DNA of 64,000 nt, from positions 310,001 through 374,000 of the forward strand of contig NZ_UHDZ01000001.1 in assembly GCF_900458815.1 (NCBI RefSeq), in the 5' to 3' direction. The notes beneath the pieces are model-generated. The model was not told the DNA's origin. It ran no database searches and saw only the letters and a list, made by a program, of their open reading frames with translations. How positions within the stretch are numbered: the first letter of the stretch is position 1; every line of letters starts with the position of its first letter. Of the stretch, positions 1 to 64,000 are shown in pieces. The position numbers were made by a program, and so were the translations under genes. The DNA comes from Staphylococcus saccharolyticus. GTDB taxonomy: Bacteria > Bacillota > Bacilli > Staphylococcales > Staphylococcaceae.

Positions 1-1
1 A

Positions 2-235
2 ATCTACAATATCGGAAACAACAGTCCTGTGCGTTTAATGGAGTTTGTAGAAGCAATTGAAAATAAATTAGGAAAACCTGCGAAGAAAAACTATATGGAT
101 TTACAGCCAGGAGACGTTCCAGAAACATATGCAAATGTTGATGATTTATATAGAGACATCGATTTTAAACCTCAAACATCCATACAAGATGGCGTGAATA
201 AATTTATTGATTGGTATGTAGAGTATTATAAATAA
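2..235 (+). CDS. capI: UDP-glucuronate/UDP-sugar 4-epimerase, C-terminal fragment (CapI-like)
   Basis: The reading frame is open from base 2, so the gene begins upstream of the window. The visible 77 residues read YNIGNNSPVRLMEFV at the start and end in a WYVEYYK tail. This matches the C-terminal substrate-binding part of extended SDR epimerases that interconvert UDP-glucuronate and UDP-galacturonate for capsule synthesis. The catalytic YxxxK region lies outside the window. The stop is 14 bases before the next capsule gene start, which fits one operon. An internal GTG at 29 is not a real start. The family assignment is fairly firm; the exact sugar is inferred from family and context. Confidence 0.8.
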   Translation: MYNIGNNSPVRLMEFVEAIENKLGKPAKKNYMDLQPGDVPETYANVDDLYRDIDFKPQTSIQDGVNKFIDWYVEYYK

Positions 236-249
236 AGGAGATGCTAAAT

Positions 250-1524
250 ATGAATAGAAATATAGCAGTTGTAGGATTAGGTTATGTAGGTTTACCAGTA
301 GCAGTAACTTTTGGAAAAAAATATCCGGTTATAGGCTTTGACATTAATGATAATCGGATTAAAGAATTAAAAGAAGATTATGATAGAACAAATGAAGTTA
401 CTACACAAGACTTAAAAGAAACAAATATTAATTTCATTTCTAATGCAGAAGATTTAAAACAAGCGGATTTTATTATTGTAGCAGTACCTACACCGATTGA
501 TAAAAATAACAAACCAGATTTGACACCACTTCTTAAGGCAAGTGAAACAGTAGGTAAAGTTTTGACTAAAGATACGATTGTTGTTTATGAATCAACTGTT
601 TATCCAGGTGCTACTGAAGAAGACTGTGTACCTGTATTAGAAAGAGAATCAGGCTTAACTTGTGGAAAAGATTTCTTTGTTGGTTATTCTCCAGAAAGAA
701 TTAATCCAGGTGATAAAGTGCATACCTTTGAAACAATTACAAAAGTCGTTTCTGGACAGACACCTAAAGTGTTAGATATTGTAGCTGACGTATACGGCTC
801 TGTGGTAACTGCTGGTGTGCATAAAGCATCATCTATCAAAGTAGCTGAAGCGGCTAAAGTTATTGAAAATACACAACGTGATGTCAATATAGCATTAATG
901 AATGAATTAGCACTTATTTTTGATAAATTGAATATTGATACAAATGAAGTGTTAAGAGCTTCAGGGACTAAATGGAACTTCCTCAATTTTAAACCTGGTT
1001 TAGTAGGTGGTCATTGTATTGGTGTCGATCCTTACTATTTAACGCATAAAGCTCAAGAAGTAGGTCATCATCCAGAAGTCATTCTAGCTGGTCGTCGAAT
1101 TAATGACGATATGTCGAAATTTATTGCTTCAAACGTAGTGAAAGGGTTATTAAAACAAGGATTAGAAGTTCAAGGTGCAATAGTAAATGTTTTAGGTTTA
1201 ACTTTCAAAGAAAATTGTCCTGATTTAAGAAATACTAAAGTTATTCATATTATTGAAGAATTAAAAGACTATGGTTTAAACGTACATGTAAACGATGTCG
1301 AAGCAGATAGTAATGAAGCAGAAAAATTTTATAACATTAGTTTAGAAAACAAATCTCATTTGTCTAAAGCAGATGCGATAGTTTTTGCAGTAGCCCATAA
1401 AGAATATCTTAAGAATATGCAAGAGTATTTAAACTTAGTTAAAGATAATGGAGTTGTTTTTGATATAAAAGGTGTTATTCAAGATGATGAAATCAAAGCA
1501 AATCAAGGACTATGGCGCTTATAA
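250..1524 (+). CDS. UDP-N-acetyl-amino-sugar / nucleotide sugar 6-dehydrogenase (capsule)
   Basis: This is a 424-residue cytoplasmic enzyme of the UDP-glucose/GDP-mannose dehydrogenase family, which oxidises C6 of a nucleotide sugar to a uronate with two NAD. The N-terminal Rossmann motif GLGYVG is at residues 9-14. The catalytic cysteine sits at about residue 256 in GGHCIGVDPYY. The C-terminal UDP-binding domain includes LGLTFKENCPDLRN. I chose ATG 250 over the in-frame ATG at 241, because the GGAG at 237-240 would touch 241 but is nine bases from 250. The best relatives are TviB/WbpA/CapL-type N-acetylhexosamine dehydrogenases. The substrate is probably UDP-GlcNAc or UDP-GalNAc, which the sequence alone does not settle. 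Confidence 0.88.
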   Translation: MNRNIAVVGLGYVGLPVAVTFGKKYPVIGFDINDNRIKELKEDYDRTNEVTTQDLKETNINFISNAEDLKQADFIIVAVPTPIDKNNKPDLTPLLKASETVGKVLTKDTIVVYESTVYPGATEEDCVPVLERESGLTCGKDFFVGYSPERINPGDKVHTFETITKVVSGQTPKVLDIVADVYGSVVTAGVHKASSIKVAEAAKVIENTQRDVNIALMNELALIFDKLNIDTNEVLRASGTKWNFLNFKPGLVGGHCIGVDPYYLTHKAQEVGHHPEVILAGRRINDDMSKFIASNVVKGLLKQGLEVQGAIVNVLGLTFKENCPDLRNTKVIHIIEELKDYGLNVHVNDVEADSNEAEKFYNISLENKSHLSKADAIVFAVAHKEYLKNMQEYLNLVKDNGVVFDIKGVIQDDEIKANQGLWRL

Positions 1525-1550
1525 AAAGAGTATTTATGTAGGTGAAGAAA

Positions 1551-2678
1551 TTGAATAATAAAAAAATCTTCCATTTAGTGACAGTATCAAAAAGTATTCC
1601 TCTAATGAAAGGTCAAATAGAATATTTAAGAGACAAAGGTTTAGATGTTCATATCGTTTCATCAGAAGGGGAAGAACAAAAGATTTATCCCTCTAACATT
1701 GTACATGTAATTAACATGGAGAGAGAGATTTCTATAAAAAATGATATAAAATCGTTATATAATATGATTAAGTTATTTATTAAAGAGAAACCTCAAATTG
1801 TTAACTCAGGAACACCTAAAGCCGGGCTAATTGGAACATTAGCTGCTTTTATTACTAGAAGACCTGTTAGAATGTACACAGTCAGAGGCTTACGTCTTGA
1901 AACTGTCACAGGTTTAAAATATAAAATTCTCTATGCTATGGAAAAGTTAGCTATGTTTTGTGCTACTGATGTTATAGCAATCTCCGAAAGTTTGAAAAAA
2001 AGAATCGTTTCTTTAGGGTTAGAAAAAAAAGAAAATATTTCAGTTTTAGGATATGGTAGTAGTAATGGTATTAATCTAGACGATTATAACAAAAACGATG
2101 ATTATATTCCTGTTACTATTGCTAATCAATTAGAGAATCACTTTGTTATAGGGTATGTTGGAAGAATAGTTAAAGATAAAGGAATCAGAGAAGTAGTGGA
2201 AGTATTTAAAATTCTTAAGCTAAAAGGTTATCTAGTAAAACTTTTGGTAGTAGGCGAAATTGAAGAAGACGATTCTATAGATAAGAAATACTTTAATTTT
2301 TTGGAAAGTAATGACGATGTTATTCTTACAGGGCAAGTAAATAAACCTGTCTGTTACTATAACCATATGGATGTTTTACTTTTCCCAACTTATAGAGAGG
2401 GGTTTGGTAACGTTAGTATTGAAGCGCAAGCTGTAGAAGTGCCAGTAATAACTTCAAATGCAACTGGGGCTCAAGATACTGTCGATGATGAGCAAACAGG
2501 GTTTATTGTTGACATTGGAGATTACAAAGCTATGGCTAACAAAACAGAAACACTAATGAACAATGAAATTTTAAGACAACGACTCGGTACAAATGCAAGA
2601 GTAAGGGTGGCTAAGCGATTCAAAAGTGAAATAGTATGGAAGCATTTAGAAACAATTTATAGAAATAAAAACTTTTAG
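1551..2678 (+). CDS. Capsule glycosyltransferase, GT4 family
   Basis: This is a GT-B fold glycosyltransferase of about 375 residues that would add a sugar to the lipid-linked capsule repeat on the cytoplasmic face of the membrane. The N-terminal half begins KKIFHLVTVSKSIPLMKGQ and contains NSGTPKAGLIGT. The C-terminal half has the GT4 donor-binding EX7E motif in REGFGNVSIEAQA. TTG at 1551 has AGGTGA five bases upstream and is preferred to an in-frame GTG at 1542. It strongly resembles the S. aureus capsule glycosyltransferase usually called CapL or CapM; naming differs between serotypes, so no symbol is given. It lies 26 bases after the dehydrogenase. Confidence 0.85.
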   Translation: MNNKKIFHLVTVSKSIPLMKGQIEYLRDKGLDVHIVSSEGEEQKIYPSNIVHVINMEREISIKNDIKSLYNMIKLFIKEKPQIVNSGTPKAGLIGTLAAFITRRPVRMYTVRGLRLETVTGLKYKILYAMEKLAMFCATDVIAISESLKKRIVSLGLEKKENISVLGYGSSNGINLDDYNKNDDYIPVTIANQLENHFVIGYVGRIVKDKGIREVVEVFKILKLKGYLVKLLVVGEIEEDDSIDKKYFNFLESNDDVILTGQVNKPVCYYNHMDVLLFPTYREGFGNVSIEAQAVEVPVITSNATGAQDTVDDEQTGFIVDIGDYKAMANKTETLMNNEILRQRLGTNARVRVAKRFKSEIVWKHLETIYRNKNF

Positions 2679-2694
2679 AAAAGAGTGTTAGACT

Positions 2695-3291
2695 ATGCTT
2701 AAACGTGCATTTGATATTATGGTTAGTGCTACCGGATTAATTTTATCTTCACCTATCACTTTAGGAGCATCAGTTCTTATTGCTAAGAAGCTAGGCAAAC
2801 CAATACTATTTAGACAAACAAGACCAGGTGAAGGTGGAAAGCCATTCCAAATATATAAGTTTAGAACGATGACTGATGACAGAGATGATAATGGAGAATT
2901 ACTACCAGATGCTCAAAGAATGACTCCATTGGGATCTTTTATTAGAAAATCAAGTATTGATGAATTACCTCAGCTGATTAACGTTTTAAAAGGAGATATT
3001 AGTTTAGTAGGACCTAGGCCTTTGTTAATGGAATACTTACCATTATATAACGATGAACAAAAAAAACGTCATGATGTTAAACCGGGTATAACTGGATGGG
3101 CTCAAATTAATGGTAGGAATGCTATTTCGTGGGATGCAAAATTTAAGCTTGACGTATGGTACGTAGAGAACCAATCATTTAAACTCGACCTGTACATCAT
3201 CTATAAAACTATTGTTAATACAATAAAAAAGAAAGATATTACTGCACCTAATCATGTTACTACAGAAAAATTTAAGGGGAATTTAATATGA
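2695..3291 (+). CDS. Monotopic phosphoglycosyl transferase, PglC-like (initiating transferase)
   Basis: This 198-residue protein belongs to the bacterial sugar transferase family. It transfers a phospho-amino sugar from its UDP form to undecaprenyl phosphate, the first membrane step of repeat-unit assembly. Visible features are an N-terminal hydrophobic re-entrant segment (about residues 9-29), the catalytic Asp-Glu dyad in SIDELPQL, and GPRPLLMEYLP. Length and motifs fit the short PglC/EpsL class rather than the long WbaP class. Its stop overlaps the next start (ATGA). Immediate linkage to PglD- and PglE-like genes suggests a diacetylbacillosamine-type or related 4-amino-4,6-dideoxy sugar as donor. 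Confidence 0.87.
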   Translation: MLKRAFDIMVSATGLILSSPITLGASVLIAKKLGKPILFRQTRPGEGGKPFQIYKFRTMTDDRDDNGELLPDAQRMTPLGSFIRKSSIDELPQLINVLKGDISLVGPRPLLMEYLPLYNDEQKKRHDVKPGITGWAQINGRNAISWDAKFKLDVWYVENQSFKLDLYIIYKTIVNTIKKKDITAPNHVTTEKFKGNLI

Positions 3292-3908
3292 GTAAACCAG
3301 TTCTATTAATTGGTATGGGCGGACATTCTAAAGTAATTAAAGATATTATAGAGAATGATGCAAAATTTTATGTAGCTGGTTACCTGGATGATGCAATTAA
3401 CAATTATCACAAAGAACACCAATTAATTTATGATAATTTAAAACGCATTGATAATTATAAAAATGATTATTATTTTGTTATAGCCATTGGTGACAACTTT
3501 GTTAGAGAAAAGATTTTTATTAAATCTCATATTTCAATTGAACAATTTCCAGTATTAATACATTCGACTGCTTGTGTAAGCCCTAGCGCTTCAATTGGTT
3601 ATGGAACAGTTGTAATGCCTTTAGCGGTTGTCAATGCTGATACCACAATTGGAGTTCATTCTATAGTTAATACTAGTTCTGTTATCGAACATGATAATGT
3701 GATTGGAGATTATGTTCATATTTCGCCTAATGCTGTTTTAGCAGGTGGTGTTGAAGTAGGTGCATTTACTCACATCGCTTTAAATACTACAGTGTTACCC
3801 CAAGTAAATATTGGAAAAAAATGTGTTGTAGGAGCAGGTTCGACAGTAATTAAAGATGTAAAATCAGAATCAACAGTTATAGGAACGCCAGCAAAAATTA
3901 AGGAGTGA
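3288..3908 (+). CDS. Sugar O/N-acyltransferase, PglD/NeuD family
   Basis: This is a 206-residue left-handed beta-helix acyltransferase. An N-terminal nucleotide-sugar-binding half starts with LLIGMGGHSKVIKDII. It is followed by hexapeptide repeats (about residues 95-200: PSASIGYGTVV, NADTTIGVHSIV, GDYVHISPNAVL). A histidine in SSVIEHDNVIG corresponds to the catalytic His of PglD. The family acetylates the 4-amino group of UDP-4-amino-2,4,6-trideoxy sugars using acetyl-CoA. It starts by ATGA overlap with the PglC-like gene, and its stop overlaps the upstream region of the PglE-like gene, so translation is probably coupled. In S. haemolyticus a related acyl group may be an amino acid, so acetate is not certain. 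Confidence 0.86.
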   Translation: MSKPVLLIGMGGHSKVIKDIIENDAKFYVAGYLDDAINNYHKEHQLIYDNLKRIDNYKNDYYFVIAIGDNFVREKIFIKSHISIEQFPVLIHSTACVSPSASIGYGTVVMPLAVVNADTTIGVHSIVNTSSVIEHDNVIGDYVHISPNAVLAGGVEVGAFTHIALNTTVLPQVNIGKKCVVGAGSTVIKDVKSESTVIGTPAKIKE

Positions 3909-3913
3909 AAAAA

Positions 3914-5056
3914 TTGGAAGAAGAGAGAATTTTCTTATCTAGACCACATATGGGTGGAAGTGAACAAAAGTATATACGAGATGCATTTGATAAAAACTGG
4001 ATTGCACCATTAGGAGAAAATGTTACAGAATTTGAAAATAGCGTAAAAGATTATGTGGGTGCAACTTCGGCATTAGCTGTTGGCAGTGGTACTTTTGCGA
4101 TTCACTTAGCTTTGATTGAAGCTGGCGTTCAAAAAGACGATATTGTTTTCTGTAGTTCATTAACATTTTGTGCTTCAGCAAATCCTATTATTTATCAAGG
4201 AGCCAAGCCTGTATTTATTGATTCAGAAACAGCCTCTTGGAATATGTCTCCTTCAGCTTTAAGAAAAGCATTCGATAAATATAAATCTCAAGGAATTAAG
4301 CCTAAAGCAGTTATAGCAGTCAATCTTTATGGGCAATCCGCTAGAATAGATGAAATTAAAGAAATTTGTGATGAAAATAATGTATTGCTCGTTGAGGATG
4401 CAGCAGAATCACTAGGTGCTGACTATAAAGGTCAAATGAGTGGAACATTTGGGCATTTTGGAACGTTTTCTTTTAATGGTAATAAAATTATTACTACAAG
4501 TGGAGGAGGCATGTTAATCTCTAATAATCAAGAAGCTATTAACCATGCATTGTTTTTATCGACTCAAGCAAGGGATAGAACACTACATTATCAACATAGC
4601 CAGTTAGGTTTTAATTATAGACTAAGCAATATTTCTGCTGGTATAGGTAGAGGTCAAATGGAAGTACTTGATGAACGTATTCAACGACGACGTGAAATTT
4701 TTAAAACTTATGAAAAAGAACTATCCCCATTAGGGGGGGTTAATTTTCAACCTGAATTACCAGACTCACACTCAAATCGATGGTTAACTGCATTAACAAT
4801 TGATCCTAACAAAACTGGTTTTACTGCTACAGATTTAATCGAAAATTTACAAGAAAATAATATTGAAGCTAGACCTGTTTGGAAACCAATGCATTTACAA
4901 CCATTGTATAAAGGGTACGATTGTATCTACGAAGGTGAAGATAATGGTGCATTTTTATTTGAAAATGGTGTATGCTTACCTTCAGGATCAGATATGTCTG
5001 ACAAACAACAAATGCGTGTGATTAATATTATTAAAAAAGCACATAAGAGGGGGTAG
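3914..5056 (+). CDS. UDP-4-keto-6-deoxy-sugar C4 aminotransferase, PglE/DegT family
   Basis: This is a PLP enzyme of about 380 residues of the DegT/DnrJ/EryC1 family. It aminates the 4-keto sugar made by a 4,6-dehydratase (not visible here, presumably upstream) to supply the PglD-like acyltransferase. The PLP lysine is at about residue 191 in FNGNKIITTSGGG, and the VEDAAESLGA segment binds cofactor. The N-terminus RIFLSRPHMGG is typical of PglE. I prefer TTG 3914, which has AAGGAG eight bases upstream, over the in-frame GTG at 3905 that overlaps that site. Gene order PglC-PglD-PglE makes the pathway assignment stronger than any single gene. Confidence 0.87.
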   Translation: MEEERIFLSRPHMGGSEQKYIRDAFDKNWIAPLGENVTEFENSVKDYVGATSALAVGSGTFAIHLALIEAGVQKDDIVFCSSLTFCASANPIIYQGAKPVFIDSETASWNMSPSALRKAFDKYKSQGIKPKAVIAVNLYGQSARIDEIKEICDENNVLLVEDAAESLGADYKGQMSGTFGHFGTFSFNGNKIITTSGGGMLISNNQEAINHALFLSTQARDRTLHYQHSQLGFNYRLSNISAGIGRGQMEVLDERIQRRREIFKTYEKELSPLGGVNFQPELPDSHSNRWLTALTIDPNKTGFTATDLIENLQENNIEARPVWKPMHLQPLYKGYDCIYEGEDNGAFLFENGVCLPSGSDMSDKQQMRVINIIKKAHKRG

Positions 5057-5059
5057 CTT

Positions 5060-6001
5060 ATGGCCAAAGAGAAGAAAAAGAAATCTTTAGTCTTAAAAGT
5101 TATTGTAACTATATTAATCATTTTAATTGTTTTAGCGATTGCCATTGGGATTTATGTTTTTTCTAAAGTTAATTCATTGAGCAATGCTATACACAATCCG
5201 TTAGATAGAGATAAATCTGAATTAAGAAAAAAACCTGTTGGTGATGGGGATCCGGTATCAATCGTTATTTATGGTATCGATGAAGATGCTAAACGTAAGC
5301 AACAAAATCTTGGGCAACGAACTGATTCGATTGTCATGATGTCTATTAATCCTAAAGATCATAAAACAGTGATGGTAAGTGTACCACGTGATACTAGAGC
5401 AAAAATCGTTGGTCGAGGTACAACTGAAAAAATCAATCATGCTTATGCATATGGTGGCCCTGATATGGCAGTAAAATCCTTAGAAGAATTGACAAATGTA
5501 CCAGTCGATCATTATGCAGCTATTAATATGGATGGCGTTAAAAGTGTTGTTGATGATTTAGGTGGAGTCGATATTACAAGTAATGCAACCTTTAATTTCC
5601 ACGGTTATCAGTTTAATAAAGGTCAAAAATACCATATGAATGGAGATAAGGCGCTTACTTACATGAGAAGTCGTGAACAAGAAGGTGCTGGTGGTGACAG
5701 CGGTCGTCAATTGCGCCAACAACAAGTGATTGAAGTGGTTGCTAAAGATGGATTACAATTAGGTTCACTAACTAAAATTGATGGGATCTTTAAAGCAGCT
5801 GAAGATAATGTGAAAACGGATTTAAGTTTAACACAGTTAAATAAAATGCGTGAAAATTATAATGATACTCAAGATAATGTTAAACTCTATACAATTCAAG
5901 GTGAGAATAAAGTAGGTAATGATAACCTTTGGTACTTCTATCCTGATGATAATAGCCTAAATGATGTAATGAAAAAATATAGAGATAATTTAGATTTATA
6001 A
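5060..6001 (+). CDS. LytR-CpsA-Psr (LCP) family capsule ligase
   Basis: This 313-residue membrane-anchored protein has a short basic cytoplasmic N-terminus (KEKKKKS), one transmembrane helix at about residues 11-33, and an extracellular LCP domain. LCP hallmarks include QRTDSIVMMSINPK, VSVPRDTRAKI, KINHAYAYGG and YMRSREQEGAGGDSGRQ, with the arginines and aspartates that bind the pyrophosphate of polyprenyl-linked glycans. The family transfers capsule or wall teichoic acid from undecaprenyl pyrophosphate to peptidoglycan. It is the last gene of the capsule operon, three bases after the PglE-like gene with a strong GAGGGGG site, and is followed by a terminator. A capsule-attachment role is inferred from position. 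Confidence 0.88.
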   Translation: MAKEKKKKSLVLKVIVTILIILIVLAIAIGIYVFSKVNSLSNAIHNPLDRDKSELRKKPVGDGDPVSIVIYGIDEDAKRKQQNLGQRTDSIVMMSINPKDHKTVMVSVPRDTRAKIVGRGTTEKINHAYAYGGPDMAVKSLEELTNVPVDHYAAINMDGVKSVVDDLGGVDITSNATFNFHGYQFNKGQKYHMNGDKALTYMRSREQEGAGGDSGRQLRQQQVIEVVAKDGLQLGSLTKIDGIFKAAEDNVKTDLSLTQLNKMRENYNDTQDNVKLYTIQGENKVGNDNLWYFYPDDNSLNDVMKKYRDNLDL

Positions 6002-6009
6002 AAAAGCAA

Positions 6010-6046
6010 CCCGTTAGAACGTTAGAAGCATTCTAACGGGCTATTT
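6010..6046 (+). terminator. Rho-independent terminator of the capsule operon
   Basis: The arms CCCGTTAGAA (6010-6019) and TTCTAACGGG (6031-6040) form a perfect 10-bp stem with an 11-base loop, followed by CTATTTT. It starts nine bases after the LCP stop codon. Confidence 0.85.
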
Positions 6047-6060
6047 TAATTTTAAAAACA

Positions 6061-6225
6061 GCCTGGGACATCATTGCCTCAGGTTGTTTATTGGAAGTCG
6101 ATGACTGAATTGAAAATGCGCTTATATCAGACTTCTTCAACAATAGTCCGATACCCCAATAAAGAGAATTTCAGCCGGATATCCCACATACAATGCAAGT
6201 TGGACCAGCGAATTCAATATGATTT
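6061..6225 (+). repeat. Intergenic repeat, copy A (full length, diverged)
   Basis: This segment begins CCTGGGACAT and carries the blocks GTCGATGACTGAATTGAAAA, GCGCTTATATCA and AAAGAGAATTTCA in this order. The same blocks occur on the minus strand at 59889-60095, and the 3' half recurs at 54455-54567. Copy A has lost the perfect hairpin end seen in the other two. No coding frame is conserved. The function is unknown. It lies between convergent transcription units, the LCP gene and the alkaline phosphatase gene. Confidence 0.75.
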
Positions 6226-6252
6226 CCCAATCTCTTAGCTTTAAACACCTAA

Positions 6253-7737
6253 TTATTGTTGATTTTGATTTGATGTAATATCTTTTTTAAAGAAATCAAA
6301 GATGTTTTTAGCACTTTGTGTATTTTCCATGTTACCTTTAAATTTGCTTGAACCTGGCCCGTAAGCGTAAGTATTCACGTCTACTCCTGTATGTCCATTT
6401 GTCGTCCATCCAGTGTGTGATTCATCGTTAATTGGTTTTTGGATGGCATTTTGTAATTTTGTAGTTTGTGCTACTACTTTTTCATCTTTTTCGCCTTTAC
6501 CTTCTTTTGGAAGTTTGTGTAATTCTTTAGCAGCTTCTTTCACTTTATCCAATTGTTGGCTAGGAAAATTAATGCCGTACCCTTCGTTAATTACCTTTTC
6601 AGGGTCTTTTCCAGCAACAATTTGTTTAGTCATATACATACCAGAATGCTTCATTTTATGAATAGCTTCTGGATTCCATTTATAATCTTTGCCTTTCGCA
6701 ATAGATAAGCCACCAGTTGAATGGTCAGCTGTTGCTACAACCAGCGTATCTTTGTGTGTTTCAGCATAATTAATGGCATTATCGAAAGCGGTTTCGAAAC
6801 CTGACATTTCTGACATAACTCCAGTGATATCGTTAGGGTGTGCAGCTTTATCAATAGATGCACCTTCAACCATTAAGAAGAATCCTTTATTGTTTTTGCT
6901 TAATTTGTTTAAAGCACTATTTTCCATATCTACTAGTAATGGATTTGATTTTGGTGCATCAATTTGTAATGGCATATCTTTTTCTGAGAACGTACCTAGC
7001 ACTTTGTTACTTTGCGAGTTATTTAATTCACTCTTATTAGAAACTAAATCATAGCCATCTCTTTTAAATTTTTTATCAAGGTTACCATTGTTTTTACCAA
7101 AGTATTTAGAACCGCCACCTAACATAACATCAACTTTGTGTTGGCCATTAATTCTATCTTTATAAAATTGTTGTGCGATATCATCTTTTTTATCTCGAGA
7201 ATCAATATGAGCTGCATACACTGAAGGTGTTGCGTCAGTTAATTCAGTTGTTATAACTAATCCAGTAGATTTACCTTGTTCTTTTGCTTGTTCAAGTACA
7301 GATTTTACAGGTTTTTTATTTGTGTCAACACTAATTGCACCATTGTATGTTTTGTGACCAGTTGCAAAGGCTGTACCACCAGCAGCTGAGTCTGTTACAT
7401 TTTCTTTAGGATCATTTGGATAAGTGCGGTTTGTTCCTTTTAAGTATTTATCAAAAGCAGTAGGTTTTAGTGTTTTAGCACCTGATTTGTTTTTGTAATA
7501 GCGATAGGCTGTATTAAATGATGGTCCCATGCCATCGCTAACCATGAAAATAACATTTTTAGGATTTTTTGTGTTACCGAAGGCAATCGCTCTGTCTTGT
7601 CCTTGTTGGCCTTGGGCATTTTCATCTAGACTTGCACTGCTATCTGATGCAAATGATACATTCGCTACACCTAATATTGTCGCTGCTACCATTGAAGTAG
7701 CTATCGTAGTTTTACCAAATTTGTTTATCAAACGCAT
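6253..7737 (-). CDS. phoB: Secreted alkaline phosphatase
   Basis: This 494-residue enzyme releases phosphate from phosphomonoesters outside the cell. A signal peptide covers about residues 1-30 (hydrophobic core IATSMVAATILGVA). Metal and active-site motifs of the alkaline phosphatase family are all present: FMVSDGMGPS, the catalytic serine S117 in VTDSAAGGTAFATG, EGASIDKAAH, and ATADHSTGG. A late NGHTGVDV supplies the last histidine. Translation starts at ATG 7737 with GGGGG upstream. It is monocistronic and separated from the capsule operon by a terminator and a repeat. The upstream Pho box implies control by PhoPR under phosphate limitation. The gene is intact. The symbol follows S. aureus usage for this alkaline phosphatase. 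Confidence 0.93.
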   Translation of the reverse strand: MRLINKFGKTTIATSMVAATILGVANVSFASDSSASLDENAQGQQGQDRAIAFGNTKNPKNVIFMVSDGMGPSFNTAYRYYKNKSGAKTLKPTAFDKYLKGTNRTYPNDPKENVTDSAAGGTAFATGHKTYNGAISVDTNKKPVKSVLEQAKEQGKSTGLVITTELTDATPSVYAAHIDSRDKKDDIAQQFYKDRINGQHKVDVMLGGGSKYFGKNNGNLDKKFKRDGYDLVSNKSELNNSQSNKVLGTFSEKDMPLQIDAPKSNPLLVDMENSALNKLSKNNKGFFLMVEGASIDKAAHPNDITGVMSEMSGFETAFDNAINYAETHKDTLVVATADHSTGGLSIAKGKDYKWNPEAIHKMKHSGMYMTKQIVAGKDPEKVINEGYGINFPSQQLDKVKEAAKELHKLPKEGKGEKDEKVVAQTTKLQNAIQKPINDESHTGWTTNGHTGVDVNTYAYGPGSSKFKGNMENTQSAKNIFDFFKKDITSNQNQQ

Positions 7738-7779
7738 AATTAAATTGCCCCCTGATATTTAAATATGTATTACAATGTC

Positions 7780-7833
7780 AGTATAGAATACGAGTTTTGA
7801 CTAAAAGTAACGTTTAAGTAAATTAAATGTAAA
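7780..7833 (-). promoter_or_regulatory. Pho box and promoter of the alkaline phosphatase gene
   Basis: Reading the minus strand, three direct repeats TTTACA, TTTACT and GTTACT occur at an exact 11-base period (plus-strand 7828-7833, 7817-7822, 7806-7811). This is the arrangement bound by PhoP dimers in Bacillus. Twenty bases downstream is a -10-like TATACT (7780-7785). No good -35 is present, as expected for an activator-dependent promoter. Confidence 0.75.
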
Positions 7834-8058
7834 TATATATTATTCGAAAAATAATTTAAAAACATATTGCATAAAATTGGTTAGAACTTAGTTTTGAATT
7901 TAGGCACAATTTATAAAAATTGAACTCGACAGAAGTTTAAAATATTGTTAAATAGTGTGTAGTCAAAAAATATATTTTCCTGAGTTAAACATGTAAAATA
8001 AAGGTAAACAGTTTTTACTATTATTAGTAGTTAATATTTCTAAAAGAGGGTGAGCAAA

Positions 8059-8214
8059 ATGATTATTATAATGTTATCTCCGCTTTTAATTGTTTTGTTT
8101 ATTGTATTAAGTATTTTAGAGGAGAAACGTAGAAGTAAAAAGAAACAAAATGAACAAGACCAAATTGATAAAGATAAAAATAAAGTTTATGATTCAAAAG
8201 AAGACAAATCATAA
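8059..8214 (+). CDS. Small single-pass membrane protein, 51 residues
   Basis: This short ORF starts MIIIMLSPLLIVLF, giving one transmembrane helix (about residues 2-20), followed by a highly charged Lys/Glu/Asp tail (EEKRRSKKKQ to DSKEDKS). AGAGGG lies upstream of the ATG. The stop is 27 bases before the response-regulator start, so it is probably co-transcribed with the two-component system. I recognise no domain. A role as a membrane accessory of the sensor or ABC exporter is only a guess from position. Intact coding with a good ribosome site makes a real gene likely. Confidence 0.65.
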   Translation: MIIIMLSPLLIVLFIVLSILEEKRRSKKKQNEQDQIDKDKNKVYDSKEDKS

Positions 8215-8241
8215 AGATAATAGTGTGAAAGGTGAAAGTAT

Positions 8242-8907
8242 ATGAAGATTCTCATAGTAGAAGATGACCTAGTGATTGCAGAAAGCTTAGAGAATGAGCT
8301 TTCTAAATGGAATTATGAGGTAGTTGTTGTAGACAATTTCGAGCAAATTATGGAAGATTTTCATGAAGTTGCACCTCAACTTGTTTTGTTGGACATTAAT
8401 TTGCCGACACTCAATGGTTTTCATTGGTGTCAGGAAATGCGTAAAGAATCTAATGTTCCAATTATGTTTATTAGTTCTCGTATAGACAATATGGATCAAA
8501 TTATGGCTATTCAAATGGGTGGCGATGGTTTTATTGAGAAACCTTTCAATTTATCTTTAACTGTTGCTAAAATTCAAGCACTTTTACGTCGTACTTATGA
8601 TTTATCTCTATCTAGAAACGAACTTGAAGTAAAAGGGTGCAAGCTAATCTTAGATGAAGCAAAAATTATAAATGGTGATGACACTGTGCAGCTATCTCTG
8701 ACAGAGCTGCAGATTTTAAAGCTATTGTTTCAAAATGAGGATAAATATGTGAATCGTACAGCGTTAATTGAAAAATGTTGGGAATCTGAAAATTTCATTG
8801 ACGATAATACACTTGCTGTAAATATGACTCGATTGCGTAAAAAACTGCTTTCCATAGGATTAACTGACTTTATTGAAACTAAGAAAAATGTTGGATACAG
8901 GGTTTAA
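8242..8907 (+). CDS. nsaR: Response regulator NsaR/BraR (OmpR family)
   Basis: This is a 221-residue cytoplasmic regulator. The receiver domain (1-115) has the acidic pocket EDD at 7-9, the phosphoacceptor D51 in LVLLDINLP, and a KPF motif near 100. A winged-helix DNA-binding domain (about 125-221) ends KKNVGYRV. It is coupled to the downstream kinase (five-base gap) and an ABC exporter, the arrangement of BceRS-like bacitracin/nisin-sensing systems. The neighbours match the S. aureus NsaRS/BraRS locus, which induces braDE and vraDE in response to bacitracin and nisin. GraR, the other staphylococcal paralog, sits in a different locus. Confidence 0.85.
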   Translation: MKILIVEDDLVIAESLENELSKWNYEVVVVDNFEQIMEDFHEVAPQLVLLDINLPTLNGFHWCQEMRKESNVPIMFISSRIDNMDQIMAIQMGGDGFIEKPFNLSLTVAKIQALLRRTYDLSLSRNELEVKGCKLILDEAKIINGDDTVQLSLTELQILKLLFQNEDKYVNRTALIEKCWESENFIDDNTLAVNMTRLRKKLLSIGLTDFIETKKNVGYRV

Positions 8908-8912
8908 GTGAT

Positions 8913-9806
8913 ATGAAATTAGCATTTATTAAATCAATTCGTAGTGAAATTATAATCATTTTAATGACCTTTTTATTGTTTGCATTGATCTTTTATTTAT
9001 TTTCCCTACCATTTGAAGCATATGGATTAACTTTAGGAATTATATTACTGATTATCACCATTCGTTGGTGGATAAAATATTTAGGGTTCAAGGAAGAAGA
9101 TTTAAGAGTTACAGTTCAACATTTGGAAAATGAATTAACACATGTCAAAAATCAACAAATTGAATATCGGAATGATGTTGAAAGCTACTTTCTCACGTGG
9201 ATACATCAAATCAAAACACCAATCACTGCTACACAACTTTTATTAGAAAGAAATGAAGAAAATGTCGTCAATCGTGTAAGACAGGAAGTTGTTCAAATTG
9301 ATAATTATACGAGCTTAGCACTAAGTTATTTAAAATTGTTGAATGAAGAGTCAGATATGACAATTTCAAAAGTTAAAGTAGATAACCTTATTCGACCATT
9401 AATTTTAAAGTACAGAATTCAATTTATTGAACAACGCACAAACATTCATTATAAAAAAGTTGAAGAAGATATTTTAACTGATGCACAGTGGACGTCAATA
9501 ATGATTGAGCAAATTTTAAATAACGCTTTAAAATATGCTAGAGGTAAAGACATTTGGATAGACTTTGATGCCACACATCGGATTTTAAAAATTAAAGATA
9601 ATGGTGTAGGTATTAGTAAAGCAGATGTGCCTAAAATATTCGATAAAGGTTACTCAGGGTATAATGGTAGACTCAATCAAGAATCTAGTGGTATCGGCTT
9701 ATTTATTGTTAAACATATTGCAAATCATTTGAATTTGGATGTATCAGTGGACTCAGAACTTGGTGTGGAGACAACATTTACAATACATTTTCCTCAAGAG
9801 GATTAA
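8913..9806 (+). CDS. nsaS: Sensor histidine kinase NsaS/BraS (intramembrane-sensing)
   Basis: This 297-residue kinase has two transmembrane helices (about 11-31 and 38-55) separated by only a few residues. It therefore has no extracellular sensor domain, typical of BceS-like kinases that read the state of their partner ABC exporter. The phospho-acceptor H98 lies in WIHQIKTPI. The ATPase domain shows the N box (EQILNNALKYA), G1 (DNGVGIS) and G2 (ESSGIGLFIV). It starts five bases after nsaR and is followed by a terminator, so the exporter genes have their own promoter. The gene is intact. Confidence 0.86.
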   Translation: MKLAFIKSIRSEIIIILMTFLLFALIFYLFSLPFEAYGLTLGIILLIITIRWWIKYLGFKEEDLRVTVQHLENELTHVKNQQIEYRNDVESYFLTWIHQIKTPITATQLLLERNEENVVNRVRQEVVQIDNYTSLALSYLKLLNEESDMTISKVKVDNLIRPLILKYRIQFIEQRTNIHYKKVEEDILTDAQWTSIMIEQILNNALKYARGKDIWIDFDATHRILKIKDNGVGISKADVPKIFDKGYSGYNGRLNQESSGIGLFIVKHIANHLNLDVSVDSELGVETTFTIHFPQED

Positions 9807-9828
9807 GTTAACTTTCAAAATTGTAAGG

Positions 9829-9876
9829 TTGCCAATGATATTTGTAAGAAATTATAAATGTGATTGGCAATTTTTT
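9829..9876 (+). terminator. Terminator after nsaRS
   Basis: The arms TTGCCAAT (9829-9836) and ATTGGCAA (9863-9870) are perfectly complementary and run into TTTTTTATTT. It separates the regulator operon from the exporter operon. Confidence 0.75.
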
Positions 9877-9916
9877 ATTTTATGATAGTAGGTAAGACGA
9901 GAAGGGGGCTTTCGTG

Positions 9917-10666
9917 ATGTTATTAGAGGTTAAAAATGTTAAAAAAGTTTATGGCAGAGGACTCAATACAACGACAGCTTTAAATAATATGAACCTTAAA
10001 ATAGATAAAGGTGAATTTGTTGCTATCATGGGTGAATCAGGTTCTGGTAAATCCACATTACTAAATCTTATAGCAACTTTTGATCAACTCACTGAAGGTT
10101 TTATCACGCTTGATGACACATCTTTTAATCAATTAAGAAATAAGGAAATTGCACGTTTTCGACGAGAAACGATGGGGTTTGTCTTTCAAGATTTCAACGT
10201 CTTAAATACATTGTCCAATAAAGATAATATTTTAATGCCACTTGTACTTGCCAATGAACGTTCATCAGTGATGCATCAACGTTTGACTGAATTGAGTGGG
10301 CAATTGGGGATTTCAGACTTACTTGAAAAGTATCCCTACGAAATCTCAGGCGGACAAAAACAACGTGTTGCTATTGCACGTGCACTTATTGTTAAGCCAA
10401 AGTTACTTCTAGCTGATGAACCAACAGGAGCCCTTGATTCAAAAACTTCTAAAAAACTTATGAAACTATTCAGACAAATCAATCAAGGCTATCAAACCAT
10501 TTTAATGGTAACACATTCAAATATTGATGCTTCGTATGCAGAGCGTGTGATTTTCATCAAAGATGGTCGTTTATATCATGAATTATATCGTGGAGAAGAA
10601 TCACAATCAGATTATCAAAAACGTATAGCCGATAGTTTAGCAATGTTGAATGGAGCAGGTGAATAA
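9917..10666 (+). CDS. braD: ABC transporter ATPase BraD (peptide antibiotic export/sensing)
   Basis: This is a 249-residue ABC ATPase of the MacB/BceA class. Walker A is GESGSGKST (near residue 40), the signature is ISGGQKQR, Walker B is [12 protein letters not shown], and the switch histidine is in VTHSN. With the permease BraE it forms the flux sensor and exporter for bacitracin and nisin-like peptides, signalling to NsaS/BraS. An in-frame GTG at 9914 could also start it; ATG 9917 has better spacing to GGGGG. Expression is expected to be induced by the upstream response regulator. The stop lies one base before braE. Confidence 0.87.
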
Positions 10667-10667
10667 C

Positions 10668-12680
10668 ATGACCTTCAAGATACTGTGGAACATGATTAAA
10701 CGAGATTTTGTCATTCAACGTCATGTAATCATCCCCTTTATTATTGCCGTTAGTATAATGTTTGGCAAAGAATACATATTGCTATCATTAACGACTAATA
10801 TTTATTTAAGTCAGCATAACCCAGAATTAAAAATATCAGCAATCATTGGTATCATTTTTATGACAATACTTACATTTATATTTGTCATTTATGCAAATAA
10901 TTTTGTGATTAATCATAAAAAAAAAGAATTTGCATTAAATATGATTTTAGGTATGGAAAAGAAACATATAAGATTAATTATTTTTATTGAGCTTGCAATT
11001 CAATTTTCAATATCTGCGGTACTAAGCATCGTTGGAGGTTACTTATTTGGTGAGCTCTTTTTCATGATATTAAATAAGTTAATCAATGCGCGTTATTCAC
11101 ATTTGTCCGCATATCCTTTTGATATATTATCAATGACTATTACATTAATCATGTTATTTACTTTGATGTTGTTATTATTCATTATTAGTAATTTTAAGAT
11201 TACATTTAAAAAGTCCTTACAATTAATACGGAGAGGTAAAGAGACAGAGCGACATACATCTAATATTGTTTTAAGTACTCTTTTAATTGTAAGCATACTA
11301 CTTACTGCTCTAGGTTACTATTTAGCATTAAAGCCTAATACTGCAATTGGTTCAATAGGTATTTTGTTTATAGCAATACTAGCTACTTTTATAGGCACAT
11401 ATTTACTTTTTATTAGTTTAGGAACAATGATTTTAACGGCATTACAAAGAATCAATCATTTCTATTATAAGCCTAATAACTTCTTTTTTATTGCTGGGCT
11501 CAATTCTAGAGTGAAATCAAGCGCCATTGGTTTAGCAACGATTTCATTGATTTGTACATTTCTGCTCGTTACTTTTAGTATGACAGTAACTACTTATCGT
11601 GATATGGACGAAAGATTCGATCAAGCTTTTAAAAATGATTTTACAGGATATTATAACGGTGACTTTCATCATAATAAAAAGCTCAAACAGAAGATAATAG
11701 AGTTAAAAAGGGACATTCACAAAAAGGTACCAACAGACCAATTTAAAGTATTTACTCAAGGTATTATAAATGCAGAGTTACAGGGCGGTGCTTATCATAA
11801 AGTATTAGAAAAGCAAACTGTTTCAAATAACTTGTTTAATTTTAGTAGTGGACAACGGCTAAATACGTTTATTTCTATATACAATAAAGAGGACTATAAT
11901 CAATTTAATAAAAAGATACGGTTAGCGGATAATGAGGTGGCGATGAGTACACATGTTAGCTTATTTAAGAAGATAGAGACATTGAAAATATTCAGCAAAA
12001 CGTATCATGTGAAATATATTGATGATAGCCTTACAGACAATATTATGTATGTGGATGGCATTAATTTAATTGTTAAAAATCAGCAACAAATGAATCAATT
12101 AGTTGATTATTTTGCGAATAATAAGTATGAAGATGTCATCTCAACCCCAAAAAATATTAAAACCACTGTAGAATTTAACGTACTTAATGAAAAAGATAAA
12201 TCCAATAATTATATAGCTAAGGTGGGTCAGCAACACGACATTGGCTTACAAGCTAAGAAAGATTACTTAACTATATGGAAACAAATTAATTCCAGTTTAG
12301 TATTTGTCGGAAGTATAGTTTCTTTGGTGCTACTGATTGGTGTCTTTTTAATGATGTATTATAAACAGGTGTCAGAAGGATATGAGGATAGAGAAGAATA
12401 TCAAGTGATGAAAAAGGTTGGGTTAGACGAAGCGTTAATTAAAAAAACGATTAATAAGCAAGTTGTTTGGGTATTTTTAATTCCTGTTATAGTTGCAATC
12501 ATTCATACATTAGTTGCCTCTCGGATTATTTATGCAGTGTTAGGGATTATTGGTCAATACAATTTAGGCTTGTTTGTCTCAAGTTATATGGGTGTGATTG
12601 TAACATTTATTGTTATCTATTCACTAATGTATTGGGTTACTTCTCGCATTTATTATATGATGATTAATAGTAGACGCTAA
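10668..12680 (+). CDS. braE: ABC transporter permease BraE (BceB-type)
   Basis: This is a 670-residue permease with the BceB layout: ten predicted hydrophobic segments in FtsX-type groups (first near residue 20, last at the C-terminus). A large extracellular domain of about 200 residues lies between the seventh and eighth segments (roughly 315-530), and this domain carries the peptide-sensing specificity. ATG 10668 follows the braD stop after one base and has AGGTG upstream; an in-frame ATG at 10650 would overlap braD. The gene is intact, in contrast to the DUF4064 gene that follows. Confidence 0.87.
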   Translation: MTFKILWNMIKRDFVIQRHVIIPFIIAVSIMFGKEYILLSLTTNIYLSQHNPELKISAIIGIIFMTILTFIFVIYANNFVINHKKKEFALNMILGMEKKHIRLIIFIELAIQFSISAVLSIVGGYLFGELFFMILNKLINARYSHLSAYPFDILSMTITLIMLFTLMLLLFIISNFKITFKKSLQLIRRGKETERHTSNIVLSTLLIVSILLTALGYYLALKPNTAIGSIGILFIAILATFIGTYLLFISLGTMILTALQRINHFYYKPNNFFFIAGLNSRVKSSAIGLATISLICTFLLVTFSMTVTTYRDMDERFDQAFKNDFTGYYNGDFHHNKKLKQKIIELKRDIHKKVPTDQFKVFTQGIINAELQGGAYHKVLEKQTVSNNLFNFSSGQRLNTFISIYNKEDYNQFNKKIRLADNEVAMSTHVSLFKKIETLKIFSKTYHVKYIDDSLTDNIMYVDGINLIVKNQQQMNQLVDYFANNKYEDVISTPKNIKTTVEFNVLNEKDKSNNYIAKVGQQHDIGLQAKKDYLTIWKQINSSLVFVGSIVSLVLLIGVFLMMYYKQVSEGYEDREEYQVMKKVGLDEALIKKTINKQVVWVFLIPVIVAIIHTLVASRIIYAVLGIIGQYNLGLFVSSYMGVIVTFIVIYSLMYWVTSRIYYMMINSRR

Positions 12681-12787
12681 TTAGTTTTTGATTAATCAAA
12701 AATGACTTCAAAAAAAAGTCTATATAAAATATACTTTTAATTAGTAAGTAAATGAATTCAGCCACTTATAGAGGAGGATACTAATAT

Positions 12788-13221
12788 ATGATTCAACGTA
12801 AAGGTGAGAAAGTGCTATCTTGGATAGGTATCGTACTAAATTTTATGTATACCGGATTTATTGGATTAATGATTACGATGATGTATCAATCAGACTTTAA
12901 AAAGGAGATTTTAACTGAGGCTATCAATCAAGATCCAGATGCGTCAGCACAATATTATCACTCGTATAGTATCATAATGAACATGGGTACAGGATTTATC
13001 ATATTCCTAATTGTATTGCTAATCATCGCGATTGTGGCAACAATTATAATAAATAAAAATCCAAAACTTGCAGGTATTTTATTATTAATCATAGGTATTA
13101 TATAGGCATAGTTATAAGTCTTATTGCAGGCATTTTATGGATTATTGCAGGTATTATGCTATTAGCTCGTAAACCACAGAATGATAATGATGACCTCGTT
13201 GACGTAGAAAACTGGCAATAA
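12788..13221 (+). pseudogene. DUF4064-type small membrane protein gene, frameshifted near 3' end
   Basis: The first frame encodes 105 residues (QRKGEKVLSWIGIVLNFMY, then two or three hydrophobic helices) and stops at 13105. The frame with one extra base continues as IGIVISLIAGILWIIAG and a Leu-Ala-Arg-Lys tail ending in ENWQ at 13221. This restores a normal DUF4064 protein with a fourth helix. The lesion is a one-base deletion near 13101 in an ATTATA stretch. A strong GAGGAGG site precedes ATG 12788. It lies just after braE on the same strand and could be part of the same envelope-stress response. The truncated protein might still insert in the membrane. Confidence 0.75.
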
Positions 13222-13673
13222 AAATCATCGTCTTGTCATTATTTGCAAAAAGGTACTATCAGCTACGTATCATTAACGATCCAACACCTCAGTTGGGTCG
13301 TTTTTGTTTCTTTGAAATGTGTTACTTACTAATTATGTAGTATGAATTTTGAAACAGAATGTTATGAAAAACGAAATTTACATCAAAATATTGAAAGTAT
13401 AATCTTGCCAATTTGAAATATTACGATGCGCACAACACAATATTTCTTTAAAAATGAAGTTTTAAAAATTATATTTTAGTCTATATATATGTTGCAAACA
13501 AAATGACAGGTCAATCATATGAGATTTAAAAATAATACGTTTTTTTATATTTCCTCCATAGATTAAAGTTTATTAAGTGTATTAACATACTCGTTACTGT
13601 TGTTTTAGAAATGCAGATTTAATTTTCACAATCATCCAAATCACAAATTTTAAAAAAGGAGGCGCCTTAAAGG
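13222..13673. other. Intergenic region with one terminator
   Basis: A hairpin with arms AACGATCCAAC (13275-13285) and GTTGGGTCGTT (13292-13302; one G-U pair) followed by a T-run ends the upstream unit. The remaining 360 bases are very AT-rich and presumably carry the symporter promoter. I see no riboswitch-like conserved structure, catabolite-response element or ORF. Confidence 0.6.
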
Positions 13674-15266
13674 ATGAATTGGATATCGATCATTTTCTTT
13701 ATATTAGTTGTATGTGGTATTTCATTATATGCATATATACAATCTAGAAAGGTTAAAACTAATAGTTCGGATGGTTACTTTATGGGAGGTAACAGTCTTA
13801 CAGGATTTACAGTCGCTTCAACGATTATAATGACTAACTTATCAACTGAACAAATCGTTGGTCAAAATGGACAAAGTTATTCACAAGGTATGGAAGTCAT
13901 GGCTTGGGAGGTAACAGCAGCAGTTGCAGTGGTGTTATTGGCATGGGTCTTCCTACCGAAGTATCTTAAATACGGTGTGAATACTATTTCAGAGTTTCTT
14001 GAATTACGTTATGACACATTTACTAAACTATTTGTATCTATTCTATTTATCTTTACTTATGTAGTGTCATTCCTACCAGTTGTACTTTATTCAGGATCAT
14101 TGGTCTTTAATAAGATGTTTAAAGTGGATGAATACTTAGGCGTAAGTAGTTCTACGGCTGTCATTATTATTTCCTCAATTATTGGTATTATAGGCATCAT
14201 CTATTTATTTGTAGGTGGTTTATCTTTAAGTGCATTCAGTGATTCTATTTACGGTATGACTTTAATTATTGGAGGCCTTGCAATTACCATTCTAGGATTA
14301 GGACATCTAGGGGACGGTAATTTCTTGCATGGCTTCGACAAAATGGTTCAAGATACACCGGAGAAGTTAAATGGTTTCGGTAAAATCGATTCTGACATCG
14401 TACCTTGGCCCACACTATTCTTTGGTATGTTCTTTAATAACTTATTCTTCTGGTGTGCTAATCAAATGATTGTACAAAAAGCGCTAGCTGCAAAAAACTT
14501 AAAAGAAGCTCAAAAAGGTGCTATTTACTTGAGTCTCTTTAAAGTTTTTGGTCCATTATTTACAGTATTACCTGGCGTAGTTGCATTTAATTATTTCAAT
14601 GGCAATATAAAAACTTCAGATAATGCTTATCCAGCGCTTGTTACTTCAGTATTACCTGAATGGACATTTGGTCTGTTTGGTGCCGTTATTTTTGGCGCTA
14701 TATTAAGTTCTTTTGTCGGATCACTCAACAGTACGACGACATTATTAACTTTAGATTTTTATAAACCAATTTTCGGTAAAAATAAATTAGATAAACATAT
14801 CGCACGTGTCGGTCATATCGCTACTATTATTATCGGTGTGATAGTTGTTGCACTTGCACCAGTAATTTCATTATTCCCAAGTGGACTATACGCAGTTGTT
14901 CAACAATTTAACGGTGTATATAGTATGCCAGTATTAGCACTGATTCTTGTTGCGTTCTTCTCAAAACGTACATCTAAATTAGGTGCTAAAGTAGCACTCT
15001 TTACACATATTATTTTGTACGCCATCATTAGTCTTGTATTCACACAAATTAATTATTTATATACGTTCAGTATGTTATTCTTTGTCGATTTATTTATTGT
15101 GCTTATTTTCAATAAAATCAAACCTTCAAGTGAATTTGATTTAAAAACGCATCAAGCAAAAGTCGATATGACACCTTGGAAATATCGCTATGTATCAGGT
15201 ATTATTGTTTTAATTTTAGTAGTTATTAGCTATATTATCTTTTCACCACTCGTTCTCGCAAAATAA
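13674..15266 (+). CDS. Sodium:solute symporter (SSS family), probable sugar-type substrate
   Basis: This 530-residue membrane protein has about 13-14 hydrophobic helices. It contains the SSS features GYFMGGNSLTGFTVAST near residue 38, NLSTEQIVGQNGQ near 60, and GVNTISEFLELRYD. These place it in the sodium/sugar (SglT-YidK-like) branch rather than the proline PutP branch. It would couple Na+ entry to uptake of a sugar or sugar acid. A strong AAAGGAGG precedes the start. There are no catabolic genes beside it, so the substrate cannot be named. The gene is intact, and its downstream neighbours run on the same strand after about 135 bases. Confidence 0.8.
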   Translation: MNWISIIFFILVVCGISLYAYIQSRKVKTNSSDGYFMGGNSLTGFTVASTIIMTNLSTEQIVGQNGQSYSQGMEVMAWEVTAAVAVVLLAWVFLPKYLKYGVNTISEFLELRYDTFTKLFVSILFIFTYVVSFLPVVLYSGSLVFNKMFKVDEYLGVSSSTAVIIISSIIGIIGIIYLFVGGLSLSAFSDSIYGMTLIIGGLAITILGLGHLGDGNFLHGFDKMVQDTPEKLNGFGKIDSDIVPWPTLFFGMFFNNLFFWCANQMIVQKALAAKNLKEAQKGAIYLSLFKVFGPLFTVLPGVVAFNYFNGNIKTSDNAYPALVTSVLPEWTFGLFGAVIFGAILSSFVGSLNSTTTLLTLDFYKPIFGKNKLDKHIARVGHIATIIIGVIVVALAPVISLFPSGLYAVVQQFNGVYSMPVLALILVAFFSKRTSKLGAKVALFTHIILYAIISLVFTQINYLYTFSMLFFVDLFIVLIFNKIKPSSEFDLKTHQAKVDMTPWKYRYVSGIIVLILVVISYIIFSPLVLAK

Positions 15267-15401
15267 ATGTTAAAATTAGAAATTAATAGTTGAATGAGTA
15301 AAAGTGTACGCTAAAAAACGTTTTGTACGTGTAGGCGTGTACTTTAACTATAATTAAATTTATTTTTAAGTAAATAAACAAGAAGGGAGGTAACACAAAC
15401 G

Positions 15402-16582
15402 ATGCAAACAGTTGGTATCATACCCTCACCCGGTGTTGCGCATGGACATGTAAAAAAGATTGTCCCTCAAATTAAACAGTTGCTTACTGAACGTATTGAT
15501 TATAGGCAGTGGCATTTTGAAATTAAAGTAGATTTAATGATAGGGTCAGCTAAAGATGTACATGAGAATGTTGATAAAGCTTCTCAAATTAAAGATCAAC
15601 ATGAATGTGATTATGTGATTTGTTTAACTGATCTACCCAGTATTTCAGATAACAAAGTGGTGGTCAGTGATTTTAACAGCGACAAACAAGTCGCTATGCT
15701 CTCTTTACCTGCATTAGGGTTTATTGATCTTAGGCGTAAATTAATTAGTACAATGACATCACTCATAGAACAACTCTATTACGAAACGCCCAAAGAAAAG
15801 AATGCTCCTCATCCGCTAGTGCGCGTTAAATCAGTTGAGCCTGAAGAGGATACAACTTCCAAGCAACGTTATATCAATGTGTTATTTATCATGAGTTGGC
15901 TTCAATTAATAGGAGGACTTACACGTGTGAATCAACCTTGGAAAACATCTTTAATTTTAAGAAGATTATTTCAGTAGCCTTTGCTACAGGCACATATATT
16001 TCTATTTTCTCTATGCCTTGGGAATTAAGTGTGATTTATTCTCCGTTTAGACTAATTTTGTTGATGATTGTTTCCATATTGGGGATGTCCGGATGGCTAT
16101 TTTATGCTCATCAATTAATAGAAAAGAAAACTGCTAAATCTCAACGTGTTTATCGCTACATTTACAATTCAACAACGCTTGTAACATTAAGTGTGATTAC
16201 CTTAATCAATTACGTTATTTTATATCTCTTATTAATCATTAGTATCACTTTATTTGTACCTGTAGAACTTTTTAATAGTTGGACATGTGCAAAAGTACAG
16301 TTCACTTTCACAAATTATGCGCGTTTAATTTGGTTTGTAGCTTCATTAGATCTTTTAGCAGGAGCTATGGGTTCTACAGTTGAAAATGAAGAAAAAATAA
16401 GACGTATTACCTATTCATATAGACAATACCATCGCTATAAAGAAGCAGAACAAGAACAAAAAGAGCAAGAAACCTCTCAAGATGCCTCTCAGCAACAAGT
16501 TGAACAACAAACGTCAAGTAATGAAAGTGATAATGAACAATATAAAGGTCAGAAACAAGAACATAGAGAGGAGGATAACTGA
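15402..16582 (+). pseudogene. Membrane protein of unknown function, paralog 1, frameshifted
   Basis: The frame starting MQTVGIIPSPGVAHG covers the soluble N-terminal half (about 150 residues) and enters the first helix before stopping at 15977. A second frame carries the remaining helices and a Gln/Glu-rich tail to 16582. Aligning with the adjacent paralog places the junction at about 15950, where TTAATTTT would need one more A to read LNFKKIISVAFAT. Thus one base was lost from an A run. The protein would have a cytoplasmic domain with YVICLTDLP, four helices, and a C-terminal acidic tail. The function is unknown; similar staphylococcal proteins have been annotated doubtfully as folate dehydrogenases, which nothing here supports. 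Confidence 0.7.
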
Positions 16583-17691
16583 TGGGGCTACAAAAATCAA
16601 TTGGACTTGTTGTTGCTCTTGGAGTAACAGAACGCTTAGCTGAAAATCTTCTTAAAGAATTACCAGATATGTTGTCACAGGAATACGATAATCAACAAGA
16701 ATGGGTCTTTGATTTAGTCACGGATCCGCTTACTGGTTTTGCAGAATCTGTTAATGAGATTTTTAAAAAAATTGCCGATTATCATGATTATCGGCAGTGG
16801 AATTACGTGATTTCAGTTACAGATTTACCTATGTTTGCGAATCAACAGGTCATGGCTTTAGATATTAACATGGACAATGGAGCAGCAATCTTTTCGTACC
16901 CAGCATTTGGTTGGCGTCCAGTGAAAAAAAGATTTAAACATGCAATCTTTAATATTATTCGAGAATTAAATGAAGCTGAGCTTCTTAAACGTGACTATGA
17001 TGATAATCATCGAATTGAAAAATCTGTTAAACAACAGTTTCCATTCTCTAAAATTGATAAAACGACAGTATACTTAAAAGAAATAAATTCCTACCATCTA
17101 AGATATTTATCAAGTTCACGTTCAAGAGGTATGTTCAGACTTGTCAGTGGAATGACGTTTGCGAATAATTCTTTAAATATGATGGCAAGTTTAAGTAACA
17201 TTGTAGCCATTGCCTTTACAACCAGTGTATTTGGACTTGTGTTTACAACTATGTGGCAAATGGCGCTTAAGTTCTCGATGTGGCGTTTGTTAGGAATTTC
17301 AGTCATCGCAATAATAGGAATGCTGATTTGGATTATGATGTCACACGACTTATGGGAGTCTGTCAAAAATAGTAATCATCAACGTATTACATGGTTGTAT
17401 AATCTAACAACTATAATGACGTTAGTGATTGCTATTATTATCTACTATATTATTCTTTATCTATTATTCTTAATTGCAGAATTAGTACTCTTACCAGCTG
17501 ATTTCCTTGGACAGCAGGTAAGTCTAAATGGTCCAGCTGGTCCAGATTTATATTTAAGCATCCCTTGGTTTGCAGCTTCAGTTTCAACAGTGGCTGGTGC
17601 TATTGGTGCAGGATTACTTAATGATGAATTAATTAAAGAAAGTATGTATGGTTATCGTCAACGTATTCGATATGAAAAACATCGTCGGTAA
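16582..17691 (+). CDS. Membrane protein of unknown function, paralog 2
   Basis: This 369-residue protein is clearly homologous to its upstream neighbour: both begin with a GIIPSPGVA/GLVVALGVT-type strand, both contain a cytoplasmic YVI-TDLP block (VISVTDLPMFANQQV here) and a PAFGW/PALGF turn, and both end in four helices (about 190-345) and an RQRIRYEKHR-like basic tail. The start ATG overlaps the TGA of paralog 1 (TGATG), so the pair was translationally coupled. I recognise no catalytic motif. Tandem duplication with one intact and one broken copy is the notable point. The intact frame and coupling make it certainly a gene; the function is open. Confidence 0.8.
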   Translation: MGLQKSIGLVVALGVTERLAENLLKELPDMLSQEYDNQQEWVFDLVTDPLTGFAESVNEIFKKIADYHDYRQWNYVISVTDLPMFANQQVMALDINMDNGAAIFSYPAFGWRPVKKRFKHAIFNIIRELNEAELLKRDYDDNHRIEKSVKQQFPFSKIDKTTVYLKEINSYHLRYLSSSRSRGMFRLVSGMTFANNSLNMMASLSNIVAIAFTTSVFGLVFTTMWQMALKFSMWRLLGISVIAIIGMLIWIMMSHDLWESVKNSNHQRITWLYNLTTIMTLVIAIIIYYIILYLLFLIAELVLLPADFLGQQVSLNGPAGPDLYLSIPWFAASVSTVAGAIGAGLLNDELIKESMYGYRQRIRYEKHRR

Positions 17692-17718
17692 GCGCTTATG
17701 CTTTTGCCGATGATTTTT
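17680..17718 (+). terminator. Terminator after the paralog pair
   Basis: CATCGTCGGTAA (17680-17691) pairs with TTGCCGATGAT (17705-17715) using G-U pairs, followed by TTTTTT. The 5' arm overlaps the stop codon of paralog 2. Confidence 0.65.
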
Positions 17719-17842
17719 TATATTTAAAAACCATGTAAAAAAAGAGTGTTTATCCATGTTAAAGATATATAATTTTTATAAAAAGTATTTTAAAATATTG
17801 ATAGCAACTTTTAATAGCGATAACTTGAAAGTAGGGATGGAA

Positions 17843-19169
17843 ATGAATTGTTCTAATTGTGGAAAAAATAGAGGGAAATGATAAGTTTTGTGTTAACTGT
17901 GGTCAAAAGCAACAGTCTGGACATCATAATACGACATCAGAGAGTATGACAAAGATGAAAGAAGTAAAATGTCCAAACTGTCATGAACAGATTGAAAGCG
18001 AGGATAAGTTCTGCATGAATTGTGGTTATCATCTTCAAGATACCACATCACAAGTTCATCAAAGTGTGGAGGCACATACATATTCTGATACTGCACCCAA
18101 GGTTGAAAAGGAAGTTGCAGAAAGTATTAATCTTACAGAAGAAGCTAAAAATCTTTTCAATAACACAACTAAGTCTATTGGCAAACTCGCAGGTAATGAG
18201 GAGAGTTTAAAACTGAATCTACGAGATATGTTTTCAGAAGTTTTTAAATCTCATACAAAAGATGAGTCTGATGCAGTATTTATTGCGGGAACTGAAAGTA
18301 CAACGCCGCATATTAATGAAGTTTCTGAAGAATGGGGAAGACCATAGGTATTTTCTCGCGTATTTCTAGCATTAGGAATTACATTTTTAGCGTTATGGCT
18401 TTTAACAAATGTTTTTGTTAATGAAAAGGCAGTACCTGGGATGATTTTTATTGGTGCATTAACAATTCCTATATCTGGATTAATCTTCTTCTTTGAATCA
18501 AATGCTTTTAAAAATATTAGTATCTTTAATGTCATGGAAATGTTCTTTATCGGAGGTGTTTTTTCACTTCTTAGTACAATGATACTTTATAACTTTGTGA
18601 CATTTAGCGAAGAGTCACAGTATTATGGAGTGATGACAATTAGAGATGCTTTCTTAGTTGGATTAGTAGAAGAAATGGGCAAAGCAGTGATTGTCATTTT
18701 ATTTGTAAACTATTTAAAAACAAATAAAATTCTTAATGGTTTACTTATAGGTGCGTCAGTTGGCGCTGGATTTGCTGTGTTTGAGATAGCAGGCTACATT
18801 TTGGAGTATAGTTTATCATCTTATGATGAGCTCAGTGCTATGACGGAATTAATTGTGGCAAGAGGTTGGACTTCTTTAGGTGGTCATTTAGTATGGGCCG
18901 CTATTGTTGGTGCTGCAGCAGTGATAGTTAAAGAAACATGAAACTTTGAGTGGACAAATATTATAGATAAACGTTTCTTATTTTTCTTTTTTGTAGCCGC
19001 TGTGCTTCACGGAATATGGGATACAGATATCACTATTTTGGGTAGCTTGAATTTGAAATATATCTTGCTAATTGTGATTGCTAGGATATTTATTTTTATA
19101 CTAATGAAATCAGATTTGACACAGGTAAATAAACTGCGCAAGGAATACAATAGCATGGAAGAAGGTTGA
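17843..19169 (+). pseudogene. Zinc-ribbon + PrsW-type intramembrane protease gene, three lesions
   Basis: The gene starts MNCSNCGK at 17843, shifts frame in an A run near 17864, and then gives two zinc ribbons (FCVNCG and CPNCHEQ...FCMNCG). A linker follows, then a PrsW-like membrane domain with the diagnostic glutamate pair VEEMGKAVI, FAVFEIAGY and HGIWDTD (EExxK, FxxxE, HxxxD). Two in-frame stops interrupt it, TAG at 18345 (likely from TGG) and TGA at 18939. The frame then reads on to 19169 with MEEG at the end. PrsW proteases cleave membrane-anchored substrates such as anti-sigma factors. The gene is almost certainly dead in this strain. Confidence 0.78.
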
Positions 19170-19174
19170 TTTTT

Positions 19175-19947
19175 ATGAAATTTTGTCCCAATTGTGGAAA
19201 CCCATTAAAGGAAGGTCAATCATTTTGTAACAAGTGTGGTTCAAAGCTACAGAAAGCTCAAGGTAAAAGCATTGACAAATGCCTCACGACATAAGGTCAT
19301 CAACCCAATCGTCAACAGTGTCCATATAAGGACCAACAGCAAAGAAATAACATGTATACTGAATCTTATAGAGAAAAGAAACATACAGGTTGGCTTATTA
19401 TGTTATCAATTATTTTTATATTGTTGATAGCTACACTTTTATACGGAGCTTATTATGCTACGACCATTATATTAAAAGAGATGATAATCAACATCAAACG
19501 ACTCAATTTAACCAAACGCATGAGAAAGATAGTAGTGATGTGAGTAAAAACTCAAATAGTCCTAAAATTAATATTTTTAGTAGTGATTTCGATATAGGCT
19601 ATATGAAGTCTGCTTCTACGAATGGCTATCATGGTGTCTATAAAGGGATGACTCGTCAAGAAGTTGAAGATAAATATGGAAAGTCTGACGGTAAAGTTGA
19701 AAGTTTAAAATGGAAGTATGAAAAATATGGTGATTTAGCGGTAGCTTACGAAGATAATGAAGTTATACAAGTTGGTGTTGCGCCAAAGAATTTGACTGAA
19801 GACAAATTCATAAGCACATATCATGAGCCAGATAATAAAAATTCAGATCAACTTATTTATGACAATAATAAAGATAACGGCTTTTCTGTTCTAGTAAATG
19901 TGAAAAACGGTAACTTTACAGTTATCGAAAATGTAAATCAAATCTAA
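19175..19947 (+). pseudogene. Zinc-ribbon single-pass membrane protein gene, disrupted
   Basis: It starts MKFCPNCGNPLKEGQ with a four-cysteine ribbon (CPNCG, FCNKCG). TAA at 19292 is an in-frame stop inside a Gln-rich linker, and a CAA codon is the likely ancestor. The same frame continues with a helix (WLIMLSIIFILLIA), and a frameshift near 19480 leads into the extracellular part. That part carries KGMTRQEVEDKYGKSDGKVE, a motif reminiscent of SmpA/BLIP-like fold repeats. It lies six bases after the PrsW gene, so the two zinc-ribbon genes formed one operon. The function is unknown. Confidence 0.68.
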
Positions 19948-19964
19948 ACAGATTAAGAAATTAG

Positions 19965-20003
19965 CCATTCAATGCTTAAGTATCTAACATTGAATGGTTT
20001 TTT
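19965..20003 (+). terminator. Terminator after zinc-ribbon operon
   Basis: The perfect 10-bp stem CCATTCAATG (19965-19974) / CATTGAATGG (19988-19997) is followed by six T. Confidence 0.85.
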
Positions 20004-20047
20004 AAGCATTATTTTTGAAATATAATCATTCATACAATATACTACAA

Positions 20048-20065
20048 TCAATCGCGCACGATTGA
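20048..20065. promoter_or_regulatory. Candidate operator (inverted repeat) before the MarR-type gene
   Basis: TCAATCG-CGCA-CGATTGA is a perfect 7-bp inverted repeat ending 15 bases before the GTG start and just before the AGAGGTG ribosome site. Its position fits autorepression by the encoded MarR-type regulator. This is inference; the core differs from the usual AT-rich OhrR site. Confidence 0.5.
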
Positions 20066-20079
20066 AAAGAGGTGAATGT

Positions 20080-20520
20080 GTGAATAAAAAAGATATGGTA
20101 CTTGCAAACCAGTTATGTTTTTCAGCATATAATGTAAGTCGTTTGTTTGCGAAATTCTATGAAAAAGAACTTAAACGGTTTGGTTTAACCTATTCACAGT
20201 ATCTCGTGTTATTAGCATTGTGGGAAAATGACAATCAAACTCTAAATGCCATTGGTAAGCAATTAGAGTTATCTAGTAACACGCTAACCCCATTATTAAA
20301 AAGGCTCGAACAAGCAGGATGGGTTAAAAGAGGACGATCGAGAGAAGATAAAAGACAACTTATTGTTACTCTTACACATAAAGCGTATCGGCAACAAGAC
20401 GCAGTATTTAAAGCTATTTCTAGCTGTATACCACACGAATTTAACTCAACAGAATATTTTAAAACGAAAGAAGTATTCGACGAACTAGAATCAACGCTGA
20501 AAGCACTCATACAAAAATAA
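20080..20520 (+). CDS. MarR-family thiol-sensing regulator (OhrR/SarZ-like)
   Basis: This is a 146-residue dimeric winged-helix repressor. Cysteine 13 in NQLCFSAYNVSRLF is at the position of the redox-sensing cysteine of SarZ, MgrA and OhrR. The recognition region is LELSSNTLTPLLKRLEQAG and the wing REDKRQLIVTLT. GTG 20080 with AGAGGTG at 20069 is the best start, while an upstream in-frame start at 20062 would overlap that site. The next gene is a disulfide oxidoreductase and then a peroxidase-like gene, so regulation by organic peroxide, quinone or disulfide stress is likely. It is not sarZ or mgrA itself by context. Confidence 0.82.
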   Translation: MNKKDMVLANQLCFSAYNVSRLFAKFYEKELKRFGLTYSQYLVLLALWENDNQTLNAIGKQLELSSNTLTPLLKRLEQAGWVKRGRSREDKRQLIVTLTHKAYRQQDAVFKAISSCIPHEFNSTEYFKTKEVFDELESTLKALIQK

Positions 20521-20538
20521 TAAAAAGGATCAGGGAAT

Positions 20539-21883
20539 ATGAAACAAATATGATGCAGTATTTCTAGGAAGTGGACACGCAGCATGGCATGCAGCACTTA
20601 CTTTAAAACAATTTGGTAAATCTGTAGCAATCGTAGAAAAAGATACAATCGCAGGAACATGTACGAACTTTGGTTGTAACGCTAAAATTTTACTTGAAGG
20701 CCCCTATGAGGTATTAGAAGAAGCAGCTCAATATCCAAATATTATCAATACACAAAATCTTGAAGTGAATTGGCAAAGTTTAATGGACTATAAAAAAGAA
20801 TTTATTAATCCAATGTCTGGTTCTCTTACATCATTGTTTGAAAATCAAGGTATTGATGTCATTATGGGTAAAGGTACTATTTTAGATGAACACAGTATTG
20901 ATGTAGAGGGAGAAACAGTTGGTGCAGAATACATTGTTGTGGCAACAGGACAACATAGTAATAAATTAGGTATTGAAGGTAAAGAATATACGAATGATAG
21001 TAGAGATTTCTTATCAATGGAGTCTCTTCCTAATAGTATTACTTTCATTGGAGCAGGTATCATAAGTATAGAATTTGCTTCTATCATGATTAAATTAGGT
21101 GTTGAAGTCAATGTGGTTCATAATAATAATGAACCTTTAAAAGGCTTTAATGAAGCACATATCGATAAATTAATAGAAAAATTAAAATCAGAAGGTGTCA
21201 ATTTCTATTTCAATGAAAATACTCAATCAGTTCAACCATCAGGTGAACGTTTTGTAGTAACTACTGAATCTGGATTATCACTTGAAACGGATTATGTACT
21301 AGATGCAACAGGTAGAAAACCTAATGTTCAAGATATAGGTCTAGAAAAAGTAGGTATTAAATTTAGTGGTAGAGGTATTGTAGTTGATGAACACTTAAGA
21401 ACAAATGTGAAAAACATTTTTGCAAGCGGTGATGTACTTGATAAAAGTATTCCTAAATTAACACCAACTGCAACATTTGAATTTAATTATATCGCTGCTT
21501 ATATTCTTGGATTGAATCAACAACCAATACAATATCCTGCAATTCCTTCAGTATTATATTCACTACCAAGATTATCTCAAATAGGTGTGACAGTAAGTGA
21601 AGCTCAAAACAACGATGATTATACAGTAAAAGATATACCATTCGATCAACAAATGGTATTTGAATATCAAAATGAAACTGAAGCGGAAATGTCTATCGTA
21701 CTAGATAGTAATAAACGTTTAGTTGGTGCCGAAATTTATGGTAATGAAGCAAATGATTTAGTGAATTTATTAGTATTTATTATTAATAATAAAATGACTG
21801 TTCAAGAACTAAGTCAAAATATCTTTGCATTCCTTGGAGCTTCTAGTGGCGTTATTGATTTGTTAAAAATTGCAATGATGTAG
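20539..21883 (+). pseudogene. Pyridine nucleotide-disulfide oxidoreductase, frameshift at codon 4
   Basis: ATG 20539 with AAAGGA upstream reads MKQI and then stops. Dropping one A from CAAATATG gives MKQYDAVFLGSGHAAWHAAL, the expected FAD-binding start, and the frame is then open to 21883 (about 447 residues). The redox pair is in GTCTNFGCNAKILL. NAD binding is at SITFIGAGIISIEF, the second FAD motif is NIFASGDVL, and the dimer domain follows. It resembles mercuric-reductase-like or dihydrolipoamide-dehydrogenase-like flavoproteins. No start in the good frame precedes the FAD domain, so the protein is not made unless the shift is a sequence error or is bypassed. Confidence 0.75.
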
Positions 21884-21895
21884 GGGGATGTCCCA

Positions 21896-22375
21896 ATGAA
21901 TATGAGTGTTTATGATATAGAGGTTGAAAATTATAATGGTTCTACTTATTTTTTAGAAAAATATAAAGGAAAGGTTCTTATTATCGTAAATACTGCAACT
22001 AATTGCGCATTGAATGATCAATTAAAAAAATTAGAAACGATTTATAGAAAGTATAATAAAGATGGTTTAGAAATTTTATGTTTTCCATATAATGATTTTG
22101 ACAATCAAGAACCGGGATTAATGAAAAATATTTATCGAAAATATCGTCATGATTTTGGTATAACTTTTCCCATTCATTATAAAATTAGTGTAAATGGAGA
22201 CAATGAGCATCTTTTATATACTTTATTAAAATTTAAGCAACCGGGATTATTTGGTTCACAAATCAAGTGGAACTTCACTAAATTTGTGATAGATCGAGAG
22301 GGGAATGTTGTCAAAAGGTATTTACCTTTTGACAAGCTTGAACAAATTGAAATATATATTCGACAATTATTATGA
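21896..22375 (+). CDS. Divergent glutathione-peroxidase-like protein
   Basis: This 159-residue thioredoxin-fold protein of the GPx family keeps the peroxidatic cysteine region (IVNTATNCALNDQ) and the C-terminal WNFTKFVID block with the Trp-Asn of the catalytic tetrad. The usual FPCNQFG motif is FPYNDFD here, so the catalytic Gln is Asp and the Cys is Tyr. The resolving cysteine expected before YGVTFP is also absent (RKYRHDFGITFP). It is thus a one-cysteine, divergent member. It starts 12 bases after the disulfide reductase gene (GGGGGA site) and is probably co-transcribed with it. It could act as a thiol peroxidase for a specific substrate or have lost activity. Confidence 0.78.
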   Translation: MNMSVYDIEVENYNGSTYFLEKYKGKVLIIVNTATNCALNDQLKKLETIYRKYNKDGLEILCFPYNDFDNQEPGLMKNIYRKYRHDFGITFPIHYKISVNGDNEHLLYTLLKFKQPGLFGSQIKWNFTKFVIDREGNVVKRYLPFDKLEQIEIYIRQLL

Positions 22376-22383
22376 GCCATAGT

Positions 22384-22416
22384 TAGGATTAGACGCATGC
22401 ATCTAATCCTATTTTT
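22384..22416 (+). terminator. Terminator after the peroxidase-like gene
   Basis: The stem AGGATTAGA (22385-22393) / TCTAATCCT (22402-22410) is followed by ATTTTT. Confidence 0.85.
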
Positions 22417-22562
22417 ATGTAAAAATTAACGGTAGAACTTTACAACCTCGTCTTGACTTTCAATATGAAAATAGTTAAAGTATAAAACATAATTATTCTG
22501 ACAATTAATATATGTTTTGTTGTATTGGATTAATTTATGTATTGAAGGGGGACCATAGATTA

Positions 22563-23299
22563 ATGTCAGTAGATACAATCACTTATGACAATTTCGTTGG
22601 TGATCCATTTATTAATGAGGTTAATACTGATAATGAAACAAAAGGTACGTATCACATCATAAAGTGGGCTTACCAAACTTATGGTGACACCATTGTTTAC
22701 TCATGTAGCCTTGGAGCAGAAAGTATGGTGTTAATTGATTTAATTTATCAAATTAAACCAGATGCACAAATTGTCTTTTTAGATACAGACTTACATTTTC
22801 AAGAGACGTATGATTTGATTGATAGAGTGAAAGAAAAGTATCCACAATTACGTATTAATAAAATGAAAAAGGCAGAACTTACATTAGACAAACAAGCGGA
22901 GAAATATAATCCAGCTTTAAGGAAGAATAATCCTAACACCAATGTTGTTACATACGCAAGATTAAGCCATTAGAAGAAGTGTTGTCTGGAGCAATAGCTT
23001 GGATTTCAGGGTTAAGAAGAGATCAGTCTCCTACATGTGCACATACTAATTTTATAAATAAAGATGAACGTTTTAATTCAATTAATGTGTGTCCATTAAT
23101 TTATTGGACTGAGGATGAAGTATGGAATTATATTAAATCTTATAATTTACCTTATAATGAACTTCACGATCAATACTATCCAAGTATTGGTTGTATTACT
23201 TGTACGTCACCAGTGTTTGATTCTAATGATTCGCGTGCAGGACGTTGGTCTAATTTTAACAAAACTGAGTGTGGTCTGCATGTTGCAGACAAATCATAG
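22563..23299 (+). pseudogene. cysH: cysH, (phospho)adenylylsulfate reductase, frameshifted
   Basis: CysH reduces activated sulfate to sulfite with thioredoxin. The first frame (MSVDTITYDNFVGDPF, then VYSCSLGAESMVL and DTDLHFQETYD) runs to NPNTNVV and stops at 22973. The other frame supplies [19 protein letters not shown], then [20 protein letters not shown] and ECGLH to 23299. Removing an AC dinucleotide from AACACC near 22940 joins the two frames at the CC of the iron-sulfur or active-site cysteine set. So the lesion is an AC duplication. Without it the enzyme lacks all C-terminal cysteines, and activity is lost. The start has GGGG 11 bases upstream. It is the first gene of the sulfate operon. 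Confidence 0.85.
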
Positions 23300-23618
23300 A
23301 AGATTGACAAAAATTTTTAAGATTAAAACATGGTAATCCTATAAGTTATTAAATCATTTAGACGTATTATTTTTTTCAATAGACTTTAAATACGTTTGAC
23401 TTTCACTTTAATAAATTTTCTTAACAACGATACTTACTTTATAAGTTGAAATAGCAAGTTATTGCTTATGTGATAACACTAATACAATGTCCAGTATATT
23501 TAATTTACTGTTAAGAGTATTTGGTACATACTAGAAATGAAGATATTAAAAATGGTTTTTTAAAATATTATTTACTAAATGTTAATGTCAGGATAACAAA
23601 GTTAAGAGGTGGATATGA
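23300..23618. other. Long gap inside the sulfate locus
   Basis: This stretch of about 320 AT-rich bases lies between cysH and cysJ. I see no ORF, terminator with T-run or recognisable riboswitch. It is long enough to hold a separate promoter for cysJ and downstream genes. A CymR-type site may be present, but I cannot identify one confidently. Confidence 0.45.
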
Positions 23619-25478
23619 TTGAACTTAAGTGTCACAAATAGTCCTTTTACTGAAGGACAAGCATCACAAATTAATGAATTACTTCAAACCTTAACGCCTA
23701 ATCAAAAAGCATGGTTAAGTGGCTATCTAATGGCAAACCAACAAACAATTACAACATCAGACAGTGTAGCGAAGAATGAAACATCTCCACAAACTTTAAA
23801 TAATAATACTGAAGCTATGTTGCAACAAAATGGGCCTTCAGTCACACCTGAAAAACGTTCGATAGCGGTTTTATATGGCTCGGAAACAGGAAATGCTCAA
23901 GGTTTAGCAGAAATATTTGAGCAAAGACTATCTGATATTGGTAACAATGTAACATTGAAATCTATGGATGCATTTAAACCCAAAGATTTAAAGAAAGTAG
24001 AGGATTTATTTATTGTTACTGCAACGCATGGTGAAGGAGATCCACCAGATAATGCTGTGGAATTGCATGAATACATTCATGGAAGAAAAGCACCTAAATT
24101 AAATGGCGTAAGATTCTCAGTTCTTGCGTTAGGGGATCAAACCTACGAATTCTTTTGTCAGACTGGCAAAGACTTTGATAATCGTTTAGCCGAATTAGGA
24201 GCAGAAAGAATTTATAATCGTGTTGATTGTGACGTTGATTATGAAGAAGCTGCTGAAAAATGGATGGCTAATGTTATCAGCGCTATAGATTCTACGCCAG
24301 CAGGTACAGAAAGCGAACAAATTGTAAGTGAATCTATTAAATCAGATAAAGAAAAGAAGTATTCTAAGTCTAATCCTTATGAAGCGGAAGTACTGACAAA
24401 TATTAATTTAAATGGTAGAGGTTCTAATAAAGAAACGAGACATATTGAGCTTCTTCTTGATAATTTTGGCGAAGAATATGAGCCTGGAGATTGTCTTGTT
24501 GTATTACCTCAAAATGACCCAGCTTTGGTAGATTTATTAGTAAGTACGCTAGGTTGGAGCCCAGATACACAAGTGTTGATTAATGAATATGGAGATACTT
24601 TAAATCTTGAAGAGGCTTTAACCTCTCATTTTGAAATTACGAAGCTAACTAAACCACTTTTAGAAAATGCTGCTATGTTCTTTGATAATGATGAATTAAC
24701 TGAAAAAATTCAAGATAAAGCATGGATTCAGAGTTATATAGAAGGTCGTGACTTTATCGATTTATTAAATGACTTTGCGACGACTGAATTGCAACCAGAA
24801 AATCTACATCAATTATTAAGAAAGCTACCACCAAGAGAATATTCGATTTCTAGTAGCTACAAAGCTACACCAGATGAAGTGCATATCACTGTGGGTACTG
24901 TAAGATACAATACACACAGTCGCAATCGTGCGGGCGTGTGTTCAGTTCAATTTGCAGAGAGAATCCAAGAAGGAGATACCGTTCCAATATATTTAAAAAG
25001 AAATCCTAATTTTAAATTTCCTAAAGATGATTCGACACCTGTGATTATGATAGGTCCAGGTACTGGTGTTGCACCTTTTAGATCGTATATGCAAGAATGT
25101 GAAGAATTAGGTTTTGAGGGCAATACATGGCTATTTTTCGGTGAACAACATTTTACAACTGATTTTCTTTATCAAACTGAATGGCAAGAGTGGCTTAAAG
25201 ACGGTACTTTATCAAAGTTAGATGTTGCATTTTCTAGAGACACTGATCAAAAGGTATATGTTCAACATAGAATTACCGAAAATAGTGAGCAATTTAATCA
25301 ATGGCTTGAAAACGGTGCAGTGATATATATTTGTGGCGATGAAAGTAAAATGGCTAAGGATGTTCATGAAGCGATTAAAAGTGTACTAAAGAAAGAACAA
25401 AATTTATCTGATGAGGATGCAGAAGTATATCTAAAACAGTTAAAACGAGATAAAAGATATCAACGAGACGTGTATTAA
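23619..25478 (+). CDS. cysJ: Sulfite reductase (NADPH) flavoprotein alpha subunit
   Basis: This intact 619-residue protein passes electrons from NADPH through FAD and FMN to the CysI hemoprotein. It has an N-terminal flavodoxin domain (about 82-225: [40 protein letters not shown]). The FAD-binding ferredoxin-reductase part follows (REYSISSS near 409, GVCSVQFAE), then the NADPH domain ([28 protein letters not shown]) and a C-terminal VY. TTG 23619 has AGGTGG eight bases upstream. Length is normal for CysJ. Its electron acceptor gene, cysI, immediately downstream, is ruined, so the flavoprotein may be an orphan diaphorase here. Confidence 0.92.
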
Positions 25479-25497
25479 TAGAAAGGATGGGGGATAC

Positions 25498-27107
25498 ATG
25501 GCTAATTCATATAAGTATATTTCAGAAGAACTTGATAAAAATTTTGATGAAATGGAATTCTTAAAAGCCGATAGTAACTTTCTACGCGGAACGATTGAAC
25601 AAGGACTTGCTGATCCAATTACGGGCTCAATTACGCAAGATGATGCTAAACTATTAAAGTTCCACGGAAGTTACATGCAAGATGATAGAGATTTAAGAGA
25701 TGAACGTCGTAAACAAAAGCTTGAACCAGCTTATAAATTTATGATTCGTGTTCGCGTACCGGTGGGTAAAGCGACACCGGCACAATGGATGATATTTCAA
25801 ATCAACATGCCAATCATACAAGTAAACTAACTACACGCCAAGCTTTTCAATTTCATGGAATTCTCAAACATGACTTAAAGAAATCAATGAAAAAAATTAA
25901 TGGTTCGGTCCTAGATTCTATTGCAGCATGTGGTGACGTTAACCGTAATACAATGTGTAATCTAAATCCATATCAGTCTCGCGTTCATAAAGAAGTTAAT
26001 GATTATGCGACGACTATTAGTAACCATTTACTTCTAAGAACAGGAGCATATCATGAAATTTGGTTAGATGGTAAAAAAGTTTTGGATTCTAGTGAAGAAA
26101 AAGAGCCTATTTATGGTAAGATGTATTTACCACGCAAATTTAAAATCGGCATAGCAGTACCACCTTCTAATGATATCGACGTCTACCTGCAAGATATAGG
26201 TTTAATTGCAATTGTTGATAAGGATAAGTTAGTTGGATTTAACATCATAATAGGGGGCAGTATGGGAATGACACATGGAAACACAGATACTTACCCTCAA
26301 TTAGGTCGCTTAATTGGATTTATACCTAAAGAGAAAGTCATAGAAGTGTGCGAAAAGCTGCTCACCATTCAACACGTGATTATGTTAATCGTGAAAATCG
26401 CAAAAATGCACGTTTTAAATATACAGTAGACCGACTTGGAGAAGAATGGGTGACTGAAGAATTGAATCGTCGTTTAGGATGGGAGATTGAAAATGCACGT
26501 GACTTTGAATTTAAACATAATGGTGACCGATTTAGGGTGGATTGAAGGCGAAGGGAATTGGAACTTTACTCTATTTATTCAAAATGGTCGCGTTAAAGAT
26601 ACCGTAGATTATAAATTGAAAACGGCGTTGAGAGAAATTGCTGAAATTCATACAGGTGATTTTAGATTATCACCGAATCAAAACTTAGTGATTGCTAATG
26701 TAAAACCTGATAAAAAAGATGATATTCAAGCAATTATTGATAAATACAAGTTAACTGATGATAAAAATTATCCAGGTTTACGTAGAAATTCAATGGCATG
26801 TGTAGTCTTTCCAACTTGTGGTTTAGCCATGGCAGAATCAGAAAGATATTTGCCATCTTTAATCTCTAAAATTGAATATTTATTAGATCAAGCTGGAATA
26901 CAAGATGAGGACATAACCATTCGCATGACTGGTTGTCCAAATGGGTGTGCAAGACCAGTGTTAGCTGAAATCGCATTTATTGGTAAAGCTCCAGGTAAGT
27001 ATAATATGTATTTAGGTGGCAGCTTTAAAGGTGAACACTTTGGCGATTTTGTTATTCGCACTGGAGTTGTAGGCAAAGTACACGATGGTCGAGACTTCCA
27101 TAGCTAA
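25498..27107 (+). pseudogene. cysI: cysI, sulfite reductase hemoprotein beta subunit, multiply disrupted
   Basis: Four overlapping frames together spell a siroheme/4Fe-4S sulfite reductase: [15 protein letters not shown] at the start, the [13 protein letters not shown] block, [17 protein letters not shown], and near the end [16 protein letters not shown] with [11 protein letters not shown] cysteine ligands. Shifts lie near 25790 (with loss of a few residues), 26360 (extra AC in CAACACGTG) and 26535 (extra T in CGATTTAGG). The end also jumps from LGGSFKGE directly to HFGDFV, where about 30 residues are normally present, an apparent in-frame deletion between two GE pairs. Several independent lesions make this a certain pseudogene. 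It lies 19 bases after cysJ. Confidence 0.88.
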
Positions 27108-27127
27108 ATAAAGGGGGAATGGTTCAT

Positions 27128-27905
27128 ATGGGTAAGATATTTTTAGTGGGAGCTGGACCCGGTGATCCAGAATTTTAACAATTAAAGGTTTGAAGGCAAT
27201 TAAAGAGGCCGATGTGATACTGTATGACAGATTAGTAAACAAAGATATCTTAAGCTATGCATCTACTTCTACAAAATTCTTCTATTGTGGTAAAGATCCC
27301 AATAGTCATTCTTTACCACAAGAAGCCACAAATAAAATGATGGTTACATTAGCAAGAAAAGGACATACGGTGACGCGTCTTAAAGGTGGGGATCCATTCG
27401 TCTTTGGTCGTGGGGGAGAAGAAGCGGAAGTATTAGCAAGTAATAAGATTCCTTTTGAAATTGTACCTGGCATTACGTCGGGGATAGCAGCACCGGCTTA
27501 TGCTGGTATTCCAGTGACTCACCGAGATTATAGTTCATCAGTTGCCTTTGTGACTGCAGTCAATAAACTAGGAATGGACAAAGATAGATATTGGGAACAT
27601 CTGGCAAATGGTCCTGAAACATTATGTGTTTATATGGGAGTGAAACGTCTTCCTGAAATTTGTGAATTATTGATGCACCATGGACGTTCAGAAGTGAACC
27701 AGTAGCACTTGTACACATGGGAACATCTCAACAACAGATTACTGTAGTTGGCACACTGAATTCAATCTTAGATAAAACGCATCATATTAAAAATCCGGCT
27801 ATGATTGTTATAGGGGAAGTTGTAAAAATGAGAGAAAACATAAACTGGTTTACAGAGCAAACGATAGAATCTGAAGTGACGTTAACTCAGATAACATCTA
27901 CCTAG
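27128..27905 (+). pseudogene. cobA: Uroporphyrinogen-III C-methyltransferase gene, two frameshifts
   Basis: This SAM-dependent enzyme makes precorrin-2 for siroheme, the CysI cofactor. ATG 27128 reads MGKIFLVGAGPGDPE and then terminates because a T is missing from TTTTAACA near 27174. The next frame gives LKAIKEADVILYDRLVN, GGDPFVFGRGGEE and GITSGIAAPAYAGIPVTHR. A second shift (missing C in AACCAGTAG near 27700) precedes PVALVHMGTSQQQ, and the frame ends at 27905. Restoring both gives about 258 residues, the normal single-domain size. AGGGGGAA precedes the start. It is the third gene of the cysJ unit. Confidence 0.85.
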
Positions 27906-27997
27906 TTGACTAGAATTAAGAGTTACCATGTATTGAGTTATTTATGTGAAGGATTATGAAATAATAGATAAAGTAACAAATATAGGAGGAGATCATC

Positions 27998-28609
27998 GTG
28001 AATATACCATTAATGGTTGATTTAACTAAAAAAAAGATAATCATCGTCGGGGGAGGAAAAATTGCAACTCGCCGTGTTCAAACATTGTTAGATTATACGA
28101 ATAATATTCACGTGATTAGTCCAACTATTACAGAAACAATAGAAAAGTTAGTAAAGACTGGACGTATTTCTTACTCGGAAAAATGTTTTGAGTCTAAAGA
28201 TATTGAAAAAGCAGATTTAGTGATTGCAGCTACAAATCTTGAAATGGTTAATAATCAAGTTAGATTATCAGTGCCAAGCCATGCATTATTTAATCATGCC
28301 GGACGTGCTGAGTTGGGAAATATCACTTTTCCAAATGTTTTTAAAAGAGATAGATTAACAATCAGTGTTTCTACTGGAGGGGTAAGTCCTAAATTAGGGC
28401 AGCGTATTATTAAAAGTTTAGAAGATACTTATACAGAAGATTATGCAGACTATGTTCAGTTTTTATATGAAAGTAGAAAGTACATTAAAGCACTCAAAAT
28501 AGGGCCATCTGATAAACAAGCGTTACTTGAAGACATTTTATCAGACACATATTTAGATGAGAAGAAGCAACATGTATTCATCCGATGGCTTAAATCACAA
28601 GTCAAATGA
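27998..28609 (+). CDS. Precorrin-2 dehydrogenase / siroheme synthase N-terminal type
   Basis: This is an intact 203-residue NAD-dependent enzyme of the CysG N-terminal/Met8/YlnF family, converting precorrin-2 to sirohydrochlorin and possibly inserting iron. Rossmann motif IIVGGGKIATRR is near residue 12, with DLVIAATN near 73. The usual NITFPN and ISVSTGGVSPKLGQRI blocks are also present. GTG 27998 has AGGAGG upstream. In Bacillus such genes sit in the sulfate operon, as here. Siroheme may also serve nitrite reductase elsewhere in the genome, which could explain why this gene is spared while its neighbours decayed. Confidence 0.86.
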   Translation: MNIPLMVDLTKKKIIIVGGGKIATRRVQTLLDYTNNIHVISPTITETIEKLVKTGRISYSEKCFESKDIEKADLVIAATNLEMVNNQVRLSVPSHALFNHAGRAELGNITFPNVFKRDRLTISVSTGGVSPKLGQRIIKSLEDTYTEDYADYVQFLYESRKYIKALKIGPSDKQALLEDILSDTYLDEKKQHVFIRWLKSQVK

Positions 28610-28628
28610 AGAACGGGGCATTTAATAT

Positions 28629-29457
28629 ATGCGCAAAGTGTTAATTTTTGCAATCGCAGGATTCTTAGCTCAACTTGTAGATGGATCTCTAGGAATGGGA
28701 TCTGGCGCTTCATCATCATCTATTTTATTAACTTATGGTATAGCACCAGCAATTGTATCTGCTACGTTTCACTTTTCAGAAATTGCGATTACAGCTGCTT
28801 CAGGTACGTCGCATTGGAAATTTGAAAATGTACATAAATCTACCATGTTAAAGCTTGCTATACTAGGTTCAATTAGTGCTTTTATAGGAGCGGGTGTTTT
28901 AACTTTTATTCATGGTGATTATATCAATTTTTATTCAAACGTGCACATGAGCATCATACACATGTAGGTGATTTAAATAGTTTCAAAGTGATTCCTCAAG
29001 GAGCAATTGCAGGATTTTAGATGCAATCGAAGGTGGTGGTTGGGGACCTGTAAATACACCACTTTTACTTTCAAGTAAAAAGATTCAACCTCGCTATGCT
29101 ATTGGTATAGTATCAGCAAGTGAATTTTTTGTAACATCTTCGGCAGCAATTAGTTTTATTATCTTTTTAGGGTTAACTCAAATCAATTGGTTTGCTGTCA
29201 TAGCGTTAAGTTTATGTGGCATGGTTGCTGCGCCTATATCCGCTTATTTAGTTAAGATTTTACCAATTAATATTTTGGCTATTTGTGTAGGTGGTTTAAT
29301 TATTTTTACAAATAGTAATGCGTTACTGAGTTATTTTGTTCATGATGCAACCATTTCAAATACAATAAGAAGCATTATATTGGTAGCAATTACTGTTTTA
29401 CTCGTTGTTCAGATGATTCGAAACAAGAAATTGTCTTTTTCTTACAAGAAAAACTGA
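28629..29457 (+). pseudogene. TauE/SafE (TSUP) sulfur-compound transporter gene, disrupted
   Basis: The first frame (112 residues) gives FAIAGFLAQLVDGSLGMG, the TSUP glycine signature, and three or four helices before stopping at 28967. The remaining helices are spread over other frames: KRAHEHHTHVGDLNSFK, a second signature DAIGGGGWGPV-like block near 29020, then GMVAAPISAYLVK to 29457. A deletion and shift lie near 28935. A T lost from GGATTTTAGATG near 29010 gives another shift. TSUP proteins beside cys genes are thought to move sulfate or sulfite. The gene lies 19 bases after the precorrin-2 dehydrogenase gene. Confidence 0.8.
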
Positions 29458-29499
29458 GTAAACAAATATAATTAATTGGATAAAGGAGCTTTTGAGATA

Positions 29500-30659
29500 A
29501 TGTCTAATAATGAAGAAGTAATCAACTATACAATTCAACCACATGGAGGCGAACTAATTAATCGCGTTATTGATGGCGAACAAAGAGAACGATTGATTGA
29601 AGAGGCGGCTGCGTACAAATCAATTACTTTAAATCCGTGGGAGATTTTTGATTTAGAACTTTATCGGTATTGGTGGATTCAGTCCTTTAACTGGATTTTT
29701 GAGTGAAGCATATTACACTAAAGTGGTCGAAGAAGCCCATTTAGAAAACGGATTAGTATGGAGTATTCCAATCACTTTACCTGTAACTGAAGATGAGGCA
29801 GATCAACTTAACATTGGTGATAACGTTGCTTTATATGGTGAAGATGGTAAGTTGTACGGAACGCTTAAATTAGAAGAAAAATATACCTATGATAAAGAAA
29901 AAGAAGCAAGATTAGTCTATGGAATAACTGAAGATGAGCACCCAGGTGTCAAGAAAGTTTATGAAAAAGGGAATATTTATTTAGCTGGACCTATCCAATT
30001 ACTAAACCGTCGACACATGATGAATTCTCGGAATATCATTTAAATCCTTTAGAGACAAGACAGTTATTCCATGATTTAGGATGGAAGACAGTCGTAGGAT
30101 TCCAAACTCGAAATCCTGTTCATCGTGCACATGCATACATTCAAAAATCAGCACTAGAAATCGTAGACGGTTTATTGTTAAATCCTCTTGTAGGTGAGAC
30201 TAAATCAGATGATATACCTGCTGATGTTCGTATGAAAAGTTATGAAGTAATACTTAAACATTATTATCCAAAAGAGCGAGCACGATTAGTTATTTATCCG
30301 GCAGCTATGCGCTATGCTGGACCACGTGAAGCCATTTTACATGCAACAGTTTGTAAAAATTATGGTTGTACACACTTTATAGTTTGACGTGATCACGTTG
30401 GTGTAGGCGATTACTATGGCACATATGAAACTCAAGAATTGATATCTCAATTTGAAGATGAATTAGAAATTCAAATTTTATTGTGAGGCATGTGGTAATA
30501 TGGCAACAGCTAAAACATGTCCGCATGATGCGTCTCAACACTTACATTTAAGTGGTACAAAAGTGAGAGAAAAGTTGCGTAATTGTGAATTCATTACCAA
30601 CGAAATTTTCTAGACTAGAAGTTGCTGAAGTTCTTATCAAAGGATTACGAGGTAAATAA
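29500..30659 (+). pseudogene. sat: sat, sulfate adenylyltransferase, heavily disrupted
   Basis: Sat makes APS from sulfate and ATP. The coding sequence begins [17 protein letters not shown] at 29500. Shifts occur near 29660 (extra T before the GIGGFS block), 30012 (missing base after LLNR), 30480 and 30590. TGA at 30385 interrupts HFIV-RDH, where a Gly codon is expected. A short deletion near 30480 removes the residues between QIL and YCEACGN. Recognisable blocks include [26 protein letters not shown] and [12 protein letters not shown]. Five or more independent lesions show this gene has been non-functional for some time. The gene ends 16 bases before cysC. Confidence 0.87.
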
Positions 30660-30674
30660 GAGAGGAGTGTAAAT

Positions 30675-31274
30675 ATGAGTAAATCTAATAATATTACTTG
30701 GCATGACTCTGAAATAACAAAGGAAGAACGACAACAACAAAACGGTCATAAGAGTGCAGTGATTTGGTTTACAGGATTATCGGTTTCCGGTAAATCGACG
30801 GTTTCCGTTGCGTTAGAGAAAGTACTATTTAATCTAGGTAAGTAAACATACCGTTTAGATGGCGACAATATACGTCACGAGTTAAATAAGAATCTTGGTT
30901 TTAGTCCTGAAGATCGTTCGGAAAATATTCGACGTATTGGAGAAGTAGCTAAACTGATGGTCGATGCAGGCGCGTTGACTATTACTGCTTTCATTTCTCC
31001 CTATAAAGAAGATCGTGATAATGTTAGAGTACTTTTTAAAGAAGATGAATTTATAGAAGTCTACACGAAGTGTAGTGTTGAAGAATGTGAGAAAAGAGAC
31101 CCTAAAGGTTTATATAAAAAGGCAAGAGCAGGAGAGATACCTGAATTTACAGGTATTAGTGCACCATATGAAGCGCCTGAACATCCTGAAATTGTTATAG
31201 GTACTGAAAATCAGACCATTGATCAGTCAGTTGAACAAATTATTCAATATCTTAAAAGTCATCAATATCTCTAG
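30675..31274 (+). pseudogene. cysC: cysC, adenylylsulfate kinase, single nonsense codon
   Basis: APS kinase phosphorylates APS to PAPS. From ATG 30675 (AGAGGAG upstream) one frame runs to 31274 with a full-length protein of 199 codons, interrupted only by TAA at 30843-30845 after NLGK. Gln (CAA) is the probable ancestor, so one C-to-T change suffices. P-loop is GLSVSGKST near residue 38 (the second Gly of the usual GLSGSGKST is Val). Other blocks are [31 protein letters not shown] and the C-terminal [13 protein letters not shown]. This is the least damaged gene of the set, suggesting recent loss. Confidence 0.88.
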
Positions 31275-31290
31275 TATTTAATGTAGAACG

Positions 31291-31321
31291 TGTGTAGCTT
31301 TTGAAGTTGCACACTTTTTTT
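31291..31321 (+). terminator. Terminator of the sulfate operon
   Basis: TGTGTAGCT (31291-31299) pairs with AGTTGCACA (31305-31313) including two G-U pairs and is followed by seven T after one C. Confidence 0.75.
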
Positions 31322-31638
31322 GCGTTATACATTTATTTTTTTCTTATAAATTGTCAGATAAATTACAATCTATGAAATAGCTATATTGAATATCACACTT
31401 TAAAAATTATCATCACAGTATTTTAGTTAATGTCATAAATTCAGTTGTTTTTTACAAGCTACGTCACATTATTATGATTCATTTACAAAGTATTAACATT
31501 CCCCAAAAAAGGTTGTGTATCTGTTAGAGTGAGTCTTGTCGTTAATTAACGAGAAAAAACTAAAGTAAGTTTAAGATTCAATTGAAGGTAGCCACGAGAT
31601 AGTTAAAAGTTTTATTCACTATTAGGAGGATATTAATT
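31322..31638. promoter_or_regulatory. Leader region of the CHAP amidase gene
   Basis: About 315 AT-rich bases lie here. A perfect 14-bp palindrome TCGTTAATTAACGA lies at 31539-31552, about 85 bases before the ATG, in what is probably the 5' UTR or promoter. No convincing WalR direct repeat was found on the coding strand. AGGAGGAT at the 3' end is the ribosome site. Confidence 0.45.
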
Positions 31639-32394
31639 ATGAAAAAGATCGCTACAGCTACAATCGCTACAGCAGGTATCGCAACTTTAGGATTTATGCA
31701 ACATGATGCAGATGCAGCAGAAAATAATAATGGATATAACCCTAACGATCCATATTCTTATAGCTACACTTATACAATCGATCAACAAGGTAATTATCAT
31801 TACCAATGGCAAGGTAACTGGAGTCCAGACCAAGCTCAACAAGGATATAATTATTCATATGGTAACCAAGGGACTCAAAACTATCGTTCATATCACAATT
31901 ACAACACAAACAATAATTATCAAAATCAATTATATACATCAAACAACAACCGCGGTGGCTTAAGTGCAAGTTACTCAACTTCAGACAGAAATGTTAAGGT
32001 TACTACGCAATCTGCACCATCTACAAAAGCTAAAAGTCAATCTTCAGTAGCATTCTCAGGTCAAGCGTCTTCAGGTTCAAACCTATATACTTCAGGTCAA
32101 TGTACATATTATGTATATGACAAAGTTGGCGGTAAAATTGGTTCAACTTGGGGTAATGCAAATAACTGGGCTAACGCAGCTACAAAAGATGGCTACACTG
32201 TAAATAATACACCTAAAAAAGGTGCAGTGATGCAAACTTCACAAGGTGCATTTGGACACGTTGCTTACGTTGAAAGTGTTAGTAGCAATGGTTCAGTTAA
32301 AGTATCTGAAATGAACTATAATGGTGGTCCTGGTGTTGTATCAACACGTACAATTTCAGCAAGCCAAGCTAAATCATATAACTATATCTCATAA
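31639..32394 (+). CDS. Secreted CHAP-domain amidase, SsaA family
   Basis: This 251-residue exported protein has a signal peptide (about 1-27, ending ADA before AENN). A low-complexity Tyr/Asn/Gln-rich linker (about 28-115) follows, then a C-terminal CHAP domain. Catalytic residues are C155 in [11 protein letters not shown] and H207 in AFGHVAYVE, and the domain ends MNYNGGPG with SYNYIS. The family hydrolyses amide bonds in peptidoglycan during wall turnover and is often under WalKR control. The linker is typical of staphylococcal secretory antigen SsaA-like proteins, of which genomes carry several copies, so I leave the exact paralog unnamed. The gene is intact, with its own terminator. Confidence 0.88.
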
Positions 32395-32411
32395 TTAGAT
32401 GAGTATGTTAT

Positions 32412-32444
32412 GTCACGAATCGGTATATGTTCGTGACTTTTTTT
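32412..32444 (+). terminator. Terminator of the CHAP amidase gene
   Basis: The stem GTCACGAA (32412-32419) / TTCGTGAC (32430-32437) is perfect, followed by seven T. Confidence 0.88.
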
Positions 32445-32592
32445 ATCTTTTTATAGACTTGCTAACTACATAAAATAAGATAGTTATTAGCTATACTGTG
32501 ATTGAAATGCTATAGAAAAGGGAACATACATACTAAGAGAGAAAAGTATTAATGAACTCTTAACAGAGTGACTTAAAGGATGGTGACAAATA

Positions 32593-32898
32593 ATGGCATT
32601 TAATATTTGGATGTGGATTTTGCTCGCATTAATTATCATCGTAACCATTGCAGTTATACTCATATTAACCGTAGGATCTGTTTTAGAAGAGCGGTCTTAC
32701 GATCATCGTTCTGAAACTGAAAAACGGCAAAATACAGAAAAAAATCTTGAAATGGCAAACGATCACACAGATGAAGATGATGAAGTTGATTCTATCGTTA
32801 ATAATCAACCTAAAGAAATGAAGTCCCATATTAAGAAAAAGAACTTACAAGATGCTCATAGCCATGATTATCATGTCACTCATGATGATTCTAAGTAA
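32593..32898 (+). CDS. Small membrane protein with acidic/His-rich tail, 101 residues
   Basis: An N-terminal helix (about residues 7-30, WMWILLALIIIVTIAVI) anchors a hydrophilic tail rich in Asp, Glu, His and Lys (NDHTDEDDEVDS, DAHSHDYHVTHDD). AAAGGATGG precedes ATG 32593. It is followed by a terminator and so is monocistronic. I recognise no family; the His/Asp-rich end could bind metal, but this is only suggested by composition. Confidence 0.65.
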   Translation: MAFNIWMWILLALIIIVTIAVILILTVGSVLEERSYDHRSETEKRQNTEKNLEMANDHTDEDDEVDSIVNNQPKEMKSHIKKKNLQDAHSHDYHVTHDDSK

Positions 32899-32927
32899 CA
32901 TATTTAAATTAATAATAGACAACCTTT

Positions 32928-32963
32928 AACCCTTAATGTTTGAAAAGACAGTTAAGGGTTTTT
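32928..32963 (+). terminator. Terminator after the small membrane protein gene
   Basis: AACCCTTAA (32928-32936) and TTAAGGGTT (32952-32960) form a perfect 9-bp stem running into TTTTT. Confidence 0.8.
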
Positions 32964-33058
32964 ATATTGTTTACAACAATATGCATAAAATACATAGAGT
33001 TCACTAAACGTTAAAAATCTTTATGACATTTTAGTTAACGACATGCTTATTCATTGTA

Positions 33059-33106
33059 ATACTATATATAGTGTTTTATTTTAAAATTAGATACTATATA
33101 TAGCGA
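33059..33106 (+). promoter_or_regulatory. Tandem NrdR boxes before nrdDG
   Basis: Two near-identical 16-base sites, ATACTATATATAGTGT (33059-33074) and ATACTATATATAGCGA (33091-33106), start 32 bases apart, about three helical turns. This is the known architecture of NrdR operators, which repress ribonucleotide reductase genes when dATP is abundant. The second box abuts the ribosome site of nrdD. Confidence 0.85.
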
Positions 33107-33117
33107 AGGGTGATGAA

Positions 33118-34968
33118 ATGACTACTTTAGAAACATCGATAACACGATTAATAACGAAAGATCCAACGATATTAAACGAAAACGCAAATAAAGATAGTAA
33201 TACATTTTCAACAATGAGAGATTTAACTGCAGGTACGGTATCTAGATCATATGCACTTGAACATTTACTTCCTAAGAATGTTGCGCAAGCACATCAATCT
33301 GGAGATATTCATTTTCATGATTTAGATTATCATCCATTTCAGCCATTGACGAATTGTTGTTTAATAGATGCTAAAGATATGTTAGAACAAGGATTTGAAA
33401 TTGGAAATGCTCATGTAACAACTCCAAAATCAATTCAAACAGCGTCAGCTCAACTTGTACAAATTATTGCTAATGTTTCTAGTAGCCAGTACGGTGGATG
33501 TACTGTAGACCGCGTAGATGAATTGCTTAGTACATATGCAAAAATTAACGAACAACATCATAGAGAAATGGCCAAAGCATTCGTTCAAACTGACAAACTT
33601 GAAGAATACGTTGATACACAAGTGACAAAAGATATTGGTGATGCCATTGAGAGTTTAGAGTACGAAATTAATACACTTTATACATCAAATGGGCAGACAC
33701 CATTCGTTACATTAGGATTAGGGCTTGGTACAGATAAATTGAGTCGTAAAATCCAACAAGCTATTTTACATACAAGAATTAAAGGTCTAGGTAAAGAACG
33801 TATGACTGCGATTTTCCCTAAACTTGTTTTTTCAATAAAAAAAGGGGTTAACTTTAGTCCGGAAGATCCTAATTATGATATTAAGCAACTTGCATTAGAA
33901 TGTTCAACTAAACGTATGTATCCAGATATTTTAAATTATAATAAGCTTGTTGAACTTTTAGGTGATTTTAAAGCGCCGATGGGTTGTCGTTCGTTTTTAC
34001 CTAGTTGGATGAATAATGATGGAGAATTTGAAAATAATGGTCGTTGTAATCTTGGCGTTGTAACTTTGAATGTACCGAGAATTGCTATTGAATCAAATGG
34101 AGACATGGAACAATTCTGGAATATTTTTGAACAACGAATGGAATTAATGCACGACGCTTTAGTTTATCGTATAGAAAGACTTTGTGATGCTATTCCAGAT
34201 AATGCGCCAATTCTTTATAAAAGTGGGGCATTTAAAAATAAACTTGATTCAGAAGATAAGGTGGAATCTTTATTTACAAATCAACGTGCTACGATTTCAA
34301 TGGGGTATATAGGATTGTATGAAGCAGCAACAATGTTTTATGGTCCAGATTGGGAACAAAATCCAGAAGCTAAAACATTCACATTAGATATTTTAAGAGA
34401 AATGAAACAGTATCAAGTCGCATGGACCAAACAATATGATATTTGGTTTAGTATATACAGTACTCCGAGTGAATCATTGACGGATAGATTTTGTCGTTTG
34501 GATAAAGAACGTTTTGGTGCTATCCCAGATATTACAGATAAAGGCTACTACCAAAGTTCATTCCACTATGATGTACGCAAGGATGTAACGCCATTCGAGA
34601 AATTAGACTTTGAAAAGGATTATCCATATTATGCAAGTGGCGGATTCATACATTATTGTGAATATCCAAAGTTAAATCACAATTTAAAAGCCTTAGAAGC
34701 GGTTTGGGATTATTCTTACGATAAGGTTGGCTATCTAGGTACAAATATTCCTATTGACCATTGTTATCGTTGTGATTACGATGGTGACTTTGAAACAACT
34801 GCTAATGGATATAGATGTCCACATTGTGGCAATGCAGATCCTAAAACAGTTGATGTCGTTAAACGTACGTGTGGCTATCTAGGCAATCCAGTTCAAAGAC
34901 CTGTAATAGAAGGTCGTCAAAAAGAAATTTGTGCCAGAGTAAAACATATGAAGGAACCTCGTTCATGA
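33118..34968 (+). CDS. nrdD: Anaerobic ribonucleoside-triphosphate reductase
   Basis: This 616-residue class III reductase makes dNTPs from NTPs without oxygen through a glycyl radical. The radical glycine is about G586 in KRTCGYLGNPVQRP. The zinc site is formed by CYRCDYDGDF and CPHCGN just upstream. The substrate-site region DIHFHDLDYHPFQPLTNC lies near residue 64. It is somewhat shorter than Gram-negative NrdD because it lacks much of the ATP-cone (the first 45 residues are short). It overlaps nrdG by ATGA, so the activase is translationally coupled. Expression is under the two NrdR boxes and probably rises without oxygen. The gene is intact. Confidence 0.93.
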   Translation: MTTLETSITRLITKDPTILNENANKDSNTFSTMRDLTAGTVSRSYALEHLLPKNVAQAHQSGDIHFHDLDYHPFQPLTNCCLIDAKDMLEQGFEIGNAHVTTPKSIQTASAQLVQIIANVSSSQYGGCTVDRVDELLSTYAKINEQHHREMAKAFVQTDKLEEYVDTQVTKDIGDAIESLEYEINTLYTSNGQTPFVTLGLGLGTDKLSRKIQQAILHTRIKGLGKERMTAIFPKLVFSIKKGVNFSPEDPNYDIKQLALECSTKRMYPDILNYNKLVELLGDFKAPMGCRSFLPSWMNNDGEFENNGRCNLGVVTLNVPRIAIESNGDMEQFWNIFEQRMELMHDALVYRIERLCDAIPDNAPILYKSGAFKNKLDSEDKVESLFTNQRATISMGYIGLYEAATMFYGPDWEQNPEAKTFTLDILREMKQYQVAWTKQYDIWFSIYSTPSESLTDRFCRLDKERFGAIPDITDKGYYQSSFHYDVRKDVTPFEKLDFEKDYPYYASGGFIHYCEYPKLNHNLKALEAVWDYSYDKVGYLGTNIPIDHCYRCDYDGDFETTANGYRCPHCGNADPKTVDVVKRTCGYLGNPVQRPVIEGRQKEICARVKHMKEPRS

Positions 34969-35498
34969 GTATTTTAGAAATTAAGAAGGGGCAAAACCAT
35001 ATCGCTAAAATTGAAAGTCAAAGTTTTGTTGATGGCGAAGGGGTACGATGTAGCGTGTATGTTTCAGGCTGTCCTTTTCAGTGTGAAAAATGTTATAACG
35101 TCAAAGCACAAAACTTTAAATATGGAGCGTCGTTTCAAGAGGAAATGATTAAAGAAATCTTAGGTAATTGTGCACCTTCATATATCGCTGGTTTAAGTAT
35201 TTTAGGCGGAGAACCATTTTGTAATTTAACCATTACTCTTAAATTAGCGCATACGTTTAGACAGCGTTTTGGACATAGTAAGACGCTTTGGATATGGACA
35301 GGATTTTTATATGAATATTTAAAAAATCAAACCGATGAACGTAAGGAATTATTAAATCTAACTGATGTGTTAGTAGACGGCATGTTTATACATCATTTAT
35401 ATCGTCCTAACCTTCCATATAAAGGATCACTTAACCAACGAGTGATTAATGTAAGGGACTCTTTACAACAAAATCATCTTATCGAATATGTATCCTGA
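34965..35498 (+). CDS. nrdG: Anaerobic ribonucleotide reductase activating protein (radical SAM)
   Basis: This 177-residue activase uses SAM and a 4Fe-4S cluster to generate the glycyl radical on NrdD. The radical SAM motif is CPFQCEKC (CxxxCxxC) near residue 33, followed by YNVKAQNF; GGEPFCN is the SAM-binding GGE motif. ATG 34965 overlaps the nrdD stop. A longer upstream in-frame start exists inside nrdD but is not credible. It is followed by a terminator at 35528. Confidence 0.92.
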   Translation: MSILEIKKGQNHIAKIESQSFVDGEGVRCSVYVSGCPFQCEKCYNVKAQNFKYGASFQEEMIKEILGNCAPSYIAGLSILGGEPFCNLTITLKLAHTFRQRFGHSKTLWIWTGFLYEYLKNQTDERKELLNLTDVLVDGMFIHHLYRPNLPYKGSLNQRVINVRDSLQQNHLIEYVS

Positions 35499-35527
35499 GA
35501 ATAAATAAGAATAGATGTTGCATTTTT

Positions 35528-35566
35528 AACTGTCGACAAGGTTAATCACCTTGTGAGCAGTTTTTT
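35528..35566 (+). terminator. Terminator of nrdDG
   Basis: AACTG plus ACAAGG on the 5' side pair with CCTTGT and CAGTT (ending 35562) with a small bulge, followed by six T. Confidence 0.7.
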
Positions 35567-35849
35567 CGCTATACTGTATGGGGTTAAAAAAGATAGCAAT
35601 CATTATGATATATTAAGCGTAGATGAATCGTTACTTTTAGAAATTAAATAAATCTCCAAGTAGCGAATTTAAAGCCTCACTACTTTTTTAAAAATTATGA
35701 ATGAAATGTATCAATTTGAAGACTGAAAAGTGACAATAGTTAAACATTGTAAAAAGTATAATAAATAATATTCCACGTATATATATACTTTTTACATCTT
35801 TAAGTGATAATGGTAAAAAATTGATTGGTAAAAGTAAGGAGATCCTTTC
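35567..35849. other. Intergenic region with a possible gene remnant
   Basis: One frame near 35590-35651 reads DSNHYDILSVDESLLLEIK and then stops, which looks like the end of a protein, but nothing upstream supports a full gene. A weak AGTAG/CTACT hairpin with T-run follows (35660-35690). The rest probably holds the promoter of the Dcu-type gene. Confidence 0.35.
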
Positions 35850-37148
35850 ATGTTATTGTTTATCATAGAAATCATCATTATGATTCTAACGATATTATTA
35901 GGACTAAGAACAGCTGGAGCACTTGGATGTGGGATTTTCGCCATCGTAGCTCAGCTTATTATGATATTTGTTTTCCAATTACCTCCAGGTTCAGCCCCTG
36001 TTACGGCAGTATTAATCATCCTATCCATCGGCATTGCAGGTGGTACTTTACAAGCCACTGGTGGTATCGATTATTTAGTTTATATCGCATCTCGTGTGAT
36101 TGAACGTTTTCCAAAATCGATTATATTTATTGCACCAATGATTGTGTTTTTATTTGTTTTTGGAATCGGTACAGCTAATATTGCGTTGTCATTGGAACCT
36201 ATTATTGCTAAAACTGCGCAAAAAGCCCGTATTCAACCTAAACGTGCATTAACAGCATCAGTGTTAACAGCTAATTTAGCTTTATTATGTAGTCCCGCTG
36301 CTTCAGCTACAGCTTACATTATTTCAGTACTAGCCGGTTATGAGATTTCAATGGGCAAATATTTAAGTATTGTGTTGCCAACTGCATTGATTAGCATGGT
36401 CATGCTTAGCGTTTTTTGTACATTTGTTGGACGGAAAGAGAAGGTATACGATGAATCTGAGCGATTAGTCCAGATGCCAGAAGTAGAAATTGAAAATGAA
36501 TTTTCTACGAAAGTCAAACTGGGCGTAATGGCATTTATCTTATGTGTATTAGGTATTTTAACTTTTGGAATTTTTCCAAACCTAATGCCTCAATTTAATG
36601 TTGGGAGCAAGGTTGTTAAAGTTGAGATGACAGAAATTGTACAATTCTTTATGTATTTAAGTGCTGCGGTTAATCTATTATTAATCAAAATTAATACATC
36701 GGATATTTTATCATCCAATATTACGCAATCAGCAATGGGGGCTTTATTCGCAGTTCTTGGTCCAGGTTGGTTAGGTGCGACAATTTTTAATGCGCCACAT
36801 AATCTAAAAATATTAAAAACCGATATTGGCCATATTGTAAGTGAAGTTCCGTGGTTAGTCATTATATTAGTTTCTGTTGTAGCGATGATTGTTATTTCAC
36901 AAACTGCCACTGCCTCAATTATGGTTCCTATCGTTATGAGTATTGGTATTCTGCCTATTTATTTTGTAGCGATGGTACAGACTTTGAATGTGAATTTTGT
37001 CATACCCGCTCAACCTACCTTATTATTTGCAGTAGAATTAGACGAAACAGGACGCACTAGACCGACAAGCTTTATTATTCCTGGTTTCTTTGTAATAACA
37101 GTGTCAGTTATTACTGGATTTATTATTAAAACCATTCTAGGTTACTAG
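35850..37148 (+). CDS. Anaerobic C4-dicarboxylate transporter, Dcu family
   Basis: This 432-residue protein has about ten to twelve helices. The Dcu-type block FGIGTANIALSLEPIIAKTA, followed by IQPKRALTASVLTANLALL and CSPAASATAYI, places it with DcuA/DcuB. These exchange fumarate, malate, aspartate and succinate. QPTLLFAVELDETGRTRP near the C-terminus also fits. Some staphylococcal annotations call the gene at this place a citrate transporter. AAGGAG precedes ATG 35850. Position beside nrdDG suggests anaerobic use. The gene is intact, followed by an imperfect terminator near 37177-37247. Confidence 0.78.
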   Translation: MLLFIIEIIIMILTILLGLRTAGALGCGIFAIVAQLIMIFVFQLPPGSAPVTAVLIILSIGIAGGTLQATGGIDYLVYIASRVIERFPKSIIFIAPMIVFLFVFGIGTANIALSLEPIIAKTAQKARIQPKRALTASVLTANLALLCSPAASATAYIISVLAGYEISMGKYLSIVLPTALISMVMLSVFCTFVGRKEKVYDESERLVQMPEVEIENEFSTKVKLGVMAFILCVLGILTFGIFPNLMPQFNVGSKVVKVEMTEIVQFFMYLSAAVNLLLIKINTSDILSSNITQSAMGALFAVLGPGWLGATIFNAPHNLKILKTDIGHIVSEVPWLVIILVSVVAMIVISQTATASIMVPIVMSIGILPIYFVAMVQTLNVNFVIPAQPTLLFAVELDETGRTRPTSFIIPGFFVITVSVITGFIIKTILGY

Positions 37149-37619
37149 CATATTTATAAATTTAATTAAAATCACCATGTGTTTGGTATTGCAGTTGTCA
37201 ACTTTACTTTTAAAGTTATGGCTTGCAACCAAAAACAGGTGGTTTTTTAAAATGAATTTGATATTTCAATTTTAAAAATGAGTGTCTTAAGCTTACAGCA
37301 ATGTTGAAATCTAAAGAGGGTATTATATAACTTTTTGGAAATACATAAATATTCTATATTTATGTATAAAAATCCAATCGCAATTCAATGTAAAGTTCGT
37401 TCATTTTGTTAAATTTTAATTTAACACTATTGTCATGGCAATTTTAGATGTATATCTAATTGTCTTAAATTATATAAATATTCACTTATGACTTCTAAAA
37501 TATTTGTATGGAATTTGCATTATTATTAAAAGTTCGTTATTGTCATTTTTGTGAATCAATAAAAATTGAACGTAATACAACAAAAAGATTCATAAAAAAT
37601 AATATTAGGGGGATCACAT
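37149..37619. other. Intergenic region upstream of cudT
   Basis: It contains a long imperfect hairpin (ACCATGTGTTTGG near 37178 pairing with CCAAAAACAGGTGGT ending 37244) plus T-run that ends the Dcu unit. The CudC-type inverted repeat at 37408-37425 lies about 195 bases before the cudT start, and the rest is AT-rich leader. I see no ORF of substance. Confidence 0.5.
37408..37425. promoter_or_regulatory. Probable CudC/GbsR operator upstream of cudT
   Basis: GTTAAAT-TTTA-ATTTAAC is a perfect inverted repeat. Exactly the same arms with a four-base spacer occur at 40114-40131 before betB. I found no third copy. Sharing between the two choline-regulated units on either side of the GbsR-type gene suggests it is the CudC operator. 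Confidence 0.65.
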
Positions 37620-39242
37620 TTGAAAAAGGAAAAAGTTATGGACTGGATGACTTTCATAGGCGTGGTCATTGTGTTACTTTTTGCCGTTATACCTATGATG
37701 GTTTTTCCAAAAGCAAGTGAAACAATCATTACTGATATTAATAGTGCCATTACTAATTCAATTGGTTCGATTTACTTATTTATGGGGCTAGCAATATTTT
37801 GTTTCGTACTATACATAGCATTTGGTAAGTATGGGAATGTCACTTTAGGAAGAGCGAGTGACAAACCTGAGTTTAATAATTTTACATGGGCAGCTATGTT
37901 ATTTTGTGCTGGTATCGGTTCAGATATTTTATATTGGGGTGTGATTGAATGGGCATTCTATTATCAAGTACCTCCTAATGGAGCGAAGGCAATGTCTGAT
38001 GAAGCACTTCAATACGCGACCCAATATGGGATGTTCCATTGGGGACCAATTGCCTGGGCAATATATGTACTTCCAGCATTACCAATTGGTTACTTAGTCT
38101 TTGTTAAGAAGAAGCCGATTTATAAAATTAGTCAAGCTTGTCGTCCAATCTTAAAGGGACAAACAGATAAGTTATTAGGTAAAATTGTCGATATCTTATT
38201 TATCTTTGGATTATTAGGTGGTGCAGCAACGTCACTTGCATTAGGTGTACCAATGATTTCAGCAGGTATCGAAAAATTAACTGGTTTAGACGGCTCTAAC
38301 ATGGTTTTACGTTCAATCATTTTATTAACAATAACAGTTATTTTTGCAATCAGTTCTTACACTGGTTTGAAAAAAGGTATCCAAAAATTAAGTGACGTTA
38401 ACGTGTGGTTATCATTCTTATTATTAGCGTTTGTATTTATTGTTGGACCTACTGTGTTTATTATGGAAACAACAGTGACTGCATTCGGTAACATGTTAAG
38501 AGATTTCTTCCATATGGCGACATGGATGGAACCTTTTGGAGGCATTCACGGACGTAAAGAAACTAACTTCCCTCAAGACTGGACTATCTTCTATTGGTCA
38601 TGGTGGTTAGTCTATGCACCATTTATAGGATTATTTATTGCTCGTATTTCAAAAGGTCGTACACTTAAAGAGGTTGTTTTAGGTACAATTTGCTATGGTA
38701 CGCTAGGATGTGTATTGTTCTTCGGAATTTTTGGTAACTATGCCGTTTACTTACAAATTACAGGACAGTTTAACGTTGTTAATTACTTAAATAGTCATGG
38801 TACCGAGGCAACAATTATAGAAGTGATGCATCAGTTACCATTCCCAACGATTACAATTATTTTATTCTTAATTTCAGCATTTTTATTCCTAGCAACAACA
38901 TTTGATTCTGGTTCATATATTTTAGCAGCTGCTTCACAGAAAAAAGTAATTGGTGAACCTTTAAGAGCTAATCGCTTATTTTGGGCATTTGCATTATGTT
39001 TATTGCCATTTTCTCTTATGCTAGTAGGAGGAGAAAGAGCATTAGAGGTATTGAAAACAGCATCTCTGTTAGCTAGTGTACCTTTAATTATCATTTTTAC
39101 ATTAATGATGATATCGTTCTTAATCATTCTTGGACGAGATAGAATTAAACTGCAAAAACGTGCGGATAAATTAAAAGAAGTAGAGAGACGTTCCTTGAGA
39201 ATAGTGCAGGTTAAAGAAGAACCTGAAGATGATAATTTATAG
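37620..39242 (+). CDS. cudT: Choline transporter, BCCT family
   Basis: This is a 540-residue betaine/choline/carnitine transporter with twelve helices. The signature region includes WTIFYWSWWLVYAPFIGLF and the sodium/substrate region FTWAAMLFCAGIGSDILYWG. TTG 37620 follows AGGGGG by eight bases and is the only reasonable start. It imports choline for the BetB/BetA pathway in the same locus, as in the S. xylosus cudTCAB cluster. The charged C-terminus (KLKEVERRSLRIVQVKEE) may sense osmotic state. The gene is intact. Confidence 0.87.
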   Translation: MKKEKVMDWMTFIGVVIVLLFAVIPMMVFPKASETIITDINSAITNSIGSIYLFMGLAIFCFVLYIAFGKYGNVTLGRASDKPEFNNFTWAAMLFCAGIGSDILYWGVIEWAFYYQVPPNGAKAMSDEALQYATQYGMFHWGPIAWAIYVLPALPIGYLVFVKKKPIYKISQACRPILKGQTDKLLGKIVDILFIFGLLGGAATSLALGVPMISAGIEKLTGLDGSNMVLRSIILLTITVIFAISSYTGLKKGIQKLSDVNVWLSFLLLAFVFIVGPTVFIMETTVTAFGNMLRDFFHMATWMEPFGGIHGRKETNFPQDWTIFYWSWWLVYAPFIGLFIARISKGRTLKEVVLGTICYGTLGCVLFFGIFGNYAVYLQITGQFNVVNYLNSHGTEATIIEVMHQLPFPTITIILFLISAFLFLATTFDSGSYILAAASQKKVIGEPLRANRLFWAFALCLLPFSLMLVGGERALEVLKTASLLASVPLIIIFTLMMISFLIILGRDRIKLQKRADKLKEVERRSLRIVQVKEEPEDDNL

Positions 39243-39255
39243 TCTTTAAAATGAA

Positions 39256-39303
39256 AAGCCAAGAGAATATAAGGTAAAATACGTTGCATCTCTTGGCTTT
39301 TTT
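39256..39303. terminator. Bidirectional terminator between cudT and cudC
   Basis: AAGCCAAGAGA (39256-39266) and TCTCTTGGCTT (39289-39299) form an 11-bp stem with T-run on the plus strand and A-rich flank serving the minus-strand cudC transcript. Confidence 0.8.
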
Positions 39304-39310
39304 CATATCT

Positions 39311-39871
39311 TTAGTTATTGTTATTGTTTTGTTCAGGGATAGGGAAATAATCAAATATTTCACCAGATTCTAAAGCATCGCTAAGTTGTGCAAGCCATTC
39401 GTAGTAAACTTTTGAATGTTCTAGCTGAGACTTAACATTTAACGCTTGCTCTTTTGTTTCATTGTCTAAATGATCTTTATCGAGGAATGGTTGGATAATC
39501 TTTTCAGCATCTTTTATTGCTTCCATATTCGTATCAATTTCACGTTCCCATTTGCGCGTGAAGAAGTTACGGAAAAACGTAAAGAAGTTTTTTTCAGCAA
39601 TAAAATGTTGTTTACGACTGCCGCGTGTAAATTGTTGCTTAACGATATCATATTCTTGAAGTTTTTTGACACCTGAACTCATACTTGGTTTACTCATTTG
39701 AAGCTGTTGGCGCATTTCATCTAGTGTCATACTACCTTCGAACACCATTATGCCATACAAATTTCCTACGCTGCGATTAATACCGTATAAATCCATAGTT
39801 TCACCAATTGAATTAATCACTAAATCTTTAGCTTCTTCGATTTGGTGCGTGTCGTTTTTATTACGTGTCAT
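39311..39871 (-). CDS. cudC: GbsR/CudC-type choline-responsive repressor
   Basis: This 186-residue GbsR-family winged-helix regulator has the DNA-binding part near residues 30-85 (IMVFEGSMTLDEMRQQLQMS, SKPSMSSGVKKLQEYD) followed by a helical effector/dimer part. ATG 39871 has GGAGGTG five bases upstream; a GTG one codon earlier is too close. It lies between cudT and betB and is transcribed opposite to both. The Bacillus homolog represses choline uptake and oxidation genes until choline is bound. The shared inverted repeats at 37408 and 40114 are its likely targets. Confidence 0.85.
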   Translation of the reverse strand: MTRNKNDTHQIEEAKDLVINSIGETMDLYGINRSVGNLYGIMVFEGSMTLDEMRQQLQMSKPSMSSGVKKLQEYDIVKQQFTRGSRKQHFIAEKNFFTFFRNFFTRKWEREIDTNMEAIKDAEKIIQPFLDKDHLDNETKEQALNVKSQLEHSKVYYEWLAQLSDALESGEIFDYFPIPEQNNNNN

Positions 39872-40068
39872 CACTGCACCTCCAATTCTATAATTTCTTT
39901 TTATCGGTTCTTTGACAAATCAAATGTCTCAGAAAAATACATACGCCAATCATTATAAGACCTTTTATGAAAAAAAGAAAATTAATGTTCTAATTTTAAA
40001 AATTAAAATAAAGATGTTTGATACAAGTTGATATGACGACATGTATTTTACAAATATATTTAAAGAAA

Positions 40069-40131
40069 TTGACACTTTTTCAACACCTATGATAACATAA
40101 CTTTGTAAAATTCGTTAAATAAAAATTTAAC
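40069..40131 (+). promoter_or_regulatory. betB promoter with downstream operator
   Basis: TTGACA (40069-40074) and TAACAT (40093-40098) form an 18-base-spaced sigma-A-like promoter. The inverted repeat GTTAAAT-AAAA-ATTTAAC (40114-40131) begins 16 bases after the -10. A repressor bound there would block elongation, the roadblock mode known for Bacillus GbsR. Confidence 0.65.
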
Positions 40132-40152
40132 AAACTTAACGGAGGTCGTTTG

Positions 40153-41643
40153 ATGGAACTTGTAGATAAATTATCAAATCGTCAATTTATTGATGGAGAA
40201 TGGGTTGAAAGTTCAAATAAAAATACAAGAGATATTATAAATCCTTACAATCAAGAAACTATCTTTTCTGTAGCGGAAGGTACAAAAGAGGATGTTGAAA
40301 GAGCGATTTTAGCTGCAAGAAGATCATTTGAAGAAGGCGAATGGTCACAAGAAACAAGTGAAGTTAGAGGTAAAAAAGTTAGAGCTATAGCAGATAAAAT
40401 TAAAGAAAACCGTGAAGAGTTAGCTCAGTTAGAAACATTAGACACTGGTAAAACACTTGAAGAATCATATGCAGACATGGACGACATTCATAATGTATTT
40501 ATGTATTTCGCAGGTTTAGCTGACAAAGACGGTGGCGAAGTAATTAATTCACCAATTCCAAATGCAGAAAGTAAAGTGGTTAAAGAGCCAGTAGGTGTTG
40601 TCACTCAAATTACGCCATGGAATTATCCTTTGTTACAAGCATCTTGGAAGATTGCACCTGCACTAGCAACAGGTTGCTCATTGGTGATGAAACCCAGTGA
40701 AATCACACCATTAACTACAATTCGTATATTTGAACTAATGGAAGAAGTTGGTTTCCCTAAAGGAACAATCAATCTTGTTCTGGGTGCTGGTTCAGAAGTT
40801 GGCGATGTGATGTCCGGTCATGAAGAGGTAGATTTAGTGTCATTTACAGGCGGTATCGAAACAGGAAAACATATTATGAAACAAGCAGCTGATCATGTGA
40901 CTGATGTTGCATTAGAATTAGGCGGTAAAAATCCTAACATTATTTTTGATGATGCAGACTTTGAATTAGCAGTAGATCAAGCGCTTAATGGAGGATACTT
41001 CCATGCTGGTCAAGTATGTTCAGCTGGTTCAAGAATCTTAGTTCATAATGATATTAAAGATAAATTTGAACAGGCTCTCATAGCCCGCGTCAACAAAATC
41101 AAACTTGGTAATGGTTTTGATAAAGAAACTGAAATGGGACCAGTCATTTCAACTGCTCATCGTGATAAAATTGAAAGCTATATGGAAATTGCTAAAAAGG
41201 ATGGCGCAACTATCGCAATTGGTGGTAAACGACCTGAACGAGAAGACTTACAAGCAGGTTTATTCTTTGAACCGACTGTAATTACAGATTGTGATACGTC
41301 TATGCGTATTGTTCAAGAAGAAGTCTTCGGACCAGTAGTTACAGTTGAAGGTTTCTCAAATGAAGAAGAAGCGATTCGCTTAGCAAATGATTCAATTTAT
41401 GGGTTAGCAGGTGCTGTGTTCTCTAAAGATATCGGTAAAGCACAACGTGTTGCAAATCAATTGAAACTTGGTACAGTTTGGATTAATGATTTTCATCCTT
41501 ATTTCGCTCAAGCGCCATGGGGAGGCTATAAACAATCTGGTATCGGTAGAGAACTTGGTAAAGAAGGCTTAGAAGAGTACTTAGTGACTAAGCATATTCT
41601 TACAAATACTAACCCTGAACCAGTTAATTGGTTTAGTAAGTAA
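40153..41643 (+). CDS. betB: Betaine-aldehyde dehydrogenase
   Basis: This 496-residue NAD(P)-dependent aldehyde dehydrogenase oxidises betaine aldehyde to glycine betaine. The catalytic cysteine is C289 in HAGQVCSAGSR, the general base glutamate is in ALELGGKNP, and the oxyanion asparagine is in TPWNYPLLQ. The C-terminal block WGGYKQSGIGRELG is usual for BADH. ATG 40153 has GGAGGT seven bases upstream. With BetA it converts imported choline to the osmoprotectant glycine betaine. Equivalent to cudA/gbsA. The gene is intact. Confidence 0.92.
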   Translation: MELVDKLSNRQFIDGEWVESSNKNTRDIINPYNQETIFSVAEGTKEDVERAILAARRSFEEGEWSQETSEVRGKKVRAIADKIKENREELAQLETLDTGKTLEESYADMDDIHNVFMYFAGLADKDGGEVINSPIPNAESKVVKEPVGVVTQITPWNYPLLQASWKIAPALATGCSLVMKPSEITPLTTIRIFELMEEVGFPKGTINLVLGAGSEVGDVMSGHEEVDLVSFTGGIETGKHIMKQAADHVTDVALELGGKNPNIIFDDADFELAVDQALNGGYFHAGQVCSAGSRILVHNDIKDKFEQALIARVNKIKLGNGFDKETEMGPVISTAHRDKIESYMEIAKKDGATIAIGGKRPEREDLQAGLFFEPTVITDCDTSMRIVQEEVFGPVVTVEGFSNEEEAIRLANDSIYGLAGAVFSKDIGKAQRVANQLKLGTVWINDFHPYFAQAPWGGYKQSGIGRELGKEGLEEYLVTKHILTNTNPEPVNWFSK

Positions 41644-41796
41644 GTGAAATTAAATAATTAAATTTAATTTTTAATAATAAAAATCAAACATGCACGTGGA
41701 CGCTATATAAAAGCGCTCACTTACATATGTAAAACCTTTTAAGAAAGAGATGTTAACAAACAAAGAAAACAAATCAATTTTTGGAGGTCTTTAACA

Positions 41797-43515
41797 ATGA
41801 GAAGAAAACGTGATTCATACGATTATGTCATTATAGGTGGCGGTAGTGCTGGTTCTGTACTTGGTGCACGTCTATCTGAAGATAAAGATAAAAATGTATT
41901 AGTTTTAGAAGCTGGACGTAGTGACTATTTTTGGGATTTATTTATTCAAATGCCAGCAGCATTAATGTTCCCTTCTGGTAACCCATTCTATGACTGGAGA
42001 TATCAAACTGAAGAAGAACCTCATATGGGACGTAAAGTTGATCACGCGAGAGGTAAAGTATTAGGTGGTTCTAGTTCTATCAACGGTATGATTTATCAAA
42101 GAGGTAACCCAATGGATTATGAAGGCTGGGCAGAGCCAGAAGGTATGGATACTTGGGACTTTGCGCATTGTCTACCTTATTTTAAAAAGTTAGAAACAAC
42201 TTATGGTGCAACACCTTATGATAAAGTTAGAGGTCACGATGGTCCTATTAAATTAAAACGTGGACCAGCAACTAATCCATTATTTAAATCTTTCTTTAAT
42301 GCAGGTGTAGAAGCGGGCTATCATAAAACACCAGACGTTAATGGATATAGACAAGAAGGCTTTGGTCCATTTGATAGCCAAGTTTACCATGGTCGCCGTA
42401 TGTCAGCATCAAGAGCATATTTACGCCCGGCTATGAGACGTAGAAATTTAGAAGTTGAAACACGTGCTTTCGTAACTAAATTGAACTTTGACGACGATAA
42501 TAGTAAAAAAGTAACAGGTGTAACGTTTAAGAAAAATGGTAAAGAACATACTGTTCAAGCTAAAGAAGTTATTCTTTCAGGTGGTGCGTTTAATACACCT
42601 CAACTATTACAATTATCTGGTATTGGTGATTCAGAATTCTTAAAATCTAAAGGTATTGAACCACGTATGCATTTACCAGGTGTGGGGGAAAACTTCGAAG
42701 ACCATTTAGAAGTTTATATCCAACATAAATGTAAACAACCTGTATCTTTACAACCAAGTTTAGATGTAAAACGTATGCCGTTGATTGGTTTACAATGGAT
42801 TTTTGCACGTAAAGGTGCGGCAGCTTCTAACCATTTTGAAGGTGGCGCATTTGTAAGATCTAATGATGAAGTAGATTATCCAAACTTGATGTTCCATTTC
42901 TTACCAATTGCTGTACGTTATGATGGTCAAAAAGCACCAGTTGCTCATGGTTATCAAGTACACGTAGGACCTATGTACTCTAATTCAAGAGGTAGCTTAA
43001 AGATTAAATCTAAAGATCCATTCGAAAAGCCAAGTATTGTATTTAATTATTTATCAACTAAAGAAGACGAACGTGAATGGGTGGAAGCAATCAGAGTAGC
43101 ACGCAATATTCTTAAACAAAAAGCTATGGATCCATTTAATGGTGGAGAAATTTCACCTGGACCTGAAGTACAAACAGATGAAGAAATCTTAGATTGGGTA
43201 AGAAAAGACGGTGAAACCGCATTACATCCGTCATGTAGCGCGAAAATGGGATCTTCTTCAGATCCTATGGCCGTTGTAGACCCATTAACAATGAAGGTTC
43301 ACGGTATGGAAAATTTACGTGTCGTAGATGCTTCTGCAATGCCAAGAACAACAAATGGTAATATCCATGCTCCTATTCTTATGTTAGCTGAGAAAGCAGC
43401 TGATATTATTCGTGGAAGAAAACCACTTGAACCTCAATATGTTGATTATTATAAACATGGCATTGATGATGAAAAAGCAGGCGCAATGGAAGATGATCCA
43501 TTCTACCAATATTAA
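41797..43515 (+). CDS. betA: Choline dehydrogenase (GMC oxidoreductase)
   Basis: This 572-residue FAD enzyme oxidises choline to betaine aldehyde, probably at the membrane face. The dinucleotide-binding motif [16 protein letters not shown] is near residue 12, and GMC signature 1 is [13 protein letters not shown]. The catalytic pair is the histidine in [10 protein letters not shown] and the asparagine in [15 protein letters not shown] lies ahead of ATG 41797. It follows betB by 150 bases with no terminator between, so both are likely one transcript. Equivalent to cudB. The gene is intact. Confidence 0.92.
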
Positions 43516-43667
43516 AGCTTTTCTTAGCTAGGTAGAGAAGAGAATTTTCACTTAAAAAACTACTAGAATTCTCTTGAATCATAGTATTTGCTTATTTAAT
43601 ATGTTAAAGCAAACGTCTATAAATAAGCTTCATTAGTATCAAGAAATGAAACTAAAGATGATAAAAG

Positions 43668-43711
43668 TCTCAGAAAGATTTAAAGTATCATATCTTTCTG
43701 AGATTTTTTTA
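43668..43711 (+). terminator. Terminator downstream of betA
   Basis: TCTCAGAAAGAT (43668-43679) and ATCTTTCTGAGA (43692-43703) form a perfect 12-bp stem followed by seven T. A weaker hairpin without T-run lies at 43538-43575. The rest of the 318-base gap before the next gene shows nothing else. Confidence 0.85.
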
Positions 43712-43833
43712 GTTATTATTTAAAATCATTGAGTTAAAATTCAATAAAAAATTTTAAGTATAATATAATTACATAAGACGTTGTACAACATGAATCTTTA
43801 AGAAGTATCTATAATAATCTTGAAGAGAGGATA

Positions 43834-45003
43834 ATGATGAATCAAGATTTAATCCAACGATTACGTGAAAAAGAACAAAAGATGATCGAAATCAGGCGTT
43901 ATCTACATGAACACCCAGAATTATCGTTTCATGAAATAACAACGCCTCAATACATTGCGGAATTTTATCAACATAAAGATTGTGATGTTGAGACAAATGT
44001 TGGACCCAATGGAGTTAAAGTAACGATAGATAGTGGTAATCCAGGAAAGACGATAGCAATACGTGCAGACTTTGATGCTTTGCCAATTCAAGAACAAACA
44101 GGTTTACCATTTGCTTCTATGAATGAAGGAGTCATGCATGCGTGTGGACATGATGCGCATACTGCTTATATGCTAATTCTTGGAGAAAGTTTAATTGAAA
44201 TGAAAGATCAGTTACAAGGTAAAGTGGTTATCATACATCAACCAGCTGAAGAAATGCCTCTGGGTGGTGCCCAAGGTATGATTAAAGATGGAGTGTTAGA
44301 AGGTGTGGATTATGTATTAGGTTGTACATGTGATGAGTACTATGGAAGCAGGAAAAGTTTTTTACCGTCAAGGATTTGTTCAAACAGGACGTGTTTATTT
44401 TAAACTTGTTGTAAAAGGTAAAGGAAGACATGGTTCTTCTCCACACATGGCCAATGATGCTATTGTAGCGGGTACACATTTCGTCACGACCGCACAAACA
44501 ATTGTCTCTAGACGTTTAAGTCCGTTTGAGACAGGAGTAGTAACAATAGGTTCTAGGGACAATTTAATGTCATTAAAGATCAAATAGAGATAGAAGGTGA
44601 TGTACGTGCGCTCTTAGATGCCACTAGAGATATGATTCAAAATGAACTTAATCGTATTGTTAAAGGATTGGAAACAACGTTTGGTGTTATATGTGAGTTT
44701 GAATTTAAAAAAGATTATCCAGCATTATATAATGACCCTGAATTTACGTCATATGTAGCTGAAACAATTAAAAATGCTAAATTAGAAGGTATAAAAGGTG
44801 TAGAAATATGTGACCCTCAGCCTCCATCAGAAGATTTTGCATTTTATGCAACATAATTACCAAGTAAATTTATCTATGCGGGTGCTGCTCCGAAAGAAGG
44901 ACCAATTTATCCTCCTCCTCATCCTAAATTTAATATTAGTGAATCTTCAATGCTTGTAGCGGCAGAGGCAGTAGGTACAGTTGTCTTAGACTATTTAAAA
45001 TAA
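43834..45003 (+). pseudogene. M20-family amidohydrolase gene, disrupted
   Basis: It encodes a zinc amidohydrolase (N-acyl amino acid or hippurate hydrolase type) in pieces. The first frame has IRRYLHEHPELSFHE, the metal motif MHACGHDAHTAYM, and QPAEEMPLGGAQGM. A one-base insertion near 44325 (GGTTGTAC) leads into STMEAGKVFYRQGF and GHGSSPHMAND-like sequence. A small deletion with frame change lies near 44555, before VIKDQIEIEGDVRALLD. TAA at 44854-44856 (likely from CAA) breaks FYAT-LPSKF, and the frame ends at 45003. At least three lesions make it a pseudogene. GAGAGG precedes the start. Confidence 0.85.
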
Positions 45004-45020
45004 AGGAGTATTAATCATCA

Positions 45021-46411
45021 ATGAATCAACAACATGAATATAAAGGTACCAATATTTTATTAAGTGGAATCGTATTAGCTGTTATCACTTTTTGGCTTTT
45101 TGCTAATTCTTTGCTTAACGTCATTCCAACGTTGCAAACTTCTTTTGGTGGCCATTTAGGAACTGTGAGTATTGCGGTAAGTCTAACCGCTCTTTTTTGT
45201 GGAATGTTTGTTGTAGGAGCAGGTAGTATAGCCGATAACTTTGGCAGAGTACGAATAACTTTAATAGGTCTTTGGTTAAATATACTAGGATCTTTACTCA
45301 TTATAAGTACAAGCTTTATTGCTTTATTATTATTAGGTAGGGCAATTCAAGGTTTGTTTGCAGCTTTCATTATGCCATCAACACTGTCTTTAATTAAAAC
45401 GTATTATTATGAATAAAGACCGACAACGTGCCCTAAGTTTTTGGTCAATTGGCTCATGGGGTGGTTCTGGCTTTTCTTCAATTTTTGGAGGTGTAATCGC
45501 CACTTTTATAGGTTGGCAATGGATATTTATTTTTTCTATAATTGTTTCTTTGATATCTATTATACTTATTAAAGGAATACCAGAATCAAGAAATATTAGA
45601 CCAACTAAAGATCGATTTGATAATTTAGGTCTCGTTTTATTAGTAGTCATATTACTAAGTTTAAATATTATTATCACGCAAACTGCACAATTAGGTTTAT
45701 TTTCAGAAGAGATTGTGTCACTAGGTATTGTTTTCGTACTATTATTAATTATATTTTTAATCGTTGAACATAAAGTGATGCAACCACTGATTGATTTTTC
45801 GCTTTTTAGAAATAGATTATATAGTAAGTAGTGCGACATTTGCTAATTTTTTAATTAATACTGTCGCTGGAACGCTACTTGTGACAAATACATTTGTACA
45901 GCAAGGCTTAGGATTAAGTTCGTTTGAGACAGGCTTATTATCCATCACTTATTTAATAGCAATCTTAACAATGATACGTGTCAGCGAAAAAATTTTACAA
46001 GAGTTTGGACCAAGAACGCCTATGTTAATAGGAACTTTAACTACATCAGTGGGAATTTGTCTTATGTCTATCACCTTTTTATCAACACCTTTTTATATCG
46101 CATTATGTATTATTGGTTATTTATTATTTGGTTTAGAATTATGTTTATTTGCAACGCCATCAACGGATACAGTGATTAGTCACTCACCGACAGAGAAGGT
46201 AGGAGTTGCAGCAGGTCTTTATAAAATGGCCTCCTCTATAGGAGGGGCAATGGGTATTGCACTTTCAGGAGCAATTTACGGCATCTTTTCAACCCTCTTT
46301 GACATAAAAATGAGGGAGATGATAGGGTTGTGGTTTAATTCAATAATGGCTTTTAATGCTTGCTTTATAGTCTGGTTAACATTACCACGCACAAACAAGC
46401 ATTCATTATAA
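45021..46411 (+). pseudogene. MFS drug-efflux-type transporter gene (DHA2-like), two frameshifts
   Basis: Three frames cover a 14-helix MFS protein of roughly 460 residues. Piece one ends TLSLIKTYYYE at 45416, where an extra T in GAATAAAGAC shifts the frame. Piece two begins KDRQRALSFWSIGSWGGSG, the motif C region of drug/H+ antiporters, and ends RNRLYSK at 45831, after an AGTA duplication. Piece three (SATFANFLINTVAGTLL on) runs to 46411. Similar intact proteins include QacA/SdrM-type exporters. It starts 18 bases after the amidohydrolase gene, so both were one operon and both are dead. Confidence 0.82.
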
Positions 46412-46525
46412 ATTTAAATTACTTTTTGATAATTGCAAATAAAATTAAATGAATACTTATTGGTTTGATTTTTATTTAAACATTCATAATAGTATGTGTT
46501 TATATTAATTTGAAGAGGTGGTAAT

Positions 46526-46738
46526 GTGAGTTTTTATGATTTTATACAAAACTTCATTGGTGATCAAACACCTCTAGGCGAATTGGCTTCATGGATTAAT
46601 CAAGATATTAATTTTCCAATATACGAAACAGTTACAGATAATGTACTTAACTATTTCAATCAATTATCATGTTTTGATCATGAACGTATAGAAATTGTTA
46701 AACGCTCACTATCACTTTATGAGCAGAGTAGAATTTAG
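46526..46738 (+). CDS. YozE-family (UPF0346) small protein
   Basis: This 70-residue protein is of the YozE SAM-like family. The N-terminus MSFYDFIQNFIGDQTPLGEL and the NFPIYETVTDNVLNYF helix are typical of the fold. GTG 46526 has GAGGTGG upstream. The family is small, helical and of unknown function. Staphylococcal genomes have a second more canonical copy elsewhere. It is followed 35 bases later by the HmoB-like gene. Confidence 0.72.
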   Translation: MSFYDFIQNFIGDQTPLGELASWINQDINFPIYETVTDNVLNYFNQLSCFDHERIEIVKRSLSLYEQSRI

Positions 46739-46773
46739 CACAATTATTTTGAAGTGAAATGAAGGAATGACTT

Positions 46774-47235
46774 ATGTTAATTAATAATATTTATAAAACA
46801 TATATTATAGAAGAAACTGATGACATGTTTATGATCGAGAAGAATAATGATAAGCAATATTATGGAGTATTAGAGTCTATAGGTCTATTATCTAATCATG
46901 CATTCTGCGTGTTGAACCATCTCTTTGTCAATGAAGGACATGAAGAAGTTTTCGAGGAACGTTTTTTAAAGAGAAATAAACATTTGCATGAAGTAGCTGG
47001 TTTTAGAGCTTTAAGATTTTTAAGACCTAAAGAGGAAGGCAGACATTATATTATCATCACATTGTGGGATGAACGCCAAGCATTTTATGATTGGCAAACG
47101 TCTAAAGCTTATGCTCAAACCCATAAGAAATGTGGCACGGAAAAAGGTGTTGATCATAGCATTGTTAATAGAGAATTATCTTACAATATAAGAATTGAAC
47201 TAAAGCAACTTAACCATCAAGTTAATCATAACTAA
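46774..47235 (+). CDS. ABM-fold protein, HmoB/IsdG-like heme monooxygenase candidate
   Basis: This 153-residue protein has an N-terminal extension (about 1-45) and a C-terminal antibiotic-biosynthesis-monooxygenase domain. Aligning by eye with IsdG, the catalytic Asn (N in CVLNHLFVNEG, seven residues before the Gly), the Trp (AFYDWQTS) and the His (AYAQTHKK) are all conserved with the right spacing. The extension resembles Bacillus HmoB and staphylococcal TRAP, which are two-part proteins. It may degrade heme for iron release. AAGGAATG lies before ATG 46774. The function is inferred from the triad. Confidence 0.65.
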   Translation: MLINNIYKTYIIEETDDMFMIEKNNDKQYYGVLESIGLLSNHAFCVLNHLFVNEGHEEVFEERFLKRNKHLHEVAGFRALRFLRPKEEGRHYIIITLWDERQAFYDWQTSKAYAQTHKKCGTEKGVDHSIVNRELSYNIRIELKQLNHQVNHN

Positions 47236-47406
47236 ATATTTTAAATTCAGTCTTACACATTGAAATAAATTGTAAGGGTAGGATTTCTTATTTCAAATAA
47301 CTCTATACTATTATTTAGAAAATCAACGCAATAAGTACAATCCATTTGATTGATGAAACAGTTCTGATAGTATGAATATGTATGCGAATTGAAAGGAAGT
47401 ACAATT

Positions 47407-48991
47407 ATGAAAAAATCAGATTTACTCGCTCCAGAGAAATATAATATCGTTTCCGAAATAGAAAAATATGCTTCAGATTCTAATAAGAAAGCGATTATTT
47501 ATAGAGACAATGAGCACGATAATATTTCTGTAAGTTATCAAGAGCTTATTAAAAATGCGAATAAAGTTGGGAATGTTTTCTTAAAATACGGTCTAAAAAA
47601 AGGCGACAAGGTGTTAATTATGATGCCTCGTGCAATTACTACATATGAGTTATATATTGTGGCATTAAAGCTCGGCATTGCTATTATCCCAAGTTCGGAA
47701 ATGTTACGTACGAAAGACTTACAATATAGAATTATTCATGGGGAAATTAATGGAGTGATAGCATTTCATTTGCTTACAAAAGAATTTGAAGATGTTAAAG
47801 AATACGACCAGCTAACGAAGTTTATCGTGGCAGGACATCAAGATGGCTGGATTCTGTTGAAGATGAAAAGAATGGTTCAAGTGATGCACTAGAAGGTGTT
47901 GAAACATCACGAGATGATTTAGCGATTTTATCTTATACTTCAGGGACTACAGGGAACCCGAAAGCTGTTACACATTCTCATGGTTGGGGATATGCTCACT
48001 TACAAATGGCACCGAAACATTGGTTATGCATTGAACAAGATGATTTAGTGTGAGCAACAGCTGCTCCAGGTTGGCAAAAATGGGTATGGAGTCCATTCTT
48101 ATCTATTCTCGGTACAGGTGCGACAGCATTTGTTTACAATAGGTGTTTCCAACCAGAAACGTATCTTGAGTTATTCAAGATTACCAAATTAATGTTTTAC
48201 GTTGTACACCAACAGAGTACCGTATGATGGCAAAATTGAGTCATCTATAAGATTATAATTTGGAACATTTACACAGTCCAGTTTCTGCAGGTGAACCATT
48301 AAATCGTGAAGTTGTTGAACAATTTAAACGTAACTTTAATTTAATGGTAAGAGACGGTTATGGTCAAACTGAGAGTACCTTACTTATTGGTTTTTTAAAG
48401 GGAACTAAACCACGTCCAGGTTCAATGGGTAAAGGAATTCCTGGTAGCTTCGTTACGATTATAGATGACGATGGAAATGAAGTTAAAGCTAATGTGAAAG
48501 GAAATATTGCTGTTCCTTTAGATTTGCCGGTATTATTTAGAGGTTATTATAAGGATAAAGCACGTACGAATGCTGCTTCAGCTGGTAATTATTATGTAAC
48601 TGGTGACTTAGCTCATCAAGATGAGGATGGTTATTTCTGGTTCGAAGGTCGATGTGATGACATTATTATTAGTTCAGGTTATACAATTAGGTCGTTCGAA
48701 GTAGAAGACGCATTGACTAATCATCCTGCTGTCAAAGAATGTGCAGTTGTCGCAAGTCCATATGAAATCCGAGGTAATATCGTTAAAGCTTTTATTATTT
48801 TACAGAATGATTTTGAAGCGAGCAATCAATTAATTAAAGAGTTACAAACGTTTTGTAAAAATGAGGTCGCACCATATAAATATCCTCGAGCAATTGAGTT
48901 TGTAGAAGATTTACCAAAAACGAATTCAGGTAAAATTCGTCGCGTAGAATTACGTGATGCAGAATTTGAAAAATATAATCGTCAACATTAA
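47407..48991 (+). pseudogene. Acyl-CoA synthetase (AMP-forming) gene, four lesions
   Basis: This is an ANL-superfamily adenylating enzyme, closest to medium/branched-chain acyl-CoA synthetases. The first frame starts MKKSDLLAPEKYNIV and shifts near 47855. The next shows SYTSGTTGNPKAVTHSHGW, the AMP-binding P-loop. TGA at 48051 replaces a Trp codon in DLV-ATAAPGWQKWVW. A missing base near 48178 shifts frame, and TAA at 48248 (likely CAA) interrupts SHL-DYN. The C-terminus is complete (DGYGQTEST, TGDLAHQDEDGYFWFEGR, KTNSGKIRRVELR). Four independent lesions make it a pseudogene. Confidence 0.87.
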
Positions 48992-49007
48992 GTTTAATGT
49001 ATGGTTG

Positions 49008-49049
49008 AGAGTAGGTTGAAATGTTTAAATTTCAATCTACTCTTTTTTT
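49008..49049 (+). terminator. Terminator after the acyl-CoA synthetase pseudogene
   Basis: AGAGTAGGTTGAAAT (49008-49022) pairs with ATTTCAATCTACTCT (49029-49043), one G-U pair, followed by six to seven T. Confidence 0.87.
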
Positions 49050-49269
49050 GACATATTAAAAATAATCATAGTTTAATTCTTGAGTCTTAATACATGGTTT
49101 GCTTAATTAAGAAGAAATAAAAGCTTAAGAATTTTAAAAATTTGGCTTTTTGACATGATTTCGAATATAAAAATGAAACCCCTTTCTCAAATATGTTGTA
49201 ATCATATCATTATTATGACATACTTATAAATAATTAGTGTGACATAATAAATCAAAGAGGTGGATTACG

Positions 49270-51897
49270 ATGACACAATTCGTTTATGCATTTAATGAAG
49301 GAAATATTTCAATGAAAGATTTATTAGGAGGAAAAGGGGCTAATCTTTCAGAGATGAAACGATTAGGTTTGCCTGTTCCTGATGGTTTTACTATTACAAC
49401 AGAAGCATGTATGAGTTATTTAAAACATAATGAACAATTACCAACTAAAGTTAAAACACAATTAATTGATCATTTGGCAGCTTTCTCTGAGAGAACTGGA
49501 AAATCATTTTCTTCTGATGATCATTTATTATTAGTTTCAGTACGTAGTGGAGCAAAAATTTCTATGCCTGGTATGATGGATACAATTCTCAATTTAGGTT
49601 TAAATGATGACAATGTAGAGAAACTTGCACAGAAAACCAATGATGCTCGTTTTGCTTATGATTGTTATCGACGATTATTACAAATGTTTGGGGAAGTGGT
49701 TTACGGTATTCCTATGATGGCATTTGATACATATTTTAATGATTTTAAAAATAAGCATAGTTATCAGAGTGATGCAGAAATACCTGCAGAAGGACTAAAA
49801 AAAATTTGTGAGAGATATAAAGAGATTTATCGAAAAGAGGCTTATAAACCGTTTCCACAAGAACCTTTAAAACAATTAGAAGAAGCTGTTGAAGCAGTAT
49901 TTAAATCATGGAATAACGATCGTGCTCGCGTTTACAGAGAATTAAACGACATTCCGCATGATATTGGTACAGCTGTAAACGTTCAAGAGATGGTCTTTGG
50001 AAATAGTGGAGCAAAAAGTGGAACAGGTGTCGCATTTACTAGAAATCCAGTGACTGGAGAGAATCGATTATTCGGTGAGTACTTACTGAATGCACAGGGT
50101 GAAGATGTTGTAGCTGGTATTCGCACACCCAAGGATACAGAGACATTAAAAGAGCAAATGCCTGATGTACATCAAGAGTTTGTTCAAGTAACCAAACAAC
50201 TTGAAACGCATTATAAAGATATGCAAGATATTGAATTTACCATCGAAAATGGCAAATTATATTTATTGCAAACACGTAATGGAAAACGTACAGCTAAAGC
50301 AGCAATTAAAATCGCTGTTGATTTAGTTCACGAAGGATTAATTAGTCGTAAAGAATCCGTATCAAACGTAGATGTTAAATTCATCGATCAATTGTTACAC
50401 CCTAATTTTAATGAAGAAGGACTAAAACAAGCGACCGTTATATCTAAGATGGGCTTACCTGCGAGCCCTGGAGCTGCAACAGGTAGAGTGGTTTTCTCTG
50501 CAGAAGAAGCAAAAGAACAAGCAGATGCAGGCCACAAAGTGGTCTTAATGCGACCAGAAACATCTCCAGAAGATATTGAAGGAATGGTATCGAGTGAAGC
50601 AATAGTAACAACACATGGTGGAATGACATCACATGCCGCAGTTGTAGCAAGAGGTATGGGTAAATGTTGTGTGACTGGATGTTCAGATGTCGAAATTGAT
50701 ACAGTGAATAAAACAGTTTATTATCCAGATGGTAAATTGCATGAGGGAGATACTATATCTGTAGATGGCTCAACTGGTGACTTATATTTAGGTGCAATTG
50801 AGACAGTAGATGCTGAGCATAGTGAAGAATTCGATCAATTTATGTCATGGTCAGAAGATACTGCACGTCTTCAAGTAAGAATGAATGCAGAGACACCTCA
50901 AGATATTAAAGCAGGATACGATTTCGGGGCAAAAGGAATAGGATTAGTTCGTACTGAGCATATGTTCTTTGGACCAGAACGATTGATTGAAATGCGTCGT
51001 TTCATTTTAGCTTCAAATCATGAAGAGCGTGTTCAAGCGCTAGAAAAGATTAAAACATATCAAGTAGAAGATTTTGAAATAATCTTCAAATTATCTCAAG
51101 ATCGTCCTACAATAGTACGTTTACTTGATCCACCATTACATGAGTTCTTACCATCATCTGAAGAAGATATTCAAAATGTGTCTCAACAACTTGATGTTTC
51201 ACCAGAATTATTGCGTAAACGTATTGTAGATTTGAGCGAAGTGAATCCAATGTTAGGTCACAGAGGTTGTCGTCTAGCAGTGACGTATCCAGAGTTATAT
51301 GAAATGCAAGTTGAGGCAATTATAGAAAGTGTCTTAAAGCTACAACAAGAGGGTGTGACGTGTCAGCCAGAAATTATGATTCCTCTTGTTTCATCTGTAG
51401 AAGAATTTACAACTTTAAAAGCACGCTTAGTTAACATGATAACTCAATTAGAAAATGATTCTCATCAACGCGTAGAGTACTTGATGGGGACAATGATTGA
51501 AACACCAAGAGCTTGCTTTATTGCAAATGAATTAGCACAATACTGTGATTTCTTTAGTTTTGGAACGAATGATTTAACACAATTAACATTTGGTTTCTCA
51601 AGAGATGATGCAGGAAAATTCATAAATGTGTATACTGAAAATAACATTTTACAGCTTGACCCATTCCAAACACTAGATACGCAAGGTGTAGGTCAATTGA
51701 TTCAACTAGCAGTTGAACAAGCTAAACGTACTAAACCAGAAATTAAGATAGGTGTTTGTGGAGAATTAGGTGGAGATGCTAAATCTATACGTCAATTTAA
51801 TCAATGGGATATTGATTATGTGTCATGTTCACCATTTAGAGTGCCAGGTGCGATTTTAGCAACAGCTCAAAGTCAAGCGGAGGAAAGCGAGCGATAA
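49270..51897 (+). CDS. ppdK: Pyruvate, phosphate dikinase
   Basis: This 875-residue enzyme interconverts pyruvate, ATP and Pi with PEP, AMP and PPi. The N-terminal nucleotide-binding domain (GGKGANLSEM, SVRSGAKISMPGMMDT), the swivelling phospho-histidine domain with H455 in GGMTSHAAVVARGMG, and the C-terminal PEP/pyruvate barrel (DFFSFGTNDLTQLTFG, GVCGELGGD) are all present. GAGGTGG precedes ATG 49270. The next gene encodes the kinase/phosphorylase that controls the threonine beside H455. It supports gluconeogenesis from pyruvate or lactate. The gene is intact. Confidence 0.94.
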   Translation: MTQFVYAFNEGNISMKDLLGGKGANLSEMKRLGLPVPDGFTITTEACMSYLKHNEQLPTKVKTQLIDHLAAFSERTGKSFSSDDHLLLVSVRSGAKISMPGMMDTILNLGLNDDNVEKLAQKTNDARFAYDCYRRLLQMFGEVVYGIPMMAFDTYFNDFKNKHSYQSDAEIPAEGLKKICERYKEIYRKEAYKPFPQEPLKQLEEAVEAVFKSWNNDRARVYRELNDIPHDIGTAVNVQEMVFGNSGAKSGTGVAFTRNPVTGENRLFGEYLLNAQGEDVVAGIRTPKDTETLKEQMPDVHQEFVQVTKQLETHYKDMQDIEFTIENGKLYLLQTRNGKRTAKAAIKIAVDLVHEGLISRKESVSNVDVKFIDQLLHPNFNEEGLKQATVISKMGLPASPGAATGRVVFSAEEAKEQADAGHKVVLMRPETSPEDIEGMVSSEAIVTTHGGMTSHAAVVARGMGKCCVTGCSDVEIDTVNKTVYYPDGKLHEGDTISVDGSTGDLYLGAIETVDAEHSEEFDQFMSWSEDTARLQVRMNAETPQDIKAGYDFGAKGIGLVRTEHMFFGPERLIEMRRFILASNHEERVQALEKIKTYQVEDFEIIFKLSQDRPTIVRLLDPPLHEFLPSSEEDIQNVSQQLDVSPELLRKRIVDLSEVNPMLGHRGCRLAVTYPELYEMQVEAIIESVLKLQQEGVTCQPEIMIPLVSSVEEFTTLKARLVNMITQLENDSHQRVEYLMGTMIETPRACFIANELAQYCDFFSFGTNDLTQLTFGFSRDDAGKFINVYTENNILQLDPFQTLDTQGVGQLIQLAVEQAKRTKPEIKIGVCGELGGDAKSIRQFNQWDIDYVSCSPFRVPGAILATAQSQAEESER

Positions 51898-51898
51898 G

Positions 51899-52717
51899 GT
51901 GAAGGGTAATAATCAAGTTTTAAAGTTATTTATTGTTTCTGATTCAATTGGAGAAACAGCACAACGTATGATACACGCAACATTGACACAATTCCCAAAT
52001 TTAACACAAGTAGAAATTAAGAAATTCCCTTACATTAAAGATGAACAAGAATTTCTAAATATATTACAATTATCAGAGGAACAACATGCTATTGTTGCAA
52101 CAACATTAGTGAGCGAATCATTTAATGCTTTAGGCCACTTGTTTGCTAAAGAACATAATATTCCTTATGTGGATTATATGTCAGAGTTAATAAGTATTAT
52201 TGAGCAACATGCACATGAGACACCTTTAATGGAAAGTGGTGCTTTGCGTAAACTCAATGACGAATATTTTAAACGAATTGAGGCTATTGAATATTCTGTT
52301 AAATACGATGACGGTAAACACTTTACTGATATAGGTGAAGCGGATGCTTTAATCGTAGGGGTATCCCGTACATCTAAAACGCCATTAAGTATGTATCTGG
52401 CAAATAAAGGATATAAGATAGCAAATATTCCGCTCGTGCCTGAAGTAGCGATTCCAGATAATGTCTTTCAACAAAAAGGCTTAAAAGTATTTGGATTAAC
52501 TGCGAGTCCAAAATATATTGCAAATATAAGACGTAATCGTGCAGAAACATTAGGTTTATATCCGGAATCTACGTATAACAATTTAGAGAGAATAAAAAAT
52601 GAATTGTCATATGCAGAAGAAATTTTTAAAAAGTTAAACGCAACAGTGATTAACACTGAATATAAATCGATTGAAGAGTCTGCATTTTATATAGAGAAAT
52701 TTTTAATGCAACGATAA
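51899..52717 (+). CDS. PPDK regulatory protein (bifunctional kinase/pyrophosphorylase)
   Basis: This is a 272-residue DUF299-family protein. The ADP-binding P-loop-like GVSRTSKTPLSMYLA is near residue 151. The N-terminus FIVSDSIGETAQRMIHA and the C-terminal half with GLTASPKYIANIRRNR are also typical. In Bacteria and plants it inactivates PPDK by ADP-dependent phosphorylation of the active-site threonine and reverses this by Pi-dependent pyrophosphorolysis. GTG 51899 follows the ppdK stop after one base, with GGAGG about 15 bases upstream, so translation is coupled. Confidence 0.9.
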   Translation: MKGNNQVLKLFIVSDSIGETAQRMIHATLTQFPNLTQVEIKKFPYIKDEQEFLNILQLSEEQHAIVATTLVSESFNALGHLFAKEHNIPYVDYMSELISIIEQHAHETPLMESGALRKLNDEYFKRIEAIEYSVKYDDGKHFTDIGEADALIVGVSRTSKTPLSMYLANKGYKIANIPLVPEVAIPDNVFQQKGLKVFGLTASPKYIANIRRNRAETLGLYPESTYNNLERIKNELSYAEEIFKKLNATVINTEYKSIEESAFYIEKFLMQR

Positions 52718-52936
52718 TTATTCGAATTCAAAAAAGGATGGATCTAAGTGTCATAAAATTGTCAAAATCTCAGTTTTAGTAATTTACATTTTATGGGTGT
52801 TGTTTTAACATAGTAATGTAGTAGCTATTGAAGAGCACTAATATTCTAGTATTTAGAGAGTTGGGTACTGATGCAATTGATATAAATAGCTCTTTAATAA
52901 GCTGGTGTGAAAAATAATACTTAAGAGGTGAACAGC

Positions 52937-54439
52937 ATGGCTAAGTCTGACAAGAAAGACGTCGTTTTAATTGGTGCCGGTGTACTAAGTACAACATTCG
53001 GTTCTATGTTAAAAGCGATTGCGCCTGATTGGGATATTCATTTGTATGAACGTCTAGATCGTCCTGGTATTGAAAGTTCAAATGAACGTAATAATGCAGG
53101 TACAGGGCACGCAGCTTTATGTGAATTAAACTATACAGTTCAACAACCTGATGGTTCAATTGATATTGAAAAAGCTAAAGAAATCAATGAACAATTTGAA
53201 ATCTCTAAACAATTTTGGGCTCATTTAGTAAAATCTGGAGCAATTAAAAATCCAAGAGATTTCATTAATCCATTACCACATATCAGTTTCGTTCGTGGTA
53301 AGAATAATGTGAAATTCTTAAAAGATCGTTACGAAGCTATGAAGAAATTCCCAATGTTCGATAATATCGAATATACTGAAGATATCAAAGAAATAAGAAA
53401 GTGGATTCCTTTAATGATGAAAGGCCGCGAGAATAATGGCGGTTACATGGCTGCAAGTAAAATCGATGAAGGTACAGACGTTAACTATGGCGAATTAACT
53501 CGTAAAATGGCTCAAAATCTTAAAGATTCATCAAATGTAGAAGTTCAGTACAATCATGAAGTTGTAGATTTTGAACGTTTATCTAACGGTAAATGGTCAG
53601 TTAAAATTAAAAATCGTAACACTGGTCAAGTCTTTGAACATCAAACTGATTATGTATTTATCGGTGCTGGCGGTGGCGCTATACCACTATTACAAAAAAC
53701 TGGTATTCCTGAAAGCAAGCATTTGGGTGGATTTCCAATTAGTGGTCAATTTATTGTTTGTACTAACCCACAAGTTATTGATCAACACGATGCCAAAGTA
53801 TATGGTAAAGAACCACTAGGCACACCACCTATGACTGTACCTCACTTAGATACACGCTATATTGATGGCGAAAGAACATTATTATTTGGACCATTTGCAA
53901 ACGTTGGTCCTAAATTCTTAAAAAATGGTTCTAACTTAGATTTATTTAAATCAATTAAACCATATAACATCACAACTTTACTTGCATCTGCAGTTAAAAA
54001 CTTACCATTAATCAAATACTCAATCGATCAAGTATTAATGACTAAAGAAGGTTGTATGAACCACTTACGTACATTCTACCCTGAAGCTCGTGATGAAGAT
54101 TGGCAAGTGTATACTGCAGGTAAACGTGTTCAAGTGATTAAGGATACTGAAGAAAACGGTAAAGGATTTATCCAATTCGGTACAGAAGTTGTCAACTCTG
54201 AAGATCACTCTGTTATCGCATTATTAGGTGAATCACCAGGGGCATCAACTTCTGTTTCTGTAACATTAGAAGTAATAGAACGTAACTTCCCTGAATATAC
54301 TCACGATTGGGAACCAAAAATTAATAAAATGATTCCATCTTATGGTGAATCATTAATTCACGATACTCAATTAATGAGAAAAATCCGTAAGCAAACCTCT
54401 AAAGATCTTGAATTAGGTTTCTACGATAAAACAAAATAA
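52937..54439 (+). CDS. mqo: Malate:quinone oxidoreductase
   Basis: This 500-residue peripheral membrane FAD enzyme oxidises malate to oxaloacetate and reduces quinone. FAD motif DVVLIGAGVLSTTFGSML is near residue 8. Family blocks SNERNNAGTGHAALCELNY, FIGAGGGAIPLLQKTGI and ALLGESPGASTSVSV are present. ATG 52937 has GAGGTG upstream; the GTG at 52928 lies within that site. Staphylococci carry two mqo genes, and this one lies after ppdK in gluconeogenic context. The 210-base gap before it shows no terminator with T-run. The gene is intact. Confidence 0.92.
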   Translation: MAKSDKKDVVLIGAGVLSTTFGSMLKAIAPDWDIHLYERLDRPGIESSNERNNAGTGHAALCELNYTVQQPDGSIDIEKAKEINEQFEISKQFWAHLVKSGAIKNPRDFINPLPHISFVRGKNNVKFLKDRYEAMKKFPMFDNIEYTEDIKEIRKWIPLMMKGRENNGGYMAASKIDEGTDVNYGELTRKMAQNLKDSSNVEVQYNHEVVDFERLSNGKWSVKIKNRNTGQVFEHQTDYVFIGAGGGAIPLLQKTGIPESKHLGGFPISGQFIVCTNPQVIDQHDAKVYGKEPLGTPPMTVPHLDTRYIDGERTLLFGPFANVGPKFLKNGSNLDLFKSIKPYNITTLLASAVKNLPLIKYSIDQVLMTKEGCMNHLRTFYPEARDEDWQVYTAGKRVQVIKDTEENGKGFIQFGTEVVNSEDHSVIALLGESPGASTSVSVTLEVIERNFPEYTHDWEPKINKMIPSYGESLIHDTQLMRKIRKQTSKDLELGFYDKTK

Positions 54440-54454
54440 TTAAATCATTATATG

Positions 54455-54567
54455 AGTCTGGGGCCCTAACAAAGAGAATTTCATCCAGAAATTCAACAGA
54501 TAAAGCAAGTTGAGGGTCGTTGTGGGAGTGAGACAGAATTCAATATGAATTCTGTCTCACTTTTTTT
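54455..54567 (+). repeat. Intergenic repeat, copy B (3' half) with perfect terminator hairpin
   Basis: Starts AGTCTGGGGCCCTAAC and shares AAAGAGAATTTCATCCAGAA and ATTCAACAGA-AAAGCAAGTTG with copy C (minus strand). It ends in a hairpin of 15-bp perfect arms GTGAGACAGAATTCA (54528-54542) and TGAATTCTGTCTCAC (54546-54560) with a 3-base loop and seven T, which terminates mqo. Confidence 0.8.
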
Positions 54568-54746
54568 ATGTCTAAATTTAAATAAATGCCATTTTTTAAA
54601 TACATAGATATCTATATATTCAAATTAATAAAATATTATTGAAAATATATAAAATAATTAGTTTTTAGTATATACTAAACTTATAAATATTTTGATATAT
54701 ATTTATATTTATTGGGGAAGCTTATTTATAAAAACTTTAAAGAAGA

Positions 54747-55633
54747 ATGAAAATGAGAAAATATTTGGAGATTTTATTTATTATGATTACTATTGTATTA
54801 GCAGGTTGTTCACATAGTTTTGACGGTAATAAATCTTCATCAGAAAAATCAAAAAATAAGACGGATGTAGCAACTGAATATACTAAAGAAGACGAGTATA
54901 AAGATTTAGAAAAGAAAGTCAAGGAATTTAAACAAAAGCCAGTTCTTAACAAAATCGATGCTCTTATAACAGAGGAAAGTTTTACTAACAAGACTGGATT
55001 GCAAGGTTGGGAAGACTATAAAAGATTAATGGATAAGGTGACACTCGCAGATTACAAATATACTAAAGAATCTAAAGGATCCTCTATCGAAGAAGTCAAT
55101 AAGTTTTTTAAAGATAAAAAAGGTGTCAAGACTAAAAGAATGAAGAGTGGGCAAAAAGGTTTTAAGCATATCAATTATATGTATGTAGATCGTGATGGCA
55201 AGAAAACGGGAGATAATAAGCTACCTATGTCCTACGCTCAAATTTTAGCAACATTCAAAGATGTTAAATAAATAGCTACTAATATTCAACCAGGCTTTTT
55301 TGCTTTAGATAAAAAGAAAATGGTTAAAGCTAAGGACTTGGAAGAAGTTAAAATACTGGAAGACTTAACTTGTTTGAAAGATCCCAAAGCGACATCTTAT
55401 GGTATTTTACAAACAAAATATGAAGTAAAGCCATATACGCAAGTTTCGATATTAGGAAGTGGTTCTGAAAAAGAAGGAGATATATCTGATGCAATATTAG
55501 CCTATTATCTATTTTCACCAACAGAATTAGATAGTGATGATAATCATAAATATATTGAATTGCTTCAGCGCCATTTTTAAATGCTCAAAATGATTTCTCA
55601 TATTATCAACTTGGCGTATTTAAAAAATTATAG
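54747..55633 (+). pseudogene. Lipoprotein of unknown function, disrupted
   Basis: The signal peptide with lipobox LAGCSHS (Cys near residue 22) starts a Lys-rich extracellular protein. TAA at 55269-55271 interrupts TFKDVK-IATNIQPGFFALDKKKM in the same frame. A frame change near 55560 then leads to SAPFLNAQNDFSYYQLGVFKKL and the end at 55633. I recognise no domain. Restored length is about 295 residues. Preceded by a 300-base AT-rich gap holding repeat copy B and promoter-like A/T tracts. Confidence 0.7.
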
Positions 55634-55693
55634 AAAGTAGTATGTCATTCGATGATTAATTAAGGATTAAGATTTGTCTATAATATCAAAAAA

Positions 55694-55728
55694 CCGTGTG
55701 GTCAAATTAGTACAACACACGGCTTTTT
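55694..55728. terminator. Convergent terminator between lipoprotein pseudogene and fda
   Basis: CCGTGTG (55694-55700) and CACACGG (55716-55722) form a stem with CTTTTT after it and AAAAAA before it, so it can serve both directions. Confidence 0.75.
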
Positions 55729-55786
55729 ATATTTGACTAAACAATTTAGTGTTGTTTAGTTACAACATTCGCTTTGAATGGATAAC

Positions 55787-56677
55787 TTAGTTTTTGTTTA
55801 CAGATGCATCATAGATAGAATTTACAGCATTACCTAAAGCTTTATCAAATTCTTCTTGTGATTGGCTAGCACGTAAGTCACTAGCTAATGCACGTGAGAA
55901 ACTTGCGATTAATTCGTCATTGTCTTTTAATAATTTGTTAGCTTCATCTCTGCTGTAACCACCAGATAATACTACTACACGTACAACATTAGGATGGTCA
56001 GCTAATTCTTTATATAAGTTAGCTTCAGTAGGAATAGTTAATTTTAACATTACTAATTGATCATCGTTTAAAGAATCCAAGCCTTTTTTGATTTCCGCTT
56101 TTAAAACTTTCTCAATTTCAGCTTTATCTTTAGCGTTAATATTAACTTCAGGTTCGATGATAGGTACTAAACCTTTAGCGATGATTTTTTTAGCGAATTC
56201 AAATTGTTGTTCAACAACGTCTTTGATTCCTTGTTCATTGAGTTCAAGGATGTTTGAACGCATTTTTGTACCAAAGATATGGCGTTCATTTGCACGATCC
56301 AATGTTTCATCTAAGTCATCAATAGGTTTCATTAATTGCACACCGTTTTGCTCTTCAGCAAGACCTTTGTCGACTTTTAAGAAAGGAACAACATCTTTAT
56401 CTGCTAAATAGTCTCCAGTGTATTTACCTTCAACTTCACGATCCATAGTTTGTTCGAATAAAATTGCACCTAAGATTTTATCAGGTGAAAATGAAGGTGA
56501 AGTGACAACGCGAGTACGCATATCATGAACAAGTTGGAACATTTCATCTTCATTACTATATTGGTCTTCGTTCACACCATATTCTTTAAGTGCTTTAGGT
56601 GTACTACCACCACTTTGGTCCAATGCAGCAATGAATCCTTTACCATTAGTCATTTTTTCTAATTGTTCTTTATTCAT
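55787..56677 (-). CDS. fda: Fructose-bisphosphate aldolase, class I
   Basis: This 296-residue Schiff-base aldolase cleaves fructose 1,6-bisphosphate to DHAP and glyceraldehyde 3-phosphate. The N-terminus [29 protein letters not shown], in two halves, is characteristic of the staphylococcal class I enzyme. Other blocks are [28 protein letters not shown] and [15 protein letters not shown] 56677 with AAGGAG eight bases upstream is preferred to the in-frame GTG at 56686. It is monocistronic on the minus strand next to mqo and ppdK, consistent with a central-carbon cluster. The gene is intact. Confidence 0.93.
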
Positions 56678-57055
56678 ACTTTCCACTCCTTAATATAGCT
56701 TTCAAGTATAGTATGATAAAAATTATCATTCATCTCAAGTTTTTCTACTCGAAAAATATGAAAAATAATTCTTTAGTTGTAAAAAAACATATTTTCAGGG
56801 TGTAAAATTAACCTCACTTTATAGTTCAATAAGTGACCATAAAATGTAAACGTATACTTGCTTCTAATAGTTGTTTGATACTCACTATATTATGTAAAAA
56901 AATTAAAGGAATATAATTAATTTTTTTAATTTTTATATTTTTATGATATCTTATATACAAAATAACATTTTTATTATTAAATAGGTAAATAAAATAGTAA
57001 GATTCACACGAGTTAATGATAAAAATGATTATTGAAAATATTGGGGGCAAAGGGT
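56678..57055. other. Divergent promoter region between fda and the glycosidase-like gene
   Basis: About 380 very AT-rich bases lie between two divergently transcribed genes, so at least two promoters are expected. I find no inverted repeat, riboswitch or credible ORF; a minus-strand 115-residue frame here is low-complexity and lacks a ribosome site. Confidence 0.5.
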
Positions 57056-58254
57056 ATGAATAAAAAGCAAATGTTAGCTTTGATTGCGACAAGTACATTA
57101 ATATTATCTGCTTGTAGTAATAATCGAGGGCAACAAAGTGATTCAGATAATAAAGAGGAACAACAGTCATCACAAACTGATAAATCTCAAAATCATGATA
57201 AAGTTAAATATCCAAAAGGTGGTGTCAAAGGTATTTATGTTGCAAGAGGTTCTACCAAAGAAGAAAAACTGGATGAATTGATTAAGTATGTTAAAGATTC
57301 TAAATTAAATGCCATGGTTATCGATGTTAAAGATGATAATGGAAATGTCACAATGAACTTCAATACTGGCAATAAAGATATTGATAAAAACTCGTTGAAT
57401 TTAAAAGAAGCTAAATCATTGCTTAAGAAATTGAAGAGAAATAATATCTATTCAATCGCTCGTATAGTGCCGTTTAAAGATAGTAAATTAGCTAAAGAAC
57501 ATCCTGAATGGTCTTTCAAAGAAAAAGATGGTTCCGTGTGGGAAAATGGCAAGGGCGATAGTTTTGTTAATCCATTTATAAAAGATGTTTGGAAATACAA
57601 TATAGCTGTTTCCAAGATATACAATTTGATTATGTACGTTTCCCTGAAGGTTTTGAAAATGAAGCTGAACACCTTGATTTTTCTAAAGGTGATTATAAAA
57701 ATAGTGAATTAAGTTCAGGAGATCAACGTGTTGATACTGTAACAAAATATCTTGAATATGCGCAAAAAGAATTGCAACCATACAATGTAAAAATTTCTGC
57801 GGATGTTTTTGGATATTCTGCATTAGTAAAAAATGCACCAGGTATTGGACAAAGTTTTCCTAAAATTTCTAAAAATGTGGATGCTATTTCATCAGTGATT
57901 TACCCATCACACTGGAGTTCAGGAGATTTTGGTCTTGAGGATCCTGATACAGAACCATATAAAACAGTTAATCGTTATATCAAAAAGGAAAACAATATTC
58001 TTAATGATTTAGGTAACAAAAAGCCTAAAACAAGACCATGGATTCAAGATTTTACTGCTTCTTACTTAGGAGAAGGAAAGTATAAAGAATATGATGCTCA
58101 AGCAATTTCAGATCAAGTTCAAGCGCTGAAAGATAATGATGTTGATGAGTTCTTAATTTGGAACGCTGCGAATGATTATACACAAGGTCCTAACTTTAAT
58201 CCTAAGAAAGAAAAGGTCAAAGATTATGAACGAGATGACTCAGATAAAAAATGA
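57056..58254 (+). pseudogene. Lipoprotein with glycosyl-hydrolase-like (DUF4015) domain, frameshifted
   Basis: The lipobox LSACSNN (Cys near residue 19) begins the protein. The N-terminal part of the DUF4015 TIM-barrel follows (GGVKGIYVARGSTKEEKLDEL, MVIDVKDDNGNVTM, IARIVPFKDSKLAKEHPEW). After DVWKYNIAV near 57610 the frame changes. Sequence FQDIQFDYVRFPEGFEN continues in another frame to 58254 (KISADVFGYSALV, VIYPSHWSSGDFG, DEFLIWNAAND). A few residues with one or two bases were lost between the pieces. The family is predicted to act on cell-wall or polysaccharide glycans. It may be non-functional here. Confidence 0.8.
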
Positions 58255-58315
58255 ATAAGATTTCTGAGAACAATATTTGATGGTTTAAAAGATTGTAGTT
58301 TTTCAATAATGAATA

Positions 58316-58361
58316 AGAGTGGTACAGAATTCATTATAAATTCTGTACCACTCTTTTTTTT
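58316..58361. terminator. Convergent terminator
   Basis: Arms AGAGTGGTACAGAATT (58316-58331) and AATTCTGTACCACTCT (58339-58354) are perfectly complementary with a 7-base loop and an eight-T run. It ends the glycosidase-like gene and lies before the 3' end of the oxidoreductase on the minus strand. Confidence 0.87.
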
Positions 58362-58385
58362 TATCATTGATGAAGAGCAACCAAT

Positions 58386-59746
58386 TTAAAATAACATTTT
58401 GTCACTACCAAATGTATCTCCTAAAGCTTGTTGAGCAAGTACATTGAGATAGTTCCATGGACGATCATAGTCAGGTTGGAAGAAGAAATCTTGCACAGCT
58501 AGTTGTTCTAACGTAAATCCAGCAGATATTGCCACAGAAATAGTATTAATTGAAGCTGTTACATCTTCAATAGACATCACTTGCCCACCTAAAATTTTAT
58601 GACTATCCTCATCATAAATAATTTTCATGTGAATGGTCGTTCCATCTTGCATGAATTTAGGATGGATTAATTCTTCTACATATTTTTGACCTAAATGACC
58701 ATCATAGCTATCTGTTTCTGAACCATGCACACCAGTCTGACCAAATTTATAATCAAATAATTGTAAACCAGAAGTACCAGAGACACGAGGCATTGTCATA
58801 TCTTTACCAACCATGTTTTTAGCTGCCACGACACCTTGACGACGAGAATTCGTTGCTAATGCAATATAACGATCTTCTTCAATTGGTGCAAATGGAATAA
58901 GTGTAGCGTCACCACCTGCATACACATCTTTTGCAGATGTTTGTTGACGATGATTAATGTTAATAATACCTTTTTTACCTAAGTCTACTTTACCATCTAA
59001 CCATTCAGTAGCTGGTGTGACACCAACTGCAAATAATACCGTATCCGCTTCATATTTATTTTTATCAGTTACAACTGTAGTGACATTACCATTGTTGTCA
59101 CCTTGTAGAGATTGAACTGTTTCTCCACCTTTAAATTGTAAACCATGTTGTTCAGCATTTTTTTTAGAATATTAGTAAATTCTTCATCTAAATACGTGTT
59201 TAAAATGCGATCTGTAATATCAACAATTGTTGTATCAATACCGGCTTTAGCAAACGCTTCAGCAGCTTCGATACCGATATAACCGCCACCTACGACAACA
59301 GCTTTCTTAGATTGAGACATACGTTCTTTTATTTGGTCTGCCCATTCACGACCACGCATAAATAGAACATTATCGTATTGATCAATATCTTCTACTGGTG
59401 GAGTAACAGGTTTGCCTCCTGGACTTAGGAATAATTTATCATATGTGTATTCTTTAGATTGACCTTCTTCTTCAACAGTAATCGTTTTATTATTGGTATC
59501 GACGTCTGTAACTGTACTATTTGTATGAATGTCGACACCTTGTTCTTTATATGATGCTGCAGAGGCATAGTGCAACGAATCAAGAGATGGAGAAACATTT
59601 TCTAAATAGCTTTGAATACCACAGGATAGGAATGATGGTTCATCAGCACTTTCAAACACCTGAATCTCAGCGTTAGTGTCTTCTTTAAGTAATGTTTGAA
59701 TCACTTCATATCCAGCATGTGAAGTACCTACAATAATATATTTCAT
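58386..59746 (-). pseudogene. NADH-oxidase-like FAD oxidoreductase, A-tract frameshift
   Basis: The N-terminal frame has the FAD motif IIVGTSHAGYEV with the NADH-oxidase-type active-site His, and the redox cysteine in PSFLSCGIQSYL. The NAD motif is VVVGGGYIGIEAAEAF. The C-terminal frame has VYAGGDATLIPF and the dimer domain ending DRPWNYLNVLAQQAL. The two frames meet in a run of eight A (minus strand) near 59158. Nine A would read ILKKNAEQHGLQF and make one protein of about 450 residues. This is the only lesion, so slippage or sequence error are real alternatives to gene death. It would reduce O2 or a disulfide with NADH. Confidence 0.78.
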
Positions 59747-60119
59747 ATGCTATTCCTCCTCATTTATATCAATGCTTTAGCATTATGTCTAAATCAATAT
59801 CTGTACTCATAAATTTACCCGGGTATTTTTCATCTATTCATTCTAAGCTTTGAGTATCTCTCTTTTTCAATAAATCGTCAAAAAAATGGGAGTGAGACAG
59901 AATTCATATTGAATTCTTTGTCTCACCCCGGCAACAATCCCCAACTTGCTTTGTCTGTTGAATTTCTGGATGAAATTCTCTTTGTTAGGGCCTCAGACTA
60001 TAGTTGAAAAAGCTTGATATAAGCGTATTTTCAATTCAGTCATCGACTACCAATATGCGAAAAATAACTGAACAATGATTGATGTCCCAGGCTCATTTCT
60101 GATTAATTGTACTATGTTT
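59747..60119. other. Gap holding repeat copy C
   Basis: Between the oxidoreductase start and the LPXTG gene end. About 140 bases at its left end hold the oxidoreductase promoter (GGAGGAATAG before the ATG on the minus strand); the rest is repeat copy C. Confidence 0.6.
59889..60095 (-). repeat. Intergenic repeat, copy C (full length)
   Basis: On the minus strand it reads GCCTGGGACATCAATC, then TAGTCGATGACTGAATTGAA, ACGCTTATATCA, GTCTGAGGCCCTAAC, AAAGAGAATTTCATCCAGAA and a terminator-like end GTGAGACAAAGAATTC...GAATTCTGTCTCAC. It is the best-preserved copy and links copies A and B. It terminates or follows the LPXTG gene, which lies to its right on the same strand. Confidence 0.8.
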
Positions 60120-60707
60120 TTATGAGATTTTACTTGAATGACGACGTCGAACAATCAATAATCCACCAACTAATAATGATGAACCTGCAATCACATTGTT
60201 GAAAAGTTGATTTGATTGTTTACCTGTGTCTGGCAATGTATTTTGAGTTTCTTCTGGTAAATCGGTAGATTGCACATCTCCCACGTAGAATGAATTAAGT
60301 TCTCTTGTTGAATCAACTGCTGGTTCTTTATGAAAGGCATGTTGAGGTGCGTGATAAGATTTAGTGGTAATTCCTTGACCTGTATAACAATTACCAGTAC
60401 TTAAACTACTGTAATTTCCAAAGTGACCACTTTTATATTGTACTTCACCGTCTTTAAAAACTTTGTAAGTGCCGATGTCAGCGTCAGATTTATTATTAAC
60501 ACCTATTTCGTAATAGTCCCCTTTATCTTTCACGGCTTTAAAATTTTGTAAGTTGGGATTGCCACCGCTATCTTTCATAGCTTGCATAGCTATATCTTTT
60601 GCATTGTTAGCTGTTACCTCATCCGCTTTTGCTTCTGTCACATTTGTACTCGTAAACAGTAATGTTCCAGTTAAAACAGTTGTTGCAATAAGAGAAACCT
60701 TGTTCAC
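60120..60707 (-). CDS. LPXTG cell-wall-anchored surface protein, small
   Basis: This is a 195-residue surface protein. The signal peptide is about 1-28 (SLIATTVLTGTLLFTSTNVTEAKA). A roughly 115-residue ectodomain with the PepSY-like stretch VKDKGDYYEIGVNNKSDAD follows. The sorting signal is LPDTG near residue 159, a hydrophobic helix AGSSLLVGGLLIV and an RRRH tail. Sortase A would attach it to the peptidoglycan. GTG 60707 has GGAG nine bases upstream. The ectodomain has one Cys. Ligand unknown. It may be regulated from the 330-base gap with the divergent lipoprotein. Confidence 0.85.
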   Translation of the reverse strand: MNKVSLIATTVLTGTLLFTSTNVTEAKADEVTANNAKDIAMQAMKDSGGNPNLQNFKAVKDKGDYYEIGVNNKSDADIGTYKVFKDGEVQYKSGHFGNYSSLSTGNCYTGQGITTKSYHAPQHAFHKEPAVDSTRELNSFYVGDVQSTDLPEETQNTLPDTGKQSNQLFNNVIAGSSLLVGGLLIVRRRHSSKIS

Positions 60708-61038
60708 AATGATAACTCCATTTCGAATATAAGAATTTAGAAGTTGAATGTACGCCTTTACAGTTTTAGTGTACCACCTGAATTTAATCAGTATACCGGT
60801 TTAAATGAATTCACAAATAAACTTTAAGGTATGTTAAAGAAGTTAATAAACACTCATCATTGTTCACAATCTTTGGATATTTATTGATATAGATATAAAT
60901 GATACATTAATTAAAGTTGATTGTGTTTTAAAAGAGAAATAAATGTATGTTTTTAAGACAATCTATTTTATAACTAATTTATAAAATGGTACAATTTTAT
61001 ATAATTATATATTTGTTTTGAAAAAGGGGATGTTAGCA
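60708..61038. other. Divergent promoter region
   Basis: Region between the LPXTG gene (minus) and the DUF4767 lipoprotein gene (plus). AT-rich, with promoter-like boxes but no clear operator. Nothing else is seen. Confidence 0.45.
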
Positions 61039-61908
61039 ATGAAAAAGATTGCAAGGGCGTGTTTAGTCACAACATTACTAGTAAGTGGTTGTAGCCTAGG
61101 AGATAGCAATGATAATAAAGGGAGTTCCAAAGTAAGTGATGATAATCATCAAAGCTCTAAGAAGAACAATGAATCACAACATAAAGGTATAAGTAACGAA
61201 GATAATAATATCAATTCTGAACAACAAAATACTTACTCAGATACATATTACTCTAAAGTCTGGTTAACTGCGCTAGATAGTTATAGAAATAATAATGACA
61301 TTCAGTTTGATGACTTAAAAATCCAACATGCTGATGCATCAGGAAAGTTGCTTGACCCATATCATCCTAAGGAGTCAGCAAGATTTCCAGAAGGTACGGA
61401 ATTATTATCAGCAAGTGTGAGTGCTGCTGGAGCAGTTTTCTATAAAAATAATGGAGATGGTACAATAACAATTTATAATTTTCCATCACAATTTCAAGGT
61501 AGTTGGCGTAGTGCAGATTATTCAAAAAAAGAGTCTCAACGTATTATCGATGAAGCGCAAACAGTGAAGCTATATGATGCTAGTGATAGTGAAATTAATC
61601 AAATTAGTGTGCTAATGTCTTCAGAATCAACAAGTTATGGTGATCCAACTGACACGAAATCTAACTCTGAGAACGATGATCATTTAGACAATCTTATCGT
61701 AACGCGTAGTAACGTTATTGATTTAGTAGAAGAATACGAGGGTCATAAATTAGATATGAGTACGTACACTTATAAAGAACCTGAAAAGGGTAGTGATGGT
61801 AATTGGGGCTTCTCATTTACTGATAAGGATGGACATTTAGATGGTTCATAAATTGTTGACCAAGATGGTGTGGTTACTAAATATGATGGAAATGGAGATG
61901 AAGAATAA
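61039..61908 (+). pseudogene. DUF4767 lipoprotein, premature stop near C-terminus
   Basis: The lipobox VSGCSLG (Cys near 18) begins a secreted lipoprotein with a Ser/Asn-rich linker and a DUF4767 domain (SKVWLTALDSYRNNN, FPEGTELLSASVSAAG, TITIYNFPSQFQGSW). ATG 61039 with AAGGGGA is chosen over an upstream TTG at 61018. TAA at 61849-61851 interrupts HLDGS-IVDQDGVVTKYDG, where a Tyr codon is expected. The same frame ends at 61908, 18 codons later. The truncated protein may still fold. DUF4767 lipoproteins of lactic acid bacteria and staphylococci have no known function. Confidence 0.72.
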
Positions 61909-61921
61909 TCACCATCAAAAA

Positions 61922-61962
61922 GGAGAACCAAAACGTAATGGCGTTGCTGGTTCTCTTTTTTT
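61922..61962. terminator. Convergent terminator
   Basis: AGAACCA (61924-61930) and TGGTTCT (61948-61954) plus flanking AACG/CGTT pair, with a T-run on the plus strand. It ends the DUF4767 gene and probably the minus-strand gene beyond. Confidence 0.75.
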
Positions 61963-61971
61963 AAATTATGA

Positions 61972-62400
61972 TTATATATGTTTCTTAGCAATAGTTGGAA
62001 GACAAATGGCCATTAATACCATAAAAATAATATGTGCAACCATCCACCAACCATACTCGCTCCAACTAAATGTAAAAAATGAGCGCTTTGCAATTGTTAT
62101 TAAAAGTGGGTACAAGATGATAAAGATAAAAGATAAGGGAATATAGGCTAAATGATATAAAGGTCTTGAAACTAGGTAAATAACTAAAAAAACAATATAA
62201 ATAACGAAACCTATACTTAAATGAATTAGCCCTTCAATAATAGTAGGAACTTTTTTAGGATCTATAAGAAAATCAATGTTGAGTAGTAATTGAGTGAGAT
62301 GCGTATATTGCAATACGATGTCCATTACGATTGTTGTAATGAGTAAAACACCACTAATTAGAATTGCTACTAGAAAATGATAAAAATATCTTAACCACAT
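61972..62400 (-). CDS. Membrane protein with about four helices, 142 residues, unknown function
   Basis: The protein begins MWLRYFYHFLVAILISGV and has hydrophobic segments at about 10-30, 55-75, 80-105 and 120-137. ATG 62400 follows GGAGG by eight bases; an ATG five codons upstream overlaps that site. No known domain is recognised. It is monocistronic between convergent neighbours and looks intact. Confidence 0.7.
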   Translation of the reverse strand: MWLRYFYHFLVAILISGVLLITTIVMDIVLQYTHLTQLLLNIDFLIDPKKVPTIIEGLIHLSIGFVIYIVFLVIYLVSRPLYHLAYIPLSFIFIILYPLLITIAKRSFFTFSWSEYGWWMVAHIIFMVLMAICLPTIAKKHI

Positions 62401-62678
62401 ATGATATTCCTCCATTATTATCTTATTTAATATATTCCCAATGAATCATATGATTATACATTAAATGATGTAGCGCCAGATAAATAATAAATTGACAAGA
62501 TGGTAATACTTTTTAATTTTTCAGAAAATATTTATAAATCAGAAAATTATTAGTATATTGATTACTACAATATTATAAGGAATTCATTTTAAAATTGGTA
62601 ACAGTTGGGATATAAAACTTAAAATACTATGCCAAGTAAGGAGAATGGATGATAATTCATAAGGAGGGTGAGTTTATC
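62401..62678. other. Intergenic region before aminotransferase gene
   Basis: AT-rich gap between divergent genes. TTGACA near 62501 could be part of a promoter, but a matching -10 is weak. No riboswitch or operator is seen. Confidence 0.4.
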
Positions 62679-64000
62679 ATGAGTAAATCAGTAAACCTCA
62701 TTAATGAAGATAGTGAATATTTCGCGAAATCAGGTCGCATTAAATACTATCCTCTAGTAGTTGATATGGGTATGGTGCGATAGTTGTTGATGTAAATGGT
62801 AAAGAATATATTGATTTATTATCAAGTGCGAGCTCACAAAATATTGGACATGCACCTAAAAAGATTACTGAAGCAATAAAGAGTCAAGCAGAAAAGTTTG
62901 TTCATTATACACCTGCTTATATGTATCATGAACCACTCGTACGTTTAGCAAAAAAGTTATGTAAAATTGCACCTGGAGATTACGACAAAAGGGTTACTTT
63001 TGGCTTAACTGGTTCTGATGCCAATGATGGTATTATTAAATTCGCACGTGCTTATACTGGGCGACCATATATCATTAGTTTTACCAACGCGTATCACGGT
63101 TCAACTTTCGGGGCATTGTCCATGTCAGCAATAAGTTTAAATATGCGTAAACACTATGGTCCGTTACTGAATGGTTTCTATCATATTCCTTTCCCAGATA
63201 AATATAGAGGAATGTTTGAACAAGTTCAACCTAACACAGTAGAAGAGTATCTTTCGCCTTTAAAAGAAATGTTTGCTAAATACGTTCCAGCAGAGGAAGT
63301 AGCTTGTATTGTTGTTGAAACGATACAAGGAGATGGTGGACTACTTGAACCAGTACCTGGTTATTTTGAAGCCCTTCAAGAAATTTGTCATCGTTACGGT
63401 ACTCTCATTGGTGTAGATGACATTCAGCAAGGTTTAGGGCGTGCGGGTACTTGGAGTTCAGTTGAACACTATAACTTTACCCCAGATTTAATTACATTTG
63501 GTAAATCTTTAGCAGGTGGACTACCTATGTCAGCTATCGTGGGGCGAAAAGAGATTATGGAGAGTCTAGATGCTCCTGCACATTTATTTACAACTGGTGC
63601 GAATCCTGTGAGTTGTGAAGCTGCTTTAGTTACACTGAAAATGATTGAGGATGAACACTTACTTAAAGCTGCAATTGACAAAGGAGTATATGTACGTCAA
63701 CGTATGAATCCATGGGTAAAAAGCTATAATAGTGTCGGAGATGTTCGTGGTGTAGGATTATCTATAGGAATTGATATCGTTTCTAATAAAAAAGAAAAAA
63801 TAAGAGACCCAGAGGTAGCATTAAAAATATGTAACTATTGTTTTGAACATGGTGTTGTAATTATAGCTGTGGCAGATAATGTTTTAAGATTTCAACCTCC
63901 ACTAGTGATAACTTATAATCAACTTGATAAAGCATTAGATACAATTGAAGAAGCACTGAAAGAATTAGAACAAGGTCATTTAAATCATTATGAAGTAACT
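62679..64000 (+). pseudogene. Class III aminotransferase gene, early frameshift, runs off window end
   Basis: ATG 62679 (AAGGAGGG upstream) reads MSKSVNLINEDSEYF and YPLVVDMG, and then loses the frame near 62773, where GGTATGG lacks a T of GGTTATGG. The other frame reads YGAIVVDVNGKEYIDLLSSAS and remains open to the window end, more than 420 residues. PLP motifs are GLTGSDANDGIIKFARAYTG, GVDDIQQGLGRAG and TFGKSLAGGLPMSAIV (Lys of TFGKS). Substrates of the family include 4-aminobutyrate, ornithine and acetylornithine. Staphylococci have an uncharacterised copy at this type of location. Confidence 0.78.

Follow-up and report, generated by a model that had tools for sequence, protein, structure and literature searches.

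Recent inactivation of the sulfate assimilation locus of Staphylococcus saccharolyticus and the probable retention of its sirC gene for nitrite reductase siroheme

The sulfate assimilation locus of S. saccharolyticus has quite probably been inactivated recently within the known decay of this genome, with the precorrin-2 dehydrogenase gene sirC staying under selection for the siroheme of the nitrite reductase NirBD, the uroporphyrinogen-III methyltransferase (SUMT) gene of the locus being redundant, and cysJ being kept for a further role or not having been hit yet. The pathway loss itself is confirmed, recent and largely expected, as the genome decay of this species is an already known phenomenon, for which genes with frameshifts, the loss of amino-acid pathways and a recent change of habitat have been reported (PMC6423177, PMC7953294, PMC8066136). 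These reports concern the same species as the window, which is the whole stretch of 64,000 nucleotides analysed here, but the words 'sulfate' and 'sulfur' are absent from the main texts of PMC6423177, PMC8066136 and PMC9742538 and the sulfate locus is not mentioned in the text of PMC7953294; the supplements of PMC6423177, PMC8066136 and PMC7953294 may list its genes. What is new is the explanation for the retention of sirC, and among literature titles and abstracts neither this locus in S. saccharolyticus nor a corresponding sirC rule was found described.

Positions 22560-31274 of the window hold cysH, cysJ, cysI, a cobA-type SUMT gene, sirC, a TSUP transporter gene, sat and cysC, in the gene order of S. 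caprae and relatives. Content and order are like those of the sulfate assimilation locus cysH-cysJ-cysI-cobA-sirC-TSUP-sat-cysC of S. caprae (L004) and of G026, from which the window differs in that 6/8 genes are broken. The features of the locus and its flanks are the following.

20062..20520, + strand: regulator gene (flank), which we take from its sequence to be MarR-type; intact, full length, 78% to S. caprae
20546..21883, + strand: FAD/NAD(P) disulfide oxidoreductase gene (flank); body open, first codons out of frame with the ATG
21896..22375, + strand: glutathione-peroxidase-type gene (flank); intact by family match and alignment
22560..23299, + strand: cysH pseudogene; 1 frameshift, by alignment with relatives
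23619..25478, + strand: cysJ, sulfite reductase flavoprotein, intact, 619 aa; TIGR01931 788 bits versus cut-off 668
25498..27107, + strand: cysI pseudogene; 3 frameshifts and an in-frame deletion of ~100 bp
27118..27905, + strand: cobA-type uroporphyrinogen-III methyltransferase (SUMT) pseudogene; 2 frameshifts
27998..28609, + strand: sirC, precorrin-2 dehydrogenase, intact, 203 aa; TIGR01470 93.7 bits versus cut-off 62.3
28629..29475, + strand: transporter pseudogene, presumably of the TSUP family as named in the sequence-only reading; 2 frameshifts, one of them a deletion of ~50 bp
29500..30659, + strand: sat (ATP sulfurylase) pseudogene; 4 frameshifts and 1 nonsense mutation
30675..31274, + strand: cysC (APS kinase) pseudogene; 1 nonsense mutation
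31290..31314, + strand: terminator-like hairpin with a T run, 3' of cysC; consensus match only

Lesions were called by alignment with S. caprae (L004), G026 (L062) and G012 (L063), and the flanking genes were compared with two relatives. Fifteen lesions are observed over the six broken genes (cysH, cysI, cobA, TSUP, sat, cysC; 5,919 bp), while cysJ and sirC have none; this bears out both the counts that the sequence-only reading had given for the six and its claim that cysJ and the precorrin-2 dehydrogenase gene are free of lesions. Left out of the count were an additional 3-base in-frame insertion in cysH beside its single frameshifting indel, a third call in cobA at the cut edge, and a stop few codons short of the end of the TSUP gene, where intact-gene relatives also end early (291 aa versus 299).

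The case for sirC begins with copy number, as protein and TIGR01470 family searches found it once in this genome (G000). Its product has the cysG N-terminal NAD-binding domain, and SirC activity is assigned from the family match, the best NCBIfam model carrying a neutral name. In the nir/nar region SirB, NirB, NirD, SUMT, NarGHJI, NreABC and NarT are open, with NirB named by TIGR02374, SUMT by TIGR01469, SirB from its position plus a sub-cut-off chelatase match, and NarT judged open from its printed reading frame; the other gene names are presumed from position and sequence. At the control breakage rate given below, 12/12 intact nir/nar genes have a probability of 0.036, a mild sign of selection on the operon, which would not be surprising given that the species is described as anaerobic. 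The siroheme route for NirBD is thereby covered, SUMT, SirC and SirB all being present and open. Judged by gene content, the cys-locus sirC would be the only dehydrogenase step found for the siroheme of NirB in this genome, and the cys-locus SUMT would be redundant with the nir-linked SUMT while the cys-locus SirC would not, which matches which of the two decayed. Probably, sirC has been kept since NirB needs siroheme, and in S. epidermidis a study of positive selection ties sirC and cysG to NirB via siroheme (PMC13095176).

From the observed open genes and copy numbers we infer the enzyme activities and the flow of siroheme as follows. Uroporphyrinogen III would be methylated by the nir-linked SUMT; the cys-locus SirC, of which no further copy was found, would oxidise the resulting precorrin-2 to sirohydrochlorin, and the nir-linked SirB would insert iron. 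With cysteine presumably host-derived, sat, cysC, cysH, cysI and the transporter would be under no selection, and the cys-locus SUMT, duplicating the nir-linked enzyme, would have decayed; sirC would have stayed under selection because NirBD also requires siroheme. Cysteine would likely be supplied by uptake of cysteine, cystine or peptides. The genome has three open PALP-family genes, one of which (310 aa) may be CysK; at C1:2237030-2239041, neighbouring PALP and Cys/Met-metabolism genes are broken or interrupted, as is the gene pair at 2304422-2306623.

A survey of 84 Staphylococcus genomes gave two kinds of sirC match. The cys-locus form (~200 aa, at least 38% identity) is present in 54/84 genomes and a short form (~155 aa, 25-36% identity) in 43/84, the latter within ~160 bp of a nirB match in 43/43 (coordinates compared by eye); 14/84 carry both, and only G007 carries neither. 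Of the 58 sat-bearing genomes, 14 carry the two forms together, 33 the cys-locus form alone and 11 the nir-linked form alone; the S. saccharolyticus genome carries the cys-locus form only. In the 26 sat-less genomes the pattern is sharper: the cys-locus copy is kept in 7/7 genomes with nirB and without a nir-linked sirC and in 0/18 with a nir-linked sirC, and the remaining one, G007, has no sirC, no nirB above cut-off and no cysI match. Whether the cys-locus copy is retained thus agrees with whether a nir-linked one is missing in 25/25 sat-less genomes with nirB above cut-off; the Fisher p of 2e-6 for the contrast of 7 with 18 is too strong, as few independent lineages are involved. A TIGR01470 search of 12 chosen genomes gave one match each in the S. 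saccharolyticus genome and the seven and none in G007, and in G036 and G043 it picked up the nir-linked form as well. SirB and SUMT are present in the nir operons of G000, G026, G047, G004, G012, G013, G061 and G080, and neither query matched a sirC there.

The nir-linked arrangement (for example G036, L092), in G036 with sirC between SirB and NirB, likewise supplies a precorrin-2 dehydrogenase gene, there beside nirB, but its product is shorter (~155 aa, 25-36% identical) and its 18 sat-less bearers lack the cys-locus copy. The observed genus-wide pattern yields a testable rule, namely that a staphylococcus abandoning sulfate keeps the cys-locus sirC only if its nitrite reductase is without a siroheme dehydrogenase gene of its own. 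A point against it is that one of the 18, G057, has nirB itself in two pieces.

The seven sat-less genomes with the cys-locus sirC have cysJ and sirC in place and none of the other six genes there. Six of them (G004, G006, G058, G060, G061, G066) are S. aureus-like, a label inferred from the cysJ-sirC locus and the gene listing of PMC11520302, and the seventh is G047. In S. aureus, SAUSA300_2554 (cysJ) and SAUSA300_2553 (cysG, the sirC counterpart) are listed together (PMC11520302), so that, like the window, this unit represents the same pair left together after loss of the rest; the window differs in that the other six genes are still visible as pseudogenes, while tblastn (E 1e-6) found no trace of them in the six S. 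aureus-like genomes. In the tree the window clusters with G026, G012 and G013, and G047 with its sat-bearing sister G080, both apart from the S. aureus-like clade, and the remnant has therefore formed at least twice and is now forming a third time in the window.

That the whole locus is neutral, with cysJ and sirC merely not hit yet, is an unlikely but not a negligible alternative. By lesion counts, sirC would be unhit by chance with p 0.32, cysJ with p 0.023 and both with p 0.0053, which rises to 0.056 when gene choice, that is any genes of that total length, is allowed for, and the argument for sparing from lesion counts alone is weak. The recency of the loss also favours chance, as does G047, which shows that cysJ can be hit. 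The same gene pair has, however, been kept in two other lineages, and in all 25 sat-less nirB genomes sirC is retained or lost according to whether a nir-linked copy is lacking or present; selection on sirC for nitrite reductase siroheme is thus the preferred reading.

Functional assimilatory sulfate reduction is absent from the locus, with sat, cysC, cysH and cysI all broken. For S. aureus, an inability to assimilate sulfate is reported (PMC10355420). Searches of the genome for a second sat and a second cysI found neither, and a genome search for a second cysH with PF01507 gave one other match, a weak one. The ratio of dN on the window branch to that of the relatives is 1.15 for the six broken genes together (bootstrap 0.92-1.41) and 1.03 for the two spared genes (0.75-1.31). 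The loss is recent because the broken genes show little excess amino-acid change, and the window branch was mostly spent under selection, with the loss falling late, so that the claim from sequence alone that this lineage recently gave up sulfate reduction stands. As a means to separate spared from broken genes dN was discarded, the loss being recent, dS near saturation and the intervals overlapping.

It is very improbable that, as was also proposed, the differing degrees of damage reflect the order in which the genes were lost. The proposal drew on sat having five lesions and cysC one, but lesions among the six genes follow gene length (chi-square 2.0, simulated p 0.86) and therefore record no order. 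On the window branch cysI has raised dN (1.45, 1.06-1.96; no correction for 11 genes), a weak hint that it was lost early, while the dN intervals of the five remaining broken genes include 1.

Assembly or base-calling errors making intact genes look broken can practically be set aside: although one- or two-base indels make up 9/15 lesions, deletions of between 10 and ~100 bp account for four and the 12/12 nir/nar genes of the same genome are open over ~15 kb, which makes base-calling error an unlikely source, and a strain with an identical plasmid, which may differ from the strain of the window, was assembled at 205-fold Illumina coverage (PMC7953294), the 19,923 bp plasmid of the present assembly being 100% identical to S. 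saccharolyticus NZ_CP068030.1.

Damage elsewhere in the genome sets the scale for the locus. For S. saccharolyticus, 469 of 2,221 coding sequences are inactivated in strain 13T0028 (PMC7953294), at least 301 pseudogenes have been reported (PMC6423177) and the species is described as auxotrophic for most amino acids (PMC8066136). As a control, eight 20-kb pairs were drawn, of which the two collinear with G026 were used and six non-collinear ones dropped; 33/38 G026 queries were matched (25 intact, 8 broken), and with query and target exchanged 36/41 were matched (29 intact, 3 broken, 4 partial). The control breakage of 8/33 is close to the published figure for 13T0028, and at the control and published rates at least 6/8 broken genes have p ~0.002-0.004. 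A mismatch-repair mutator was considered and rejected, mutS and mutL being open in this genome.

In contrast to sirC, cysJ has lost its evident partner, as the only cysI found in the genome is broken. The product retains flavodoxin and FNR domains with the conserved motifs. Among the six S. aureus-like genomes, none of which has a TIGR02041 match for cysI over cut-off, dN/dS is 0.08-0.14 for cysJ and 0.12-0.38 for sirC, with the three closest pairs at 0.35-0.38; sirC is the less constrained of the two, a point against the preferred reading. The domains of cysJ are conserved in the three S. aureus-like genomes aligned. This low dN/dS of cysJ and the domain conservation make it probable that these genomes use cysJ without cysI, and purifying selection in the clade suggests a continuing role. 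On the other hand, cysJ of G047 has a stop at codon 74 and is therefore not always needed, unless the stop is an assembly error. In the window, cysJ would be intact owing to a further NADPH-reductase role of CysJ or because the gene has not yet been hit. It is conceivable, though on balance somewhat doubtful, that staphylococcal CysJ has a second, CysI-independent job after sulfate loss, with cysJ-sirC as a real two-gene module of NADPH reductase and siroheme step, possibly connected with nitrite or anaerobic metabolism, rather than a leftover. The question also concerns the S. aureus group, in which cysJ is under purifying selection though no cysI is detected.

Bacterial nitric oxide synthase (NOS) is without a reductase of its own and has a match in 84/84 genomes, yet CysJ as its electron feeder is most improbable, NOS being present irrespective of cysJ loss and contradicted as the partner in this strain by a NOS gene in two pieces.

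With respect to the surroundings of the locus, no tRNA genes were found within the window and no Rfam family reached its gathering score within 19000-33500; putative promoter sites are no commoner than in shuffles (40 versus 42.5), and six terminator-like sites compare with 4.2 in shuffles. The start codon of cysJ is TTG, common to the relatives. From its reading frame, the flanking disulfide oxidoreductase gene (20546..21883) is probably damaged at its start. The six S. aureus-like genomes likewise have a homologue of the glutathione-peroxidase-type gene upstream of cysJ.

Of the 57 other staphylococcal genomes that carry the ATP sulfurylase gene sat, three have it split by a single frameshift, namely G012 (locus L063), G051 (L075) and the S. 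hominis genome G033 (L011/L076). The position of the frameshift differs among the three genomes and leaves split open frames of 248, 264 and 303 aa, versus at least 389 aa for the unsplit gene. These splits may represent early decay or an assembly error. In G012, the 572-codon sulfite reductase hemoprotein gene cysI additionally carries a stop, at codon 529.

In G007 and G009 (L073 and L074), two genomes which have neither sat nor a true cysI match, a gene distantly resembling cysJ is present (49-52% identity). Many sat-bearing genomes harbour second copies resembling this gene.

Elsewhere on the S. saccharolyticus chromosome (G000:C1), methionine/cysteine-metabolism-type genes at 2237030-2239041 and 2304422-2306623 are broken or interrupted, whereas for strain 13T028 conversion of methionine to cysteine has been predicted (PMC8066136). 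The G000 plasmid is identical to that of strain 13T0028, but the G000 chromosome comprises 2,346,514 bp compared with the 2,332,643 bp printed for 13T0028 (PMC7953294). The nitric oxide synthase gene (G000:C1:900751-901673) is in two pieces, while its match is a single piece in all 83 other genomes, with a stop inside two of these matches. Within the window, the FAD/NAD(P) disulfide oxidoreductase gene located 5' of the glutathione-peroxidase-type gene gpx seems to have a frame change near its start (20500-20620).
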